A DNA stretch of 64,000 nucleotides from Asanoa iriomotensis. GTDB lineage: Bacteria; Actinomycetota; Actinomycetes; Mycobacteriales; Micromonosporaceae. The DNA is taken from contig NZ_BONC01000004.1 of assembly GCF_016862515.1 (NCBI RefSeq), positions 62,001 to 126,000 of the forward strand, written 5' to 3'. The notes beneath the pieces are model-generated. The model made no database searches. It was not told where the DNA came from and was given only the letters and a program-made list of their open reading frames with translations. How positions within the stretch are numbered: the stretch's first letter is position 1; the number at the start of each line of letters is the position of its first letter. This document shows, piece after piece, positions 1 through 64,000 of the stretch. Made by a program: the position numbers and the translations under genes.

Positions 1-993
1 CGTCCAGGCCGCGAGCGCCGCGGTGCGCTCCGCCGCCTCCTCGACCCGGGCCGCGTCGAGCCGGCCGTCCTTGATCGCCGCGACGATCTCGGCGGCGGAC
101 TCCTCGACCAGCGCCGCGTCCACGTCGGCGCCGATGCAGAGCAGGTCGGCGCCGGCCGCCAGGGCCAGCGGCGCGGCCTGCGCGGTGCCGCCGGCGACCA
201 CCGCGGCGCCCTTCATCTCCAGCGCGTCGGTGATCAGCACGCCGGAGAAGCCGAGCTCGCCGCGGAGCAGGTCGTGCATCGCCGCCCGGCTGAACGTGGC
301 GGGCCCGTCGCCGGTCAGCTCCGGCACGCGGATGTGTGCGGTCATCACGGCCTTGGTGCCGGCCTGCACCGCGGCGGCGAACGGCGGCAGGTCGCGCTCC
401 CGCAGCAGCGCCAGCGGAACGTCCACAGTGGGCAGCTCGAGGTGCGAGTCGGCGACCGTCGCGCCGTGGCCCGGGAAGTGCTTGGCGCAGGCCGCGACCC
501 GGCTCTCCTGCAGGCCCTCGACGGCGGCACCGGTGTGCGCGGCCACCCGCGCGGTGTCGGCGCCGAACGAGCGCGTGCCGATGATGGGGTTGTCGTCAGC
601 GGTGTTGACGTCCACGGTGGGCGCGAGGTCGACGGTCACGCCGACCTCTGCCAGTTCCGCGCCGATCGCCCGGTAGACCGCGCGGGTCACCTCGACGTCG
701 TCGAGAGCGCCGAGCGCGGCGTTGCCCGGGTACGGGCTGCCGGTGTGGTGCGCCAACCGGGTGACGTCGCCACCCTCCTCGTCGATCGCGACGATCACCG
801 CGGGGTTGGCCGCCCGCAGCGCGGCGGTGCTGGCCGCCACCTGGTCGCGGTCGACGATGTTGAAGCCGAACAGCGTGTAGCCGGCGAGTCCTTCGGCGGC
901 CAGGTCGACCGCCCAGGGCGGCGGGGTGCTGCCGGGGTAGGCGGCGAGCAACGTGCGCAGGGCAAGCCGGCGCAGAGCGGGATCAATCGCCAT
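1..993 (-). CDS. nagZ: Beta-N-acetylhexosaminidase, glycoside hydrolase family 3 (3' end outside window)
   Basis: The frame reads leftward from ATG at 993 and runs off the window edge without a stop, so about 331 N-terminal residues are present against roughly 480 or more in the family. It starts MAIDPALRRLAL. Visible GH3/NagZ motifs are DEEGG followed by VTRL (substrate loop), KHFPGHG, and DSH followed by LELP, the Asp-His pair that NagZ-type enzymes use as general acid/base. The family removes N-acetylglucosamine from cell-wall muropeptides or chitin fragments. No signal peptide is visible, so a cytoplasmic location is likely. It is divergent from a ROK regulator, and a palindrome in the shared promoter suggests control by that protein (inference). 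Confidence 0.9.
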   Translation of the reverse strand, partial: MAIDPALRRLALRTLLAAYPGSTPPPWAVDLAAEGLAGYTLFGFNIVDRDQVAASTAALRAANPAVIVAIDEEGGDVTRLAHHTGSPYPGNAALGALDDVEVTRAVYRAIGAELAEVGVTVDLAPTVDVNTADDNPIIGTRSFGADTARVAAHTGAAVEGLQESRVAACAKHFPGHGATVADSHLELPTVDVPLALLRERDLPPFAAAVQAGTKAVMTAHIRVPELTGDGPATFSRAAMHDLLRGELGFSGVLITDALEMKGAAVVAGGTAQAAPLALAAGADLLCIGADVDAALVEESAAEIVAAIKDGRLDAARVEEAAERTAALAAWT

Positions 994-1083
994 CGGTTCT
1001 CACCCTCTTGTGACTCGCACCTGCCGGGTCGTGTGATCGTCGCACCATTCGCTTCCCAGTACGCTACGCCTACTCGTAAGGCG

Positions 1084-1097
1084 ACTAATGTATTAGT
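1084..1097. promoter_or_regulatory. Palindromic operator candidate between nagZ and the ROK gene
   Basis: ACTAAT and ATTAGT form a perfect 6-bp inverted repeat separated by GT. The site is AT-rich in a very GC-rich shared promoter and lies 30 bp upstream of the ROK start. ROK repressors usually bind AT-rich palindromes, so autoregulation plus control of nagZ is likely but inferred. Confidence 0.5.
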
Positions 1098-1126
1098 AAA
1101 GATTCCTTATTGCTAGAGGATGTCGC

Positions 1127-2302
1127 ATGGGGTCCACCCGCCTGCCCGGCACCCCCCGCCTGCTGCGGGCGCTCAACGACCGCGCCGCGCTTGAGCTCCT
1201 GCTCGCCCGCGGCCCGCTGACCCGCGCCCAGCTCGGCGAGCTGACCGGCCTGTCCAAGGTCACGGCGTCACAGCTCGTCGAGCGGCTGGAGGAGCGCGGC
1301 CTGGTCACCCGGGTCGGCGAGCAGGCCGGCGGCCGGGGCCCCAACGCACAGCTCTACGCCGTGCGCCCGGCCAGCGCGTACGTGGTCGGCGTCGACATCA
1401 CCGCGGACCGCGTGGTGGCCGCGTGCGCCGACATCACCGGCGCGGTGACCGGCCAGGTCGAAATGTCCACGAAGGACACCGACGACCCGGTCGGCGTGGT
1501 GCACGAGGCCGTGGTGCAGGCGGCCAGCAACGCGCACGCACAGCTCGCCAGCGTGCGCCGCGTGGTGCTGGGCACACCCGGCCTGGTCGACCCGGGCTCC
1601 GGCGACATCACGTTCGCCTTCAACCTGCCCCGCTGGCACCGCGGCCTGCTCGCCGCGCTCCGCGAGGACCTGCACACCCCGGTGGTCTTCGAGAACGACG
1701 TCAACCTGGCCGCGTGCGCCGAGGCGGAATACGGCGCGGCCGCCGGCGTCGACGACTTCGTGCTGGTCTGGGCCGACGTGGGTGTCGGCCTCGCGATCGT
1801 GCTCGGCGGCCGGCTGCACCACGGCAGCAGCGGTGCCGCTGGCGAGATCGGCTACCTGCCGGTGCCCGGCGTGCCGGTCAACCGCGACCAGTCGCGCCGG
1901 TCCCAGCCGCCGTTCGGCCAGCTCGCCGGCGCCGCTGCGCTGCGCACGGTGGCCCGCGAGCACGGCTTCCGCGGCTCGTCGGCGGCCGACGCGATCCGCG
2001 CCGCGATCGCAGCCGGCACGGCGGGCGGGGCGGCGCTCGACGAGATCGCCCGGCGGCTCGCGCTCGGCGTGGCCAGCACCTGCGTGGTGCTCGACCCGCC
2101 GCTGGTGGTGCTGGCCGGCGAGGTCGGCCAGGCCGGCGGCAGCGCGCTCGCCGAGCGGGTGCAGCACGAGGTCGCGGCGATCACGCTGGTGTCGCCGAAG
2201 GTCGTGGTCACCCAACTCGAAGAGGAACCGGTGCTGCGCGGCGCGCTCCTGGTCGCTTTGGACGCGGTCCGCGACGAGGTTTTCGGCTCGACGGTGGGCT
2301 GA
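1127..2302 (+). CDS. ROK family transcriptional regulator
   Basis: A 391-residue protein with an N-terminal winged helix-turn-helix (about residues 15-75; LTRAQLGELTGLSKVTASQL) followed by a ROK sugar-kinase-like domain (about 85-390). The ATP/sugar-binding region is recognisable at GVDITADRV, ENDVNLAACAE and GAAGEIGYL. The cysteine cluster (CxCGxxGC) that binds zinc in many ROK proteins is absent after GEIG. This form is typical of actinobacterial ROK repressors that sense amino sugars or their phosphates. The divergent neighbour is a GH3 hexosaminidase, so an N-acetylglucosamine-type ligand is plausible. A strong palindromic terminator follows the stop. Confidence 0.9.
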   Translation: MGSTRLPGTPRLLRALNDRAALELLLARGPLTRAQLGELTGLSKVTASQLVERLEERGLVTRVGEQAGGRGPNAQLYAVRPASAYVVGVDITADRVVAACADITGAVTGQVEMSTKDTDDPVGVVHEAVVQAASNAHAQLASVRRVVLGTPGLVDPGSGDITFAFNLPRWHRGLLAALREDLHTPVVFENDVNLAACAEAEYGAAAGVDDFVLVWADVGVGLAIVLGGRLHHGSSGAAGEIGYLPVPGVPVNRDQSRRSQPPFGQLAGAAALRTVAREHGFRGSSAADAIRAAIAAGTAGGAALDEIARRLALGVASTCVVLDPPLVVLAGEVGQAGGSALAERVQHEVAAITLVSPKVVVTQLEEEPVLRGALLVALDAVRDEVFGSTVG

Positions 2303-2304
2303 AC

Positions 2305-2359
2305 CGTTAGGAACGGTCCGTTCCAATCGGAATCCGATTGGAACGGACCGTTCCTAACG
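2305..2359. terminator. Bidirectional hairpin with nested palindromes
   Basis: A perfect 26-bp stem (2305-2330 with 2334-2359) closes on the 3-nt loop AAT. It lies between the convergent ROK gene (stop at 2302) and the GNAT gene (stop begins at 2362). Each arm contains its own near-palindrome, GGAACGGTCCGTTCC, so the structure could fold as one long hairpin or two short ones. No T-run follows, as is common in actinobacterial terminators. Confidence 0.8.
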
Positions 2360-2361
2360 CC

Positions 2362-3033
2362 TTACGGCCCTTCCGGGCCGAACACGCCGTAGGCGACCCA
2401 GCCGACGTCGGGGAAGCCCGCGGCGGTCGCCACCTTGGCCGACGCCAGGTTGGCGGGGTCGTGCAGGTAGGTCGGCACCGCGCCCTCGTCGAGCACCCGC
2501 CGGGCCGCCTGGGCGACCAGCCGGCGGGCCAGGCCCTGGCCCCGGGCGGCGGGCTCGGTGCCGACCGCCAACTCGTGGCCGTGCGGGTCGTGCCGCTTGA
2601 TGCCCACCCCAGCCAGGTAGCGGCCCGCGTCGTCGCGGGCGATCAGCACCTCGCCGCCGAACGGGCGCAGCCACGCCGGCAGGGCCGGGTCGTCGGACGG
2701 GACCCACTCCCCCGCGTCGGCCAGCGGCGCTGGGCCGGTCGACCAGCGGAACACCGCCTCGAGCGCCCGCCAGCCGTCGTAGTCGACCGCGCCCGGCAGC
2801 TTGTCGAGCAGGTCCGCCATCGGCAGGTCGGCCAGCGCGCGCACGGTCTCGACCTTGTCGGGTGCCACCGACAGCAGGACGCCGTCGGGGGTGCCGACGC
2901 CGACCGCCGGCCGGATCCCGCCGTCCCAGGCCGGGCGCAACCGTCTCTCCGAGCCGATGATCTGCAGCCCCCGCCCGATGGGCCACTGGCCCAGCCACGT
3001 CACCAGATGGTGGTAGAGGCGCGTGTCGAGCAC
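2362..3033 (-). CDS. GNAT family N-acetyltransferase
   Basis: A 223-residue protein starting at GTG 3033. The C-terminal half carries the acetyl-CoA-binding GNAT core: VGTEPAARGQGLARRL matches motif A (R/Q-x-x-G-x-G/A), followed by a conserved-looking YLHDPANLASAKVATAAGF stretch. The N-terminal 100 residues resemble the extra domain of some actinobacterial GNAT proteins and suggest no substrate. It lies 12 bp downstream of the copper ATPase on the same strand and could be co-transcribed with it. Substrate unknown. Confidence 0.8.
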   Translation of the reverse strand: MLDTRLYHHLVTWLGQWPIGRGLQIIGSERRLRPAWDGGIRPAVGVGTPDGVLLSVAPDKVETVRALADLPMADLLDKLPGAVDYDGWRALEAVFRWSTGPAPLADAGEWVPSDDPALPAWLRPFGGEVLIARDDAGRYLAGVGIKRHDPHGHELAVGTEPAARGQGLARRLVAQAARRVLDEGAVPTYLHDPANLASAKVATAAGFPDVGWVAYGVFGPEGP

Positions 3034-3045
3034 CCGGGTCCTCCG

Positions 3046-5232
3046 TCAGTGGAAGCGGCGCAGCCGCAGGCTGTTGGACACGACGAACACCGACGATAGC
3101 GCCATGGCGGCGCCCGCGATCATCGGATTGAGCAGCCCGGCCGCGGCGAGCGGGAGTGCACCGACGTTGTAGGCCAGGGCCCAGAACAGGTTCCCTTTGA
3201 TGACACGGAGCGTACGCCGGGAGAGGCGGATCGCGTCAGCCGCGGCGGTGAGGTCGTCGCGCACCAGGGTCAGGTCGGCCGCCTCGATCGCCACGTCCGT
3301 GCCGGCGCCCATCGCGAGCCCCAGGTCGGCCTGGGCGAGGGCGGCCGCGTCGTTGACGCCGTCGCCGACCATCGCGACCACGCGGCCCTCGTCCTGGAGC
3401 CGTTTCACGGTGTCGACCTTGTCGGCCGGCAGCACCTCGGCGATCACCTCGTCGATGCCGACGCTCGCGCCGACCTTCCGGGCCGCCGCCAGGTTGTCGC
3501 CGGTCAGCAGCACCGGCCGCAGGCCGAGGCCGCGCAGCGCGGCGACCGCGTCCCGGCTGCTCGGGCGGATGTCGTCGGCGAGCCGGAGCGCACCGCGTAC
3601 CCGCTGGTCGATCGCGACCGTCACCACCGTGTGGCCGGCCTCGTTCGCGTCGGCGGCACCCCCGGTGAACTCGGCCCGGCCCACCAGCACCTCGTGTCCC
3701 TCGACGGTGCCGCGGACGCCGCGCCCCGGCACCGCGCGGAAGTCGGTGACCGGCGGCAGGTCTCCCCCGGCGGCCGCGACGATCGCCCGCCCGATGGGGT
3801 GCTCGGAGCCGGCCTCGACCGCCGCGGCGTAGCGGAGGATCTCGGGCGGCCCGTCGGTGCCGACCACCGCGAGCCGGCCGGTGGTCACGGTGCCGGTCTT
3901 GTCGAGCACGATCGTGTCGACCGTGCGGGTCGACTCCAGCACCTCCGGGCCCTTGATCAGGATGCCGCGCTGGGCACCCCGGCCGGTGCCGACCAGCAGC
4001 GCCGTGGGTGTGGCCAGCCCCAGCGCACACGGGCACGCGATGATCAGCACCGCGATGCCTGCGGTGAACGCGGCCGCCAACCCGCCACCGGTGCCCCACC
4101 AGTAGCCGAACGTCGCGACGGCGAGCAGCAGCACGATCGGCACGAACACGCCGGAGATCCGGTCGGCCAGGCGCTGCACCTCGGCCTTGCCGCTCTGCGC
4201 CTGGCTGACCAGGCGGGCGATCTGGGCGAGCTGTGTCTCCGCGCCGACCTTGGTCGCGGTGACGACGAGCCGGCCGTCGGCGTTGACGGTGCCGCCGGTG
4301 ACCCGGTCGCCCGGCCCGACCTCGACCGGCACGGACTCGCCGGTGAGCAGGCTCTGGTCGACGGCGGAGGCGCCCTGGTCGACGACGCCGTCGGTGGCGA
4401 TCTTCTCGCCGGGCCGCACCACGAAGCGGTCTCCGGTGCGCAGTTCGGCCACCGGTCGGATCACTTCGCGGCCGTCGCGCAGGAGCGTGACCTCCTTGGC
4501 GCCGAGGTCGGCGAGGGCCTTGATGGCGGCTCCCGCGCGGCGCTTGGCCCGGGCCTCGAAATAGCGCCCGGCCAGCACGAACACGGTGACGCCGGCGGCC
4601 ACCTCGAGGTAGATCGCGTCGGCGCCGGCCCCGCGTTCGAGGGTGAGCGAGAAGCCGTGCCGGACGCCCGGCTCGCCGGCCATGCCGAAGAACAGCGCCC
4701 AGAGCGACCAGCCGAGCGCGGCCAGGGTGCCGATGGAGATCAACGTGTCCATGGTCGCGGCGCCGTGCCGCAGGTTGACCCAGGCTGCGCGGTGGAAGGC
4801 GGCGCCGCCCCAGACCACGACGGGCGCGGCCAGGGTGAGCGAGAGCCACTGCCAGTAGGTGAACTGCCAGGCCGGGACCATCGCCAGGACGATCACGGGG
4901 ACGGCCAGCAAGGCGGAGACAGCGACCTTCGTACGCAGGTCGCGGGTCTCGTCGTCGCGTTTCTCAGGCGCCGGCGCCGTTTCACCTGACGCCTGCGGCG
5001 TGGCTGTGTAGCCGGTCTTCTTGACCGTGTCGATCAGGTCGTCGACGGTGACGGCCGCCGGGGCGGTCACGGTCGCGGTCTCGGTGGCGTAGTTGACCGA
5101 CGCGGTCACGCCGGTGAGCCGGTTGAGCTTCTTCTCGATGCGGCTCGCGCACGACGCGCAGGTCATGCCGCCGATCGCCAGCTCGATCCGGTGTTCCACG
5201 CCGATCACATTACCCCCGGGAGGTATCGCCAT
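3046..5232 (-). CDS. copA: Copper(I)-translocating P-type ATPase
   Basis: An integral-membrane P1B-type ATPase of 728 residues that exports Cu(I) using ATP. The order of motifs is complete: an N-terminal HMA domain with GMTCASC, the actuator loop LTGES, the membrane [10 protein letters not shown] metal site, the phosphorylation site DKTGT, the nucleotide-domain motif GSEHPIG, and the hinge GDGVNDA. YN in TM7 and MALSS in TM8 together with CPC are the P1B-1 signature, which predicts Cu(I)/Ag(I) rather than zinc. The ATG at 5232 gives the longest frame. In-frame GTG codons at residues 9 and 12 are alternatives, and one CsoR-like palindrome would lie inside the longest version. Two such palindromes suggest copper-responsive repression. 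Confidence 0.93.
5211..5225. promoter_or_regulatory. CsoR-like operator half of a pair (imperfect)
   Basis: TACCCCCGGGAGGTA resembles the CsoR-family consensus TACCCCnnnGGGGTA with one arm imperfect. It overlaps the first codons if the ATG at 5232 is used. Its centre is 32 bp from the perfect copy at 5243, about three helical turns. Confidence 0.6.
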
Positions 5233-5242
5233 GCCCCAACCC

Positions 5243-5257
5243 TACCCCCCGGGGGTA
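5243..5257. promoter_or_regulatory. CsoR-type copper operator
   Basis: TACCCCC and GGGGGTA form a perfect 7-bp inverted repeat around a central C, 10 bp upstream of the copper ATPase start. G-tract palindromes of this form are the known binding sites of CsoR copper repressors. No csoR gene lies in the window, so the regulator would act in trans. Confidence 0.8.
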
Positions 5258-5375
5258 TAACGTCAAGCGTTCTTAACTCCCCTGTCATCAATCCCTCACC
5301 CCACGGGTGTGGCGGTGTCGGCCGGCGGCAGTTGGCTCAGGGCGTTGAACTCACGCACGGAATAGGAGCGACCAC

Positions 5376-6827
5376 GTGCCTTCTTCTCGTCGTGCCCTGC
5401 TCACCGGCGGTGCCGCCGGTGTTGTCGGCCTTGCCGTCGCCGGCGCGGTGCCATCGCTGGCCCAGGCCCACCCGGGCAAGCCGGCCAGGCCGAACGGCGG
5501 CCACAAGCCGTTCCCCCCATTGAAGGACGACCCCAAGGGCATCCTCGCGCTGCCCGAGGGCTTCAGCTACACGATCGTCACCCGGACCGGTGTCACCAAG
5601 CTCGACCGCGGCCAGGGCCTGACCCCGGCCGACCACGACGGCATGGCCGTCTTCGACGCCGGCCACGGCCGATACACCATCATCCAGAACCACGAGATCG
5701 ACCCGGGCGCCGAGCACGGTGTGCCGCACGTCAAGGGCACCGTGTACGACCCGGGCGCGGTCAACGCCGGTGGCTGCACCGTGATCACGACCGACCGCGC
5801 CGGCCGCAACTACGGCGAGTTCGTCGGCATCTCGGGCACCGTCTCCAACTGCGCCGGCGGCCCGACCCCGTGGGAGAGCTGGCTGACCTGCGAGGAGACC
5901 GAGGACAAGGCCGGCGACACCTGGGAGGAGGGTGACGTTTCCGGCACCTTCCAGAAGGACCACGGGTACGTCTTCGAGGTCACCTCCGACGGCAAGGCCG
6001 ACCCGCGGCCGATCAAGTGCCTCGGCCGGTACGCGCACGAGGCGCTGGCGATCGGCAAGGACCGCACCAGCGTCTACCTGTCGGAGGACGCCGACGAGCC
6101 CAACGGCCTGTTCTTCCGGTGGACCGCGCCGCGCGGCGTCAAGCTCGGCCCGGGCGTGCTGACCCGGCTCGCGCCGAACGCCGGCACCCTCGCCGCGATG
6201 GCGATCATCCTGGACGACGGCTCGGTGCTGCCGGACGTCGCCTACCTGACCTCGGCCCAGCTCGGCCGCCCGTTCCCGGTGCGCTGGGTGGAGGTGCCCG
6301 AGCGCGACGCGCAGACGAAGCCGGTCCGCGAGCAGTTCACGGACGGCCAGGTCACCCGCGGCAAGAAGTTCGAGGGCGTGTGGGGCACGGACGAGGGCGT
6401 GTACGTCGTCAACTCGTACGCCTGGGACGAGGGCGAGCTGCCGGCGGACGCGGTGCCGCACGACGGCATGGTCTGGTTCTACAACTACCAGGACCAGACG
6501 ATCCAGCTGGTCACCTACTTCCCGCACCAGGTCACGGCCGAGGAAGGCGCGCCGGCCAAGTACACCGACATGACCTTCGACGGCCCGGACAACGTCACGG
6601 TGACGCCGTGGGGCAGCCTGGTCCTCGCCGAGGACGGCGCGGGCGCGTCGCACGTGCTGAGCTCGTTCCCGGGCGGCCCGACCTACGCGATCGCCCGCAA
6701 CCAGCTCAACGACTCGGAGTTCTGCGGCCCGACGTTCACCGAGGACGGCAAGGTCCTCTTCGTCAACATGCAGGACCCGGGCCTGACCCTGGCGATCACC
6801 GGCCCGTGGGACAAGTACCTCGGCTGA
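5376..6827 (+). CDS. Tat-exported PhoX-like / DUF839 family protein
   Basis: A 483-residue protein starting at GTG 5376 with GGAG about 7 nt upstream. It begins with a twin-arginine signal (SSRRALLTGG, hydrophobic segment, cleavage near AQA-H at about residue 32). The mature part matches the DUF839/PhoX beta-propeller family: IIQNHEI, GGCTV, NCAGG-PTPWESWLTCEE, and GRYAHEA. Family members include Ca/Fe-dependent alkaline phosphatases, and the usual neighbourhood WGSWLTCEE is nearly intact (WESWLTCEE). Phosphatase activity is inferred. No convincing PHO box was found upstream. A clean hairpin follows the stop. Confidence 0.85.
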   Translation: MPSSRRALLTGGAAGVVGLAVAGAVPSLAQAHPGKPARPNGGHKPFPPLKDDPKGILALPEGFSYTIVTRTGVTKLDRGQGLTPADHDGMAVFDAGHGRYTIIQNHEIDPGAEHGVPHVKGTVYDPGAVNAGGCTVITTDRAGRNYGEFVGISGTVSNCAGGPTPWESWLTCEETEDKAGDTWEEGDVSGTFQKDHGYVFEVTSDGKADPRPIKCLGRYAHEALAIGKDRTSVYLSEDADEPNGLFFRWTAPRGVKLGPGVLTRLAPNAGTLAAMAIILDDGSVLPDVAYLTSAQLGRPFPVRWVEVPERDAQTKPVREQFTDGQVTRGKKFEGVWGTDEGVYVVNSYAWDEGELPADAVPHDGMVWFYNYQDQTIQLVTYFPHQVTAEEGAPAKYTDMTFDGPDNVTVTPWGSLVLAEDGAGASHVLSSFPGGPTYAIARNQLNDSEFCGPTFTEDGKVLFVNMQDPGLTLAITGPWDKYLG

Positions 6828-6831
6828 TTCG

Positions 6832-6863
6832 TAGGGGGTCAGGTGTCCGCACCTGACCCCCTA
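6832..6863. terminator. Bidirectional rho-independent-type hairpin
   Basis: TAGGGGGTCAGGTG pairs perfectly with CACCTGACCCCCTA (14 bp) around a TCCG loop. It lies between the convergent PhoX-like gene (stop ends at 6827) and the serine hydrolase, whose TAG stop forms the last three bases of the right arm. Confidence 0.85.
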
Positions 6864-8174
6864 TCGGCTTTGCCCGCAGGGACGCAGCTCGCAGGAATGG
6901 ACCAGATAGGCGCCCAGCCAGCCTTCGCGGTCGCCGTCCTTGTATGCGCTGGCCCGGCCGGTGAGTAGCTCGCCGTCGACGCGGAGCTCGAGGGCGAGGT
7001 GCGGGCTGTTCACGCGGGCGTCCCCGGTGGGCAGTTGCGACTGGAGGCTCGTTCGCAGGTCCCAGCGGGTGGTGGCCTCGGCACGCACGACCGCCGGCGG
7101 CTGGTCGGCGAGCCGAATCTCCACCTGATCCTCCGCCAGAACCGTGAGCCGCAGCGGGACGTCACCCTCACTCGTGCTGATCTCGCCGGCCCAGGCGCCC
7201 GGCTGCAACGTCATCGGGCGCACCTGCTCGGTGATCGGGTTGACCTGCTGGTTCGAGAATCCTGCGGCGATGCCGCCGACGAGGTGCGCGACGACGGCGT
7301 CGCGGGCCGACTTGTCGGTGCAGTTGGTCAGCACGGCGACCGAGGTGTCGTGCTCAGGCAGGTCGATCATCATGGTGGCGATGCCGCCCATGCCACCGCC
7401 GTGGCTGTGGGTGACCGGGCCGGGGCCGGGCGAGACGACCCGGCCGAAGCCGTAGCCGACCTGCTCGTTGACCGGCTCCGCGGCGAACATGGCCGCGACC
7501 GTGGCGGGTCGGAGCAGGCGGTTGGCGGTCCGCGCGAAGAGCGCCACGTCACGGGCGGTCGCCCAGCCGGCGCTGGCCGCGGGATGGTCGGTGTGGCAGG
7601 TGGCGTACGCCCGCCCGTCAGCGGAGTAGCGCCGCGCGGCCGCCGGATAGCCGGCTCCGTACCCGAAGCTGCTCAGCTGCAACGGTTCGGCGATCCGCTC
7701 GCGGAGATACCCACCCAGATCCTGGCCGGTCACGGCCTCCACCAGCGCACCGAGGTCCTGGTAGCCGATGTTCGAGTACTCGAAGTCGCTACCCGGCTCG
7801 CGCACGAGCCGCCGGTAGCGCGCGATGTCGACCGGCGGCGGCCCGTCGTCGTAATGGAAGCCGTAGAACGCCGGATACCCACCCCGGTGCTGTAGCAACT
7901 GGCGCGGCGTCGGCCCGCTGCCGCCGATCGGTGCGTCGAGGTCCACCAGGCCGTCGTCGGCGGCCAGGCAGACCGCCGTCGCGGTGAAGGCCTTGGTGAT
8001 CGACGCGAGGCCGTAGACGGTCCCGGGCGTGGCCGTCCGTCGCGCGGCCACGTCGGCCAGGCCGTATGCCCGGGCGAACACCACCCGGTCACCCTCGGCA
8101 ACCGCGACCGAAACCGACGCACAGCCGTGCTCCGCCAACGCCCGCGCACAGAGGTCGTCCAGCCCGTCGATCAT
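6861..8174 (-). CDS. Serine hydrolase, class C beta-lactamase/esterase family
   Basis: A 437-residue protein with the active-site set of the beta-lactamase class C / DD-peptidase / esterase group: SITK (Ser58-x-x-Lys61), YSN near residue 155, and HSHGGGMGG in place of KTG. There is no signal peptide, so a cytoplasmic hydrolase is likely, not a secreted beta-lactamase. The C-terminal 110 residues are a beta-rich lipocalin-like tail of the kind often found in this family. Its start codon overlaps that of the divergent membrane protein gene (8173), so the two promoters lie within each other's coding regions. Substrate not predictable. Confidence 0.85.
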   Translation of the reverse strand: MIDGLDDLCARALAEHGCASVSVAVAEGDRVVFARAYGLADVAARRTATPGTVYGLASITKAFTATAVCLAADDGLVDLDAPIGGSGPTPRQLLQHRGGYPAFYGFHYDDGPPPVDIARYRRLVREPGSDFEYSNIGYQDLGALVEAVTGQDLGGYLRERIAEPLQLSSFGYGAGYPAAARRYSADGRAYATCHTDHPAASAGWATARDVALFARTANRLLRPATVAAMFAAEPVNEQVGYGFGRVVSPGPGPVTHSHGGGMGGIATMMIDLPEHDTSVAVLTNCTDKSARDAVVAHLVGGIAAGFSNQQVNPITEQVRPMTLQPGAWAGEISTSEGDVPLRLTVLAEDQVEIRLADQPPAVVRAEATTRWDLRTSLQSQLPTGDARVNSPHLALELRVDGELLTGRASAYKDGDREGWLGAYLVHSCELRPCGQSR

Positions 8175-8988
8175 GACCGAACGCTACGCGAACCTCACCG
8201 CGCCCCCGCCGCCAGGATCGCCGGGTGCACAATGGACCGATGGCTGGCGTCCTGGCAGGTGTCGCTTGATCCGGCGGCTGTCCGGCGCGACGGTCGTGCT
8301 GGTGCCGTTGACCGCGCTGGTCCTGCTGCCGATCGCGACCAATGTCGCGTCCGACACGATTCCGGCGAGTTGGCGGCCGTACACCTGGATCGCCTGGCTC
8401 TTCCTGCTCGTGGCGACGGCAACGGCCGTCTTCAGGCGGCTCCGCTCACGCCCGGCGGACCTGATCTACGCGAGTCGGCTCGACGAGTCGCCCTACGCCG
8501 ACTGGACCTTCTTCGCCAGCAAGGGCGTCCGCGAGAGCGTGTTCGAAGTCGTCACGACCGCGACCGGTTCTGTCGCGCTGGGCTTCCACACGCCGGGCGA
8601 CGAGGCCGTCGGGGCCAACAAGGCACTGCAGACCACGAAGGGCTACGTGGAGTTCCGCTACAAGATTGACTCCGCGGGCGGGGCGGGGTTCGTGTATTTC
8701 GCGATGATCCCGATGCGCGACAACGGCTTGGAGCGACGCGGCCTCATCGAGGTGGGTGCTGAGGTGCAGGCCGACGCCCGCAACCCGACCTCGATCTACC
8801 GCCAGCGCCTGTTCCCGCCGCACTCGCACTACGGCGACGGGCAGTGGCATCAGGGCAGGCTCGCGTTCGACTTCACGAACCTGCCCGCCGCCTACTACGC
8901 GATCTTCGCCCCACGGATCAACGAGGGCATCGAACGCACCGGCGCCGCGCGCGTGTGGATCGCTGACGTCGAGGCCCACCGCACCTGA
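8173..8988 (+). CDS. Membrane-anchored protein of unknown function
   Basis: A 271-residue protein if the ATG at 8173 is used. An in-frame TTG at 8266 with AGG upstream is an alternative that would begin just before the first membrane helix. Two hydrophobic segments (about residues 38-58 and 68-86) are followed by roughly 180 residues of soluble, beta-rich sequence ending in VEAHRT. The soluble part (GYVEFRYKID, YFAMIPMRD, QWHQGRLAFDF) resembles a jelly-roll sheet, but I recognise no family. The first base of the ATG overlaps the divergent serine-hydrolase start. Confidence 0.65.
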   Translation: MTERYANLTAPPPPGSPGAQWTDGWRPGRCRLIRRLSGATVVLVPLTALVLLPIATNVASDTIPASWRPYTWIAWLFLLVATATAVFRRLRSRPADLIYASRLDESPYADWTFFASKGVRESVFEVVTTATGSVALGFHTPGDEAVGANKALQTTKGYVEFRYKIDSAGGAGFVYFAMIPMRDNGLERRGLIEVGAEVQADARNPTSIYRQRLFPPHSHYGDGQWHQGRLAFDFTNLPAAYYAIFAPRINEGIERTGAARVWIADVEAHRT

Positions 8989-9002
8989 TCTAGCGCGTCT
9001 GC

Positions 9003-9038
9003 GGCGCGAGCCGCCCGGAACACCGGGCGGCTCGTGCC
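9003..9038. terminator. Bidirectional terminator hairpin
   Basis: A 16-bp stem with one G-T wobble; its core CGAGCCGCCCGG pairs with CCGGGCGGCTCG around the loop AACA. It lies between the convergent membrane-protein gene (ends 8988) and the FG-GAP gene (stop at 9048). Confidence 0.85.
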
Positions 9039-9047
9039 GTGATGTTC

Positions 9048-10532
9048 TTACAGCGTCAGGAGCTTGAATCCGCCTCCCTCGCCGAGGATCCGGGCCGACC
9101 AGAAGCCGCCGTCGCCCTTGCCGGGATACCACGCCAGGGTTCCGTCGGTGTAGACGGCGAGCAGGTCGGCCTTGGCGTCACCGTCGAGGTCGGCCAGGGA
9201 CATCAGCCTGAAGCCCGCCGGTCCCAGGATCCGGGCCGACCAGAACGAACCGTCGCCCTTGCCGGGATACCAGGCCAACGTGTAGTCGTCGTACAGAGCG
9301 AGCAGGTCGGCCTTGCCGTCGCTGTCGAGGTCGGCCAGCGACATCAGCCTGAAGCCCGCCGGACCCAGGATCCGGGCCGACCAGAACGAACCGTCGCCCT
9401 TGCCGGGATACCAGGCCAGGGTGTTGTCCGTGTACAGGGCCAGCAGGTCGGACTTGCCGTCACCGTTCAGATCGGCCAGGGACATCGCTTTGAAGCCGGC
9501 CGGGCCCAGGATTCGCGCCGACCAGAACGTCCCGTCACCCTTGCCGGGATACCACGCCAGCGTGTAGTCGGTGTAGAGCGCGAGCATGTCCTTCTTGCCG
9601 TCCCCGTCGAGGTCGGCCTTCGACATCTGCAGGAAGCCGGCCGGGCCGCCGGTGCGGGCCGACCAGAAGCCGCCGTCGCCCTTGCCGGGATACCACGCCA
9701 CCGTGTTGTCGGTGTACAGCGCGAGGAGATCCGCCTTGCCGTCCCCGTTCAGGTCGTTGCGGGATCCCGACCACGTCCCTCCCCCGCCGCCACCGCCACC
9801 GCCGCCACCGCCGCCGACGCCGTCGGAGGTGGTGCGGGCGGAGACGTACGCGGAGAGGCAACTCTCCCTGATCCCCTCGTCGCTGCAGGCCTTGACGGTG
9901 TAGTTGTATGTCGTGAGTGGATTGAGCGGGAAGTCGTAGTAGGCCCCCGCCTCCACCACGTTCACCTGGACGCTGTTACGAAGGATCCGGTAGTAGAGAC
10001 CTGGCACGCGGTCCCAGGCGAGCATGACGCTGTCGGCGGCGACGCTGGTGACGCGCAGATTCGCCGGCAGGACCGGCGGGCCGTAGCTCGGTGCCGCGGG
10101 CTGGCACGTCACATCGTCGACCACGACATAGGTCATGTCCTGGTACGGGTACCACGTCGGTTTGGAATCGTAGGTGTGGTTGTAGACCTGCGGGCGGGTG
10201 CGGACGCCCCAGTCGATGTAGCGGACCGAGGTCTTGCACCCGGGATCCGCCCGAAAACCGTCGACGTCGTCGTTCCTGGTCTTCGGCGCGACCGACCGGA
10301 TCTGCGCCTGCGGGCACTCGTTTCTCAACCACTCGTCACCGATCTTCGGCTTCATCCGTTCGCCGCACCACCCGTCGACGCCCTGGACCCACCAGGTCGA
10401 GTCGTCGTTGACGAGATCGCAGAAGACGCCGTCGAAGCCGCATTCCTCGGCGGCCGCCGGAGAGGGTTTGAGCGCTACCAGTCCGCTGACGGTGACCAGC
10501 AGAACTGCCAGGCGAGCGAGGAACACCTTCAT
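9048..10532 (-). CDS. Secreted FN3 / FG-GAP (VCBS) repeat protein
   Basis: A 494-residue exported protein. ATG at 10532 is preceded by GGGAG at good spacing and starts MKVFLARLAV with a cleavable signal peptide (PAAAEE). Residues 30-150 are a cysteine-containing unrecognised region. Residues 155-245 read as a fibronectin type III domain (AWDRVPGLYYRILR, TYNYTVKAC). A run of 13 glycines then leads into five 47-residue FG-GAP-like repeats with the Ca-binding pattern DLDGDGKADLLALY and the repeated core WYPGKGDG-FWSAR. Such repeats build integrin-like propellers, although five blades would be fewer than seven. An extracellular adhesion or carbohydrate-related role is inferred. Confidence 0.85.
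   Translation of the reverse strand: MKVFLARLAVLLVTVSGLVALKPSPAAAEECGFDGVFCDLVNDDSTWWVQGVDGWCGERMKPKIGDEWLRNECPQAQIRSVAPKTRNDDVDGFRADPGCKTSVRYIDWGVRTRPQVYNHTYDSKPTWYPYQDMTYVVVDDVTCQPAAPSYGPPVLPANLRVTSVAADSVMLAWDRVPGLYYRILRNSVQVNVVEAGAYYDFPLNPLTTYNYTVKACSDEGIRESCLSAYVSARTTSDGVGGGGGGGGGGGGGTWSGSRNDLNGDGKADLLALYTDNTVAWYPGKGDGGFWSARTGGPAGFLQMSKADLDGDGKKDMLALYTDYTLAWYPGKGDGTFWSARILGPAGFKAMSLADLNGDGKSDLLALYTDNTLAWYPGKGDGSFWSARILGPAGFRLMSLADLDSDGKADLLALYDDYTLAWYPGKGDGSFWSARILGPAGFRLMSLADLDGDAKADLLAVYTDGTLAWYPGKGDGGFWSARILGEGGGFKLLTL
9060..9764 (-). repeat. Five tandem 141-bp repeats encoding FG-GAP units
   Basis: The block CCGGGATAC recurs at 9121, 9262, 9403, 9544 and 9685, exactly 141 bp apart, so each unit is 47 codons. 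Units are near-identical at the DNA level, indicating recent duplication or gene conversion. Confidence 0.95.
9778..9822 (-). repeat. Polyglycine-encoding microsatellite
   Basis: A run of CCG/CCA triplets on the plus strand encodes 13 consecutive glycines between the FN3 domain and the FG-GAP repeats. It acts as a flexible linker and is a likely site of length variation. Confidence 0.85.
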
Positions 10533-10666
10533 GGACCATCTCCCTTCGTTTGTCGCGCGATTCGCGGACACGTGTGGGAAGTAGACGCCGGTGCGTCGCC
10601 GGCCCGCTCGCTTCTTCGACGCACGCGAAAAACCCCAGCTCGCCGGCGGCAACCTCGGGCGCGAGC

Positions 10667-10686
10667 TGTGCGTGCACAAATTGACA
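10667..10686. promoter_or_regulatory. Promoter and palindrome upstream of the HTH regulator
   Basis: TGTGC-GT-GCACA is a 12-bp palindrome at 10667-10678, followed at 10681 by TTGACA, a consensus -35 hexamer. The regulator's ATG is at 10716. I could not identify a matching -10 box, so promoter use is tentative. Autoregulation would be consistent. Confidence 0.4.
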
Positions 10687-10715
10687 TCCCGCACCACTGG
10701 CTCACGGGGGGCCCG

Positions 10716-11741
10716 ATGCGGATCCATTTCACCAAGCACGACCTGGCACGGACCCATCTCGCCGACGGCTTCGACGCGATGTGGGAGTTGGTCAACAGCT
10801 TGCAGGCACTGCAGGGTGGCTACGGCGGCAGCACGTGTGCCGCCTGGCGGCGGCGGACGGCGGCGGAGCTGCGCCAGGCCGGTCTGGATCGGACAGTCCG
10901 GCACCGGCTGTTCCCGATCGCGCCGCATGCCGCGTACTTTCCCGATCTCCTCACGCCGCCCGAGGGCCGGTTGGGTCCGGCGGCGGCCGTCGAAGCGCTG
11001 TCACACACACCGTCCCGGCGCCTGGCGGCGGAAATCGGGCGGCTCGGCGGCACGGCCGGGGCCGGCGGCTGGTTGGACGATCTGCGGGCGGGACGCCCGA
11101 GGGCGTTGGGCGAGTTGGGCGCGACGCTGCGGGCGTACTACCGCCACGCGATCGCCCCGCATGTCGACGCCATCGGTGCGAGTGTCCACGACGACCTCGC
11201 CGCTCGCCGCGTCGAGGTCCGGGACCGTGGGGTCGAGGCGCTGCTGGCGACGTTCCGGCCGATGCTGCGTTGGGAGCCGCCGTTTCTCGAGGTGCCCCGA
11301 CACCCGTCCCGGCGGGACATCCGCCTCGACGGCCGCGGCCTCGTGCTGGTGCCGTCGTACTTCTGCCGGTTGCACCCGCTGACGATCTTCGACCCGGACC
11401 TGCCCCAGGTGCTGGTGTACCCCGTGGCGCATCGGACGGCGTCACCCCGTCCCGGCGCGGGTGACCGTCCGCTGGTCCGGCTGCTCGGCGAAACCCGGGC
11501 CATGGTGCTGCTGGCGGCCCGCGGCGGCGCGACGAACGGCGAGTTGGCCCGACGGCTCGGCATCTCGGCGGCCGCGGTCAGCCACCACACCACGATCCTG
11601 CGCGACGCCGGCCTGCTGGCCAGCCGCCGGAGCGGGGCCACGGTCCAGCACTCGATCACCCGCCTCGGTGCGGCGATCGTGCGGCGAGCTCCGGAGACGG
11701 CGTCGGTGCCGGCGGTCGTGGACCCCTGCGGCGGCGGATGA
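10716..11741 (+). CDS. ArsR-like winged-helix regulator with DUF5937-type N-terminal region
   Basis: A 341-residue protein. The last 80 residues are an ArsR-like winged helix: LLGETRAMVLLAARGGATNGELARRLGISAAAVSHHTTILRDAGLL. The first 240 residues match the actinobacterial arrangement in which a helical domain (IHFTKHDLARTHLADGFDAMWEL) precedes the HTH, as in DUF5937 proteins. The ligand is unknown. ATG 10716 lies downstream of a TTGACA box. Its last 86 bp overlap the convergent DedA gene, so the two transcripts are antisense to each other at the 3' ends. Confidence 0.8.
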   Translation: MRIHFTKHDLARTHLADGFDAMWELVNSLQALQGGYGGSTCAAWRRRTAAELRQAGLDRTVRHRLFPIAPHAAYFPDLLTPPEGRLGPAAAVEALSHTPSRRLAAEIGRLGGTAGAGGWLDDLRAGRPRALGELGATLRAYYRHAIAPHVDAIGASVHDDLAARRVEVRDRGVEALLATFRPMLRWEPPFLEVPRHPSRRDIRLDGRGLVLVPSYFCRLHPLTIFDPDLPQVLVYPVAHRTASPRPGAGDRPLVRLLGETRAMVLLAARGGATNGELARRLGISAAAVSHHTTILRDAGLLASRRSGATVQHSITRLGAAIVRRAPETASVPAVVDPCGGG

Positions 11742-12285
11742 AGCGCACCGCCTCCACCACCACAGTGACCGACAGCGCGAGGCCCAGGCCGAGCAGGAGG
11801 CCGCGGATCGGGTCGCCCTCGAAGGCCGCGCCGCCGAAGAAGCCGATCAGGGCCGAGTAGAGCGCCCAGACCAGGGCCGCGACCGCGTCGAACGGGGTGA
11901 ACCGCGATCGCGGATAGCGCAACGCGCCCATCGACACCGTCACCGCCGTCCGGCCACCCGGGATGAACCGGGCAACCACGAGGATGAGCCCGCCGCGTTC
12001 CGCGATCGCGGATCGGGCCCAGGCCAGGCGCTTAACCGGTTTACGACCGACGAGCCGACCCAACGCGTACGAGATGTGGTCGCCGGCAAACGCACCGGCG
12101 GCCGCGAAACCGACCAGGGGCACCAGGTCGGGTTGCCCGGCGGCCGCGAACACCCCGGCCGTGATGACCGCCGTCTCGGCCGGCACGACCGGGAAGAAGC
12201 CGTCCAGCATCGCGAGCGTGAAGATGAGCATGTAGACCCAGGGCGAGGACATCACGTCGTGGAGGAGTTGCAGCACGCCATCCAT
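11656..12285 (-). CDS. DedA family integral membrane protein
   Basis: A 209-residue DedA/SNARE-associated family protein. Diagnostic stretches are FFPVVPAETAVITAG (N-terminal re-entrant region), GDHISYALGRLVGRK, and ARFIPGGRTAVTVSMGALRY, the conserved arginine-glycine motif required in DedA proteins. Several hydrophobic helices follow. DedA proteins act in membrane lipid (undecaprenyl phosphate or phospholipid) translocation and proton-dependent homeostasis; this is family knowledge. The basic proline-rich C-terminus (residues 180-209) is the part encoded opposite the neighbouring regulator. It is downstream of a TetR gene and separated from it by a hairpin. Confidence 0.9.
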   Translation of the reverse strand: MDGVLQLLHDVMSSPWVYMLIFTLAMLDGFFPVVPAETAVITAGVFAAAGQPDLVPLVGFAAAGAFAGDHISYALGRLVGRKPVKRLAWARSAIAERGGLILVVARFIPGGRTAVTVSMGALRYPRSRFTPFDAVAALVWALYSALIGFFGGAAFEGDPIRGLLLGLGLALSVTVVVEAVRFIRRRRGPRPPAPTPSPELAARSPHRGG

Positions 12286-12320
12286 GCCGTCCAGCCTCGG
12301 CGCCGCGAGCGCGCACGGGC

Positions 12321-12337
12321 ACCGGGAGAGTCCCGGT
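12321..12337. terminator. Short terminator-like hairpin
   Basis: ACCGGGA pairs perfectly with TCCCGGT around GAG, about 40 bp beyond the stop of the TetR gene and 36 bp before the DedA start, so it may separate the two minus-strand genes. No T-run. Confidence 0.45.
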
Positions 12338-12376
12338 CGGTCCCCGGAGATCGCCGTCGGGGAAAACCCGCCGGGG

Positions 12377-12994
12377 TCAGGCCGGCAGGCCCGAGGTGAG
12401 CAGGCGAAACGCGTTGTCGGCGGCCGCCTTGGCCGACTCGCACACGGAATCAGCGGTTGATCCGGTGGACAGCCGGCGCCAGTTCTCGCGGGCCAGAACC
12501 CGCTGCGCCGCGAGGATCTGTGCGGCCGCGAGCCGGGCCGTCAAGGCGTCGAGGGGCGGCCCGAGCGCCTCGGCCAACGCCTCCTCGTCGCGGCCGATGT
12601 AGTCGTTGACCCGCGCCGACAGACTCGGCGTCGAGAACACCATGTTGTGGAACGCGAGCACCTGCGGGTGGTCGTTGAGGCCGGTCACGGGATCGCGGCG
12701 GGCCAACCCGTCGAGGAAGTGCGCGTGCAGGGCGCCCAGGGGTGTCAAGCCCGCCGGCCGCGCCCGGACCACCCGCGCCGCCTCGCCCGCGTGGTCGGCG
12801 AACCGGTGCAGCACCAGGTCTTCCTTCGACGGGAAGTAGCGGAACAACGTGGGCTTGGAGATCTCGGCCGCCGCCGCGACGTCGGCCACGGAGACCCCGT
12901 CGAACCCGCGCTCCAGGAACAGCGCGATCGCGGCGGCCGACACGGCGTCGTGCGTGCGCTGCCGCTTGCGTTCCCGCAGGCCGATCTCCGCCAT
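12377..12994 (-). CDS. TetR family transcriptional regulator
   Basis: A 205-residue TetR repressor. The N-terminal HTH is clear at residues 10-55 (TAAAI-LFLERGFDGVSVADVA, ISKPTLFRYFPSKEDL). The rest is an all-helical ligand-binding domain with an aromatic-rich middle. It is divergent from the HelR-like gene with only 54 bp between starts, containing a TACTG-N5-CAGTA inverted repeat. It therefore probably controls itself and helR (inference from layout). The inducer is unknown. Confidence 0.9.
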   Translation of the reverse strand: MAEIGLRERKRQRTHDAVSAAAIALFLERGFDGVSVADVAAAAEISKPTLFRYFPSKEDLVLHRFADHAGEAARVVRARPAGLTPLGALHAHFLDGLARRDPVTGLNDHPQVLAFHNMVFSTPSLSARVNDYIGRDEEALAEALGPPLDALTARLAAAQILAAQRVLARENWRRLSTGSTADSVCESAKAAADNAFRLLTSGLPA

Positions 12995-13023
12995 GACGAC
13001 AACCGTACCATCGCTGAGACTTG

Positions 13024-13049
13024 GTAAAATTCGTTACTGAGTTACAGTA
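13024..13049. promoter_or_regulatory. Operator/promoter between TetR gene and helR
   Basis: TAAAAT at 13025-13030 is a good -10 hexamer in a 54-bp divergent gap. TACTG and CAGTA at 13035-13049 form an inverted repeat with 5-bp spacing that touches the helR start codon; GTAA-N6-TTAC at 13024-13037 is another. Binding by the adjacent TetR protein would block both directions. Confidence 0.5.
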
Positions 13050-15082
13050 TGAGCGTGTCGGACTTCGCTGACGAGTTGGTGTTCCTCGCCCGCGCCCGCG
13101 CCGCGCTGGCCTGGATGCTCGACCACGCCCGGATGCGGGTCGCCACCGGCGACCAGGTGGCCGGCGACCGCTACACCGCCGAGACGCTGGGCCGGATGCT
13201 CAAGAGCTACGCGAAGGAGCTGGCCGAGGAACCCGACAGTCCGCTGTATTTCGGACGGCTGCGGTTCGGCGATGGGCCGGACGCCGGCGAGCACCGCGAC
13301 CAGAGCTACTACATCGGCCGGCGGCGGATCACCGACGCGGCCGGCGAGCCGCTGGTGATCGACTGGCGGGCGCCAGTGTCCGCGCGCTTCTACCGGGCCA
13401 GCGCCCGCGACCGCCAGGGCGTGACCGCGCGGCGCCGGTTCGGCTGGAGCAGCCACCACCCGGTCCAGCTCACCGGCTTCGAGGACGAGCGCCTCGACCA
13501 GGGTGAGGAGCTCGGCACCGCCAGCCGGCTGCTGACCGCGGAGATCGAGCGGCCGCGGGTCGGGCCGATGCGCGACATCGTCGCCACGATCCAGCCCGAG
13601 CAGGACGAGCTGGTCCGTGCCGACCTCGACCGGTCGCTGTGCGTACAAGGTGGCCCTGGCACCGGAAAGACCGCCGTCGGGCTGCACCGGGCGGCGTACC
13701 TGCTCTACCAGCACCGCCGCCGGCTCAGCCGCAACGGCGTGCTGGTGGTCGGGCCCAACCCGGCTTTCCTGCGCTACATCTCCGCGGTGCTGCCGGCGCT
13801 CGGCGAGGTGGACGTGCGGCAGCAGACGCTCGACGAGGTGCTGCGGGAGAGCCCGGCGCGGGCGACCGACACCGACGAGGCCGCTCGGGTGAAGCACGAC
13901 GCGCGGATGGCGGCCGTGCTGCGCCGGGCGGTCTACGCGCACGTCGCCGAGCCGGGCGGGCCGATCGCGGTGCCCGTCGACGCCTACCGGCTGCGCATCG
14001 GCGCCGTGGCACTGGCCCGGCAGGTGGCCGAGGTCCGGGCCGCCGACGTGCCCTACGGCGTGGGCCGGGAACGGTTGCGCGCCCGGATCGTCGCCCTGCT
14101 CCAGCGCCAGTTGGAGGCGCGCGGCGAGAGCCCCGGCCGGGCCTGGCTGGAGAAGATCGGCCGCGCGGCAGCCGTCACGGCGGCGCTCGACCAGGCCTGG
14201 CCGAAGATCCGGCCCGAGGAACTGCTGACCACGCTGCTGAGCGACCCCGACACGCTGGCGAGCGCGGCCGACGGCATCCTGACCGACGGCGAGCAGAAGG
14301 TCATCGCGTGGGAACGGCCGCCGCGCACCTTCAAGACCGCGAAATGGTCCGTGGCCGACCACGCGCTGCTCGACGAGATCGCCGGGCTGATCGACCACCC
14401 GACCGGCTACCGCCACATCGTCGTGGACGAGGCCCAGGACCTGTCCCCCATGCAGTGCCGCGCGCTCGCCCGGCGCAGCGCGCACGGCTCGCTGACCGTG
14501 CTCGGCGACCTCGCGCAGGGCACGACGCCGTGGGCCGCCGCCGACTGGCCCGCACAACTGGCCCACCTGGGCAAGCCCGACGCTCCGGTCGAGGCGCTCA
14601 CGCTGGGCTTCCGCGTGCCCGCCGCGGTGCTCGCCCTCGCCAACCGCCTGCTGCCCGGCCTGCACGCCGCGGCGCCGGCCACCCGGTCGGTCCGCACCGA
14701 CGGCGCGCTGCGGATCCGGCCGGCACCCGATCTCGGGGCCGCGACGGTCGCCGCCGTCGGCGGCGCCCTCGGACACGAGGGTTCCATCGCCGTGATCGCC
14801 GCCGACCCGCTGCTGGCGGACCTGACCGTGGCCCTGCGGCGCGCCGGCGTGAGCGTCAACCTCGCCGGCGAGGACGAGCCCGACCGCCGGGTGACCGTGC
14901 TGCCGGCCGGGCTCGCCAAGGGCCTGGAGTTCGACCACGTGATCGTCGTGGAACCCGACGACATCGTGCGCGCCGAGCCACGCGGCCTCAACCGGTTGTA
15001 CGTGGTGCTCACCCGCGCCGTCTCCCGGCTGGACGTGCTGCACTCGCGGCCGCTGCCCGCGCTCCTCGCCGCCGTCGAGTAG
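13049..15082 (+). CDS. helR: HelR/HelD-type RNA polymerase-recycling motor (superfamily 1 helicase-like)
   Basis: A 677-residue UvrD-like ATPase. Walker A is GGPGTGKT near residue 203, Walker B VVDEAQDLSPMQ near 459, and late motifs are VLPAGLAKGLEFDHVIV and RLYVVLTRA. The N-terminal 130 residues form an antiparallel coiled-coil arm, and IDWRAPVSARFYRA is the conserved stretch found in actinobacterial HelD/HelR proteins just before the ATPase core. Proteins of this class bind RNA polymerase, remove it from stalled or rifamycin-bound complexes and confer rifamycin tolerance. A classical rifamycin-associated element was not seen upstream; instead a TetR gene is divergent. No SD is evident, so translation may be from a very short leader. 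Confidence 0.85.
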   Translation: MSVSDFADELVFLARARAALAWMLDHARMRVATGDQVAGDRYTAETLGRMLKSYAKELAEEPDSPLYFGRLRFGDGPDAGEHRDQSYYIGRRRITDAAGEPLVIDWRAPVSARFYRASARDRQGVTARRRFGWSSHHPVQLTGFEDERLDQGEELGTASRLLTAEIERPRVGPMRDIVATIQPEQDELVRADLDRSLCVQGGPGTGKTAVGLHRAAYLLYQHRRRLSRNGVLVVGPNPAFLRYISAVLPALGEVDVRQQTLDEVLRESPARATDTDEAARVKHDARMAAVLRRAVYAHVAEPGGPIAVPVDAYRLRIGAVALARQVAEVRAADVPYGVGRERLRARIVALLQRQLEARGESPGRAWLEKIGRAAAVTAALDQAWPKIRPEELLTTLLSDPDTLASAADGILTDGEQKVIAWERPPRTFKTAKWSVADHALLDEIAGLIDHPTGYRHIVVDEAQDLSPMQCRALARRSAHGSLTVLGDLAQGTTPWAAADWPAQLAHLGKPDAPVEALTLGFRVPAAVLALANRLLPGLHAAAPATRSVRTDGALRIRPAPDLGAATVAAVGGALGHEGSIAVIAADPLLADLTVALRRAGVSVNLAGEDEPDRRVTVLPAGLAKGLEFDHVIVVEPDDIVRAEPRGLNRLYVVLTRAVSRLDVLHSRPLPALLAAVE

Positions 15083-15109
15083 CCGCAGCCGGGCTCCCAT
15101 GATAGACAA

Positions 15110-15124
15110 ACATCATTGTGATGT
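15110..15124. promoter_or_regulatory. Palindrome upstream of the exported esterase
   Basis: ACATCA and TGATGT flank TTG as a perfect 6-bp inverted repeat, 22 bp upstream of the esterase ATG. An AT-rich palindrome at this place fits an operator; the regulator is unknown. Confidence 0.45.
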
Positions 15125-15146
15125 ACGTCGAGTCGAAGGAGCCCGC

Positions 15147-16394
15147 ATGCCAGCACCGATCAGCCGCCGCTCCGTCCTCGCCGCGGGTGCGGGTGCCGTC
15201 GCGGGGCTGTCCCTGCCGGCCGCCGCCGGTGCCCGTGGGCACTCCGTGCGGTTCACCCTCAACGCCGAGGTGCTCGACGGTGGCGAGCAGGTCACGTCCG
15301 TCACCCTCGACACCGCGCGGCTCGGCCGCGTCGACCCCGCCAGCCTGACGGCCGCGACCTTCTCCGTGCACGCGAAGGCCACCAGCCCGATCCCGATCGC
15401 CGCCGGGGACCAGATCTTCAGCGAGTACGATGTGGACCGTGCGGTGACGGCCGCCCGGCTCGACCGGCGTGGCAACGTCGTGCTCGACCTGAGCTACGCC
15501 GAGGGCCAGACCGGCGGCGGCACCCTCGGCTACATCCTGAGCAGGGGCCGCAACGTCCAGCTCGACCTCGTCTACACCATCACCCAACACGCGCCGCTCG
15601 TCGTGCGGGGCCGCGGCGCGGTGACGATCGACTCGTTCGCCCAAGGACGACTGTCCAATCCAGAGGTTGACGCTTTCGGCTACCACACCTCGCGATCGGG
15701 CATGAAATATCGGTTGTACGCGCCCGATCGCCGGCCCGGCAAGCGTCCGCTGATCGTCTGGCTGCACGGTGGCGGCGAGGGCGCTTCGCTGCCTGACGAC
15801 TACTACGACAACGAGACCACGCTGCGCGCCAACCGCGGCGCGCTGGGCTTCGCGACGCCGGAAGCGCAACGGATCTTCTCCGCGGCGTACGTGGTGGCAC
15901 CGCAGAGCACGTCCTTCTGGCTCGAGGACGGGCCGCGGTTCGCTCCGCTCATCCAGGAGATCGTCGGCGACCTCGCCCGCCGCTACCCGATCGACCGCGA
16001 CCGGATCCACGTCGTCGGCTGCAGCAACGGCGGCTACATGAGCCTGAAGATGACCACGACCTATCCCGACGTGTACGCGGCATCCGTGCCGATCTGCGGC
16101 GTCGTCACGTCTCTCCAGCCGGGCGGGCCGACGATGATCACGGACGCCGAACTGGTGGCGATCAGCACACCGACCTGGCTGGTCGCCTCGCGCGACGACA
16201 CGACGGTGCCGCCGACACCCAACACGGTCCACGCGCACGACCTGATCCCCGGGTCGCTGATGTCGCTGTACGACACCGTCACCTGGGACGGGCACCGGTT
16301 CCCGGGCCACTGGTCCTGGATCTACGTCGCGCGCAACGACCCGAGCGTCGACGGCACCCACATCTGGCAGTGGATGGCCCAGCAGCGGCGCTGA
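15147..16394 (+). CDS. Tat-exported alpha/beta-hydrolase, esterase/PHB-depolymerase-like
   Basis: A 415-residue secreted hydrolase. ATG 15147 follows AAGGAG at ideal distance and opens a twin-arginine signal (ISRRSVLAAG). Residues 35-175 are a beta-sandwich domain of the Ig-like kind that precedes some esterase-depolymerase domains. The catalytic part has LHGGGEG (oxyanion hole), GCSNGG with nucleophile Ser near residue 292, an SRDDTTVPP stretch that could supply the Asp, and GHRFPGHW or DGTHIW for the His. The architecture resembles feruloyl/acetylxylan esterases and PHB depolymerases acting on polymers outside the cell. The exact substrate is unresolved. Confidence 0.8.
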   Translation: MPAPISRRSVLAAGAGAVAGLSLPAAAGARGHSVRFTLNAEVLDGGEQVTSVTLDTARLGRVDPASLTAATFSVHAKATSPIPIAAGDQIFSEYDVDRAVTAARLDRRGNVVLDLSYAEGQTGGGTLGYILSRGRNVQLDLVYTITQHAPLVVRGRGAVTIDSFAQGRLSNPEVDAFGYHTSRSGMKYRLYAPDRRPGKRPLIVWLHGGGEGASLPDDYYDNETTLRANRGALGFATPEAQRIFSAAYVVAPQSTSFWLEDGPRFAPLIQEIVGDLARRYPIDRDRIHVVGCSNGGYMSLKMTTTYPDVYAASVPICGVVTSLQPGGPTMITDAELVAISTPTWLVASRDDTTVPPTPNTVHAHDLIPGSLMSLYDTVTWDGHRFPGHWSWIYVARNDPSVDGTHIWQWMAQQRR

Positions 16395-16397
16395 CGG

Positions 16398-16928
16398 TCA
16401 GACCAGGTCGGCGGGGCGGAGCCGGAAGACCTGCAGGCGCAGGTCATAGTATTTCTCGGTCTCGCCGACCCACTCCATGCCGATGCGCCGGGCGGTCGCC
16501 TGTGCCCGGGCGTTGGTCGGCCGGGCGACCGCGAGCACCTCGTCCCAGCCCTGGTCGAAGGCCCAGCGCGCGACGGCCCGCCCGGCCTCGGCCGCGTACC
16601 CCTGGCCCCAGACGTCGGGGTGCAGTTGCCAGCCCATCTCGAGGTCCTCGCCGCGCGGCGGGAGCGGTAGCAGGACGGCCCCGCCGATCAGCTCGCCGTC
16701 GTCGGAACGTTCGACCGCCCAACGGCCGGCCGGCGCCGGCAGGCGGGCGTCCTCGGCGATCCACTGCTGCAGCACGAGCCGCATCGCATCGACGTCGGGA
16801 ACGCTGTCCATCGCGGGGCTGAGCCACCGGGCGACGTTGGACGCGCTGTAGATGGGCAGTGCCGCCTCGGCGTCGTCGAGCCGCCAGGGGCGCAGGGAGA
16901 GGCGTTCAGTCTTCAGCTCACCGGCCAC
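16398..16928 (-). CDS. RimJ/RimL-type GNAT acetyltransferase
   Basis: A 176-residue GNAT protein starting at GTG 16928. It has the RimJ pattern: ERLSLRPWRLDDAEA at the N-terminus, DLEMGWQLHPDVWGQGYAAEAGRA (motif A with Q-G-Y-A) and NARAQATARRIGMEWVGE near the end. The family acetylates N-termini or small amines. It follows the SnoaL-like gene by 9 bp on the same strand, probably one operon, and converges on the esterase with 3 bp between stops. Confidence 0.85.
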   Translation of the reverse strand: MAGELKTERLSLRPWRLDDAEAALPIYSASNVARWLSPAMDSVPDVDAMRLVLQQWIAEDARLPAPAGRWAVERSDDGELIGGAVLLPLPPRGEDLEMGWQLHPDVWGQGYAAEAGRAVARWAFDQGWDEVLAVARPTNARAQATARRIGMEWVGETEKYYDLRLQVFRLRPADLV

Positions 16929-16937
16929 GCTCCCACT

Positions 16938-17405
16938 CTAGGTCGCGTCGGGGCGGTCCTGCCCGCGGTCGGCGCCGAGCTGGCGGAGGAGTCCGCGGTT
17001 GTCGGTGCGGACCCACTCCTCCACGAGCCGCCCACGGCCGTCAAAACGGAAGATGTTGAGCAGGTCCCAGACGACCCGCCGCCCGTTGGGCGGCAGCGGC
17101 CCGACGGGCGAGTGAGTGAACTCACGCACGAACGTGCCCTCGATCCACGTCTGGCAGGCGAGGTGGTCGCCCTCGGCCAGGATGATCCCGCGCCGGATCA
17201 CCCGGTCGTCGAACGCGGCCCGCAGTGCGGCGAAATAGGCGGTGAGTCCGGCATAGTCGGCCTCGAACCCGTCGGGCCCGTGAAACCGGAACCTTTCGGT
17301 GTCGAAGTAAGTGTCGACCTCGGCCGGATCGTCGGCGGAAACCTCCAGCTCGCCGGCCCTGACGAGCCGGGCAACGAGCTCGTCCCGCGTGATCTCCCCT
17401 GGCAT
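16938..17405 (-). CDS. SnoaL/NTF2-like ester cyclase family protein
   Basis: A 155-residue single-domain protein with ATG at 17405 preceded by AGGAG at 6 nt. The pattern of residues 40-140 (FHGPDGFEADYAGLTAYFAALRAAF, DHLACQTWIEGTF, IFRFDGRGRLVEEW) is that of SnoaL-like NTF2-fold polyketide cyclases and ester cyclases, which are mostly of unknown substrate outside antibiotic clusters. No polyketide genes adjoin it. It is probably co-transcribed with the following GNAT gene. Confidence 0.75.
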   Translation of the reverse strand: MPGEITRDELVARLVRAGELEVSADDPAEVDTYFDTERFRFHGPDGFEADYAGLTAYFAALRAAFDDRVIRRGIILAEGDHLACQTWIEGTFVREFTHSPVGPLPPNGRRVVWDLLNIFRFDGRGRLVEEWVRTDNRGLLRQLGADRGQDRPDAT

Positions 17406-17534
17406 GGCTGCTCCTTGCGGCTCGACGTCGCTCCTGTGTGGACCGTTTGGCTCCGACCGGTAGGGAAGGCATGACCGCCGATCGGGTGGCGTGCGGGATG
17501 TCGACGAATCCGGCCGTTGGGAATGCTCGGATGC

Positions 17535-18002
17535 ATGCGAATCGATACCCAGGTTCCGGCCGTGGTACGCGCGGCCTTCGTGCTGTGGCTCGTCGCGGTC
17601 GGTGCGGGGATCTTCGAGACGATCCTCGTGGTGGCGAGCGGCGAGGCCGGCGACGGCGCGGCCGCCGGGGTGGCCGTCCGGTCGGCCGTCTTCGCCGCCG
17701 CGATCCTGGTGGCCTTCCGGATGCTGGCGGGCCGCCGCTGGGCGCGGTTGACCCTGACCCTCGGCCTCGGCGTGCTCGGCACGCTGTCGCTCGTGGTCGA
17801 CCCCGTGCTCTGGCTCGTGGACGGCAACTCGCTGGGGACGCTGCTCGCGAACGCCAGCGCCGTCGACCTGACCTTCGGCGTCAGCCGCGGCATCCACGTC
17901 GCGGCGGTACTTTCCGCGTGCGCCCTGATGTTCGCGCCGTCGGCCAACGCTTACTTCCGCTCCCGCCCGCCGATCACGACCGGATCGCACCGACCTGTTT
18001 GA
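17535..18002 (+). CDS. Small four-helix membrane protein of unknown function
   Basis: A 155-residue hydrophobic protein with four predicted membrane helices (about residues 12-35, 45-65, 75-97 and 115-140) and a short polar C-terminus. The ATG at 17535 (MRIDTQ) is preferred; an in-frame ATG at 17523 and TTG at 17517 are alternatives. I recognise no family. Its last 29 bp overlap the convergent Lrp-like gene. Confidence 0.65.
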   Translation: MRIDTQVPAVVRAAFVLWLVAVGAGIFETILVVASGEAGDGAAAGVAVRSAVFAAAILVAFRMLAGRRWARLTLTLGLGVLGTLSLVVDPVLWLVDGNSLGTLLANASAVDLTFGVSRGIHVAAVLSACALMFAPSANAYFRSRPPITTGSHRPV

Positions 18003-18417
18003 CGTGACGGACCATCGGGGCCGTCTCCACCCGTTCCACGCCCTCCAGCGCACCGATCCGCTCCGTCAGGTAGCGGTAGAGGTCCGGCATGTCGCGGCAG
18101 ACGATCGTGGCGACCACGTTGGTCGGGCCGGTCGTCGCCGCGGCGAAGACGACCTCCTCGTGGTCCGCTAGCGCCGCGCCGACCGCGGCGAGTCGGGCCG
18201 GGGCTACCGACAGCCACAGCAGCGCCCGGGCGCGGAAGCCGACGCTGTCCGGGTCCACCTCGACGTCGTAGAAGACGGCGCCCGTGCCGACCAGTTCGGC
18301 CAGCCGCCGGCGGACCGTCGACTCCGGCCAGCCGGTCGCGGCCGACAGGTCGGCGTAGCCGCGCCGGCCGTCGTGTGAGAGCGCCTCGACCAGCGGCTGG
18401 TCGGCGTCCGTCAGCAC
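17974..18417 (-). CDS. Lrp/AsnC-type regulator, single module
   Basis: Reading from GTG 18417 the product is 147 residues: an HTH (VEALSHDGRRGYADLSAATGWPESTVRRRL, about 9-42) and a RAM ligand domain (ALLWLSVAPARLAAVG, AAATTGPTNVVATIVC, YLTERIGALEGV). The sequence resembles the second module of the roughly 330-residue actinobacterial double-module AsnC proteins more than a stand-alone Lrp. No first module lies upstream, because glutamate dehydrogenase ends 56 bp away and a terminator lies between. No good SD precedes the GTG. It may be a truncated gene or a genuine single-module regulator. Control of the adjacent amino-acid catabolic gene is plausible but unproven. Confidence 0.7.
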   Translation of the reverse strand: MLTDADQPLVEALSHDGRRGYADLSAATGWPESTVRRRLAELVGTGAVFYDVEVDPDSVGFRARALLWLSVAPARLAAVGAALADHEEVVFAAATTGPTNVVATIVCRDMPDLYRYLTERIGALEGVERVETAPMVRHVKQVGAIRS

Positions 18418-18437
18418 CGCCGCGCCGCCGATGGGAT

Positions 18438-18468
18438 GGCCGGGCGCCCCCGTCGTGGGCGCCCGGCC
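18438..18468. terminator. Terminator after NAD-glutamate dehydrogenase
   Basis: GGCCGGGCGCCC pairs perfectly with GGGCGCCCGGCC (12 bp) around a 7-nt loop, beginning 5 bp beyond the dehydrogenase stop and ending 20 bp before the Lrp-like start. Confidence 0.8.
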
Positions 18469-18473
18469 GATGG

Positions 18474-21400
18474 TCAGTTGGCTGACGACGTGCGGACCAG
18501 TTGGCGGATCTGGCGCAGCAGCACCGACAAGGCCGCCAGGTCCGCGTTCGAGTCGGCGAACTCGCCGATCGAGCGCTGGGCCCGGGCCACCGACGTCGCG
18601 TTCGCACGCTCCCACGCTGCCACTCGCTCCTCGACCGGAGCACCGTCCGGTGTGGACTGGAGAACCCCGGCGGTCAAGGCCGCCAACGCCGCGTACAGGT
18701 CGTAGCGCAGCGCCATCCGGGCCAGGGTCTGCCAGCGGTCCTCGCGCGGCAGCAGCGAGATCTTCGACAGCAGCGCGTCGACCTGCAGCCGGTCGCTCAG
18801 CACGAAGTAGACCTGCGCCACATCGCCCGGAGCGCGCGCCGTGATCCGGGCCGTTTCGACCACGTCGATCAGGCCGAAGCCGTACATCACCCGGGCGACC
18901 GCGGTGGCCAGGCTGGCCGGCATGCCTCGGGTCTCGACCTCCTCCATGTGCCCCAGCAGCGACTCGCGTTCGCTGCCGACGAACCGGGTGTCGAGTTGGC
19001 CGAGCAGGTCGGCCACCGCGGCGAAGCGGGCGATCTCGCCCGGCACGTCCAGCGGCGACCGGCGGTTGGTGACCAGCCAGCGGACCGCCCGGTCCAGGAG
19101 CCGGCGCAGCTCCAGGTAGACCGCCGTCTGCGCCGCCGTCGGCACCTGGTTGTCCAGCGCCTCCACCGCCGACCACAGGTCGCGCAGGCCGTAGGTCTCG
19201 CGGGTCACCACGTACGCGCGGATGATGTCCGCCGCCGAGGCGCCGGTCTCTTCCATCGCCCGGTAGACGAACGACGTGCCGCCGCGGTTGACGACCTCGT
19301 TGACCAGCACCGTCGTGACGATCTCGCGGCGCAGGCGGTGGCCGGCCATCCGGTCCGCGTACGCCGACCGCAACGGCGTCGGGAAGTAGTCGGCCAGGAC
19401 CTCGAAGGTCCACGGCTCGTCCACGAGGGGATCGGCCAGGACCTCGTTCTCCAGGTCGATTTTCACGTACGCGAGCAGCACCGCGAACTCCGGCGCGGTC
19501 AGGCCGCCGGGGCGCGCGGCCAGTTCCTCGTCGGTCGGCAGGCCCTCCAGCGCGCGGTCCAGCAGGCCCGAGCGCTCCATCTCGGTGATCATCCGGCGGT
19601 GCACCGGGAGCAGCGACTCCGCCTGCACGATCGCGGTGCCCAGCGCGGTCGCCTGCGCGTAGTTGTCGTCCAGCACCAGGTCCGCGACCTCGTCGGTCAT
19701 CTCGGCGAGCAGCGCGTCGCGGTCGGGCACGGTCAGCTCGCCGTCGGCGACCGCGCCGCCGAGCAGGATCTTGATGTTGACCTCGTGGTCGGAGCAGTCG
19801 ACACCCGCGGTGTTGTCGATGAAGTCGGTGTAGACGCGGCCGCCGCGCAGCGCGTACTCGATGCGGCCGAGCTGCGTCAGACCCAGGTTGCCGCCCTCGC
19901 CGACCACCCGCGCCCGGATCTGCTTGCCGTTGACCCGGATCGCGTCGTTGGACTTGTCGCCCACCTCGGCGTGCGTCTCCGACGACGCCTTGACGTAGGT
20001 GCCGATGCCGCCGTTCCACAGCAGGTCGACCGGCGCCTGCAGGATCGCCTTCTGCAGCTCCGGCGGGGACAGCGCGGTCACCTCTTCGCCGAGTCCGAGG
20101 GCGGCGCGGACCTGTGCGGAAATCGGGATCTTCTTCAGCGTACGGGCGAACACGCCACCGCCGGCCGAGATCAACGCCGCGTCGTAGTCGGCCCACGACG
20201 AGCGCGGCAGCTCGAACAGTCGCTTCCGCTCCGCGAAAGAAGCAGCGGCATCAGGGGACGGGTCGAGGAAGATGTGCCGGTGGTCGAACGCGGCCACCAG
20301 CCGGATGTGCGGCGAGAGCAGCATCCCGTTGCCGAACACGTCGCCGGACATGTCGCCGACCCCGACCACGGTGAAGTCGGTGGTCTGGATGTCGGTGCCG
20401 AGGTCGCGGAAGTGCCGCTTGACCGATTCCCACGCACCGCGCGCGGTGATGCCCATCTTCTTGTGGTCGTAGCCGGCCGAACCGCCGGACGCGAACGCGT
20501 CGCCGAGCCAGAACCCGTGCGCCACCGAGATCTCGTTGGCGTAGTCGGAGAACGTCGCGGTGCCCTTGTCGGCGGCCACCACCAGGTAGGGGTCGTCGGC
20601 GTCGTGCCGCACCACGTCGCGCGGGTGCCGGATCTCGCCGCCGACGATGTTGTCGGTGACGTCGAGCAGGGCGGTGATGAACAGCTTGTAGCAGTCGACC
20701 GCCTCGTCCCGGTCGCCCGGCTTCTGCTTGAGCACGAAGCCGCCCTTGGCGCCGACCGGCACGATCACGGCGTTCTTCACCATCTGCGCCTTGACCAGGC
20801 CCAGGATCTCGGTGCGGAAGTCCTCGCGCCGGTCGGACCAGCGCAGCCCGCCCCGGGCGACCGCGCCGAACCGCAGGTGCACGCCCTCGAACCGCGGCGA
20901 GTAGACGAAGATCTCGAAGCGCGGCCGCGGCGCCGGCAGGTCGGGCACCTGCTGCGGGTCGAGCTTGAAGGCCACGTACGACTTCGGTCGCCCGTCGGTG
21001 CCCCGCTGGAAGAAGCTCGTGCGCAGCGTGGCCTGGATCAGCGTCAGGTAGGACCGCAGGATCCGGTCCTGGTCGAGGCTGGTCACGTCGTCGAGCCGCT
21101 TGGCGATCTCGTCGACCAACTGGGCCGCCCGTTCGCCGCGCTCGTCGTCGGAGAGCGCGAGCCGCGGCGAGAAGCGCGTCTCGAACAGCTCGACGAGCCG
21201 GGCCGCGATCTCCGGGTACGCGACGAAGGTGGACTCCATGTAGTCCTGCGAGAACACCGTGCCGGCCTGGCGCAGGTACTTCGCGTACGCCCGCAGGATC
21301 ACCGCCTGCCGCCAGGTCAGCCCGGCCAGCAGGACGAGCTGGTTGAAGCCGTCGACCTCGGCCTCGCCGCGCCAGGTGGCCGCGAACGCGTTCTCCACGT

Positions 21401-23429
21401 GCGGCCGCACGGCGGTCGGCAGCGGCTGGCCGTCGGGCAGCTCCAGGCCGAAGTCGTAGAGGTAGACGGTGCCGTCCGCGCGCTCGACCTCGTAGGGCCG
21501 CTCGTCGGCGACCCGGACGCCCAGCGAGTGCAGCACCGGCAGCACCGCGGAGAGCACCATCGGCTCGCCGTACCGGAAGACCTTGAAACGCACGTCCTGG
21601 TCGTTCTGGTTCTTCCGGAAGAGGTGCATCTCGAGCTGGCCGGGCTCCTCGAGCAGCTCCAGCTTGGCGAGGTCCTTGAGCGCCTCGTACGGAGTGTTCT
21701 CCTCCTTGTAGCCGTCAGGGAACGCGTCCGCGTACCGCGTGAACAGCAGTTTGCCCTGCTCGTCGCCGAGCTTGCGGCCGAGCACCAGGTTGAAGTCGTC
21801 GTCCCAGAGCCGGGTCGCGTCGGCCAGCTCCTCGGCGAGCGCGTCGATGTCGACGTGGCCGGGCGGGTTGGTCGGGTCGGTGCGCACCACGACGTGCACG
21901 CGGGCCAGCAACGACTCGGTGACGCGGGTGGTGTAGTCGAGCCCGACCCCGTTGAACCGGCGCAGCAGGATCTCCTGCATCCGCAGCCGGTTGTGCGTGG
22001 TGAACCGGTCCCGGGGCAGGTAGATCAGGCAGGAGATGAACCGGCCGTAGCCGTCGCGGCGCACGAACACGCGCAGCTGACGCCGGCCGGCCATGCGCAG
22101 CACGCCGATCACCGCGCGGTAGAGGTCGTCGGTCTTGATCTGGAACAGCTCGTCACGGGGGTACGTCTCGAGGATCTGCAACAGATCCTTGCCGGAGTGG
22201 CTGCGCGGGGAGAGCCCGGAGCGGTCGAACACCTCGGCGACCTTGCGCCGCACCACCGGGAGGTCGCGGACGCTCGTGCGGTAGGCGGCGCTGGAGAACA
22301 GGCCCAGGAACCGCCGCTCGCCGACCACCGCGCCGTTGTCGTCGAAGACCTTGAAACCGATGTAGTCGAGGTACGCCGAGCGCTGCACCGTGGCCCGGGA
22401 GTTGGCCTTGGTGATGATCAGCAGGCGCTTCTCCAGCACCTTGGCCCGGGCCTCGGGCGGCAGCGCGGTCAGCGCGAGGGGGGTGGGCTGGTCCTGGCGG
22501 AGGATGCCGAGCCCGGTGCCGAGCTCCGCGGCCAGCAACTGCTCGCCGTCGTCGCCGTCGATCAGCTTGTATTCGCGGTAGCCGAGGAAGGTGAAGTGCT
22601 CGCGGGCCAGCCAGCGGAGCAGCTCGACCGAGTCGGTGATGTCCTTCTCGGGGACGGGGGGCCGGGCGTCCGTGGTGCGGGCGGCGGCCAGCTCGTCGGC
22701 CATGGCCAGCGCCTTCTGCCGCATCTTGGGCCAGTCCTCGACGGCCTCGCGCACGTCGGTCAGCACCCGCACGAGCTCGCGTTCGAGCTGCTCGCGCTCG
22801 GTGGCGTCGCGGATCGCGTCGATCTCGATGCGCATCCAGCTCTCGACCAGGTCGCCGGCGATCGCGTCGTCGGGCTCGACCTCGGCGGCCACCTCGATCA
22901 GCTTGCCCATCGGCTCGCGGCGGACCACGACCAGCGGGTGCACGAGCAGGTGGATGTCGAGGTGGCGGCCGGTGAGCAGGGCGGTGACCGAGCCGACGAG
23001 GAACGGCATGTCGTCGGTGACGATCTGGATCACGGTGTGCGGGAGGTCGGCGACCGGCTCGGTGATCCGGAGCTGGAGCTGGCCCGGCATCCGCTGTGCC
23101 GCCAGGGCGCTGTGGCTCTCGGCGGCCTCGACCATCTCCTGGGCGGTGTAGCCGACCAGCTCCTCGTCGGGGGCGAACCGCCAGAAGCGGGCGACCAGGG
23201 CGGCCTCGGGGGTGCCCGGGCCCGCGAGCGCGACCGCCTCGGCGACCAGGCGCTCGGCGTTGGGCACCGGCTCGTCGATCTCGCCGTCCTCGCCGTCGTC
23301 GGTGGTGCCGGTGGCGGTGCCGGTCCCGGCGGCTACGCCGACGGATTCGACCGCGACGTCGTCGTCGACCGCGGTGTCGTATTCATCCGTTATATCCGGT
23401 GTCCCGAGTTGGCGTGCGACGCCGCGCAT
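18474..23429 (-). CDS. gdh: NAD-specific glutamate dehydrogenase, large (GDH-180) type
   Basis: A 1651-residue cytoplasmic enzyme converting glutamate to 2-oxoglutarate and ammonium with NAD. ATG 23429 follows a perfect AAGGAGG; in-frame starts at 23471 and 23480 would add 14-17 residues. The long N-terminal half (about 700 residues) carries ACT-like regulatory sequence. The catalytic core follows: GAKGGFVLKQKPG (substrate lysine region), GVGDMSGDVFGNG, DHRHIFLDP, WNGGIGTYVKAS, and VGEGGNLGLTQ (dinucleotide-binding loop). The C-terminal 350 residues are the helical region characteristic of this class. Length matches the 180-kDa family of Streptomyces. A hairpin terminator follows. Confidence 0.93.
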   Translation of the reverse strand: MRGVARQLGTPDITDEYDTAVDDDVAVESVGVAAGTGTATGTTDDGEDGEIDEPVPNAERLVAEAVALAGPGTPEAALVARFWRFAPDEELVGYTAQEMVEAAESHSALAAQRMPGQLQLRITEPVADLPHTVIQIVTDDMPFLVGSVTALLTGRHLDIHLLVHPLVVVRREPMGKLIEVAAEVEPDDAIAGDLVESWMRIEIDAIRDATEREQLERELVRVLTDVREAVEDWPKMRQKALAMADELAAARTTDARPPVPEKDITDSVELLRWLAREHFTFLGYREYKLIDGDDGEQLLAAELGTGLGILRQDQPTPLALTALPPEARAKVLEKRLLIITKANSRATVQRSAYLDYIGFKVFDDNGAVVGERRFLGLFSSAAYRTSVRDLPVVRRKVAEVFDRSGLSPRSHSGKDLLQILETYPRDELFQIKTDDLYRAVIGVLRMAGRRQLRVFVRRDGYGRFISCLIYLPRDRFTTHNRLRMQEILLRRFNGVGLDYTTRVTESLLARVHVVVRTDPTNPPGHVDIDALAEELADATRLWDDDFNLVLGRKLGDEQGKLLFTRYADAFPDGYKEENTPYEALKDLAKLELLEEPGQLEMHLFRKNQNDQDVRFKVFRYGEPMVLSAVLPVLHSLGVRVADERPYEVERADGTVYLYDFGLELPDGQPLPTAVRPHVENAFAATWRGEAEVDGFNQLVLLAGLTWRQAVILRAYAKYLRQAGTVFSQDYMESTFVAYPEIAARLVELFETRFSPRLALSDDERGERAAQLVDEIAKRLDDVTSLDQDRILRSYLTLIQATLRTSFFQRGTDGRPKSYVAFKLDPQQVPDLPAPRPRFEIFVYSPRFEGVHLRFGAVARGGLRWSDRREDFRTEILGLVKAQMVKNAVIVPVGAKGGFVLKQKPGDRDEAVDCYKLFITALLDVTDNIVGGEIRHPRDVVRHDADDPYLVVAADKGTATFSDYANEISVAHGFWLGDAFASGGSAGYDHKKMGITARGAWESVKRHFRDLGTDIQTTDFTVVGVGDMSGDVFGNGMLLSPHIRLVAAFDHRHIFLDPSPDAAASFAERKRLFELPRSSWADYDAALISAGGGVFARTLKKIPISAQVRAALGLGEEVTALSPPELQKAILQAPVDLLWNGGIGTYVKASSETHAEVGDKSNDAIRVNGKQIRARVVGEGGNLGLTQLGRIEYALRGGRVYTDFIDNTAGVDCSDHEVNIKILLGGAVADGELTVPDRDALLAEMTDEVADLVLDDNYAQATALGTAIVQAESLLPVHRRMITEMERSGLLDRALEGLPTDEELAARPGGLTAPEFAVLLAYVKIDLENEVLADPLVDEPWTFEVLADYFPTPLRSAYADRMAGHRLRREIVTTVLVNEVVNRGGTSFVYRAMEETGASAADIIRAYVVTRETYGLRDLWSAVEALDNQVPTAAQTAVYLELRRLLDRAVRWLVTNRRSPLDVPGEIARFAAVADLLGQLDTRFVGSERESLLGHMEEVETRGMPASLATAVARVMYGFGLIDVVETARITARAPGDVAQVYFVLSDRLQVDALLSKISLLPREDRWQTLARMALRYDLYAALAALTAGVLQSTPDGAPVEERVAAWERANATSVARAQRSIGEFADSNADLAALSVLLRQIRQLVRTSSAN

Positions 23430-23639
23430 GCCGCCTCCTTCAGACGTGTCCTGCGCCGTGCGCCGATCCATTGGTGCCACTCCCCTCGAAACCCACGACG
23501 TTGTGGGCTCAATCCCGTCAGACTACGGCGGCGGCGGCAACAGATCCGCGCCGGATGGGCCTGTCTGAGTACGAGTGCTCATACCCATTTTGCGACCCGT
23601 ACTAGGGTCCTTCTGTCCCCGGGGGAAGGATCTGTAGCC

Positions 23640-25571
23640 ATGCGTCGGTCGTACCCGATGATGAAAAAACGCCCTGCCGCGGCGTTGGCGAGCCTCGTGC
23701 TGCTGGCCGCCGGCCTGACCGGTTGTTCGAGCGCGCCCGGCCCGGACGACGCGGTCGACGCGTTCCTCGCCGGCTGGAAGTCCGGCGACCTGGGCCAGGT
23801 GGCGTTCGTCGAACCGACCGGCACCAAGGTGGCCGCTACCGACGTCGCCGCCGCGCTCAAGGAGCTGTCGGGCGACCTCGCCAAGACCCCGCCGGCGGTG
23901 TCCCGCGACGGCGACCCCGAAGAGGTCGAGGGCAGCGCCACCGCCAAGATCAACGTCGACTGGACTCTGCCGGGCGGCACCCACTGGACCTACCCGTCGA
24001 CGGTCCGGCTGACCCAGGGTAAGGAGGACGCCTGGTCGGTCATCTGGGAGCCGGCGATCATCAGCGCCAAGCTCAAGAGCGGCGACCACCTCGGGCTGCG
24101 CCGCCAGCGACCCGCACGCGCCGGCATCCTGGACGGCGCCGGCAAGCCGATCGTCGAGCCGCGCGACGTGGTCCGGGTCGGCGTCGAACCCGCCCGGGTC
24201 GACGACCCCGAAGGCATCACCCGCGCCCTCGACGCGGCGTTCAAGTCGATCCGGCCGCCGCTGGAGATCAACGTCGACGACCTGCCCAAGCGCATCGAGT
24301 CGGCGGAGGACCCGACCCGGTTCGTCGAGATCGTCACGCTGCGTGCCGACGCGTACAAGCAGATCCGTTCGAAGATCCAGCCGTTGGAAGGCACCCAGTT
24401 CTACACGGAGAAGCGTGACCTGGCGCCGACCCGCACGTTCGCCCGCGCGCTGCTCGGCACCGCCGACCAGGCGCTCAAGGAGGACATCGACAAGCGGCCG
24501 GACGAGGTTGCCGAGGGTGACCTCGTCGGGCACGGCGGCCTGCAGGGCGGGTTCGACAAGCAGCTCAGGGGTACGCCGGGCGTCTCGGTGGTGATCTCCC
24601 AGAAGGGGCCGGACGGCGAGGTCACGGACGGCGACGAACTGTTCCGCGCCGAGCCCAAGGCCGGCACGCCGGTGAAGACCACGCTGGACGTGCGCACCCA
24701 GAACGCGGCCGACGCGGCGCTGGCGGGGGTCAAGCAGCGCTCGGCGCTGGTCGCGGTGCGGGTCAGCGACGGCGCGGTGCTCGCGGCGGCCAACGGACCC
24801 GACGGGGGCACGGGCGAGAACCTGGCGTTCACCGCGCAGGTGCCGCCGGGCTCAACGTTCAAGGTCGTGAGCGCGTTCGGCCTGCTGGACGCGGGCAAGG
24901 TGCAGGCGTCGACGGTGGTCGACTGCCCGCAGACCTTCGCGGCCGGCGGCCGGTCGTTCAAGAACTCCGAGAGCTTCGCGCTGGGCAAGGTGCCGTTCCA
25001 GGTGGACTTCGCGAAGTCGTGCAACACGGCGTTCGCGTCCCTGGCGCCGTCGCTGGGCGCGGACGGCCTGGCCGACGCGGGTCGTGCGCTGGGCCTGGAG
25101 GCCAAGTGGGACCTCGGCACCGCGGCCTACAGCGGCAAGGTGTCGACGGGCGGTTCCGAGGCGGAGCGCGCGGCCGCGTCGTTCGGCCAGGGCACGACGC
25201 TGGTCTCGCCGCTGGCGATGGCGGCCGTGACGGCATCGGTGGCCAAGGGCTCCGTCGTCACACCGACGGTGCTGACCGACAAGCCGGCGGCCGGCGGCGC
25301 GGCCCTCAAGGCGTCGACACTGACACCGCTGCGGTCGATGATGCGCCAGGTGATCACCTCAGGCACGGCAACGGCCCTGAAAGACGTCCCGGGCGGCGCG
25401 GTGTCAGGCAAGACCGGCACGGCGGAGTTCGACGACAACCCGGCACACACACACGCATGGTTCGTCGGCTGGCAGGGCGACGTGGCGTTCGCGGTCTTCG
25501 TCGAGAACGGCGGCGGCAGCGGCGAAACGGCAGTCCCGGCCGCGGAACGCTTCCTCCGCGCCTTGCGCTGA
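23640..25571 (+). CDS. Lipoprotein penicillin-binding protein, transpeptidase
   Basis: A 643-residue protein starting at ATG 23640 with GGGGGAAGGA 9 nt upstream. The lipobox LTGC (Cys near 29) predicts attachment to the outer face of the membrane. Residues 35-150 are an NTF2-like (MecA-N) domain, 160-330 a PBP dimerisation-like region, and 350-643 a transpeptidase domain with SxxK (PGSTFK, near 403), SxN (KSCNT) and KTG (SGKTGTAEF, near 589). It is therefore a class B monofunctional DD-transpeptidase that cross-links peptidoglycan. Divergent from gdh with a 210-bp gap; no clear regulatory site was found there. Confidence 0.9.
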   Translation: MRRSYPMMKKRPAAALASLVLLAAGLTGCSSAPGPDDAVDAFLAGWKSGDLGQVAFVEPTGTKVAATDVAAALKELSGDLAKTPPAVSRDGDPEEVEGSATAKINVDWTLPGGTHWTYPSTVRLTQGKEDAWSVIWEPAIISAKLKSGDHLGLRRQRPARAGILDGAGKPIVEPRDVVRVGVEPARVDDPEGITRALDAAFKSIRPPLEINVDDLPKRIESAEDPTRFVEIVTLRADAYKQIRSKIQPLEGTQFYTEKRDLAPTRTFARALLGTADQALKEDIDKRPDEVAEGDLVGHGGLQGGFDKQLRGTPGVSVVISQKGPDGEVTDGDELFRAEPKAGTPVKTTLDVRTQNAADAALAGVKQRSALVAVRVSDGAVLAAANGPDGGTGENLAFTAQVPPGSTFKVVSAFGLLDAGKVQASTVVDCPQTFAAGGRSFKNSESFALGKVPFQVDFAKSCNTAFASLAPSLGADGLADAGRALGLEAKWDLGTAAYSGKVSTGGSEAERAAASFGQGTTLVSPLAMAAVTASVAKGSVVTPTVLTDKPAAGGAALKASTLTPLRSMMRQVITSGTATALKDVPGGAVSGKTGTAEFDDNPAHTHAWFVGWQGDVAFAVFVENGGGSGETAVPAAERFLRALR

Positions 25572-25588
25572 GCTGACCGATCCCTGGC

Positions 25589-26593
25589 ATGCGGGTCGAT
25601 CCCGGGGCCTCGCACGCCGCCGAGGCCCGGCGGGCGGTGGGCGGTTTCGGTGCCCTCGCGACCCTCGACGGCGCCGGCCTGCCCGGGCCGGCCCGGCTCG
25701 ACGGCTACGACGCCTCCGACGACGTGGTGGTCGCGGTCCGGGTGAGCTACGGCGACCTGGCTGCCGACGGGCCGTGGACATGCGTCGAAACGGCCCGGTA
25801 CGGCGGCGGCCGGATGCTGCCGCTGCCGTTGCGGGAGGTGGTCGAGCACCACGTCCGTCTCGACGGAGTGCGTTTCGCCGATCTCGAATGGTCGGCGGGC
25901 AGTGGATCGGTCACCCTCGACGGCGAGTAGCTGGCGGCGGACCTCGTGCGTGCGGGCGATCGCTGGTGGGCGGCCAGGTGCGCACGCGCCGGCACGCAGA
26001 TCACGATCGTTGCCCGCGACTGGCGGCCAGCCGTGACGGCGGTGCGGGCGGACTCCGATGTGGAGCCGCTGCTCGCCGGTCTGGCCGGACGCCGACCGCC
26101 GCGGCCCGCGTTGCCGGCCGCGACCGGGCCGCACGACATTCCGGCGGAACCGCACCGCCCACTCGCCGACGCGGTGCTCCGCAACACCCGCGAGCAGGCG
26201 TCCTGGCTGGCGGGCGGCGGCCCGGTGCCCCGGCTCCCGGACTCGTGGGGCGCGCTGTGGACGGCGGCCGTGCGCCGCCAGATGGAACTGGCCGACGAGA
26301 CCGAGTCGCAGGCGCAGCGGGCGGTGTCGAGCTTCACGAGCCAGCTCAGCTCGCTGGAACACGAGGCGGCCTGGTTCCGCGACGACGACGAGTTGCGCGA
26401 ACAGGCGATCGCGGAGACGCTGCTGTTCGCGACGGGCCTGCGCACGAACGTGCCCAGCCGCCCGGCCCAACTGGCCTGGCTCCGCCGGACTGGCGCGGCC
26501 ACCCCACCCACCAACCTCACGACCGCGGCGGCCGACCAAACCGGCTGGCTTGCGGCGTGGGCCACCTGGGCGGATTCGCTCCGCGAACGCTGA
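25589..26593 (+). pseudogene. Conserved-looking hypothetical gene interrupted by one in-frame TAG
   Basis: One continuous reading frame runs from ATG 25589 to TGA 26593, broken only by TAG at 25928-25930. Residues on both sides look like one protein: before it SGSVTLDGE, after it LAADLVRAGDRWWAARC and VARDWRP. No frameshift is needed and the 215 codons after the stop keep normal GC3 bias, so the mutation appears recent, or the stop is read through. A GTG at 25946 could restart translation of the C-terminal part. Without the stop the product would be about 334 residues, soluble and of unknown function. It follows the PBP gene by 17 bp. A sequencing error is also possible. Confidence 0.7.
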
Positions 26594-26698
26594 GGGCGGC
26601 GCGGTCGCGATGCCATCGCCACCCCCTCGGAGCCGGTGCGCGTGAGCCGCAGACTCGGCAACATGGTGGCGAGCTTCATGTCGCGCTGGGAACGCCGG

Positions 26699-27052
26699 CT
26701 AGTCGGTCGCCTTCGGGTGTCCGGGGCTCGCGGCCACCACCCAGACGATTCGGCGGCGCGGGTCGGGGCAGTACCAGACCCGCCCGCTGGCGGTCACCTC
26801 GTACTGCCACTGGTCGAGGACCTCGCCGCCGACCTGGCGGGTGGCGAGCGAACCGCGTAACCGGTGCTGCCGCGACGGGTTCTCCGGCGCGTCGGGCCGC
26901 TCGGTCAGGATGATCCAGGTCTCCCAGGTGTTGGCCCGCGCGGTCTGGCAGAGCTGCTCCCAGCCCTTGGCCGCCTCGGAGGTCGCGAATCGCGCCTCCC
27001 ATCCACCGGGCTGCCCAGGTGGGGCGACCCGGTCTCCCCGCTTGGCCGGCAT
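26699..27052 (-). CDS. RelE/ParE-like toxin of a type II toxin-antitoxin pair (putative)
   Basis: A 117-residue basic protein. The C-terminal half (QWQYEVTASGRVWYCPDP, VVAASPGHPKATD) has the RelE/ParE/HigB pattern of consecutive strands with basic residues and a terminal GH-x-K. The N-terminal half has WEARFATSEAAKGWEQLC, common in toxins paired with Phd-like antitoxins on actinobacterial chromosomes and plasmids. ATG 27052 is 3 nt beyond the stop of the antitoxin, so translation is coupled. RNase activity is inferred from the fold. An alternative is a non-toxic partner protein. Confidence 0.65.
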   Translation of the reverse strand: MPAKRGDRVAPPGQPGGWEARFATSEAAKGWEQLCQTARANTWETWIILTERPDAPENPSRQHRLRGSLATRQVGGEVLDQWQYEVTASGRVWYCPDPRRRIVWVVAASPGHPKATD

Positions 27053-27055
27053 CGA

Positions 27056-27532
27056 CTATTCCTCGGGACCCGGGACGGGGCCGTGGTCGTCGGCCAACGG
27101 GCGGGTGAGCTCGGTGGCGAGGGCCCCGTCGGCGTAGACGGCGGCCGTTGCCTTCCACTCGCGCACGGTCTGGCCCAGCACGCCCCATTGGCCGAGCTCC
27201 GCCGAGATCTGGGCGGCCCTGACGAAGTCGCGGACGAAGAGCGGCAGGTCGGTGGCTGGCAGGAGGGCCAACCAGGGGAACTCGTCGGCGAGCGCCTCGG
27301 CCGCCTGCTCGGCCGGCAGGTGGGTGAGAACGTTGCGCAACGCGCGGGCGGCGGCGACCGCGCCCTCGCCGGCGGCCATCACGCGATCTTCGCGGGTCAG
27401 CAGCAGCGTCGCGCCGTCCCGGCGGCGCACGCGCACGTCACCCGTGTCGGCCAGGGCGGCCACGCTGCGCGGGTCGCGCTGTAGCTCGCTCCACTGGACT
27501 TCCTGGGGCTCCGTCGCCTTCGTCTCCACCAC
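27056..27532 (-). CDS. Phd/YefM-like antitoxin with long C-terminal region (putative)
   Basis: A 158-residue acidic protein starting at GTG 27532. Residues 12-55 match the prevent-host-death fold: VQWSELQRDPRSVAALADTG then VRVRRRDGATLLLTRED. The remaining 100 residues, mostly helical and acidic, are longer than the toxin-neutralising tail of a usual 80-90-residue Phd. The downstream toxin gene begins 3 nt after its stop. No strong SD was seen. It lies 54 bp after the arginase-like gene, so it could also be read through from that operon. Confidence 0.7.
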   Translation of the reverse strand: MVETKATEPQEVQWSELQRDPRSVAALADTGDVRVRRRDGATLLLTREDRVMAAGEGAVAAARALRNVLTHLPAEQAAEALADEFPWLALLPATDLPLFVRDFVRAAQISAELGQWGVLGQTVREWKATAAVYADGALATELTRPLADDHGPVPGPEE

Positions 27533-27586
27533 AGCTGAATTCTGAACTTTTTCAGGACTCGCCGCAAGCGGATTGCCAGAGCGTGG

Positions 27587-29161
27587 TCAGTGGTCCTCGG
27601 GGGGTGGTGGGTCGTCGCCGACCTGGCCCGGGCGGCGTAGGCCGCCTGGGCGGGGCTTGGTGGTGATCGCTTCGCCTTCGTCTTCCGGGCGGCGGCGCAG
27701 GCCGCCAGGGCGGGTGTCCGGGTCGCTGTCGTCCGCGGCAGGCCGGCGGCGCAGGCCGCCGGGGCGGGTGTCCGGGTCGCTGTCGTCCGTCGCGGGCCGG
27801 CGGCGCAGGCCGCCCGGGCGCGGGTCGGGCGTGATCGGGTCGGCGTCGGTGGGCCGGCGGAGGCGGCCCGGGCCCGCGGCGTCGCTGCCGAGCGGGGCCG
27901 CGAGGATGTCGGCAGCCGAACGGCGTTTGCGGACCGCGTCCGCGTCGCCGGCGATCACGTCGAAGGCCGAGCGGCGCTGGCGGCCGATCGCGGGCCTTCG
28001 CACGGGGGCGGCGTCGTCCTCGGCCGCCGGCGTCGACCCGGCAGCGGCCGGGTCGATCGCGGCCGGCGATGGTGCCGCGGGCTCGACCGGCGGCGGGACG
28101 ACCGGCGGCGGTGCCGGCTCGACCGCGACTTCGGGCGCCGGCTCCGGGACCACCGAAACGGGTGGGCGGAAGCGGTCCGCGTCCGGGGCCGGGCGGCGGC
28201 GCTGGGTGAAGGCCAGCGGTGACGCGCTGCGCGCCGATGCCGCGGCCCGGATGGGCGCCAGCCCGGCCACCACCGCGCTCGTGATGTCGGCCGCGTACGC
28301 GCCGTCCGGGTCGTAGTCCGGGTCGAAGACCGTCAGCTCGATGCCGAGGCAGTGCGGCGTGTCGACCAGGCCCGCGATCAGCAGCTCCAGCTCCGCGAAC
28401 GCGATCCCGCCCGGATCGGGCGCGTCGACCGCCGGCATCACCGCGGGGTCGAGCACGTCCACGTCGATGTGCACCCAGTAACCCGCGCAGTCCGCGAGCT
28501 GGTCCCGCGCCCACTGGGCCGTGCGGGCCGCTCCTTCCGCGCGCAGGGCGGGCACCGGGCGGGTCAGGATTCCCGCGGCCTGCAGGTCCAACCGGTACTC
28601 GTCCTGCGCGCGGATGCCGAGCACCACCACGTCGACGTCGCGGAAGTACGGTCTTCGGCCCTCGATCGCGGCCAGGTCCGCCTGGCCCCGGCCCGTCGCC
28701 AGCGCCAGGCCCTCGCCCGCCGCGGCGCCCACATAGGACGCGTTGCCCGGGTGCCGGAAGTCCGAATGACCGTCCACATAGACCAGGCCGATCCGGCCGC
28801 CGACCGCCTCGCCCAGGCGGTGCATGGCCAACGCCGAGCCCAGCAGGATCGAACAGTCGCCACCGACCACCACCGGGAACTCGTCGGCGTCGATGATCGC
28901 GCCGATGCGGCCGGCCAGGGCCACCGAATAGGCCGCGATCGCGTGCGCGTGCGCCACCCCGTCACCCGGGCGCCAGTCACCGACGTCATACCGCGGTGCC
29001 GTCAGGCAGCCCGCGTCGCGGGCCACCAGACGGCCGAGCAAACCGTGGTCGCGGAGCGCGCCGGGCGCCTTGGCGCAGCCGGGCGTCGACGTCGGGGTGG
29101 GCGGTCGCAGGCCCAGGTTCGACGGCGCGTCCAGGAGCGCTATCCGGCGCACGGCGCTCAC
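27587..29161 (-). CDS. Arginase/agmatinase-fold protein with repetitive C-terminal tail
   Basis: A 524-residue protein from GTG 29161. Residues 1-305 are an arginase-family domain with metal motifs DGHSDF and HIDVDVLDP; the first motif reads GGDCS instead of GGDHS, so one expected Mn ligand is Cys. Family members hydrolyse guanidino compounds to urea plus an amine. Residues 310-524 are predicted disordered, rich in Pro, Ala and Arg, and end in four RPGGLRR repeats. The tail is not part of any arginase I know. It lies 4 nt after the CnoX-like gene, in the same operon. With one ligand replaced the substrate is uncertain. Confidence 0.8.
   Translation of the reverse strand: MSAVRRIALLDAPSNLGLRPPTPTSTPGCAKAPGALRDHGLLGRLVARDAGCLTAPRYDVGDWRPGDGVAHAHAIAAYSVALAGRIGAIIDADEFPVVVGGDCSILLGSALAMHRLGEAVGGRIGLVYVDGHSDFRHPGNASYVGAAAGEGLALATGRGQADLAAIEGRRPYFRDVDVVVLGIRAQDEYRLDLQAAGILTRPVPALRAEGAARTAQWARDQLADCAGYWVHIDVDVLDPAVMPAVDAPDPGGIAFAELELLIAGLVDTPHCLGIELTVFDPDYDPDGAYAADITSAVVAGLAPIRAAASARSASPLAFTQRRRPAPDADRFRPPVSVVPEPAPEVAVEPAPPPVVPPPVEPAAPSPAAIDPAAAGSTPAAEDDAAPVRRPAIGRQRRSAFDVIAGDADAVRKRRSAADILAAPLGSDAAGPGRLRRPTDADPITPDPRPGGLRRRPATDDSDPDTRPGGLRRRPAADDSDPDTRPGGLRRRPEDEGEAITTKPRPGGLRRPGQVGDDPPPPEDH
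27640..27830 (-). repeat. Coding repeats, 54-bp units for RPGGLRR motifs
   Basis: Two near-identical 54-bp units (18 codons, RPGGLRRRP plus DDSDPDT) are flanked by two more diverged copies at the C-terminus of the arginase-fold protein. The plus strand shows GGGTGTCCGGGTCGCTGTCG twice at a 54-bp interval. Confidence 0.8.
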
Positions 29162-29165
29162 CGAC

Positions 29166-30110
29166 TCAGTACAGCGCGCTGGCCAGGGCCCGGCGGGCCG
29201 CCGAGACCGCCGGGTCGTCGGGACCGGCGATCGTGAACAGCGCCACCAGGTGTCTGCGGACCGTCTCCTTGTCGTCGCCCACGCTGCGCCTGACCAGGTC
29301 GACCAGCCGTTTGTAAGCCCGTTCGGCCTCGCCGCCCAGGACCTCCACGTCCGCCGCCAGCAGTTGCGCCGGGATGTCGGCCGGCGCGGCGGACGCGTCG
29401 GTCAGCACCTTGGCCGCGTCGACGCCCTGGACCCGGCGGTAGAGGCCGACCTGAGCGAGCCCGGCCTCGGCGGCCTGGTCGGCCGGCGATTCGAACAGAA
29501 TTTTCTTGTACGCGGCCTCGGCCGCCTCCAGGTCACCCACCATCAGCGCGTCGTCGGCCGACTCGAGGCGCGGGTCGGCCGGCGTCTCCACCTCGACACC
29601 GCCGGCCTTGAGCACCGCGCCGATCCACTGGCGGAGCTGCGACTCGGGCACGACGCCGGAGAACGCGTCGACCGGCTGGCCGCCGACCACCGCGAACACC
29701 ATCGGGATGCCCTGCACACGGAACATCTGGGCGAGCCGCTGGTTGGCGTCAACGTCAACCTTGGCGAGCACCCACGCGCCGGCGCCCTCGACGGCCAGCT
29801 TCTCCAGGATTGGCGAGAGCTGCTTGCACGGCTCGCACCACTCGGCCCAGAAGTCGATCACCACGGGGGTGGTCAGCGAGCGTTCGAGCACCTCGGTCTG
29901 GAACGTCGCCTCGGTGACGTCGATGATCGCGACGCCACCGCCGGGCACGTTGCCGGGAACGCCGCCCGGGACGCCACCAGCAGCCGGCGGCGGGGCCTGC
30001 GCGCCCGCGCCGGCACCGGCGGCGGGCGACGGGGATGCCGATGGGCGCAGCGCGCCGAGGTCGACCGCGCCGCGGGTGAAGATCGACGGAGAGGTCCGTG
30101 GTTCGCTCAT
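29166..30110 (-). CDS. CnoX/YbbN-like thioredoxin-TPR co-chaperone
   Basis: A 314-residue protein. Residues 1-55 are a low-complexity Ala/Gly/Pro segment. Residues 60-165 are a thioredoxin fold with WCEPCK (two-cysteine active site) and GIPMVFAV (cis-proline). Residues 190-314 are TPR-like helices (ALMVGDLEAAEAAYKKIL, YKRLVDLVRRSVGDD). This is the architecture of CnoX/YbbN, which protects proteins against oxidation and passes them to chaperonins. It follows the ABC permease by 6 nt and precedes the arginase-like gene by 4 nt. Confidence 0.88.
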   Translation of the reverse strand: MSEPRTSPSIFTRGAVDLGALRPSASPSPAAGAGAGAQAPPPAAGGVPGGVPGNVPGGGVAIIDVTEATFQTEVLERSLTTPVVIDFWAEWCEPCKQLSPILEKLAVEGAGAWVLAKVDVDANQRLAQMFRVQGIPMVFAVVGGQPVDAFSGVVPESQLRQWIGAVLKAGGVEVETPADPRLESADDALMVGDLEAAEAAYKKILFESPADQAAEAGLAQVGLYRRVQGVDAAKVLTDASAAPADIPAQLLAADVEVLGGEAERAYKRLVDLVRRSVGDDKETVRRHLVALFTIAGPDDPAVSAARRALASALY

Positions 30111-30116
30111 GGTTAC

Positions 30117-33100
30117 CTAGTCTCGCACGCGCAGCGCGCGACGCAGACCGACCGCCACGGTGGTGAACAGCAGGGCCGCCACGACCGCCGGAAGGACGAT
30201 CGCGACGGGCCGCGGCCAGGTCGGAGCCGCCAGCGCGAAGTCGTCATCAACGAAATAGGGGACATACTGGCCGACCACCGCCCAGGCGATGACGGCCGCC
30301 ACCAAACCGGTGACCACGGCCGCGACGGCGACCGGCAGATAGGTCCAGAGCACCCAGCTTCCACCGGTACGCGCCGCGAGTCCCTGCCGCCGCAGGGCGA
30401 CCAGGTCGTCGAGGGTGCGCCGGCGGTCGACGGCAGCCATCAGCCACATGCCGCACGCGGCGAGCAGCACCGCGACCCCGCCCGCCAACAGGTGGAACCA
30501 GACGGCCAGCGCCGGCCCGCGCGCGTCGAGCCGGTCCGCCGCCGCGGCGACCGAGTCGTGCCCGACGACCACCAGTCCCTGGGCGGCCAGCCGCTGCTCG
30601 ACATCGGCCGGTGCGGCCGGTCCGAGCCAGACCTCGGCCGTCGTGAGGTCCGTGGTGCCCGTGGCGACGCGCTCGGCGTACCCCAGATCCATCAGCAGTC
30701 CCGTGCCGATCCGCGGCAGCGCGCGGCCTTGCGCGACCGGCCGGATCGCGACCACGTTGCTGTCGAGACCCTCGGCCTCGCCCGACTTCGGTGGTGGCCC
30801 GCCGCTGAGCACGGGCACGTCGCTCGGTGTGCCGGCCGGCATGACCACCGTCGGCCGAGGCTGGATGACCGCACCCGGCACGACCACGTGCACGCCGCCG
30901 TCCTCCGCCGTCAGCTTCACGTCGTCCCGGCCCCGCCACTGCTCGGTGGTGAATGCCGGCACCACGTCGGTGAACGGCGCGGCCAGGTCGGTGCGCACCG
31001 CCAGCGAGCGGATCGTCAGCTCGGCGACGTCACCGCCGGACGCGGCGTAGACCGCCTCGATGCCCGCCAACCGGCAGCCGTCGACGCAGGCCTGGCTGGC
31101 CATCGTCCAGGTGTGGCGGCCAGGCGTGACCAGGTCGCTGGGTGCCCGCACCGGTGCACCTCCGGCCAGCGGGCGCAGCAGCGCGGTGAGCCGCAGTTCG
31201 GTGCCGGACGCGGTCGGTGGCGCGTAGTCGACGGTGAGCGCCAGCTCGACGCCCTTGACCACGATCGGCTCGTCGCCCGGCGGGCGCAGGGCGGCGGCGA
31301 TCTCGGCCGGCGATCCGCCGTACTCGGGGCGCCAGACGGCGACGCCGGGCAGCGCGGCGGTGTCGGCGAAGAGCACCTGTGGCCCGTCGACCACCTGCCG
31401 AAGGCCGACCGCCATCGCGAACCGGCCGTCGGGGTCGACCGCCCGCACCGCCGACCGCAGCGCGCCGGAGTCGACGGGTGCGACCTGGATCGTCCGTTCG
31501 GCGCCGGTCTCGACGGCGGCCCGGTCGGCCCGCGCCCGGTCGGCCACGTCGACCGCGGTGGTGGCGAAGCCGAGCACCGCGACCGCGACCGCGAGCAGCA
31601 CGAACAGCCGCTGGCTGCCCGGCCGGCGGGCGACCTGGAGGGCGCCGAGGGCGAGGCCCAGCCGGCCACGACGGACGGCCCGGCGACCGATCCGGCCGGC
31701 CAGCGGCACCAGCAGGCGCCCGGCCAGCACCGCGACCGCGAGCCCGATCAGCCCGGGCACCAGCAGCCCGAGGCCGAGCAACTGGCCGTCGAACGCACGG
31801 AGCTGCACGGCGGCGACGATCGCGAGCACGACCGCGCCCGCGTCGATCGCGGCGGTGCGCCAGGCGGCGCCGCGCGGCGGGACCCGGCGCAGCAGGTCGA
31901 CCACCGGGCTCGCCAGGTCCCGGCGCAGCGCTAGCAGACCGACCAGCACGGCGCCGGCGACCGCGACCAGGGCGGCGACCAGCGCACCCGGCGCCGGCGA
32001 CAGGTCGAGGACCGGGATCGGGCCGAACCGCGCGTCGGCCACCGCCCGGGTGGCGAGGGTGCCCGCCAGGTAGCCGATCGGCGCGCCGATCGCGATCGCG
32101 ATGACGCTCTCCCCCGCGGCCAGCCAGAACCGGCCGACCCGGGGTGCGCCGCGCAGGGCGATCAGCGCCTGCTCGTGCCGGCGGGCGGCGGTGGCACCGG
32201 CCACCGCGACGAAGATGACCAGCCAGCACAGCCCGATCAGGGGCAGGCCGGCGAGCGGCACGAGCTCGCGGGTCAGGGCGTCCGACGCGCGTACGCGCTC
32301 GAAGAGCTTGGGCAGCTCGTCGGTGAGCGCCGCGAACCGGGCGGTCTCGTCGTCGCTGCCCAGGGTCTCGCTCAGCTCGTCGAGCGCGGTGGCCAGCGTC
32401 GGCAACTGGTCGGCGTCGAACGCACCGGGCCTGGGTATCGCCTCGATGCTGCGGTTGTCGGACTCGTGCTCCAGCGCGTCGACCGACGGGCGACCCGTGA
32501 AGACGGGCTCCGCGGTGGTGTCGGGTGCCGTGGGCGCGAAGTAACCGCTGCGCCCCCAGTACGGCTCCGCCCGGTCGCGCGGCCGGTAGACGCCGACGAT
32601 CGTGGTCGGCGCCGGCCGCCCGGCGACCACCCAGGCCCGGCTGATCTCGTCGTAGCGGGCCCAGGCCAGCGACACCGACCGGCCGGGCGTCACGCCGAGC
32701 CGGCGCGCGGTGGACTCGCCGACCACCACCTCGCCGGCCGCCATCAGGCACCGGCCGCTGACGATCTCGATGTGCTCGCAGACCCCGTCGCGATAGGTGA
32801 ACCAGGAGATCTCGCCCTTGCCGGACTCGAGGCCCAGCACCGGCAGCACCGCGCTCACCACGGTGGTGAACCGGGGCAGGTCGGCCAGGTCGTTGGCGAG
32901 CGAGTCGAACCGGTCCCGCTGCGTGCTGTCGATCGGCGCCTGGACCGCGACGGTGCGCTCGGCCGGCGGGGTGTTGGCCACCTCGGCGACCGCCGCGGCC
33001 CGGTCGACCGCGTCCGTGTAGACCGGGCCGGCCACCGCCGCCGCGGTCGCCAGCGCGCTGAGCAGCACGATCAGCGCCGCCTGCACGCGGCGGGCGGTCA

Positions 33101-33125
33101 GCATCAGGCGCACCAGAGCGATCAC
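30117..33125 (-). CDS. FtsX-like ABC transporter permease A
   Basis: A 1002-residue integral-membrane protein. GTG 33125 overlaps the TGA of permease B as GTGA, indicating coupling. An N-terminal TM helix (ALIVLLSALATAAAVAG) is followed by a large extracellular region, a cluster of TM helices near residues 260-480, a second extracellular region, and a last TM trio ending in LRRALRVRD. The two FtsX/MacB-type permease modules mark a mechanotransmission-type exporter, not an importer. It forms a set with permease B and the ATPase at 36215. Cargo unknown; such actinobacterial transporters usually move lipids or peptides (family inference). Confidence 0.85.
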   Translation of the reverse strand: MIALVRLMLTARRVQAALIVLLSALATAAAVAGPVYTDAVDRAAAVAEVANTPPAERTVAVQAPIDSTQRDRFDSLANDLADLPRFTTVVSAVLPVLGLESGKGEISWFTYRDGVCEHIEIVSGRCLMAAGEVVVGESTARRLGVTPGRSVSLAWARYDEISRAWVVAGRPAPTTIVGVYRPRDRAEPYWGRSGYFAPTAPDTTAEPVFTGRPSVDALEHESDNRSIEAIPRPGAFDADQLPTLATALDELSETLGSDDETARFAALTDELPKLFERVRASDALTRELVPLAGLPLIGLCWLVIFVAVAGATAARRHEQALIALRGAPRVGRFWLAAGESVIAIAIGAPIGYLAGTLATRAVADARFGPIPVLDLSPAPGALVAALVAVAGAVLVGLLALRRDLASPVVDLLRRVPPRGAAWRTAAIDAGAVVLAIVAAVQLRAFDGQLLGLGLLVPGLIGLAVAVLAGRLLVPLAGRIGRRAVRRGRLGLALGALQVARRPGSQRLFVLLAVAVAVLGFATTAVDVADRARADRAAVETGAERTIQVAPVDSGALRSAVRAVDPDGRFAMAVGLRQVVDGPQVLFADTAALPGVAVWRPEYGGSPAEIAAALRPPGDEPIVVKGVELALTVDYAPPTASGTELRLTALLRPLAGGAPVRAPSDLVTPGRHTWTMASQACVDGCRLAGIEAVYAASGGDVAELTIRSLAVRTDLAAPFTDVVPAFTTEQWRGRDDVKLTAEDGGVHVVVPGAVIQPRPTVVMPAGTPSDVPVLSGGPPPKSGEAEGLDSNVVAIRPVAQGRALPRIGTGLLMDLGYAERVATGTTDLTTAEVWLGPAAPADVEQRLAAQGLVVVGHDSVAAAADRLDARGPALAVWFHLLAGGVAVLLAACGMWLMAAVDRRRTLDDLVALRRQGLAARTGGSWVLWTYLPVAVAAVVTGLVAAVIAWAVVGQYVPYFVDDDFALAAPTWPRPVAIVLPAVVAALLFTTVAVGLRRALRVRD

Positions 33126-36100
33126 GCGGACTCCTCGCGCCGGACGGCCCGCACCAGCAGGACGGCCGCGACCGCGCCGGCGGCGCCCACGACCAGCAGC
33201 CCGACGAGCAGGGCCAGGCCCAGCGGGAGCGGTTGCGGGCCGACGGCGACCGGCAGCACGTCCCAGCCGTCGACGAACAGCGGAATCGGCCGGCGGGTCA
33301 CGGCCTGGGCGAGCGCGCTCGCACCGAGCCCGAGCAGCACGGCGGCGACCGCGAGGCCGGCGTAGCCGCCCCAGGCGACCCGGCGGACCACCCGCGGCGG
33401 CAGGCCCTGCGCCCGCAGGGCGGCCAGCTCGGCGGCGCGCTCGGGCCGTTCGACGGCGGCCACGACGATGAACGCGCCGGCGGTGAGCAGGAGCCCGGCG
33501 AGCGCCGCGACGAGCTGGAAGCGCAGGGCGGACGGCGGTGCCTCGCGGCCGAGCCGGTCCGTCACGCTCGCGGCGGTCTCGTCGGAGATGACGGTCAGCC
33601 CGCCCGCGCGCAGCTTGTCGACGATGCCGGCCGGGGCGCCCGGCGCCAGCCACACCTGCGGGACGTCGACCGTGCCGGGGTTCTCGGCGATCCGGTCCGC
33701 GTACTCGAGGTCCATCAGATAGCCGAACCTGTGCACCGTGGGCAGCGTGCGGACCGCGCCGACCGTCCGCACCGGCACGTCCTCACCGCCGAACACGGCC
33801 AGCCGCGGGTCGCCCTCGGCCGGCGGTGACGTGTTGCCCGTGCTGACCACCGGCAGCGGGGCGGGCGCGTCGACGACGTACACCCGGGTGCTCCGGTCGT
33901 CCTCGCGGGCCGCGCGGACCGCGGTGATGGTCAGCGCGCCGTCGGCGGCGGTGAGGTTGGGACCGACCGTGGCCCGCCCGACCCCGGCCCGCCACCGGCT
34001 GACGTCGCCGAGCACGGCGGGCGGCGCGACCGGGCCGGCGGCGCCGCTGAGCCCGAAGACGGTGACGGTCGCGCCCGGTTCGGGAGCGACCGAGCGGCCG
34101 GTGAAGTTGCGGGTCACCGGCTCGATCCCGAGCAGCCGGCAGCCGGCGCCGCAGCCGCTCAACGGTGCGCGATAGGTGGCACGTGCGTCACCCAGCGGAC
34201 CGAACCGCAGGCTGACCTGGTCGCCGGCCTCGGTCGCCAGGTGCACGAGCACGAAGATCGGCTCGGCCGGAGCCGGGGCGGCCGCGCCGCCGGCCGCGCC
34301 GCCGGGGGTCAGCGGTGCCAACGGCGCCGGCATCATCTTGGCGGCCACGTCCAGCGTCAGCTCACCGTCCGCCGCGGACAGTGGCTCCGGTGCGGGCGGA
34401 CGGAGCAGCGCGGCCGGCGGCACGTCGCCGTACACCGGCTGCCAGTCGGCGACCGCCGCGAAGCGTGCGGAGTCGACGGCGAGCAGCACCGTCGCCGGCC
34501 CGTCGTTGCTGCGCACCACCGCCATCGCCTGCGTGCCGCCCGGGTCCGCGGCGCGCACCGCCGCGACGAGCTGCGCCCGGCTGCGGGCTTGCACGGTGAG
34601 CACCCGGTCGGCGCCCAGCTCGTGCCGGGCCCGCTCGGTCCGGCCGTCGCTCGCCGCTGCCCAGCCGCCGACCGCCGTGCCGAGCAGCGCGACCGCGATC
34701 ACCAGCAGCGCGAACACCCGGTGGGTGCCCGGCCGACGGGCGAGCTGGGTGGCGCCGAGCGCGGCCGGCACCCGGCCGGACCGCAGTGCGCGGCGACCGA
34801 CCCGGCCGGCCAGCGGCGTGAGCAGGCGGGCGGCGGCCAGCGCGACGAGCACCGCGATCAGCGCGGGTGCGAGCAGCGCGAGCCCGCTGGTGTCGTCCTC
34901 GGAGGCGGTCGCGTAGCTCTGGTAGAGGCCGGCGGCGGCCACCAGCACGATGATCAGGTCGACCACCTCGGCCCGCCAGCCGCGCCGCCGCGACGGCACG
35001 TGCCGGAGCAGGTCGGTGACCGGCGCCCGCATGCCGCCCGCGTCGGCGGCCACCGCGGCGAGCAACGCGCCGGCCAGCGCGGCCAGCGCCGCGATGCCGG
35101 AGAACAGCGCGGCGGAACCCGGCTCGGGCACCTGGCCCGCCACCAGCCGCGCACCGCCGAGGCCCACGACCACGCCCAACACGGCACCGCCGACCATCGG
35201 CACCGCGCTCTGCGCGATCGCTAGGTACCAGAGCCGCCAGCGCGCCGCGCCGCGCAGCTTGAGCAGACCGATGTCGGGACGGCGCTGCTCGGCGGTGTGC
35301 CGGACCGCGAAGAACAGACCGAACCAGCAGAGCACCAGCAGTTGTACGGCGGCGACGCCGACACCGAGCGTGACCAGGTCGCGTTCCTGGTCGATCCGGT
35401 TCGCCAGAGTGACCGCGTCGGTGGTGACCCGCCAGGCTCCGCTGTTGCGGGACACGGCGGAGAGGTCGGCGCGCAGCCCCGCCAGGTCGTCGAGGAACAG
35501 CCGCTCCGGCACCCGCAGGTGGTAGTCGGCGAGGATCTCCTTGACCGGCAGCGCGGCGACCGTGTCGGAGGCGACGAACGCCGGGTCGCCGGGGCCGTCC
35601 GCGCCCGGGTCGAGGGCCGCCGAGCCGCCGAAGTCCGTCAGCGCCCAGTAGGCGCCGAGCGGGTCGCCGATCTGGTAGGTCCCGGCGACGGTGAACTCGA
35701 TCGGCGGTTGCGACGCGAGAACGAACTCGACCTTGTCGCCGGCACCGACCTGCAGCGTCTGCGCGGTGCGCCGGCTGAGCAGCACCTCACCGGCGGCCTG
35801 CGGGCACTTGCCCTCGACGTCGAGGTGCTCGCACATCTCGTCGCGGTAGACCAGCCGCAGGTTGATCCGGGCCAGCTCGGACGCGATCGTGCCGGACTCG
35901 CGCAGTGACACCGTGGTGCCGGCCCCAGGCACGTCGACCACGTCGCCGGCCTGCTCGCCGACCTCGGACACGACCTCGTCACCCGGGCGGACGCTGCCGC
36001 CGGGCGCGATCGAGCCCTCGACCCGGCCGGCGACCCGCACGACCAGCTCGCTGGACCGGGCGCCGTCGACGTCGGCCACGGCGACCGAGCGCTCGGCGGC

Positions 36101-36214
36101 ACGCGCGTACCAGGGCGCCGCGGCGGCGACGGCGACCGCGAGGCCGGTGAGCACGAGGACCGTGGCCGCCTGTGCGCGCCGGGACCGCAGCGCACCCCGA
36201 ACGACACCAGCCAT
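33122..36214 (-). CDS. FtsX-like ABC transporter permease B
   Basis: A 1030-residue permease homologous to the neighbouring one. It has an N-terminal TM helix, an extracellular domain containing CEHLDVEGKCPQAAGEV (also present in permease A as CEHIEIVSGRC), a TM cluster, a second extracellular domain with CGAGCRLLGIEPV and a TM trio at the C-terminus. The paired cysteines in both loops could form disulfides. The ATG directly follows the TAA of the ATPase gene. Together with permease A it could form a heterodimeric exporter. Confidence 0.85.
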   Translation of the reverse strand: MAGVVRGALRSRRAQAATVLVLTGLAVAVAAAAPWYARAAERSVAVADVDGARSSELVVRVAGRVEGSIAPGGSVRPGDEVVSEVGEQAGDVVDVPGAGTTVSLRESGTIASELARINLRLVYRDEMCEHLDVEGKCPQAAGEVLLSRRTAQTLQVGAGDKVEFVLASQPPIEFTVAGTYQIGDPLGAYWALTDFGGSAALDPGADGPGDPAFVASDTVAALPVKEILADYHLRVPERLFLDDLAGLRADLSAVSRNSGAWRVTTDAVTLANRIDQERDLVTLGVGVAAVQLLVLCWFGLFFAVRHTAEQRRPDIGLLKLRGAARWRLWYLAIAQSAVPMVGGAVLGVVVGLGGARLVAGQVPEPGSAALFSGIAALAALAGALLAAVAADAGGMRAPVTDLLRHVPSRRRGWRAEVVDLIIVLVAAAGLYQSYATASEDDTSGLALLAPALIAVLVALAAARLLTPLAGRVGRRALRSGRVPAALGATQLARRPGTHRVFALLVIAVALLGTAVGGWAAASDGRTERARHELGADRVLTVQARSRAQLVAAVRAADPGGTQAMAVVRSNDGPATVLLAVDSARFAAVADWQPVYGDVPPAALLRPPAPEPLSAADGELTLDVAAKMMPAPLAPLTPGGAAGGAAAPAPAEPIFVLVHLATEAGDQVSLRFGPLGDARATYRAPLSGCGAGCRLLGIEPVTRNFTGRSVAPEPGATVTVFGLSGAAGPVAPPAVLGDVSRWRAGVGRATVGPNLTAADGALTITAVRAAREDDRSTRVYVVDAPAPLPVVSTGNTSPPAEGDPRLAVFGGEDVPVRTVGAVRTLPTVHRFGYLMDLEYADRIAENPGTVDVPQVWLAPGAPAGIVDKLRAGGLTVISDETAASVTDRLGREAPPSALRFQLVAALAGLLLTAGAFIVVAAVERPERAAELAALRAQGLPPRVVRRVAWGGYAGLAVAAVLLGLGASALAQAVTRRPIPLFVDGWDVLPVAVGPQPLPLGLALLVGLLVVGAAGAVAAVLLVRAVRREESA

Positions 36215-37081
36215 TTAGGCGGCGTCGCCGGTGTGGGTTTCCGGTATCTGCGCGGCACCGCCCGGAACGAGCGTCACGGTGCCGTCAGCCTGGTCGACGG
36301 TGAACAGGGTGCCGGGTGGGAAATGGCCGAGTACGTCGGGTGGTAGCTGGACGGTGCCGTCGCCGGCGACGACCGCGAAGTCCTGGCCGCCGCGCCCTTC
36401 GGCGCCGACCCGGCCGTCGCGGATGGTGACGGCGCGGCCGAGCCGCGCACCGACCTCGGCGTCGTGGGTCACCACGACCACGGTGGTGCCGCGCTCGGCG
36501 TTGACCGTTTCCAGCGCGTCGAGCACCTCGTCGCGGCCGTGCGAGTCGAGCTGGCTGGTCGGCTCGTCGACGAGCAGCAGGCCGGGCGAGGCGGCGATGC
36601 CGACCGCGAGCGCCGCCCGCTGGCGGGCACCCGGTGCCAGGTCGGTCAGCCGGGCCGCGCCTTTGCCGCGCAGGCCGACCAGGTCGAGGATGCGCTCCGG
36701 GTCTTCGAGCTCGATGCCCTCGGTGCGGGCGGCGCGGCGCTGGGCGAGCCAGACGTTGCGCTCCAGCGACGCGTAGGGCAGCAGGTTGCGGGCCGCGCCC
36801 TGGAGCACCACGCCGATCTGGGTGCCGCGCAGCCGGGAGATCTCGGCGTCGCTGAGCTTGCCGAGGTCGTAGGTGCCGACGTTGACCCGGCCCGCGGACG
36901 GGCGCATCAACCCTGCGAGCAGCGCGACCAACGTGGACTTGCCGGAGCCGGACGGGCCGACGAGCGCGAGCATCTCGCCCGGCCCGATCGACAGGTCGAC
37001 GCCCGAGAGGGCGACGACGTCCCCCGCCTCGGCGCGATAGATGTGCACCACCCGGCGGCAAGCGACTGCGAGACCCGACAC
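36215..37081 (-). CDS. ABC exporter ATPase with AbrB-like C-terminal tail
   Basis: A 288-residue protein from GTG 37081. Walker A GPSGSGKST, Q-loop VLQGAARN, Walker B LLLVDEPTS and H-loop VVTHDAEVG are present. The ABC signature is LAPGARQR instead of LSGGQQQR. Residues 1-220 are the MacB/LolD-type ATPase. Residues 225-285 are an extra domain whose pattern (FAVVAGDGTVQLPPDVLGHFPPGTLFTV) resembles an AbrB/SpoVT swapped hairpin. The ATPase at 40065 carries the same tail. It couples to two permeases downstream. Confidence 0.88.
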   Translation of the reverse strand: MSGLAVACRRVVHIYRAEAGDVVALSGVDLSIGPGEMLALVGPSGSGKSTLVALLAGLMRPSAGRVNVGTYDLGKLSDAEISRLRGTQIGVVLQGAARNLLPYASLERNVWLAQRRAARTEGIELEDPERILDLVGLRGKGAARLTDLAPGARQRAALAVGIAASPGLLLVDEPTSQLDSHGRDEVLDALETVNAERGTTVVVVTHDAEVGARLGRAVTIRDGRVGAEGRGGQDFAVVAGDGTVQLPPDVLGHFPPGTLFTVDQADGTVTLVPGGAAQIPETHTGDAA

Positions 37082-37132
37082 GGGTACTGCCTATCACCTG
37101 GACGGCGATAGCGCAGCCCCGTGATCACAGGG

Positions 37133-38806
37133 TTAGAACCGGGCAGGCTCCCGGTAAACACCCCACTCGTCCTTGAGCACGCCGCAGATCTCGCCCAGGG
37201 TCGCCTCGGCGCGCACCGCGTCAAGCATCGACGGGATCATGTTCTCGCTGGTGCGGGCCACTTCGACCATGCGCTTGAGGGCAGCGTCGACGACCGCCTG
37301 GTCGCGGGCGGCGCGGCGGCGGCCGAGCAGGGCCTTCTGCTCGATCTCGACCTCGTGCGAGATGCGCAGGATCTCCAGCTCCTTGGCCACCGTGCCGGTG
37401 TGCACGTTGACGCCGACGATCCTCTTCTCGCCCTTTTCCAGCGCGCGCTGGTAGGTGAAGGCCGAGTCGGCGATCGCCGCGGTGAACCAGCCGTCCTCGA
37501 TGCCGCGCAGAATGCCCGCGGTGATCGTGCCGTCGGAGCCGAGCTCGCGGATCCGCTCGAAGATCTGCTCGGCCTCGGCCTCGATCGCGTCGGTGAGCGC
37601 CTCGACGTACCACGAGCCGCCCAGCGGGTCGGCCACGTTGGTCACGCCGGTCTCCTCCATCAGCACCTGCTGCGTGCGCAGGGCGATCTCGGCCGACTCG
37701 TCGGTCGGCAGCGCCAGCGTCTCGTCGAGCGCGTTGGTGTGGAGCGAGTTGGTGCCGCCGAGGACGGCGGCGAGGGCCTCGACCGCGGTGCGCACGACGT
37801 TGTTGACCGGCTGCTGCGCCGTCAGCGAGACGCCCGCGGTCTGGGTGTGGAAGCGCAGCCAGAGCGCCCGCTCGTCGGTCGCGCCGTAGACGTCGCGCAG
37901 CCAGCGCGCCCAGATGCGCCGGGCGGCCCGGAACTTGGCGATCTCCTCGAAGAAGTCGACGTGCGAGTCGAAGAAGAACGACAGGCCCGGCGCGAACGTG
38001 TTGACGTCGAGCCCGCGGGAGAGCCCGAGCTCGACGTAGCCGAACCCGTCGGCCAGGGTGTAGGCCAGCTCCTGCGCGGCGGTCGAGCCGGCCTCGCGGA
38101 TGTGGTAGCCGGAGACCGACAGCGGCTTGTAGCGCGGGATCTCGCGGGCGCAGAACTCCATCAGGTCGCCGATCAGGCGCAGGTGCGGCTGCGGCTCGAA
38201 GAGCCACTCCTTCTGCGCGATGTATTCCTTGAAGATGTCGGTCTGCAGCGTGCCGTCCAACGTGGACAGCTGCGCGCCCTGGCGCTCGGCGGCCACGAGA
38301 TACATGCAGAAGACCGGCACCGCGGGCCCCGAGATCGTCATCGAGGTGGTGACCGCGCCCAGGTCGATGCCGTCGAAGAGCACGTCCATGTCGGCGGCCG
38401 AGTCGATCGCGACGCCGCAGTGCCCGACCTCGCCGAGCGACTGCTCCTCGTCGGAGTCGCGACCCATCAGGGTGGGCATGTCGAACGCCACCGACAGCCC
38501 GCCGCCGCCGGCGCCGAGGATCAGCTTGTAGCGCTCGTTGGTCTGCCGGGCGTTGCCGAAGCCGGCGAACTGGCGGATGGTCCAGGTGCGGCCCCGGTAG
38601 CCGGTCGGGTAGAGGCCGCGGGTGAACGGGAACTCGCCGGGCCAGCCGACCCGCTCGAAGCCCGGCACGTCGCTGCCGGGCGGCGGGCCGTAGACGGGCT
38701 CGACCGGCATGCCGGAGAGCGTGGTGAAGTCGGCGTCGCGCTTGCGTGCGGCGTCATAGCGCGCCTGCCAGCGCGCTCTCCCGGCGGCGATCTCCTCGGC
38801 GTCCAT
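37133..38806 (-). CDS. icmA: Isobutyryl-CoA mutase, large subunit
   Basis: A 557-residue B12-dependent acyl-CoA mutase subunit with a TIM-barrel substrate domain and no C-terminal cobalamin domain (no DxHxxG), so it must pair with a small B12-binding subunit (IcmB) not in this window. Substrate-determining residues are Phe80 (TIRQF) and Gln198 (YIAQKE), the pair established for isobutyryl-CoA mutase; methylmalonyl-CoA mutase has Tyr and Arg. It interconverts isobutyryl-CoA and n-butyryl-CoA. MeaB, thiolase, epimerase and Ccr lie within 11 kb. A CTTAGCGATCGTT element lies 25 bp upstream of the ATG. Confidence 0.92.
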
Positions 38807-38830
38807 CCGCTCAGTCTAGAGGGTCCGCCT

Positions 38831-38845
38831 GAACGATCGCTAAGC
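38831..38845. promoter_or_regulatory. Operator-like element upstream of icmA
   Basis: The minus strand reads CTTAGCGATCGTT 25 bp upstream of the icmA start and overlapping the stop region of the Asp23 gene. The same 13-mer occurs in the thiolase/epimerase intergenic region (46244-46260). The CGATCG-centred imperfect palindrome is typical of TetR-family operators. Confidence 0.6.
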
Positions 38846-39391
38846 CTCTTCCACGTGTACGTCGTCGACCCTGATATTCACCTCGGTGACCTGGAGGCTG
38901 AGCATCTTCTCGACCGCGGAGATCACCTCGGTGCGCACGGCGTCGGTCACGGTGCGTACGACCTGCCCGTACTCGATCACCAGGGTGATGTCGACCGTGG
39001 CCTTGTCGCCCTCCAGGCGGACCGTGACCCCTCGGTCGGCGTCGTCGTCGGCGTCGCCGAGCCCGACCCGCTCCTTCAGCCCGGCGAAGACCCGGGCGAC
39101 GTCGCCGCCGAGATCGTGCACGCCCGGCACGCCACGGGCCGCGATCCCGGCGATCTTCTCGACCACCTCGTCGCCGATCGTCGTCGAGCCGCGCTCGGAG
39201 GTCAGCGAGCCCTCGTTGCGGAGCCGCTCGACGACCGCCGAGGCGACCCGACCCGACACGGCGGTGGCGCGCTCGACCACCTCACCGATCTTGTCGCCGG
39301 CGCCGTCGCTCTCGGGGCGCTGGGCGGGAACCTGGATCTGGGCGGCCTCGTCGGCGGCGGCCGGGGTGGTGGTGTCAGTCATGGCCGGCAC
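38840..39391 (-). CDS. Asp23/Gls24 family envelope stress protein
   Basis: A 183-residue protein. Residues 60-180 match the Asp23/Gls24 family: TTIGDEVVEKIAGIAARGVPGVHDLG, VTVRLEGDKATVDITLVIEYGQ, and EVNIRVDDVHV at the end. The N-terminal 60 residues are acidic, probably disordered. Asp23 proteins line the membrane or take part in cell-envelope homeostasis; no enzyme activity is known. ATG at 39382 is an alternative to the 39391 start. It lies 33 bp upstream of icmA and 17 bp downstream of an ABC operon hairpin. Confidence 0.85.
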   Translation of the reverse strand: MPAMTDTTTPAAADEAAQIQVPAQRPESDGAGDKIGEVVERATAVSGRVASAVVERLRNEGSLTSERGSTTIGDEVVEKIAGIAARGVPGVHDLGGDVARVFAGLKERVGLGDADDDADRGVTVRLEGDKATVDITLVIEYGQVVRTVTDAVRTEVISAVEKMLSLQVTEVNIRVDDVHVEEA

Positions 39392-39407
39392 AGTAAACCC
39401 GCCGGGC

Positions 39408-39432
39408 CACCTATGTCAGTGACTGATAGGTG
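39408..39432. terminator. Hairpin at the end of the ABC exporter 2 operon
   Basis: CACCTATgTCAGT and ACTGATAGGTG form an 11-bp stem with one bulged G and a single-base loop (larger in practice). It spans the stop codon (39416-39418) of the preceding ATPase gene and lies before the Asp23 start. Terminator or translational element; no T-run. Confidence 0.5.
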
Positions 39433-40090
39433 ACGGCCCGCGGACAACTTCGGCCCGGCCGTCGACGAGGTGCAGTTCGGCGTCACAGGCCGCGGCGGCC
39501 TCCGGGTCGTGGGTCGCGAACACGACCGCCGCACCCCGGTACGCCTCCTCGCGGAGCAGGTCGATGACCTTCTGCCGGTTGGCCGCGTCGAGCTCGCTGG
39601 TCACCTCGTCGGCCAGCACCACGTCGCCGTGCAGCGCCAGCCCGCGGGCGATCGCGGTGCGCTGCTGCTGGCCGCCGGAGAGCTCCTCGACGAGCTGGTC
39701 GGCCTGGCCGGCCAGGCCCAGCCGCTCCAGCGCCTCGGCGGTGCGCCGCCGCGCCTCCGGCGGGGTGACCCCACCGGCGATGAGCGCGACCTGCACGTTC
39801 TCGGCGGCGGTGAGGATCGCGGCCAGGCCGTTGTCCTGCGGCACGAGCACGATCTGCTGCGCCACGGCGAAGTCGCGGTCGCGGATCTGCTCGCCGTCGA
39901 CGGTCACGCTGCCCGCCGACGGGCGCAGCAGGCCGGCCATGGTCCACAGCAGCGTCGTCTTGCCGGCGCCGGACGGGCCGGTCACGGCCAGCACCTGACC
40001 GGGCGTCGCGATCGCGGAGACGCCGGTCAGCACCGGCTCGCCCGCCCCGTACGCGACGGTCACCTCATCGACGACGATGGTCCTGCTCAT
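39416..40090 (-). CDS. ABC transporter ATPase (LolD-like), exporter 2
   Basis: A 224-residue ATPase with all motifs canonical: Walker A GPSGAGKTT, Q-loop VPQDN, signature LSGGQQQR, Walker B VVLADEVTS, H-loop ATHDPEA. ATG 40090 with GGGGGAA upstream is preferred to the longer frame. It overlaps the end of the upstream ATPase gene by 26 bp. Unlike that neighbour, it has no C-terminal extension, so the exporter may use a catalytic plus a degenerate ATPase pair (inference). Confidence 0.88.
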   Translation of the reverse strand: MSRTIVVDEVTVAYGAGEPVLTGVSAIATPGQVLAVTGPSGAGKTTLLWTMAGLLRPSAGSVTVDGEQIRDRDFAVAQQIVLVPQDNGLAAILTAAENVQVALIAGGVTPPEARRRTAEALERLGLAGQADQLVEELSGGQQQRTAIARGLALHGDVVLADEVTSELDAANRQKVIDLLREEAYRGAAVVFATHDPEAAAACDAELHLVDGRAEVVRGPSPISH

Positions 40091-40964
40091 CGGTTCCCCC
40101 TTCGAGCGCCGGAACGAGCCGGATTGTGCCGTCGGCGTCAGGCGCGATCTTGACAAGCGTGCCCGGCGGCAGCCGGTCGAGCAGCTCCGCCGGAAGGTGC
40201 ACGCTACCGTCGCGCCCCACCACGGAGTAGTCCTCTCCGCGCCGGCCCTCGGCGCCGACCCGGCCGTCGCGGATCGTCACCGTGCGGCCGAGCGCCGCGC
40301 CCACCTCCATGTCGTGGGTGACCACGACGATCGTGGTGCCGGCCGCGTGCAGCGTGTGCAGCACCTCCAGCACCTCGTCGCGGGAATGCTCGTCGAGCTG
40401 GTTGGTCGGCTCGTCGAGCAGCAGCAGGCCGGGTCGGGCGGCCAGGGCCACGGCGAAGGCCAGCCGCTGCCGCTCGCCGGGCGCCAGCTCACGCGGCACG
40501 CTGCGGCGGCGGCCGAGCAGGCCCACGTCGTCGAGGATCACCGCCGGGTCCGGCGGGCGCCGGCCGAGGCTGCGCGCGGCCCGCTGGGCGAACCGCACGT
40601 TCTGCTCGCAGGTCAGGTAGGGCAACAGGTTGCGCGCACTGCCCTGCAGGGAGACGCCGACGTCGACCGCGCGCAGCCGCTGCACCTCCGCGGCGCCGGC
40701 CCGCACCAGGTCGAGCTCGCCCACCTGCAGCCGGCCGGCCGACGGCCGCAGCACGCCGGACATCAGCGACAGCAGCGTGGACTTGCCGGCGCCGGACGGT
40801 CCGACCAGCGCCACGGACTCGCCGGGAGCGATGTCCAGGTCGACGCCGGCCAGCGCCACCACGTCGTAGCCCTCGAGCCGGTAGATGTAGACCACGCCCC
40901 GACAGGTCACACCGAACGGCACGAACCCCGTCTCGGCGTCCAACGTGTCCACCCGAAGGCTCAT
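40065..40964 (-). CDS. ABC exporter ATPase with AbrB-like C-terminal tail
   Basis: A 299-residue ATPase, ATG 40964 with GGAGG 6 nt upstream, start overlapping the permease stop (ATGA). Walker A GPSGAGKST, Walker B LLLLDEPTN and H-loop VVTHDMEVG are intact, but the signature is LAPGERQR. Residues 235-295 repeat the AbrB-like tail seen at 36215 (YSVVGRDGSVHLPAELLDRLPPGTLVKI). The two proteins are clearly paralogous over their full length (MS-L start, YIYRLEGYDVVALAGVDL versus HIYRAEAGDVVALSGVDL). Confidence 0.88.
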   Translation of the reverse strand: MSLRVDTLDAETGFVPFGVTCRGVVYIYRLEGYDVVALAGVDLDIAPGESVALVGPSGAGKSTLLSLMSGVLRPSAGRLQVGELDLVRAGAAEVQRLRAVDVGVSLQGSARNLLPYLTCEQNVRFAQRAARSLGRRPPDPAVILDDVGLLGRRRSVPRELAPGERQRLAFAVALAARPGLLLLDEPTNQLDEHSRDEVLEVLHTLHAAGTTIVVVTHDMEVGAALGRTVTIRDGRVGAEGRRGEDYSVVGRDGSVHLPAELLDRLPPGTLVKIAPDADGTIRLVPALEGGTDEQDHRRR

Positions 40965-43900
40965 CGCGCACCTCCCCGCACCCGGCGCAACACCAGGTTC
41001 GCGACCACCAGAGCGACCAGAAGGAAGGCCAGGGAACCGGGCAGCCACCAGCCGCCCAGCCGGTAGGCCTGGTTGCCCCCGTCGATCGAGACCAGGGCGA
41101 TCGCGGGCAGCACCAGCGCGGCGCCGCCGACGCCCGCGATGATCCCCGCGACCACCGGATAGCCCAGCACCATCAGGTTCTCCCGGTTGGCCATGCCGCG
41201 CAGCGTGCGCACCGGCACTCCGGTCAGCCGCAGGCCGCGCACCTGCTCGCGGCGCCAGGGCGCGGTGACGCCCGCGTCGAGCACCAGCGCGCCGAGCGCG
41301 AGCAGCAGCGCGACCAGCCCGGCGAACAGGTAGAGCCGCAGGGCCAGCGCCGGGGCGGCCCGGCCGAGCTGGGTCATCCGGTGCGACCAGAGCTCGGTGC
41401 TCACCACCGGGATGCCCTCCGCGGCCAGCCTGGCACCGAGGTCGGCCGGGGCCGCGTCGGTCGCCCACACCTCGTAGCTGAACTGGTCGAGGTTGAGCCC
41501 GGCGGAGCGCTCGGCCCGCTCCTCCAGCGCGGGAGCGTCGAAGAGCAGCGCGTGCCCACCACCCCGGGGCACCAGCGCGACCCGCTCGGCCACCTTGACC
41601 GGGTCGGGCGCACGGCCGAGCACCGGGAACGAGAAGGTGTCCGCGTCGGGATCGTCGGCCGGCGCCGGCCCGGCCAGCACGACGGGGGCGTCCTTCTCGA
41701 CGTCGCCGTACTGCGCGACGATGTCCGCGCTGGTCTCGCTGGTCACGTCGAGGGTGAGCCCGGCGTCGTCGCTGTTGACGGCGAGGGTCTGCCCGGCCGG
41801 CAGCGGGTCGGTCGGGCGCCAGGCACCGGAGGCGCTGAGTCCCGCGTCCAGCGGGGTGCCGTCCAGCTCGAGGCTCTCGATGGTGACCGTCGCCGAGCCG
41901 GGCGCGTTGTCACCGGGATAGCGGCGGACCTGCAGACCGAGCAGCCGGCAGCCGGCGGCACAGGTCAGGTCGCCCGCGTACGTCGCGGTTCCCGTCTCGA
42001 GCCGGCCCAGCGGGATCGAGCGCGGTGCGGCGCCGGGCTCGCCGACCACCATCCCGAGGCTCATCGGGCGCTGCTGCTGGAGCGCGCGGACGTTCGCCCG
42101 CACCGCCACCCGACCCGTTTTCAGCTCGACGGTGGGCCCGCTGGCGTCGTCGAGGCTCGCGGCCACCGCGGCGACCTGCGCGGAGGTCTTGTCGGGCCAG
42201 CGGCTGACCGCGAGCATCCGGTCGGTGTCCACGCCGATCAGGTCGACGTAGTCGCCCGCGTAGCTCTGTTTGATCCGCACCACCGCCATCGCGTTCTGGC
42301 CGGTCGGGTCGATCCGGTCGACCGCCTCCCGCACGACGGCCGGGTCGTTGGCGGTGACGACGTAGACCCGGTCGGCGCCGATGTCGGCGTTCGCGGTGCG
42401 CAGCCGGTTGGCCGACGAGACGTCCCAGATCGTCGCCGCGAACGTCAGCAGTGCGAGGGCGACGGTCAGCACGGCCACCAGCCGGGCGCTTTCGGGCCGG
42501 CGGCCGACCTGGGCCGCGGCCAGCAGCGCGGGCAGCCGACCCTGCCGGGTCGCCCGCGGCAGCCGCCGCCGTGCGACCAGGCCGAGCAGCCGGGCCGTGA
42601 GCAGCCCGGCGAGCAGCGCGATCAGCGCCGGCGCGGCGTAACCGAGCGTCGCGCTCTGCCCCTCGGTGCCGACGAGAAGCTGATAGAGGGCGGCCAGGGC
42701 GAGCGCGGCGACGATGCCCTCGAACACGACCGCCCGCCGCCGGGCCCGGTGCGGCACCCGGCGCAGCAGGGCGCTGATGCTGGCGCGGACGGTCTCGCGG
42801 GCGCCGAGCACGGCCGCCGCCGCGGCGCCGAGCAGGGCGCCCAGGCCGACCGCCAGCGCGGGCCAACCGAACTGGACGTCGACCGCGGGCGCGAGGAACG
42901 CCTCCGCGGCCACGACGGTCAGCCCGAAACCGAGCAACAGGCCCAGCGGCGCCGCCAGGGCGATCAGCAGCAACGGCTCGCCGATCGCGAACCGGGTGAT
43001 GCCGCCGACGCTGAGCCCCCGCAGCTTGCCGACCGCGATCTCGGCCCGCCGGTCGTCGGTGACCGCGGCGACCACCATGAACAGCACGAACCAACAGAGC
43101 ACGACCAGCGGCAGGGCCACCGTCGGCACCGAGGCGTTGATCGCCGATCGCTGCCGGTCGGCGAGGCGCAGGCTGTCCAGCAGGCCGATCCGCAGGGCCA
43201 CCCCCTCGGTCGAGTTGCCCGCGCTCATCGCCTCCAGCTCGCGGACCAGCTCCGGCACGTCGTTCAGGCGGACCTTCTCCGCCGCGAGCGGGTAGTCGAC
43301 CGCGGCCACCGGGCGACCGAGCGGGACGCTCGACACGGTGCTCTCACTGCCGGTGAACAGCTCGTCGACGATCTTGGTGCCGTCGTCGAGCTCGTTGAGC
43401 GCCGAGCCACCGAAGAAGCCGGTGGTCTCCCAGTACGGGTCGGTGGGGTCGCCGATCCGGTAGACGCCGACCACCGGGTAGCTGGGGTTCTTCGGCGGCG
43501 GCTCGCCGACCGTGCTGCGCGTGCTGCCGCCGGTGGCCGCCAGTTGCAGCACATCGCCCATCTGGATCTCGGCCCGCTCGGCCGTGCGGTCGCTGACCAT
43601 CAGCTCGCGGTCGCCCGGGCAGCGCCCCGCGACGATCGTGATGTGTTCGCAGGCACCCGGGCGGAAGACCAGCCGGCCCCGGCTCTTCGCCTTGCTGACG
43701 GGGTCGACACCGAGGGCGATGGTCTCCTGGGGCGCGCCGAGCACGGCGGCCACCGCCGGCGAGGCCCGCAGCTGTTCGTCGACCCGCGCGGACATCGCCT
43801 CCAGGGCGGTGCTGCGCGCCGTCAACCCGGCCACGATCGGCGGCGGGTCCGCCACCGTGTCCGTCAGCACCGACTGCGCGGCAGCGCGCGAAAAGAGCGG

Positions 43901-44005
43901 CACGAGCACCGCGGCCGCGATCGCGACCGTCGACAGCAGGACGACGAGGATCGACCGGCCGAAGCGTGATCGGATGCCGCGCAGCGTCACGACCAAACCC
44001 GACAC
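40961..44005 (-). CDS. FtsX-like ABC transporter permease, exporter 2
   Basis: A 1014-residue permease. GTG 44005 is chosen because GGAGGTGA lies 4-5 nt upstream; a longer frame exists but has no RBS. The arrangement matches the permeases at 30.1 and 33.1 kb: one N-terminal TM, an extracellular domain with CEHITIVAGRCPGD, a TM cluster with WPALAVGLGALLGAAAAAVLG, a second extracellular domain with CAAGCRLLGLQV, and C-terminal TMs. It follows MeaB by 49 bp and may belong to the same transcript. Confidence 0.85.
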   Translation of the reverse strand: MSGLVVTLRGIRSRFGRSILVVLLSTVAIAAAVLVPLFSRAAAQSVLTDTVADPPPIVAGLTARSTALEAMSARVDEQLRASPAVAAVLGAPQETIALGVDPVSKAKSRGRLVFRPGACEHITIVAGRCPGDRELMVSDRTAERAEIQMGDVLQLAATGGSTRSTVGEPPPKNPSYPVVGVYRIGDPTDPYWETTGFFGGSALNELDDGTKIVDELFTGSESTVSSVPLGRPVAAVDYPLAAEKVRLNDVPELVRELEAMSAGNSTEGVALRIGLLDSLRLADRQRSAINASVPTVALPLVVLCWFVLFMVVAAVTDDRRAEIAVGKLRGLSVGGITRFAIGEPLLLIALAAPLGLLLGFGLTVVAAEAFLAPAVDVQFGWPALAVGLGALLGAAAAAVLGARETVRASISALLRRVPHRARRRAVVFEGIVAALALAALYQLLVGTEGQSATLGYAAPALIALLAGLLTARLLGLVARRRLPRATRQGRLPALLAAAQVGRRPESARLVAVLTVALALLTFAATIWDVSSANRLRTANADIGADRVYVVTANDPAVVREAVDRIDPTGQNAMAVVRIKQSYAGDYVDLIGVDTDRMLAVSRWPDKTSAQVAAVAASLDDASGPTVELKTGRVAVRANVRALQQQRPMSLGMVVGEPGAAPRSIPLGRLETGTATYAGDLTCAAGCRLLGLQVRRYPGDNAPGSATVTIESLELDGTPLDAGLSASGAWRPTDPLPAGQTLAVNSDDAGLTLDVTSETSADIVAQYGDVEKDAPVVLAGPAPADDPDADTFSFPVLGRAPDPVKVAERVALVPRGGGHALLFDAPALEERAERSAGLNLDQFSYEVWATDAAPADLGARLAAEGIPVVSTELWSHRMTQLGRAAPALALRLYLFAGLVALLLALGALVLDAGVTAPWRREQVRGLRLTGVPVRTLRGMANRENLMVLGYPVVAGIIAGVGGAALVLPAIALVSIDGGNQAYRLGGWWLPGSLAFLLVALVVANLVLRRVRGGAR

Positions 44006-44024
44006 TGGCTCACCTCCGGGAAAC

Positions 44025-44058
44025 GTAACGCCCGACGCTCCCCCGAAGGTTGCGTTAC
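44025..44058. promoter_or_regulatory. Inverted repeat between meaB and the permease gene
   Basis: GTAACGC (44025-44031) and GCGTTAC (44052-44058) can pair across a 20-nt loop, spanning the meaB stop and ending just before the permease SD. It may attenuate transcription or translation into the exporter genes; significance uncertain. Confidence 0.4.
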
Positions 44059-45026
44059 TTTTCGGTTTCGAGGCTCGCGAGCAGTTGGTCGGCGGCAGCG
44101 TACGGCGACAGCTCACCCGCTGCCACGGCGGTCGCCAGTTCCCGCAAGGTCGTACCGTCGCGGAAAGACGCCATCCGGGCGCGCAGCGTGCCCAGCGTGA
44201 TCGCCTCGACCTCCGCGGCGGCCCGCTTCTCCCGGCGGCGGCGCAGCTCGCCGTGCTCGACCAGCCAGGCGCGGTGCTTGTCGATCGCGGCCGCGATGTC
44301 GCCGACGCCCTCGGCCCGGGTCGCCACCGCGCGCACGACCTGCGGCCGCCACTCCCCCGGGCCGCGCTCGCCGAGCGCGATCATGCCCTGGATGTCGCGG
44401 TAGGTGTTGTCGGCGCCGTCCCGGTCGGCCTTGTTGACCACGAACACGTCCGCGATCTCCAGGATGCCGGCCTTGACCGCCTGGATCGCGTCGCCCATGC
44501 CCGGCGCGAGCAGCACCAGCGTCGTGTCGGCCAGCGACGCCACCTCGACCTCGGCCTGGCCGACGCCGACGGTCTCGACCAGCACGACGTCGCAGCCCGC
44601 GCCCTCCAGCACCCGCACCGCCTGCGGCGTGGCGGCGCCGAGCCCGCCGAGGTGGCCGCGCGACGACATCGACCGGATGTAGACGCCGGGGTCGGTCGCG
44701 TGGTCCTGCATCCGCACCCGGTCACCGAGGATCGCGCCGCCGGTGAACGGGCTGGACGGGTCGACCGCCAGCACGCCCACCCGGTGCCCCTGCTTGCGCA
44801 GCTCGCGGACCAGCTCGTTGGTGGTGGTCGACTTGCCGACGCCCGGCGAGCCGGTCAGGCCGATCACCTGCGCGTGACCGGTGTGCGGTGCGAGCACCGC
44901 CGCGATCTCGGGCAGCAGCTCGTCGCCGTTCTCGACCAGGGTGATCAGCCGGGCGACCGCACGGTGGTCGCCCGCCCGCGCCTGCTCGACCAGCTCCGGA
45001 ACGTCGCGGCTGCGCCGAACCGTCAT
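44055..45026 (-). CDS. meaB: Methylmalonyl-CoA mutase-associated GTPase MeaB
   Basis: A 323-residue G3E-family GTPase (ArgK/MeaB). Motifs: Walker [40 protein letters not shown], and the [10 protein letters not shown] stretch. MeaB proteins guard B12-dependent acyl-CoA mutases, gating cofactor loading and protecting against inactivation. The likely client here is IcmA (37133) or a methylmalonyl-CoA mutase elsewhere. The ATG overlaps the thiolase stop as ATGA, so it is translationally coupled. Confidence 0.93.
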
Positions 45027-46207
45027 GCCTTCGGGACGGTGATGATCAGGGCGTCGCCCTGGCCGCCGCCGCCGCAGAGCGCCGCCGCGCCGGTGCCGCC
45101 GCCGCGCCGCTTGAGCTCGAGCGCGAGGCTCAGCGCGAGGCGGGCGCCGCTCATGCCGATCGGGTGGCCGAGCGCGATCGCGCCGCCGTTGACGTTGACG
45201 ATCGCGTCGGTGACGCCCAGCTCGCGCATCGAGTGGATGCCCACCTGGGCGAACGCCTCGTTGATCTCGATCAGGTCGAGGTCGGCGACGGTCAGGCCCT
45301 GCTTGCCGAGCGCCTTCTTGATCGCGTTGGACGGCTGCGCGTGCAGCGAGTTGTCGGGGCCTGCCACCATGCCGTGCGCGCCGATCTCGGCCAGCCAGGA
45401 CAGCCCCAGCTCCTCGGCCTTGGCCTTGCTCATCACCACGACCGCGGCGGCGCCGTCGGAGATCGGCGAGGAGCTGCCGGCGGTGATCGTGCCCTCGGCC
45501 ATGAACGCCGGCTTGAGCTTGCCGAGCGACTCGGCGGTCGAGTCGGGGCGGACGCCCTCGTCCTCGCTGATCACGATCGGCTCACCCCGGCGTTGCGGCA
45601 CCTCGATCGGCACGATCTCCTCGGCGAGGTAGCCGTTCTTCTGCGCGGCGGCGGCCCGCTGGTGGCTGCGCGCCGAGAACTCGTCCTGCTCGGCGCGGTC
45701 GATGCCGAGCTTGGCGCCCAGCCGGTCGGTCGACTCGCCCATGCTGATCTGGTCGAACGCGTCCGTCAGGCCGTCGAGGGCCATATGGTCCTTGATCGTC
45801 ACGTCGCCGTATTTGTAGCCGCCGCGCTGGCCGAGCATCAGGTGCGGGGCGTTGGTCATCGACTCCATGCCGCCGGCCACCACGATCTCGGCCTCGCCCG
45901 CCCGGATGAGCTGGTCGGCGAGGGCGATCGCGTCGAGGCCGGAGAGGCAGACCTTGTTGATGGTCAGCGCCGGGACCGACATCGGGATGCCGGCGGCCGC
46001 GGCGGCCTGGCGGGCCGGGATCTGCCCGGAGCCGGCCTGGAGCACCTGGCCCATGATCACGTAGTCGACCCGCTCGGGCGCCACGCCGGACCGCTCCAGC
46101 GCCGCCTTGATCGCGATGCCGCCCAGCTTGGTCGCCGAGAAGTCCTTGAGGTTGCCCAGCAGCCGGCCCATGGGGGTGCGCGCACCGCCAATGATCACGC
46201 TCGTCAT
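45023..46207 (-). CDS. Acetyl-CoA C-acetyltransferase (thiolase)
   Basis: A 394-residue thiolase that condenses two acetyl-CoA to acetoacetyl-CoA or reverses it. The active-site nucleophile Cys87 is in NKVCLSG, the catalytic His in [11 protein letters not shown], and the second Cys in CGGGGQGD. Length and motifs fit the tetrameric biosynthetic/degradative class II family. It is the first gene of the long minus-strand block and shares a 66-bp promoter with the divergent epimerase gene. The order epimerase, thiolase, MeaB matches the conserved Streptomyces neighbourhood. Confidence 0.93.
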
Positions 46208-46243
46208 GTCTGGTACCTCTCAAACTAGGGTGTCGACCGGCCA

Positions 46244-46260
46244 CCTTAGCGATCGTTAGG
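46244..46260. promoter_or_regulatory. Operator-like element between thiolase and epimerase genes
   Basis: CCTTAGCGATCGTTAGG is an imperfect palindrome centred on CGATCG in a 66-bp divergent promoter. It shares 13 bases (CTTAGCGATCGTT) with the site upstream of icmA. A dual-direction repressor or activator site is likely; the regulator is not in the window. Confidence 0.6.
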
Positions 46261-46273
46261 CCAGAATATCGCC

Positions 46274-46741
46274 ATGGGCCCTGACGCCGCCGCGCAGCAC
46301 GCTGACGACTCAATCACAACGGATGTGGGTCTGCTCCGCATCGACCACGTCGGCGTGGCGGTCGCCGACCTTGACGCGGCGATCGAGTTCTACGCCCGCG
46401 TGTTCGGCATGACCTGCGTCCACATTGAGGAAAATCCCGAGCAGGGTGTACGCGAGGCGATGATGCGCGTCGGCCCCACTCCCGAGGGCGGGTGCGTGCA
46501 ACTGCTCGCGCCGCTGACACCCGAGTCGGCGATCGCGAAGTTCCTCGACCGGTCGGGCCCGGGCGTGCAGCAGGTGGCCTACACGGTCCGTGACGTCGAG
46601 GTCGCGGCGGCGGCCCTGCGCGAGCGCGGGATGCGGCTGCTCTACGACGCGCCCCGGCGCGGCACCGCCGGCTCCCGGATCAACTTCGTGCACCCGAAGG
46701 ACGCCGGCGGCGTCCTGGTCGAGCTGGTCGAGCCCGCTTAG
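46274..46741 (+). CDS. mce: Methylmalonyl-CoA epimerase
   Basis: A 155-residue VOC-fold enzyme that interconverts (2R)- and (2S)-methylmalonyl-CoA (and likely ethylmalonyl-CoA). The pattern is typical: RIDHVGVAVADLDAAIEFY (metal His), the QLLAPLTPESAIAKFL substrate loop, GVQQVAYTV, and INFVHPKDAGGVLVELVEP with the final metal Glu. The first 20 residues extend beyond the usual start; a GTG at 46325 just before LLRID is an alternative. Divergent from thiolase. Confidence 0.93.
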   Translation: MGPDAAAQHADDSITTDVGLLRIDHVGVAVADLDAAIEFYARVFGMTCVHIEENPEQGVREAMMRVGPTPEGGCVQLLAPLTPESAIAKFLDRSGPGVQQVAYTVRDVEVAAAALRERGMRLLYDAPRRGTAGSRINFVHPKDAGGVLVELVEPA

Positions 46742-46749
46742 GGCGTGTC

Positions 46750-47679
46750 CTAGCCGAGCTTGGCCACGATCGGTGCCGCCGCGGCCACGTTGCCGCCCAG
46801 GTGGAAATAGCTGATCCCGAACCGCTCGCGCACCTCGACCAGCTTGTCGACGCACTCGTCGACGGCACCGTGCAGCACCGCCGGCGAGGCCGCCAACTGC
46901 TCCGGTGTGGCGGCGGCGGCCTGGCTCGACGTCGAGCCGTGCGTCTCGCCGTCGACCGTGACCCGCACGTCGAGCATGGTCATCTGGAACTCGAGCCGAT
47001 CCGGGTCGGGCGCGGCGGCGCGCGCCCAGGCGATCTTCCGCGTGATCCGCTCCGGCGTCATGTCGGCCATCGCCGCGTCGAGCCCGCCGCCGGCCGTCAG
47101 CCGGGGGTTGATGCCGACGATGTCCGCGGTGCGCCCGGCCAGCTCCAGCACCTTGCGGCCACCGCCACCGACCAGGATCGGCGGGCGCCCGCCGGCGGGT
47201 TTCGGCAGCCCGTCCAGCTCGGTGATCCGGTAGTGCCGGCCGGCGTACGTCAACGGCTCGGGCCCGAACAGCCCGGTGATCACGTCGATCGACTCGCCCA
47301 GCCGCTCGACCCGTTCCGCGGGCGGGTCGAAGGTCAACCCGGCCGCCGCGTGCTCGCTGTGCTTCCAGCCGGCGCCCAGCCCGATCTCCACGCGGCCCCC
47401 GGAGAACACCGCGAGGTTCGCCATCGACTTGTGCAGCAGCACCGGATGCCGGAAGTCGTTGCAGAAGACCAGTGAGAGCACCCGCAGCCGGCTGGTCGCC
47501 TCGGCGGCCACCGTCATCGCCACGATCGGGTCCATCGCCCAGCCGTCGGTGAAATGGTCGGAAATGGACACCGAGCTGAAGCCCAGCTCCTCCAGGCGGC
47601 GGATCTGGTCGCGCCACTGCGCGGGCGTCCGGTTGGCAAGCCCTGGCATGGCAGCGGTGAAGCGAAACGGCTTCGGCAT
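46750..47679 (-). CDS. F420-type LLM-class oxidoreductase
   Basis: A 309-residue luciferase-like monooxygenase family TIM-barrel (ATG 47679, MPKPFRFTAAMPGL). Typical stretches are LEELGFSSVSISDHF, RLRVLSLVFCNDFRHPVLLHKS, EIGLGAGWKHSEHAAAG and PPILVGGGGRKVLELAGRTADIVGI. Family members use F420 or FMN to reduce or oxidise small molecules. The sequence looks most like the actinobacterial TIGR03621 group of putative F420-dependent enzymes. It converges on mce, with 8 bp between stops, and is divergent from ccr. Confidence 0.85.
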   Translation of the reverse strand: MPKPFRFTAAMPGLANRTPAQWRDQIRRLEELGFSSVSISDHFTDGWAMDPIVAMTVAAEATSRLRVLSLVFCNDFRHPVLLHKSMANLAVFSGGRVEIGLGAGWKHSEHAAAGLTFDPPAERVERLGESIDVITGLFGPEPLTYAGRHYRITELDGLPKPAGGRPPILVGGGGRKVLELAGRTADIVGINPRLTAGGGLDAAMADMTPERITRKIAWARAAAPDPDRLEFQMTMLDVRVTVDGETHGSTSSQAAAATPEQLAASPAVLHGAVDECVDKLVEVRERFGISYFHLGGNVAAAAPIVAKLG

Positions 47680-47705
47680 GCGCCGAACCCTAGTGCCCCG
47701 CGCCG

Positions 47706-47773
47706 CTTTGCTCTGCTTCCAGATACGCACCGCAGCTCAGGCCGGGTGGTGCGCCCATGGAAGCAGAGCAAAG
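47706..47773. repeat. Long nested hairpin between the LLM gene and ccr
   Basis: CTTTGCTCTGCTTCCA (47706-47721) and TGGAAGCAGAGCAAAG (47758-47773) are a perfect 16-bp inverted repeat. The 36-nt loop contains a second stem, GCACC with GGTGC. It sits in the 178-bp divergent promoter region. It is too large and perfect for a simple operator and could be a dispersed REP/MITE-like element or an RNA structure. Confidence 0.6.
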
Positions 47774-47857
47774 GCGGGTGTTTCCGGAACCGGGTCCGGG
47801 CCGCGGTGGGTGTGCGTAACGTCCGGATCAGCTGGTTTGTCGGGTGGGGAGGTTCTC

Positions 47858-49207
47858 GTGCGGGAGATCGTCGAGACGATCATGGCGGGCGAGGGTTCCG
47901 CTTCGCCTGATCTGTCGGCGCTGGGCCGCATGCCGGTGCCGCCGACCTACCGTGGCGTCGTCGTGCGGGCCGACGAGACCGGCATGTTCGAGGGGCTCGC
48001 GACCAAGGACAAGGACCCGCGCAAGTCGCTGCACGTGCAGGAGGTGCCGACCCCCGAGCTGGCGCCCGGCGAGGCGCTGGTCGCGGTCATGGCCAGCGCG
48101 ATCAACTACAACACCGTCTGGACCAGCATCTTCGAGCCCGTGCCGACGTTCGCGTTCCTGCGCCGCTACGGCAAGCTGTCGGAGCTGACCAAGCGGCACG
48201 ACCTGCCGTACCAGGTGATCGGTTCCGACGCCGCGGGCGTGGTCCTGCGGGTCGGCGCCGGCGTCTCGAAGTGGAAACCCGGTGACGAGGTCGTCGCGCA
48301 CTGCCTGTCGGTCGAGCTCGAGGACGCCGACGGGCACGACGACACGATGCTCGACCCGCAGCAGCGGATCTGGGGCTTCGAGACCAACTTCGGCGGCCTC
48401 GCCGAGCTGGCCGTGGTCAAGGCCAACCAGCTCATGCCCAAGCCGCGGCACCTGACGTGGGAGGAGGCGGCCTGCCCGGGGCTGGTCAACTCGACCGCCT
48501 ACCGGCAGCTCGTCTCGCACCACGGCGCCGCGATGAAGCAGGGCGACGTCGTGCTGATCTGGGGCGCCTCCGGCGGGCTCGGCGGGTACGCCACCCAGTT
48601 CGCGCTCAACGGCGGTGCCACGCCGGTCTGCGTGGTCTCCTCGCCGGAGAAGGCGGAGCTGTGCCGCCGGATGGGCGCCGAGCTCGTGATCGACCGGGCG
48701 GCGGAGGGCTACCGGTTCTGGCAGGACCCGCACACCCAGGACGCCGGCGAGTGGCGCCGGTTCGGCGAGCGGATCCGGTCGCTGACCGGCGGGCGCGACC
48801 CGGACATCGTCTTCGAGCACCCGGGGCGGGAGACCTTCGGCGCCAGCATCTACGTCGCGCGGCGCGGCGGGACGATCGTCACCTGCGCCTCGACGAGTGG
48901 CTTCCAGCACGAGTTCGACAACCGCTATCTCTGGATGAACCTTAAGCGGATCATCGGCAGCCACTTCGCCAACTATCGCGAGGCATGGGAAGCGAATCGA
49001 CTCATCTCTTCGGGTCGAATCCACCCGACGCTGTCGCGGGTCTATCCGCTGGAGCTGACCGGCCAGGCGACGCTCGACGTCCACCGCAACAGGCACCAGG
49101 GAAAGGTCGGCGTGCGGTGCCTGGCACCGGCCGAGGGGCTGGGCGTGCGGGACCCTGAGCTGCGCGCGCGGCACGAGGAGGCCATCAACCGGTTCCGGGG
49201 CGAATAG
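47858..49207 (+). CDS. ccr: Crotonyl-CoA carboxylase/reductase
   Basis: A 449-residue medium-chain reductase that uses NADPH to reductively carboxylate crotonyl-CoA to (2S)-ethylmalonyl-CoA. GTG 47858 follows GGGGAGG at 5 nt. Residues 120-190 contain the CO2-pocket region GFETNFGG with Phe and Glu; the nucleotide site is GASGGLGGYATQFAL, then CVVSSPEKAELCRRMGAE; and the C-terminal half has VFEHPGRETFGASIYVARRGGT and GSHFANYREAWEANR. Together with thiolase, icmA, meaB and mce it forms a butyryl/ethylmalonyl-CoA module that can feed polyketide extender units or the ethylmalonyl-CoA pathway. Divergent from the LLM gene. Confidence 0.93.
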   Translation: MREIVETIMAGEGSASPDLSALGRMPVPPTYRGVVVRADETGMFEGLATKDKDPRKSLHVQEVPTPELAPGEALVAVMASAINYNTVWTSIFEPVPTFAFLRRYGKLSELTKRHDLPYQVIGSDAAGVVLRVGAGVSKWKPGDEVVAHCLSVELEDADGHDDTMLDPQQRIWGFETNFGGLAELAVVKANQLMPKPRHLTWEEAACPGLVNSTAYRQLVSHHGAAMKQGDVVLIWGASGGLGGYATQFALNGGATPVCVVSSPEKAELCRRMGAELVIDRAAEGYRFWQDPHTQDAGEWRRFGERIRSLTGGRDPDIVFEHPGRETFGASIYVARRGGTIVTCASTSGFQHEFDNRYLWMNLKRIIGSHFANYREAWEANRLISSGRIHPTLSRVYPLELTGQATLDVHRNRHQGKVGVRCLAPAEGLGVRDPELRARHEEAINRFRGE

Positions 49208-49344
49208 CCGACTCGCCGTTTGTCCACGATCGGCGGAATTTCCTATGTCGACGGCCGGTGCTGGTAAGATGACCATGCTTTGCCGGGCGACAACGGCCGC
49301 ACCGCCCTTGCGCTGCCCCCTGGTAGGTCTGCCAGGATGTCCCA

Positions 49345-50583
49345 ATGCCCCAGCAGCAGTCCTCCCTTGGCTTCTTCGAGAACGCGAACTCGACAGAAGA
49401 GTTCACCGTCGCTCTGCGCGGCTACGACCGCAGGCAGGTCGACGACACCCTCGCACGTCTCCAGAACCGCCTCGCCGCTGCCGAGAAGGAGCGCGCCGAC
49501 GCGGAGCAGAAGACCAACGACGCGCAGCGCCGCCTGCGCCAGGCCGAGCAGCGGCTCGGCGCGCTCGAGCAGAAGCTGAACGACACCAACAAGCAGCTCG
49601 AGGAAAACAACCGCCCGACGCTGTCGGGTCTGGGCACCCGGGTCGAGCAGATCCTGCGCCTCGCCGAGGAGCAGGCCAACGACCACCGTGGCGAGGCCAA
49701 GCGCGAGTCCGAGGGCATCCTCTCCGCGGCCCGGCTCGAGGCCCGCGAGATCACCGACAAGGCGCGCGCCGAGGCCGCGGCCATGAAGGCCAGCGCCGAG
49801 CGCGAGGCGGGCAGCGTCCGCACGGCCGCCGAGCGCGAGGCCGCCGAGGTCCGCGTGCAGGCCCGCCGCGAGGCCGACACGCTGCGCGCCGACGCCGACC
49901 GCGAGACCAAGCAGCTGCGCACGGTCACCGCGCACGAGGTCGCCGAGCTCAAGTCGACGGTCGAGCGCGAGGTCGCCACTCTGCGGGCCACCGCCGAGCG
50001 CGAGATCACCCAGCTGCGCGCCAAGGCCGGCCGCGAGGCCGAGGAGAAGCGCGCCGAGGCCACCAAGATGCTCAGCGACGCCCGCGACAAGCGCGACAAG
50101 GATCTGCAGGCCCTCGCGCTCGAGCTGGCCGAGCGCCGCGAGAAGGCCGAGCGCGAAGAGTCCGAGCGGCACGCCGCCCAGGTCGCGCAGACCCAGAAGC
50201 TGGTCGCCGAGGCCGAGGAGCGCGCCCGCGCCGCCGAGGACCGGGCCAAGGAGATCGAGCAGCGCGCCGAGGCGCGCCGCGTCGAGTCCGAGCGCACCGC
50301 CGCGGAGACCGTCGACCGGGCCCGCAACGCGGCCGACAAGGCTCTCAAGGAAGCGCAGTCCGAAGCGCACCGCCACCTCACCGAGGCGCGCACCGAGGCC
50401 GAGATCACCACCAACGCCGCACGGCGCGAGGTCGAAGACCTCACCCGCCAGAAGGACGCGGTCACCGCACAGCTCGGCCAGATGCTCTCCGGCCTCGCCG
50501 GCATCGTCCCCTCGGTGGCGGCGCCCAAGCAGGAGAGCAAGCAGGACAAGGACGCCGCGGACAAGTCGGCGGCCAACGCCTGA
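49345..50583 (+). CDS. FilP/Scy-like polar-growth coiled-coil protein
   Basis: A 412-residue protein that is almost entirely coiled coil (residues 40-375), very rich in Ala, Glu and Arg. The N-terminus has TVALRGYDRRQVDDTL, the DivIVA-type membrane-binding signature shared with the neighbour, and residues 90-110 have the RVEQILRLAEEQA segment found in actinobacterial coiled-coil cytoskeletal proteins. The C-terminal 40 residues are a Lys/Asp tail. In S. coelicolor, filP and scy lie beside mce and thiolase, and this context is preserved here. It is longer than FilP (about 310 residues) and much shorter than Scy. ATG 49345 follows AGGA. Confidence 0.8.
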   Translation: MPQQQSSLGFFENANSTEEFTVALRGYDRRQVDDTLARLQNRLAAAEKERADAEQKTNDAQRRLRQAEQRLGALEQKLNDTNKQLEENNRPTLSGLGTRVEQILRLAEEQANDHRGEAKRESEGILSAARLEAREITDKARAEAAAMKASAEREAGSVRTAAEREAAEVRVQARREADTLRADADRETKQLRTVTAHEVAELKSTVEREVATLRATAEREITQLRAKAGREAEEKRAEATKMLSDARDKRDKDLQALALELAERREKAEREESERHAAQVAQTQKLVAEAEERARAAEDRAKEIEQRAEARRVESERTAAETVDRARNAADKALKEAQSEAHRHLTEARTEAEITTNAARREVEDLTRQKDAVTAQLGQMLSGLAGIVPSVAAPKQESKQDKDAADKSAANA

Positions 50584-50614
50584 TCCGGCGGCTGGGGCAA
50601 ACGGCTGGCAACGT

Positions 50615-50646
50615 CAGGCCGCATCGCGAACACGCGGTGCGGCCTG
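50615..50646. terminator. Terminator between the two coiled-coil genes
   Basis: CAGGCCGCATCGCG pairs with CGCGGTGCGGCCTG (14 bp, one A-G mismatch) around AACA, 31 bp beyond the stop of the first coiled-coil gene. The stem can extend outward (GGCAAC with GTTGCC across a small bulge). Confidence 0.75.
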
Positions 50647-50786
50647 TTGCCGTGCCCGGGCTCAGCTAGCACCGCGGTGCTCCGCTAATATTGGTCTACT
50701 TCCCTCAATTCGGCCGCAACAGTCGCACGTCCCGCGATGCGGTGTGTATCGGCGCGGCGCGGGACGTTGCGTGTGAGGATGTGACC

Positions 50787-52109
50787 ATGTCCAACGGCGC
50801 GGAACTGTTCGCTCTGGGTGGCGACCCCTCTACCCCCCACTTCGAGTCCGCGCTGCGCGGCTATGACCGCCGGCAGGTCGACCGCTACGTCAGCCAGGCC
50901 GAGCAGGAGATCGCCGCCCTGCTGGCCGAGCGCGAGCATCGCTTTGGCGAGATCCACATGCTGTCGGCGCAGGTCGAGCAGCTCCAGGTCGAGCTGGCCA
51001 CCGTGCGCCGCGAGGCCGCGAGCATCGACGTCGTGCGGTTTCGCCACCTCGGGCCGCGGGTCGAGCAGATCCTCGCGCTGGCCGAGGAGCAGGCCGACGA
51101 GATCCGCGCCGAGGCACACCAGTCGGTGCAGTCCCAGCGCGACCGGGCCGACAACCTCGTCGACGAGGCCCGCGGGCACGCGGCGTCGGCGATCCGCGAC
51201 TTCGAGCTCGCCCTGGCCGCCCGGCGCGGCGAGGAGGAGAAGGTCGACGCCGACCGCCGGGCGGAGGTCGAGGCCCAGCTCGCCGCGACCCACGCCGAGA
51301 TCCGGCGGCTGCACGGCGAGTCCCGCGACATCCTGAGCACCGCGCGGCAGGAGGCCGACGCGGCCCGCGCCGCGGTCGAGCGCGAGCTGGCCGCGCAGCG
51401 AGCCGGCGCCGAGCGGGAGATCTCGGCGCTGCGTGCGGACACCGAGCAGCTCGTCGCCGCCCAGCGCGCCGCGGTGCAGCGGGAGACCACCGACCAGCGG
51501 GCCGGGCTGGAGCGCGAGGGTGCGCAGCAGCGGGCAGCGCTGGAGGAGTCGGCGGCCAACGGCCGCGCGGCCATCGAGCAGGAGCTGGGCCGGCACCGCG
51601 CCGCGCTCGAGCAGCAGATCAGCGAGCGGCAGCGCGACGCCGAGCGGGACTACGCGACGCGCAGCGAGTCCGCCGACCGGGAGCTGACCCAGTGGCGCAC
51701 CGGCATCGAGCAGCAGGTGACCGCGCAGCGGGTCGAGGCCGAGCGGTACGCGGTCGAGCTGCGCCGCCAGGCCGAGGAGCACGCGGCGGCGATCCGCCGG
51801 CAGATCGACGAGGAATCCGAGCGGCTCGCCGGCACCCGGCACGAGACCGAGTCGGCGCGCAAGCAGCTCGCCGAGGCGCAGGCGGAGCTGGCCAAGGCAC
51901 ACCAGGCGCTGGCCGAGGTACGCGCGGCGGCCGCGACACCGGCGCCGGCACCCGATCCCGCACCGGCCGAGGAGACCGCGGTGGCTGAGGTGGCTGAGGT
52001 GGCCCCGCCCGCCGAGGCCAACGGCAACGGGAAGGTCGACGCCGACTCGCTCAAGGCGACCGTCGATGCCGCCGACGCCCAGAAGAGCCGTACGCTCGCC
52101 GCCGACTAA
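50787..52109 (+). CDS. FilP/Scy-like coiled-coil protein, second copy
   Basis: A 440-residue protein, ATG 50787 with GAGG 8 nt upstream. It has the same design as its neighbour: an N-terminal ALRGYDRRQVDRYV motif, a RVEQILALAEEQADEI segment, coiled coil over residues 35-390, and then an Ala/Pro/Glu linker and a charged C-terminus. The two are tandem paralogues that probably co-polymerise at the hyphal tip or septum with DivIVA (inference). The coiled coil of the second is more Gln-rich (QRAG, QQRA repeats). It has its own promoter after a terminator. Confidence 0.8.
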   Translation: MSNGAELFALGGDPSTPHFESALRGYDRRQVDRYVSQAEQEIAALLAEREHRFGEIHMLSAQVEQLQVELATVRREAASIDVVRFRHLGPRVEQILALAEEQADEIRAEAHQSVQSQRDRADNLVDEARGHAASAIRDFELALAARRGEEEKVDADRRAEVEAQLAATHAEIRRLHGESRDILSTARQEADAARAAVERELAAQRAGAEREISALRADTEQLVAAQRAAVQRETTDQRAGLEREGAQQRAALEESAANGRAAIEQELGRHRAALEQQISERQRDAERDYATRSESADRELTQWRTGIEQQVTAQRVEAERYAVELRRQAEEHAAAIRRQIDEESERLAGTRHETESARKQLAEAQAELAKAHQALAEVRAAAATPAPAPDPAPAEETAVAEVAEVAPPAEANGNGKVDADSLKATVDAADAQKSRTLAAD

Positions 52110-52160
52110 TCGGCAACGATCACGCAAGCTGGCGTCCATTTCGCGTACCTAGCATGCGGT

Positions 52161-52172
52161 TGTCCATGGACA
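52161..52172. promoter_or_regulatory. Perfect 12-bp palindrome upstream of the metallophosphoesterase
   Basis: TGTCCATGGACA lies 24 bp before the ATG at 52196, between the SD and the upstream gene. Plausible operator in a leader region; no regulator gene adjoins. Confidence 0.4.
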
Positions 52173-52195
52173 GCCATGCATGGAGGAAGCGACAA

Positions 52196-53542
52196 ATGCG
52201 GGTCAGCAGGACCAGGCTGGCGCTCGCGGTGGTCATCGCTAGCGCCCTGTCGACGGCGGTTGTCGCCCCGGCCGCGCACGCGGCCGAACCGCCCCAGTTC
52301 ACCGTCGTCAACGGCGCACTGCGCACGGCGACCGGCACGCCCCAACCGGCGTCCGGTGTGCACGCCTCGCTGTGGGCCAACTCGAGCTATGCCACCACGA
52401 CGATCTCCGGCTCCGGCCGGGTGCAGATCGGCGCGATCGGCGACAACTGCGAGGGCTGGCCGACGGTCGAGGTCACCGTCGACGGCACCGTCGCCGGTCG
52501 CACCACGATCGTCAGCGCGACGCAGTACGGCACCTACCCGGTCGGCCCGACGCTCGCGGCCGGCACGCACACCGTCAAGATCCAGTTGGTCAACGACTAC
52601 CAGTCCGCCGCGTGTGACCGGAACGTGCACGTCTCGTACGCGAAGATGTCCGGCGCCGTCGTCGACACGAAGTTCAGCTTCGCGGTCATGCCGGACACCC
52701 AGCAGGAGGTGCTCAACGCGAGCGACACCCGGTTCCTCAACCGGACCAACTGGCTGGTCAACAACCGGTCCGCGCTCGACCTCCGGTTCGTCGCCTCGTC
52801 CGGTGACGTGGTCAACTGGGACACACCGGACCATTCGCAGTACGTGATCGCCCGCAACGCGATGCGTCCGCTCGAGACCGCGCGGGTGCCCTACTCCCTG
52901 GCGATCGGCAACCACGACACCCAGGCGACCGGCGTCGGCGGCTCGGCGCGCGACCCGGCCCGCACCCGCGAGCTGGTCCGCGACACCACGGTGTTCAACC
53001 AGTACTTCACCGCCGCCCAGTACGGCGCCGTCCGGGGCCAGTTCGAGGCCGGCAAGGTGGACAACTCGTACTCCACCTTCGAGGGCGGCGGCGTCCAGTG
53101 GCTGGTGCTGACCCTGGAGCTGTGGCCCCGGGTCGAGGCGGTCAACTGGGCCAAGAGCGTCGTCGCGGCCAACCCGCGCAGCAACGTCATCGTGGTCACG
53201 CACGACTACATCGACGGCAACGGCAACATCGAGCAGAGCGCGTCGTACGGCGCGACCAGCCCGCAGTACCTCTACGACAACCTGATCAAGCAGTACGCGA
53301 ACATCCGGTTCGTCTTCTCCGGCCACGTCGGGATCGCCGGCAACCGGGTCGACACCGGCGCACACGGGAACAAGATCTACTCGTTCCTGCAGACCTTCCA
53401 CTCGAACACCACGAACCCGGTGCGCCTGGTGGAGATCGACACGGCCAGCGAGTCCCTGCACACCTGGATCTACGGGCCGTACGACAACCAGACCTTCACC
53501 GAGTACGACCGGACGATTTCGGGCATCGGCGTCGTTCGTTAG
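52196..53542 (+). CDS. Secreted metallophosphoesterase with N-terminal carbohydrate-binding domain
   Basis: A 448-residue exported protein. ATG 52196 follows GGAGGA, and residues 1-28 are a Sec signal peptide (cleavage near AHA-AEPP). Residues 35-145 are a beta-sandwich with ASLWANSSYATTT, CEGWPTVEVTVDG and NVHVSYAKM, resembling a Ca-dependent xylan-binding module (CBM60-like). Residues 155-430 are a calcineurin-like phosphoesterase with metal-ligand motifs MPDTQ, SSGDVVNW, GNHDT, VVTHDY and SGHVG. It probably hydrolyses phosphate esters outside the cell while bound to polysaccharide; the substrate is unknown. Confidence 0.85.
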   Translation: MRVSRTRLALAVVIASALSTAVVAPAAHAAEPPQFTVVNGALRTATGTPQPASGVHASLWANSSYATTTISGSGRVQIGAIGDNCEGWPTVEVTVDGTVAGRTTIVSATQYGTYPVGPTLAAGTHTVKIQLVNDYQSAACDRNVHVSYAKMSGAVVDTKFSFAVMPDTQQEVLNASDTRFLNRTNWLVNNRSALDLRFVASSGDVVNWDTPDHSQYVIARNAMRPLETARVPYSLAIGNHDTQATGVGGSARDPARTRELVRDTTVFNQYFTAAQYGAVRGQFEAGKVDNSYSTFEGGGVQWLVLTLELWPRVEAVNWAKSVVAANPRSNVIVVTHDYIDGNGNIEQSASYGATSPQYLYDNLIKQYANIRFVFSGHVGIAGNRVDTGAHGNKIYSFLQTFHSNTTNPVRLVEIDTASESLHTWIYGPYDNQTFTEYDRTISGIGVVR

Positions 53543-53623
53543 GCCACCGACCGGTGCGGCGGTCTCGCGGCCGTCGCACCGGTCTTGTAACGTGCCGGGC
53601 CTGACGGGTGAGAGGTGAGCCAG

Positions 53624-54778
53624 GTGAGCGCCGACGATCCGGCCCCCACGGCCGACCAGCAGACGACCGGCGAGGAGCCGGTCCCCAAGCCCCGCGAGGC
53701 GCCGCCGCCGGCGCCACCGACTGACGACGAGACGCCGTTCGGCCGGCCCGGGCGACCGTTCCGGCGCGGCCCGTTCCTGCTCGGCCTCACCGGCGGGCTC
53801 GGCCTCGTCCTCGCGTACGCCACCTATCTCGCCGTCCGCAACGCGTTCGGCATCCTCGTGTTGATCTTCATCGCGCTGTTCCTGGCGATCGGCCTCAACC
53901 CGGCCGTGGTCCGGCTGCGCAAGATGGGCGTGCCGCGCTCCGGTGCGGTGGCGATCGTCGCGCTCGCGCTCGTGCTGGTGATCGGTGGCGCGATCGGCGC
54001 GCTGGTGCCGCCGCTGGTCACCCAGGTCAGCGAGTTCATCAAGGCGGCACCCGGCTACATCGAGGCGCTGCAGCGCAACGCCACCATCAACGACCTGGTC
54101 GTCCAGTTCGACCTGGTCAACAAGGCCAAGTCCCTGGCCAGCCCCGACACGTTCAGCACCGCGCTCGGCGGCGTCTTCGGCGGCGCCAAGCTGATCTTCG
54201 GCACGCTCTTCCAGGTGCTCACCGTGCTGGTGCTCACCATCTACTTCATGGCGTCCTTCGACAAGATGAAGGACGGCGCGTACGGGCTGGTGCCGCGCTC
54301 GCGCCGGGATCGCGTCCGGCTGCTCACCGACGAGATCCTCGCCAAGGTCGGCGCCTACATCGTGGGCGCGCTGGCGGTCGCGGTGCTCGCCGGCATCAGC
54401 GCGTTCGTGTTCGCGTCGATCGTCGGCCTGCCGTACCCGTTCGCCCTCGCCGTCGTGGTCGCCGTCTGTGACCTGATCCCACAGATCGGCGCGACCATCG
54501 GCGCGGTGATCGTGACGGTCGTGGCGTTCGCCGACTCGCTCACGATCGGCATCGCGTCGGCGGTGTTCTTCCTCGTCTACCAGCAGGTGGAGAACTACCT
54601 GATCTATCCGAAGGTGATGCGCAGATCGGTCAAGGTCAGCGACGTGGCCGCGATCGTCGCGGCCCTGGTCGGCGTCGGATTGTTCGGCGTGCTGGGCGCC
54701 CTGATCGCGATCCCGGCGGTGGCCGCGGTGCAGCTCATCGTCCGCGAGGTCGTGATGCCGCGGCAGGAGGCCCGGTAA
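53624..54778 (+). CDS. AI-2E/PerM family membrane transporter
   Basis: A 384-residue membrane protein. GTG 53624 is preferred (GAGAGG 8 nt upstream) over GTG 53615. Residues 1-50 are an acidic, Pro-rich cytoplasmic tail, followed by about eight helices. Family traits: FLAIGLNPAVVRLRKMGVPR, LTIYFMASFDKMKDG, and DLIPQIGATIGAV with the QQVENYLIYPKVM signature. The UPF0118/AI-2E family contains exporters and Na+/H+ antiporter-like proteins; the substrate here is not predictable. It has a 72-bp gap from the metallophosphoesterase gene and may share its transcript. Confidence 0.88.
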   Translation: MSADDPAPTADQQTTGEEPVPKPREAPPPAPPTDDETPFGRPGRPFRRGPFLLGLTGGLGLVLAYATYLAVRNAFGILVLIFIALFLAIGLNPAVVRLRKMGVPRSGAVAIVALALVLVIGGAIGALVPPLVTQVSEFIKAAPGYIEALQRNATINDLVVQFDLVNKAKSLASPDTFSTALGGVFGGAKLIFGTLFQVLTVLVLTIYFMASFDKMKDGAYGLVPRSRRDRVRLLTDEILAKVGAYIVGALAVAVLAGISAFVFASIVGLPYPFALAVVVAVCDLIPQIGATIGAVIVTVVAFADSLTIGIASAVFFLVYQQVENYLIYPKVMRRSVKVSDVAAIVAALVGVGLFGVLGALIAIPAVAAVQLIVREVVMPRQEAR

Positions 54779-54877
54779 GGGTTGTGACCGTTGTGGGGTC
54801 CTTGTAGCGTCGAGTGCGTTCGCTGCCCGGCGGCGCCCCGCGTGGCGTCGTGCCGCGCGAAACCTGGGGGATTTCTC

Positions 54878-55858
54878 GTGACCAACACCGCCGTCGGCGT
54901 CGCGCAGGTGCGTGGACCGGGCGACCCGCCACCACCCCGCGCCCGCTGGCGCCGGCCGATGGCGATCGGGCTCGGCGTGCTCGCTGTCCTGCTGGTCGGC
55001 GTCCTGGTCGCACCCTGGCTGCTGCCCGGCGGCGACGCGGAGACCCCACCGCCGGCCGGCACCAGCGCGCCAGCGGCCTCCCCCGGCGTGGCCGTCTCCA
55101 AGGACGGCGAGGTGCCGACGCGCTGGCCCGACGCGACCAACACCGGCGTGCCCGACGGCGTCACGCTGACCAAGGTGGAGAGCCTCGACCTGGTCACCGA
55201 CGGCGAGGTGGTCACCGGCCTCGACATCGACGGCTGCGTCGACGTGAAGGCCAAGAACGTCACGATCCGCCAGTCGCGGATCACCTGCGACCGCAAGACG
55301 TGGGCGGTGCGCACCTACGACACGACGCGGAACCTCGTCCTGGAGGACGTCGAGATCGACGGCTCGGGCGTCAACTCGACGGCGGTCTGCTGCGACAACT
55401 ACACGCTCCGCCGGGTCGAGGTGCGCAACGTCATCGACGGCCCGCGGCTGGGCAACAACACCGCGGTGGTCGACTCGTGGATCCACGACCTGGCCCGCGG
55501 CGACAACTCGCACAACGACGCCCTGCAGACCACGGGCGGCGTCTCGATCGTGGTCAAGCACAACCGCCTGGACCTCTACGACAAGGCGACCAGCGACCCG
55601 TTCAACGCCTGCATCATGGTCGGCTCGACCACGTCGCCGCTGGTCCGCGACCTGGTGTTCGAGGACAACTACTGCAACGGCGGCAACTACTCGGTCGGCA
55701 TCCGCGACGACCTGAAAGCGCAATCGGTCACGTTCCGCCGCAACGTCTTCGGCCGCGACTTCCGCTACGGCGTGGTCGCCCGCCCGGACCACCCGGGCAT
55801 CACCTGGACCGACACCAACCTGTGGGCCGACACCCGCAAACCGGTCCTGGACGAGTAG
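54878..55858 (+). CDS. Membrane-anchored right-handed parallel beta-helix protein
   Basis: A 326-residue protein starting at GTG 54878 with GGGGG 7 nt upstream. A short Pro/Arg cytoplasmic part is followed by one TM helix (about residues 27-47), a Pro/Ala linker and a C-terminal 250-residue repeat region with the beta-helix rhythm (VDVKAKNVTIRQSRITCD, LVLEDVEIDGSG, YTLRRVEVRNV, VVDSWIHDL, LVFEDNYCNGGNYSVGI). Four cysteines are spaced along one face. This fold is common in polysaccharide lyases and hydrolases, but I see no catalytic motif. It may bind or cut polysaccharide in the cell wall. Confidence 0.8.
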   Translation: MTNTAVGVAQVRGPGDPPPPRARWRRPMAIGLGVLAVLLVGVLVAPWLLPGGDAETPPPAGTSAPAASPGVAVSKDGEVPTRWPDATNTGVPDGVTLTKVESLDLVTDGEVVTGLDIDGCVDVKAKNVTIRQSRITCDRKTWAVRTYDTTRNLVLEDVEIDGSGVNSTAVCCDNYTLRRVEVRNVIDGPRLGNNTAVVDSWIHDLARGDNSHNDALQTTGGVSIVVKHNRLDLYDKATSDPFNACIMVGSTTSPLVRDLVFEDNYCNGGNYSVGIRDDLKAQSVTFRRNVFGRDFRYGVVARPDHPGITWTDTNLWADTRKPVLDE

Positions 55859-55877
55859 CCCGCCCGAGGCCCGAGAC

Positions 55878-57104
55878 TCAGATCGCGGGGACGGGCTCGC
55901 GGGGCGTGGGTTCGAGGGCCGCCTTCAGGGCGTCGTCGGTCACCACGCGCAGGAACGGCACCACCAGCGACGCGCAGAGGACCGCGAAGACGCCGAAGGC
56001 GAGCCGGTAGCCCACGGTTTGCGCCAGCACGCCGGCCAGGCCCGCGGCGATCGGGGTCGCGCCCCAGCCGACCAGGCGGCTGGCCGCGTTGAAGCGGCCC
56101 AGCATGCCGTCCGGGACCGCCGACTGGATGATGACCCGGGAGTTGACGGTCCACATCGTTCCGCCCAGGCCGGCGACGAACGCGGCCATGCCGACCGGCA
56201 CCGCGGCCGTGCTCAGGGCGGGCACCGCGACCAGGGCGAACGAGCCGATGATGTCCGCGAACATCGACCACCGGCGGCCGAGCAGGCGGTTGACCGGGCC
56301 GACCAGCAGCGCGCCCACCACGCCGCCGGCGCCGAGGGCCGTGAGCAGCAGGCCGAAGCGGCGCTCGTCGAGGCCGAGGGGGCCCGCCACCGCGTACGCG
56401 GGAATGAGTGCCAGCCAGGCGCTCCACGCGCCCGCCATCGCGGCGATCAGCAGTGCCATCGTGCGGAGCAGGCGGTTGCGGAGCAGGAAGGTCAGGCCGT
56501 CGCGGATCTCGCGGCCGACCGGGCGCCGCTCGCGGGGTGCGGGCTTGAACGCGCCGACCAGCAGTAGCAGCAGCACCGCGCCGGCGACGTAGACGGCGCC
56601 GGTCACGCCGAGGGCCAGGGTGAAGCCTGCGGCGACCAGGAACCCGCCGACCGGTGCGCCGACGAAGCCGTTGCAGAGGTACTCGGCGGCGGTGATCCGG
56701 GCCGTCACGGTCTGCCAGCGCTCGCGCGGCACCGCGGCCGGGACGATCGACGCGCCGGCGGTCAACGCCAGGACCTCGGCCACGCCCAGGGCGAGCGCGA
56801 CCGCGTAGAGCAGCGGGAGCCCGACCGCGCCCGCCACCACGGCGGCGAGCAGCACGGCGATCGCCGCGATCCGGGCGGTCTCGGCGGCGACCATCAGCCG
56901 GCGCCGGTCGAGGCGGTCGACCAGCACGCCGACGTGCAGGGCCGTCACCAGCCAGGGCAGCGTGAGCAGCACGGCCACCGCGGCGATCGCCGCCGGCTGG
57001 TCGGTGAGCCGCACGGCGAGCAGCGGCAGCGCCACCTTGGTCACCGCGTCGGCGAGGTTGGTGGACGCGGTGAAGCTGAGCAGCAACCACTCGTTCCGGC
57101 GCAA
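55878..57104 (-). CDS. MFS transporter (efflux type)
   Basis: A 408-residue major facilitator with about 12 helices. The start is TTG 57104, supported by a perfect GGAGG 6 nt upstream. Helix 2-3 loop GVLVDRLDRRRLM is the MFS motif A variant (GxLaDrxxRrxxl). The profile (GASIVPAAVPRERWQTVTARITAAEYLCNGFVGAPVGG) is that of the actinobacterial enterobactin-exporter-like MFS group, which mostly move drugs or siderophores. It is divergent from a CGNR regulator with a shared TAACCGGTTA palindrome, so it is probably an inducible efflux pump. Confidence 0.88.
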   Translation of the reverse strand: MRRNEWLLLSFTASTNLADAVTKVALPLLAVRLTDQPAAIAAVAVLLTLPWLVTALHVGVLVDRLDRRRLMVAAETARIAAIAVLLAAVVAGAVGLPLLYAVALALGVAEVLALTAGASIVPAAVPRERWQTVTARITAAEYLCNGFVGAPVGGFLVAAGFTLALGVTGAVYVAGAVLLLLLVGAFKPAPRERRPVGREIRDGLTFLLRNRLLRTMALLIAAMAGAWSAWLALIPAYAVAGPLGLDERRFGLLLTALGAGGVVGALLVGPVNRLLGRRWSMFADIIGSFALVAVPALSTAAVPVGMAAFVAGLGGTMWTVNSRVIIQSAVPDGMLGRFNAASRLVGWGATPIAAGLAGVLAQTVGYRLAFGVFAVLCASLVVPFLRVVTDDALKAALEPTPREPVPAI

Positions 57105-57105
57105 C

Positions 57106-57136
57106 GCTAACCTCCTAGGCCCTATAACCGGTTAGC
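57106..57136. promoter_or_regulatory. Operator in the MFS/CGNR divergent promoter
   Basis: GCTAACC (57106-57112) and GGTTAGC (57130-57136) are a 7-bp inverted repeat, with the perfect palindrome TAACCGGTTA at 57125-57134 inside. The left arm overlaps the TTG-start region SD of the MFS gene. It is a likely binding site of the adjacent CGNR protein. Confidence 0.65.
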
Positions 57137-57183
57137 AGCCTCCAGGAGTAAAGTCGGCGGTGTCAAGAGGCATGGAGGTGCCT

Positions 57184-57696
57184 GTGCCAGAGCTGCCCGA
57201 GCGACTGGAGCCGGTGCTGGCGTTCGTCAACTCGATGGACGTCGAGCTGTCGACCGACGAGTGGTCCGACGGCCCGGCCGCGCTGGCGGCGTGGCTCGTC
57301 CGATCCGGTCTGGCCGGGCACGGGGTGCCGATCGGCGCCGACGACCTGGCGGTCGCGGTCGAGCTGCGCACCGGCCTGCGGGCGATGACGCTGGCCAACA
57401 ACGGCGTGCCGGCGCCGGCCGAGGTGGTGGCGGCGTTCACCCGTACTCTCGAACGGTTTCCGCTCACCGCCACCCCGGCGGGCCTTTCCGCCGACGGCGT
57501 GTTCGGCCCGGTCGTGGCCGGCTATGCCCACGGCATCGCCACGGGCGAGTTCGCCCGCCTGCGCCAGTGCCCGGCCGGCGACTGCTCGTGGGTCTTCTGG
57601 GACTCGTCGCCCAAGGGCGCCCGCAAGTGGTGCACGATGGGCGTCTGCGGCAACCGGGCCAAGGCCCGCGCGTACGCCGCCCGCCAACGCACCTAA
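57184..57696 (+). CDS. CGNR zinc-finger (ABATE-domain) transcriptional regulator
   Basis: A 170-residue protein starting at GTG 57184 with GGAGG 5 nt upstream; ATG 57172 would add four residues but has no good SD. Residues 1-125 are the ABATE stress-sensing domain (FVNSMDVELSTDEW, AVELRTGLRAMTLAN). Residues 130-165 are the CGNR zinc finger with CPAGDCSWVFWD and WCTMGVCGNRAKA (four Cys). The family binds DNA and senses small molecules. It is divergent from the MFS gene with which it shares an operator. Its stop overlaps the convergent ATPase stop by 3 bp. Confidence 0.9.
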   Translation: MPELPERLEPVLAFVNSMDVELSTDEWSDGPAALAAWLVRSGLAGHGVPIGADDLAVAVELRTGLRAMTLANNGVPAPAEVVAAFTRTLERFPLTATPAGLSADGVFGPVVAGYAHGIATGEFARLRQCPAGDCSWVFWDSSPKGARKWCTMGVCGNRAKARAYAARQRT

Positions 57697-58724
57697 GGCG
57701 AGACGACGACCGGCACCGGGCGCAGGATCACCCGCACAGGCGTGCCCGGCGGCAATTCCGGCAGCCGCGCGCTTTCGAGCTGGGCGACGACGATCGCGTC
57801 GTCCGGCAGCGAAACGGTGACCCGTGCGGTCGGGCCGAGGAAGCTCACCGCGACGACCCGACCCGTCCCGGTCGGATCGGCGGTCACGTCGACCGACTCC
57901 GGGCGCACGAGCGCGGTCACCGGACCACTGTGGACAGCGCCCACCAACGGCAGCTTGGCGTCCAGCACCTCGACGACGTCGCCGGTGACGCGGCCCGGGA
58001 GGCGGTTGCTCAGGCCGACGAACTCGGCGACGAACGGCGTCGCCGGGCTGCGGTAGATGTCCTCCGGCGAACCGATCTGCTCCAGCCGCCCGGCCCGCAT
58101 GACACCGACGCGGTCCGCGATGGCCAGCGCCTCCTCCTGGTCGTGCGTGACGAACAGGGTCGTGGTGCCCACCTCGAGCTGGATGCGGCGGATCTCCTCG
58201 CGGAGCTGCACGCGGACCTTCGCGTCGAGCGCCGAGAGCGGCTCGTCGAGGAGCAGCACCTGGGGCTGGATAGCGAGCGCCCGCGCGAGCGCCACCCGTT
58301 GCTGCTGGCCGCCGGAGAGCTGCTGCGGATAGCGGTCACCGTGCGCACCGAGGCCGACGAGCTCGAGCACCTCGCGGGCCCGCTGGCGGCGGGTCGCCGC
58401 GTTCTGCCGCCGCAGCCGCAGGCCGAACTCCACGTTCTCCGCCGCGGTCAGGTGCGGGAACAGGCTGTACGCCTGGAACACCATGCCCATGTCGCGTCGG
58501 TTGGCCGGCACGTTCGCGATGTCCTTGCCACCCACGACGATCCGGCCCGAGTCGGCGTCCTCGAGGCCGGCCAGGATCCGCAGCGCCGTGGTCTTGCCAC
58601 AGCCCGAGGGCCCGAGCAGGGCCACCAGCTCCCCCGGCGCCATGTCGAGGTCGAGCCCGTCGAGCGCCCGCAGGCTGCCGAACTGGCGGCGCAGCCCTTC
58701 GAGGCGTACCCCCGCTGAAGTCAC
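57693..58724 (-). CDS. ABC importer ATPase (PotA/FbpC-like)
   Basis: A 343-residue ATPase starting at GTG 58724, overlapping the permease stop as GTGA. Motifs are canonical: Walker A GPSGCGKTT, Q-loop VFQAYSLFP, signature LSGGQQQR, Walker B VLLLDEPLSALD, H-loop FVTHDQEEA. Residues 240-343 are a TOBE domain (VTALVRPESVDV, VVAVSFLGPTARVTV). It belongs to the spermidine/putrescine, Fe3+, thiamine and phosphonate group of importers. Part of the four-gene operon (binding protein, two permeases, ATPase). Confidence 0.92.
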   Translation of the reverse strand: MTSAGVRLEGLRRQFGSLRALDGLDLDMAPGELVALLGPSGCGKTTALRILAGLEDADSGRIVVGGKDIANVPANRRDMGMVFQAYSLFPHLTAAENVEFGLRLRRQNAATRRQRAREVLELVGLGAHGDRYPQQLSGGQQQRVALARALAIQPQVLLLDEPLSALDAKVRVQLREEIRRIQLEVGTTTLFVTHDQEEALAIADRVGVMRAGRLEQIGSPEDIYRSPATPFVAEFVGLSNRLPGRVTGDVVEVLDAKLPLVGAVHSGPVTALVRPESVDVTADPTGTGRVVAVSFLGPTARVTVSLPDDAIVVAQLESARLPELPPGTPVRVILRPVPVVVSP

Positions 58725-59539
58725 GATGTCTTCCTTTCCCGATGGCGCCTGCGACCGGCGAAGGAGAGCAGGAACAGCAGTGCGAACGCGAGCACCAGGG
58801 CGGCGAGCGAGACCGCGACCGACATGGTCGCGCTGCTCTTGCCGAGCTGGTTGATGGCGACCTGGATGTTGTCGCGGTTGAGCAGGGACGCGATCGTGAA
58901 CTCGCCCAGCACCAGGGCGACGGTCAGGAACGCGGCGGAGAGCACGGCGGAGCGGATGTTCGGCAGGACGACCTTCCACATGACCGTCGCCCAGCCGGCG
59001 CCGAGACTGCGCGCGGCCTCCGATAGCGTCCGCACGTCGATCGCCGACAGCCCGGCGTCGATGGCGCGATAGGCGAAGGGCAGAGCGAGGATGGTGTACG
59101 CGAAGAAGAGCGTCACCGACGACCCGCCCACGAAGTAGACGACCCAGGCGTACACCGGTGCGAGGCCGACCACGAGCACGATGGCCGGGATCGTCAACGG
59201 CAGCAGGCTGACGAACTCGACCAGTCGCCGCAGCCTGGGCAGCCGCAGGCGGACCCAGACGACGGTCGGCACCAGCAGCACCAGGGTCAGCGCGACCGAC
59301 AGGAGCACGAGCCAGAACGAGGCCTTCATGCCGGTCCACAGGATCGGGTACGTCTCGCCGAGCGCCGCCCAGTCGAAGAAGACCCGCCACGTCTCGAAGG
59401 ACAGGCTTCCGCCCGCGCCCCGGGTCGTGAACTCCAGCATCGCGAAGAGCGGCAGCAGGAACAGCACTCCGAACAGGGTGACGACGACCCAGCGCAGGAC
59501 GCTCTGGCGGCGGGCGCGCCGCTGTCTCAGTCCAGCCAT
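58721..59539 (-). CDS. ABC importer permease 2
   Basis: A 272-residue permease, ATG 59539 (AAGGACGTCCCG upstream), overlapping the end of permease 1 by 13 bp. About six helices, with the EAA loop EAARSLGAGWATVMWKVVLP that contacts the ATPase. The C-terminus is strongly basic. It pairs with permease 1 to form the membrane channel of the importer. Confidence 0.9.
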   Translation of the reverse strand: MAGLRQRRARRQSVLRWVVVTLFGVLFLLPLFAMLEFTTRGAGGSLSFETWRVFFDWAALGETYPILWTGMKASFWLVLLSVALTLVLLVPTVVWVRLRLPRLRRLVEFVSLLPLTIPAIVLVVGLAPVYAWVVYFVGGSSVTLFFAYTILALPFAYRAIDAGLSAIDVRTLSEAARSLGAGWATVMWKVVLPNIRSAVLSAAFLTVALVLGEFTIASLLNRDNIQVAINQLGKSSATMSVAVSLAALVLAFALLFLLSFAGRRRHRERKTS

Positions 59540-60447
59540 CGGGACGTCCTTCGCTGTAGCAGGCCGTAGAGCCACATGACGAGCGCGACGACCACGACCA
59601 TGCCGAGCGCCATCGCCTTGCCGAGGTTCTCGCGGCCGAGGAGCACCTCGCTGGTCAGCGCCGAGCGGATCTGCAGGGGCACGATCGGGCTGCCCTGGCT
59701 GACCAGCGCGGCCGCCGTCGCGTACGCCGAGAACGCGTTGGCGAACAGCAGCAGCGTGGAGCCGAGGAACGCGGGTGCGAGCAGGGGGCCCGCCACGTGC
59801 CGCCAGTAGTACCAGGTCGACCCGCCGAGGCTCTCCGTCGCCTCACGCCACTGTGGACGGATGCCGTCCAGCGCGGGCAGGAACACGATGACCATCAACG
59901 GAATCTGGAAGTACGTGTAGACGAGCACCAGTCCGGGCAGGTCGAAGAGCCACACGCCGCCGGAGAAGATGTCGATGCCGAGCGAGTCGCGCAGGAACAC
60001 CGTGACGAACCCGGAGAGCCCGAGCGTGGCGATGAACGCGAACGCCAGCGTGACGCCGCCGAACTGGGCCAGCACGCCGCACGCCGACGTGACGAGCCGG
60101 CGGACGAGGCTGTCCGGTCCGGCGGTCACCACGGCGTAGCCGATCAGCGCGCCGAGCGCCGCGCCGAGGACCGCGGTCACGGCCGACAGCGTGATGCTGC
60201 GGACGAAGGCGTCGACGATGTAGCCGTCGGCCAGCGCCGCAACGTTGTCGAGCGTGGGACGGCCGTCGTCGCCGCCGAACGCGCCGATCACGACGACGAG
60301 CGTCGGTATGAGCAGGAAGACGGTGACGAAGACGAAGAACGGCAGGACGCCGAGCAGGTCGCGGCGCGGCCACCAGCGGCGCCGACCACCCCGTGGAGTG
60401 GCCGGCGCCGTCACCTGGTCGAGCGTCCCCGTCGAAGGGGCGGTCAT
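59527..60447 (-). CDS. ABC importer permease 1
   Basis: A 306-residue permease, ATG 60447, 6 bp after the binding-protein stop. About six helices (LPFFVFVTVFLLIPTLVVVIGAF onward) and an EAA-type loop EATESLGGSTWYYWRHVAGPLL. The N-terminal 35 residues are basic and cytoplasmic. It is the partner of permease 2. Confidence 0.9.
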   Translation of the reverse strand: MTAPSTGTLDQVTAPATPRGGRRRWWPRRDLLGVLPFFVFVTVFLLIPTLVVVIGAFGGDDGRPTLDNVAALADGYIVDAFVRSITLSAVTAVLGAALGALIGYAVVTAGPDSLVRRLVTSACGVLAQFGGVTLAFAFIATLGLSGFVTVFLRDSLGIDIFSGGVWLFDLPGLVLVYTYFQIPLMVIVFLPALDGIRPQWREATESLGGSTWYYWRHVAGPLLAPAFLGSTLLLFANAFSAYATAAALVSQGSPIVPLQIRSALTSEVLLGRENLGKAMALGMVVVVALVMWLYGLLQRRTSRWLD

Positions 60448-60453
60448 CGGTGC

Positions 60454-61584
60454 TTAACCGACTGCCTTGGCCCAGTTGGCGGCGAGGTAGTCGTTGGCGG
60501 CCTTGGTCTGCGCCTCGGTGAGGAAGACCGGGGTGCCGCTGACGGCCGGGAGCGCGTCGAACAGCGCGGTGTCGAGCGTGCCGGCCGTCTTCATCGCGTC
60601 GGCGCGGACCGGGCGGGCGCCGCCCTTGAGCCACAGGTTCTGGCCCTCGTCGCTGTAGAGGAACTCCTGCCACAGGCGGGCCGCGGCCGGGTGCGGCGCG
60701 TCGACGTTGATGGCCTGGACGTAGTAGGAGCCGAGGACCGCGTTCGCGGGTACGACGGTCTTCCAGTCGACCTTGCCCTTGAGCTTGGCGCCCTGCGCGA
60801 CGTTGAGGTAGTCCCAGTCGAAGACCACGGGGGCCTGGCCGGACTCGATCGTCGCCGGGGTCGGGTCGACGGGCAGGAAGTTGCCGGACTTCTTGAGCTG
60901 GCCGAAGAAGTCGACACCCTTCGAGATGTCGTCGGCGGAGCCGCCGTTGCCGAGCGCGGTCGCGACGACGCCGTTGAACGCGGCACCGGCCTGCGTCGGG
61001 TCACCGTTGAGCGCGACCTTGCCCTTGTACTCCGGGCGGAGCAGGTCGGCGACACTGGTGGGGGCGGGCACCTTCGCGGCGTCGTACCCGATCGACATGT
61101 AGCCGCCGTAGTCGTTGACCCACGTGCCGCTGGCCTCCTTCAGCGCGGCCGGGATGTCGTCCCAGGTCGTCACCTTGTACGGGGCGAACGTCGCGGTGTT
61201 GGCCAGCGCCACCGACGAACCGAGGTCGAAAACGTCTGGCGCGCCGCCCTGACCCTTCAACTGCTTCGCGGCGTTGATCTCGTCCTGGCTGGACGCGTCG
61301 GGCTGCGCCGAGTTGACCTTGATGCCGTACTTGTCGCTGAACGCCTTGATGATTTCGCCGTAGTTGGCCCAGTCCGGGGGCAACGCGATGACGTTGAGCG
61401 TCCCCTCCTTCTTGGCGGCCTCGACCAGCTTGTCGATCCCGCCGAGGTCCGCGGCGCTCGCCGCCTTCGCCGCGTCACTCGCGGTCGCCTCGTTGTTGCT
61501 CGAGGGCGGGGAGCAGGCGGACAGGCCAACCATCGCAGCGGTAACCGCAACCAGGGCGGTCCCGCGCGCAATCGAGAATCGCAC
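60454..61584 (-). CDS. ABC importer substrate-binding lipoprotein
   Basis: A 376-residue lipoprotein starting at GTG 61584 with GGAA 8 nt upstream. Signal peptide with lipobox LSAC (Cys at 24). The mature part matches class 2 periplasmic binding proteins of the iron/thiamine/2-aminoethylphosphonate/polyamine type: GTLNVIALPPDWANYGEIIKAF, YGIKVNSAQPDASSQDEI, GYMSIGYDAAKV, PVVFDWDYLNVAQG. No pair of tyrosines as in FbpA iron sites is evident, so I favour an organic substrate. It is the first gene of the operon, with a 5' UTR hairpin. Confidence 0.88.
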   Translation of the reverse strand: MRFSIARGTALVAVTAAMVGLSACSPPSSNNEATASDAAKAASAADLGGIDKLVEAAKKEGTLNVIALPPDWANYGEIIKAFSDKYGIKVNSAQPDASSQDEINAAKQLKGQGGAPDVFDLGSSVALANTATFAPYKVTTWDDIPAALKEASGTWVNDYGGYMSIGYDAAKVPAPTSVADLLRPEYKGKVALNGDPTQAGAAFNGVVATALGNGGSADDISKGVDFFGQLKKSGNFLPVDPTPATIESGQAPVVFDWDYLNVAQGAKLKGKVDWKTVVPANAVLGSYYVQAINVDAPHPAAARLWQEFLYSDEGQNLWLKGGARPVRADAMKTAGTLDTALFDALPAVSGTPVFLTEAQTKAANDYLAANWAKAVG

Positions 61585-61601
61585 GGATCATTTCCTTTTC
61601 G

Positions 61602-61621
61602 CCGGTCCAAGACGGGACCGG
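61602..61621. promoter_or_regulatory. Hairpin in the leader of the ABC importer operon
   Basis: CCGGTCC (61602-61608) and GGACCGG (61615-61621) form a 7-bp stem, 18-37 bp upstream of the GTG start on the transcribed strand and just upstream of the SD. It could be an operator or a translational element. The rest of the 217-bp gap to the caspase gene holds nothing else I can identify, apart from a short GCCGGC/GCCGGC repeat at 61638. Confidence 0.4.
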
Positions 61622-61801
61622 TCTCGTAGATTTCCAAGCCGGCTCAGCCGGCACCGCGATCATCATGCGTCGGAGCGGTCACCACGTCGCGCAACGGCGG
61701 AAGGCCACTCGCTTGCAATTGCACGAAGCCACGATGACCAGCCAGTTCATCTCCCGGCGGGATGTGCGGGATAGTCCTGAACCTGCCCGCGCGTCACGCC
61801 T

Positions 61802-63637
61802 TCAGGGTGTGTCCCGCGTCTCGTACTCGCCCAGCGCGCGGCGGTTGCGGGTCAACGCGAGGCCACCGATCGTGTTGGTGCCGCGTTGTTGCGGGACCGG
61901 CAGGCCGTGGGCGGCAAGCCGGCGCACCAGGTGCGGATGCAGGTCGGTGAGGCGGATCAGGTCACCCGCGCCGGAAATGCCCTCACGGAGGGCGGCGAGC
62001 AGCTCACCGGAGAAAGCGGTGTGCGTCGCGTCTCCGGGCGCCCGGGCGGGCATGTTCGCGGAGGTCGCCGTCAGCGTGTAGGCGCCGGCGATGTCCAACT
62101 GTCCGACAACGCCGGTGTCCTGGTCGGACATGATCTCGATCGCGCGGCCGGAGAAACAGCAGTCGATGATCGCGACGCGGGACGTGGCCGGGCTGTCCCG
62201 CATCGCCAGCCGGATCAGCCGGTACGGCAACGCCGTGTACCGGACGCGGCGGGCCCGTGACCCGGTCAGGCCCAGGTGCAGCTCGCCGTCGCTGTCGACC
62301 AGGCCGTGGCCCGCGTAATAGACCAGCAGCGTGTCGGTGGTCGTCTCCGCGATCTCGTCGATCCGCTCACCGATCGACAGGTCGGGGTTGACCAGCACGT
62401 GCACGCGATCGGGCCGGAAACCGCCGAGCGCGGTGTCGGTAAGCGCGGCGGCCAGGTCGCGGGCGTTGGCGACGACCGTGGGCAGATCCGGCAGGTCGGG
62501 GTCGGTGTAGGTGGCGGTCGCCAGGAGGACCGCGGCGGACCGGTTCGGGTCCGGCAGCCGCCCGGTCGTGGCCCTCCGCCGGGCCGGCGCGGAGGCCTCG
62601 GGCGCGGCCGACACGCGCAGCGTGCCCTTGGCGAGGCCGTCCGAATCGATGATCGGCCCTAGGCGCGGCAGCCGGACCCGGGCGGTGACCAGGCGCACGA
62701 ACAGGTGCAGGGTATCGACGTCGCCGACGAAGACCACCCCGGCGAGGTCGTCGTGGCGCAGCCGCGCCGCGGCGACGATCTTCCGCAGGCGGTCGGCGCT
62801 CTGCACGGCCAGCGGTTCGACCAGCATCAGCACCTCGTCGCGGGTCAGGGCGACGTCGGTGTCGAGGTGGCTGAGGTAGAGCGCGACATCCGGGTAGTCG
62901 CGCAGGCTGGCCAGGGCGTAGGTGATGTCGTCTTCGAGCAGGTGGCGGGCTTGGCGTGCGGAGGCATCCTTCCCGGTCATGACCTGCGCCCATTTGGCGG
63001 CGTGGTCGCGCTGCACGAGCCCACCGATGTACGGGCGGACCACGGCGTGCAGCGACGCGCCGCCCAGCTCGGGATACTCCTCGGCGGCCAGCAGTTGCAG
63101 TCCGCTCGCCGTGCGGCGGACCACCGAGGCGCCGAAGGCGTCGTCGTCGAGCTGGAAGACCGCGGCGGCATGGTCGACCGGGATCGCGTCGGGCCGGAGC
63201 GCCCCGAGGTGTGCCACGGCCGCGACCGGGTCCGGGACCAGCGTCAACGACGGCATCCCCGCGGCCGTGGCAGCCTCGACCAGGTCGGCACGTGCACCGA
63301 CACCGAACCCGACGGGGCAGGTCAGCCGGACGTCCGACAGGTTGTCGCCGGCGGCGGACGTGACCTCTCTCAGCAGACGCCCGAGCAGATGCGTCGGGCT
63401 GAACTCCCGATCGCCGAGCATGACTCGCGCCGCCCCGAGCCGGCGGCGGGGGTTGTCCAGAAAACGGTCGGGATCGAGGGCGTGCTGGCGCACCGCCCGG
63501 CGACCCGCGTCGATGACCCCTTCGCGAGCGAGGAACAGCGCGCACGGCAGGGCTTTCTGGCCGTCGAAGGTCAGGTGCTCGCCGTCGAGCATCGCGACGA
63601 TCGCTCTCGCACCGAGGTGGATGCCGAGGGCGGGCAT
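61802..63637 (-). CDS. Fusion of degenerate Hsp70-like domain and caspase-like protease (EACC1-associated type)
   Basis: A 611-residue protein. Residues 1-320 read as an Hsp70 nucleotide-binding domain with degenerate motifs: DLGTT is HLGAR, DLGGGT is QLDDDA, and the VGG motif is VGD; the EP-AA motif is DPVAAVAHLG. Residues 320-355 are a Pro/Arg linker. Residues 356-575 are a caspase-like domain (AVLLATATYTD, ARDLAAALTD) with His444 in YYAGHG and Cys494 in IIDCCFSG, the catalytic dyad. The last 36 residues end in the LPVPQQRGTNT stretch typical of EACC1-associated caspases. It is in an operon with the EACC1-like gene 13 bp upstream. Likely a proteolytic effector of a conflict or cell-death system; target unknown. 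Confidence 0.88.
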   Translation of the reverse strand: MPALGIHLGARAIVAMLDGEHLTFDGQKALPCALFLAREGVIDAGRRAVRQHALDPDRFLDNPRRRLGAARVMLGDREFSPTHLLGRLLREVTSAAGDNLSDVRLTCPVGFGVGARADLVEAATAAGMPSLTLVPDPVAAVAHLGALRPDAIPVDHAAAVFQLDDDAFGASVVRRTASGLQLLAAEEYPELGGASLHAVVRPYIGGLVQRDHAAKWAQVMTGKDASARQARHLLEDDITYALASLRDYPDVALYLSHLDTDVALTRDEVLMLVEPLAVQSADRLRKIVAAARLRHDDLAGVVFVGDVDTLHLFVRLVTARVRLPRLGPIIDSDGLAKGTLRVSAAPEASAPARRRATTGRLPDPNRSAAVLLATATYTDPDLPDLPTVVANARDLAAALTDTALGGFRPDRVHVLVNPDLSIGERIDEIAETTTDTLLVYYAGHGLVDSDGELHLGLTGSRARRVRYTALPYRLIRLAMRDSPATSRVAIIDCCFSGRAIEIMSDQDTGVVGQLDIAGAYTLTATSANMPARAPGDATHTAFSGELLAALREGISGAGDLIRLTDLHPHLVRRLAAHGLPVPQQRGTNTIGGLALTRNRRALGEYETRDTP

Positions 63638-63650
63638 GCCGTGAGCCTAG

Positions 63651-63986
63651 CTAGTCGTCGCGCAGGTGACTGAGGATCCGCAGAGCTATCTCGTGCGGGT
63701 CCTTGAGCGTGCCGGTGTCGATCTCGACCTCGCGGTCGCCCTCCTTGATCCGGATCCGCGTGCGCCGGACCCGGGTCCCGAGCCACACACCCACGGTCGT
63801 GGCGACCGCCGTCAACAGCTCGCCGTGCGCGGCCACGATTTCGACCGTGTCGGCGACCACCCCCATCTCCTGGTCGGCGGGCGACACCGGAGCGGGCCGG
63901 ACAACTGTGCCCCGGAGCATCTCGTCCCGCAGGAGCCAGTCGTAGAGCGGCGAGAACGCGTCAGGATCCTCAACGGTCACCAGCAC
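63651..63986 (-). CDS. EACC1-like effector-associated small protein
   Basis: A 111-residue protein starting at GTG 63986, complete within the window. The pattern (N-terminal YDWLLRDEMLRGTVV, a middle EMGVVADTVEIVAAHGELLTAV, a hydrophobic helix, WLGTRVRRTRIRIKEGDREVEIDTG) matches EACC1, the constant small component found next to caspases and other effectors in actinobacterial conflict systems. Its exact biochemical role is unknown; an adaptor or regulator is assumed. The downstream caspase-Hsp70 gene starts 13 bp after its stop, so both are one operon. More genes of the module may lie beyond the window edge. Confidence 0.75.
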   Translation of the reverse strand: MLVTVEDPDAFSPLYDWLLRDEMLRGTVVRPAPVSPADQEMGVVADTVEIVAAHGELLTAVATTVGVWLGTRVRRTRIRIKEGDREVEIDTGTLKDPHEIALRILSHLRDD

Positions 63987-64000
63987 GGACCGAGCGTACC

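Follow-up and report, generated by a model that had tools for sequence, protein, structure and literature searches.

The gene studied here occupies positions 27587-29161 of the window, by which we mean the whole 64,000-nucleotide stretch of Asanoa DNA that was analysed, and it follows a second gene on the same strand. The two genes, and the two parts of the arginase-like product, are these:

29166-30110, reverse strand: CnoX/YbbN-like gene with thioredoxin and TPR domains (Pfam), 4 bp upstream of the arginase-fold gene
27587-29161, reverse strand: arginase-fold gene, 524 amino acids, GTG start
28247-29161, reverse strand: arginase domain, residues 1-305, by homology
27590-28234, reverse strand: low-complexity tail, residues 310-524 (about 215 residues), net charge 0

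The reading frame reads as coding along its whole length, tail included, and holds the GGDC, DGHSDF and HIDVDVLDP motifs and the repeat tail that a preliminary description had read from it. Its product matches the Pfam Arginase family (PF00491) over residues 22-299 (E 1.5e-28; 100.5 bits against a gathering cut-off of 22), which shows by homology that it belongs to the ureohydrolase (arginase) superfamily, as do Escherichia coli agmatinase SpeB and formimidoylglutamase HutG. The scores against the family models lie below their cut-offs, at 81.4 bits against a curated 227.6 for arginase (TIGR01229), 36.3 against 174.3 for agmatinase (TIGR01230, NCBIfam) and 53.3 against 229.15 for formimidoylglutamase (TIGR01227). 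Among solved structures, the closest to profile A1, built from 23 homologues, are arginases, with E-values of about 1e-33 to 1e-28 in the first five rows; the best match, PDB 2ef4/2eiv (E 2e-33), which we take to be Thermus thermophilus arginase, has its metal ligands in the same order. A predicted structure of the domain, built from 27 close sequences, is poor (mean pLDDT 50.9), so the pocket geometry discussed below rests on alignments.

Spread of the gene

Within the Micromonosporaceae, this arginase-like gene belongs to the core genome. Of 150 genomes sampled from this major antibiotic-producing family, 149 carry it at E ≤1e-60, among them all 134 of good quality, and 43 of 44 genera are represented; in 147 of the 150 the match reaches E 5e-150 or better. 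One genus (g167, genomes G357 and G377) has a best match of about 1e-90, which may be a different relative. In a sample across the class, 24 of 296 genomes carry the gene, three of the 24 being from the Micromonosporaceae. Domain identity to the closest relatives is 86-98% in the best 80 of 291 named loci, a choice that biases the named set to close relatives; the nearest are Asanoa siamensis (98%) and A. ishikariensis (94%). The viral contigs searched held no relative of the protein. Neither the literature nor the family-model searches yielded a function for the gene, and the portions available of the literature on ureohydrolases, DcsB and Micromonospora arginase-family genes held nothing on the family with this Cys site.

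A rewritten active site

The positions that define the site, assigned by alignment with solved arginases, are as follows:

28853-28864, reverse strand: GGDC, residues 100-103, with Cys103 at the place of the arginase metal ligand His101
28757-28774, reverse strand: DGHSDF, residues 130-135, with ligands D130, H132 and D134
28445-28471, reverse strand: HIDVDVLDP, residues 231-239, with ligands D233 and D235
28424-28435, reverse strand: PAVD, residues 243-246, with the subfamily-specific Asp246, beside the arginase Thr246 position
28310-28339, reverse strand: ELTVFDPDYD, residues 275-284, with Val278 at the place of the guanidinium-binding Glu277

Six residues bind metal in arginase, His101 among them, according to PMC5648838. 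Five of the six are kept in the window protein (D130, H132, D134, D233 and D235), and the sixth is Cys103. The preliminary description had noticed the Cys and had overlooked a further change: arginase 2ef4/2eiv has GGDH, GNVHG with His141 and DLVEVNP with Glu277, whereas the window protein retains none of the three, having C103, A148 and V278 at these places. We counted these positions in 47 aligned homologues, made up of the 23 rows of profile A1 and 24 class-level homologues. Cys stands at position 103 and Ala or Gly at the His141 place in all 47, Asp at position 246 in 46 (L160 is cut there), and Val or Ile at the Glu277 place in 45 (L157 is masked and L160 cut). A wider alignment of 106 rows, from which 14 of the 49 added rows (misframed or unalignable) were left out and in which the window protein is present twice, falls mainly into two patterns at the places of His101, His141, residue 246 and Glu277: 24 rows have His, His, Gly and Glu, and 48 have Cys, Ala or Gly, Asp, and Val or Ile. 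A small third group (L005, L253 and L256) has both the Asp and the Glu. Some other actinomycete arginase-family proteins (L243, L245-L248 and L252) have Asn at the His101 place, in GGDNS or GGDNA.

The Cys had been described as atypical, and this did not survive comparison. It occurs in all 47 of the homologues counted above, and of the six arginase-family genes in the Asanoa genome four have Cys at the His101 place (GGDCS twice, GGECG and SGDCL), the three besides the window gene being L003, L005 and L006 (GGECG, GGDCS and SGDCL). Cys also aligns at this place in a solved enzyme, the N-omega-hydroxy-L-arginine amidinohydrolase DcsB (PDB 6lug and others), and we rejected the view of Cys103 as an oddity of one protein. 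The DcsB Cys reportedly binds a manganese. DcsB shares the DxHxD and DxD motifs as well and has no equivalent of His141; its aligned segments in 6lug are TCSVSLA, DGHGDF, TGYLGGMVL and HIDWDVLEP. An altered metal site had been taken to suggest either another substrate or a single-metal enzyme. Since five of six ligands remain and a Cys can be the sixth, as the aligned Cys of DcsB illustrates, two metals appear likelier than one; we dropped the single metal as a default reading, and Cys103 would fill the ligand place as in DcsB and complete a two-metal site.

The other half of that suggestion, a different substrate, gains support, from the lost His141 and Glu277 equivalents and not from the Cys. 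SpeB differs from the window protein in that its guanidine-binding Glu is replaced by Val in the latter, and we take Glu274 of agmatinase to be the counterpart of arginase Glu277. In PMC8125230, Glu274 of E. coli agmatinase is described as binding guanidine, the E274A variant retaining 1-2% of activity. Judged from these alignments, the protein is probably neither an arginase nor an agmatinase. Its substrate may be another small C-N compound, such as an amidine, a substituted guanidine or a ureide, and Asp246 may perhaps play the role of Glu277.

The shared Cys and the missing His141 raise the possibility that the protein is simply a relative of DcsB in function, one that hydrolyses N-hydroxy-guanidines, for instance N-omega-hydroxy-L-arginine, at a two-manganese site with a Cys ligand and that does not need His141. 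We consider this quite unlikely. DcsB keeps an equivalent of Glu277 (GVELAELN), whereas the window protein has ELTVFDP and its family Val or Ile, which argues that the Cys-site family is not simply DcsB. The profile A1 search also ranks other arginases first, 6lug being absent among the best 60 of its 75 rows, and the 281-residue chain of 6lug has no tail of the kind seen here.

A second alternative is that the protein is a pseudoenzyme in which the arginase fold serves as a scaffold and the tail is the working part. The loss of both the His141 and Glu277 equivalents would fit, as would the state of the second-metal His in the class-level homologues, where it is Ser in eight of 24 and falls in a gap in five. 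We nevertheless hold a pseudoenzyme to be unlikely, because the domain shares 86-98% identity with those of the best 80 named relatives, because it persists in some genera that have no tail, and because the profile A1 rows keep their ligands: H132 is present in 22 of 23, L031 having Asn, and the other ligands are kept in all. The homologues with Ser belong to one genus (L140, L141, L143, L144 and L146-L149, with for instance DGSADF or DASPDF), and another clade (L151-L154 and L157) has a one-residue gap at the same place. These relatives may be one-metal or dead forms, and on this alignment a single metal would suit some of the relatives from outside the Micromonosporaceae better than it suits the profile A1 rows. 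For the window protein, a two-metal hydrolase remains the reading that we carry forward.

A variable tail with a conserved peptide

Within the tail, the following copies of a short motif can be distinguished:

27854-27874, reverse strand: GPGRLRR, residues 430-436, 18.2 bits with a profile built from Micromonospora alone
27801-27820, 27747-27766, 27693-27712 and 27633-27652, reverse strand (span 27633-27820): four RPGGLRR copies

The tail reads as coding by its GC content at the three codon positions (0.85, 0.68 and 0.90, against 0.78, 0.52 and 0.93 in the domain), and from its composition it would be disordered. Relatives differ widely in tail length, between 0 and about 1050 residues, and show no conservation of the linker. 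The preliminary description had called the tail basic and suited to binding RNA or an acidic polymer. This proved unsupported and we rejected it: the net charge is 0 in the window protein and, among 87 tails (those shorter than 40 residues or cut were left out, as were L069, L092 and L104, which look frame-shifted), negative in 79, zero in three and positive in five. In L104 the motif is intact in another frame, and the shift may reflect an error in sequencing or else a break that occurred recently. The longest tail, of about 1050 residues (L045), ends in an 18-residue motif sequence followed by nine residues, with a profile score of only 6.4 bits.

What is conserved in these tails is a peptide near the C terminus. 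In Micromonospora, EPVGPPASAGPGLLRR is present in 37 of 57 complete tails in the long form GP....GPG.LR[RQ], or in 38 tails if one cut tail is counted. This pattern forces the G-P, G-P-G and L-R, so that the free fixed residues are only the E, P and V ahead of them, and these are invariant in all 38. Each core position uses two to four synonymous codons, and the columns on both sides vary freely. In Actinoplanes and Paractinoplanes, LPATRPGMLRP occurs in 12 of 13 complete tails; here the pattern LPATRPG.LRP is itself forced, and the freedom lies in neighbours such as D, S and P and in the M, which is found in 12 of 12. Of the 76 complete named tails, 60 carry a shorter common motif, [GR]PGx[LM]R[RPQ], compared with 0.23% of shuffled tails (Micromonospora 45 of 57, Actinoplanes with Paractinoplanes 13 of 13, Asanoa two of two, the four other tails none), and the remaining 16 lack it. 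It lies mostly near the C terminus, 7-85 residues from it, behind linkers of 56-737 residues. Because the sequences are related, these motif and residue counts are not independent.

A profile built from 22 Micromonospora tails carried the search further. With the best score of 1,960 shuffled tails (11.7 bits) as the threshold, it detects the peptide in 36 of 76 tails outside its training set: 25 from Micromonospora, seven Asanoa rows (two genomes appearing twice) and four from other genera. The last four (L014-L017) score 21-44 bits and represent four further genera; no named locus comes closer to their domains than 88-93% identity. The profile misses L008 (11.4 bits), L013, L018, L045 and the Actinoplanes form. 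The profile was also run on eight whole genomes, with scores for 150 of the 408-805 first-look candidates in each. Below E 1e-3 it matches nothing but the arginase-like gene, once per genome and, in that of L104, in another frame of the tail; the next-best match (E 0.006) is in an unrelated frame. The GPGRLRR of the window protein is likely the counterpart of Micromonospora EPVGPPASAGPGLLRR, given its score.

Asanoa appears to have multiplied this conserved peptide into its RPGGLRR repeats. In the window protein a single GPGRLRR is followed by four RPGGLRR at intervals of 18-20 residues, and the six Asanoa genomes have 4-13 copies each, with 27 of 33 spacings at 17-21 residues. Of 39 copies, 29 are RPGGLRR and eight GPGRLRR, two being looser matches with another set of residues. 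In all six genomes the first copy reads PGRLRR and is apparently the ancestral copy. Since the RPGGLRR copies were selected by exact match, first and second codon positions agree nearly by construction; at third positions the 29 copies differ by 0.546 per codon, compared with 0.534 and 0.595 in the flanks. Third positions are thus as diverged as the flanks, which suggests that most RPGGLRR copies are old and have been kept at the protein level; in the window, each of the four has a different proline codon. Over 27690-27820, Tandem Repeats Finder detects 2.4 copies of a 54-bp unit with 93% matches, and this tandem is best read as a more recent duplication on top of older copies. A degenerate DNA pattern for RPGGLRR has 21 sites in the genome, four of them in this gene, and its reverse has seven; the other 17 sites were counted at the DNA level, whatever their frame, and the idea that RPGGLRR is a motif of many proteins of the genome found no support. 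A broader pattern, GPGxLRR, was of no use because of its many chance matches.

It could be argued that the tail is a passenger, a set of functionless GC-rich repeats growing by slippage, as its erratic length, its unconserved linker and the 16 named tails that have no motif might suggest. We regard this as improbable, since the motif residues are kept while the codons vary in Micromonospora, Actinoplanes and Asanoa, and since the motif mostly stands near the C terminus behind linkers of very different lengths. A docking peptide carried on a tether is the reading of the tail that we retain. The earlier proposal that the tail binds a partner gains support in outline only, from a short motif that is conserved at the protein level in several genera.

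The CnoX-like neighbour and candidate partners

The gene directly upstream encodes a thioredoxin domain followed by TPR_20, and it is this product, rather than the arginase-like protein, that resembles the chaperedoxin CnoX/YbbN. That the two form an operon, as first described, is borne out and is a conserved trait: in 99 of 100 loci (20 plus the 80 named, at least two genomes being in both sets) a CnoX-like gene is directly upstream on the same strand, the sole exception (L056) coming from another family. In 95 of the 99 the two genes are separated by no more than 150 bp; the median distance is 66 bp, and in Asanoa it is 4 bp. A further 28 loci add 25 cases, the gene being missing at L032 (from the genome of L056), L029 and L181. 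In genome G019 (L029; L180 and L181) it lies about 2.1 kb off, and a second copy of the enzyme gene has none within 16 kb. The tail-less genera (L026, L027, L030 and L031) retain the CnoX-like gene beside the enzyme gene, so the pair is independent of the tail.

Taking the site and the tail together, we find it fairly probable that the protein is a metal-dependent hydrolase of ureohydrolase fold with two metals at a Cys-containing site, a C-N substrate that is neither arginine nor agmatine, and a tethered docking peptide. The tail would act as the tether, allowing the [GR]PGxLR[RP] peptide to dock on a partner almost regardless of how far away it lies, and multiplication of the peptide to 4-13 copies in Asanoa would raise the avidity. 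As partner we would place the CnoX-like protein of the same operon first, and the surface of the enzyme itself, or else an adjacent subunit, second. For partner and substrate alike these are guesses, and their ranking draws only on the operon and the alignments. The protein joins an arginase active site that has been rewritten (Cys for His101, His141 and Glu277 lost, Asp246 gained) to a bacterial short linear motif, which stands on a linker whose length varies greatly and which one genus has multiplied. A motif of this size can be synthesised as a peptide, which makes partner and function directly testable.

The second candidate belongs to a different account, in which a two-metal guanidine or amidine hydrolase docks its tail on its own oligomer and the pairing with CnoX is accidental. 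Arginases and agmatinases are oligomers. This account would sit well with the separated pair in G019 and with the class-level homologues, since no CnoX-like gene was found in the flanks (up to 1.5 kb) of the 24 loci. We see it as doubtful, though worth weighing, because the pair has been kept in 99 of 100 loci while the genes farther upstream changed. Among these, 80 of the 100 loci have a mutase-like gene and 14-15 have FtsX-like genes, both labels being our own reading.

Going beyond the docking peptide as such, the C-terminal peptide might dock specifically on the CnoX-like partner, which would in turn keep or reset the Cys-ligated metal centre under oxidative stress. We offer this as a speculative and rather unlikely elaboration. 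If it were true, hydrolysis of a nitrogen compound would be switched by redox state, and Asanoa would have tuned the docking by multiplying the peptide.

The neighbours of 21 class-level homologue loci included no gene pointing to a substrate. An acetyltransferase-like gene adjoins the homologue or lies one gene off in eight of these loci, all from one genus; the label is our own reading of the sequence, and the genes were called with a home-made caller that failed on L180 and L181. In the window, ABC and FtsX-like genes (30117-37051) lie directly upstream of the CnoX-like gene, as they do in a few other genera; most of the loci examined have the mutase-like gene there instead. Farther along, at 49345-52109, two adjoining genes start with a coiled-coil sequence (LRGYDRRQVD) that is presumably DivIVA-like.
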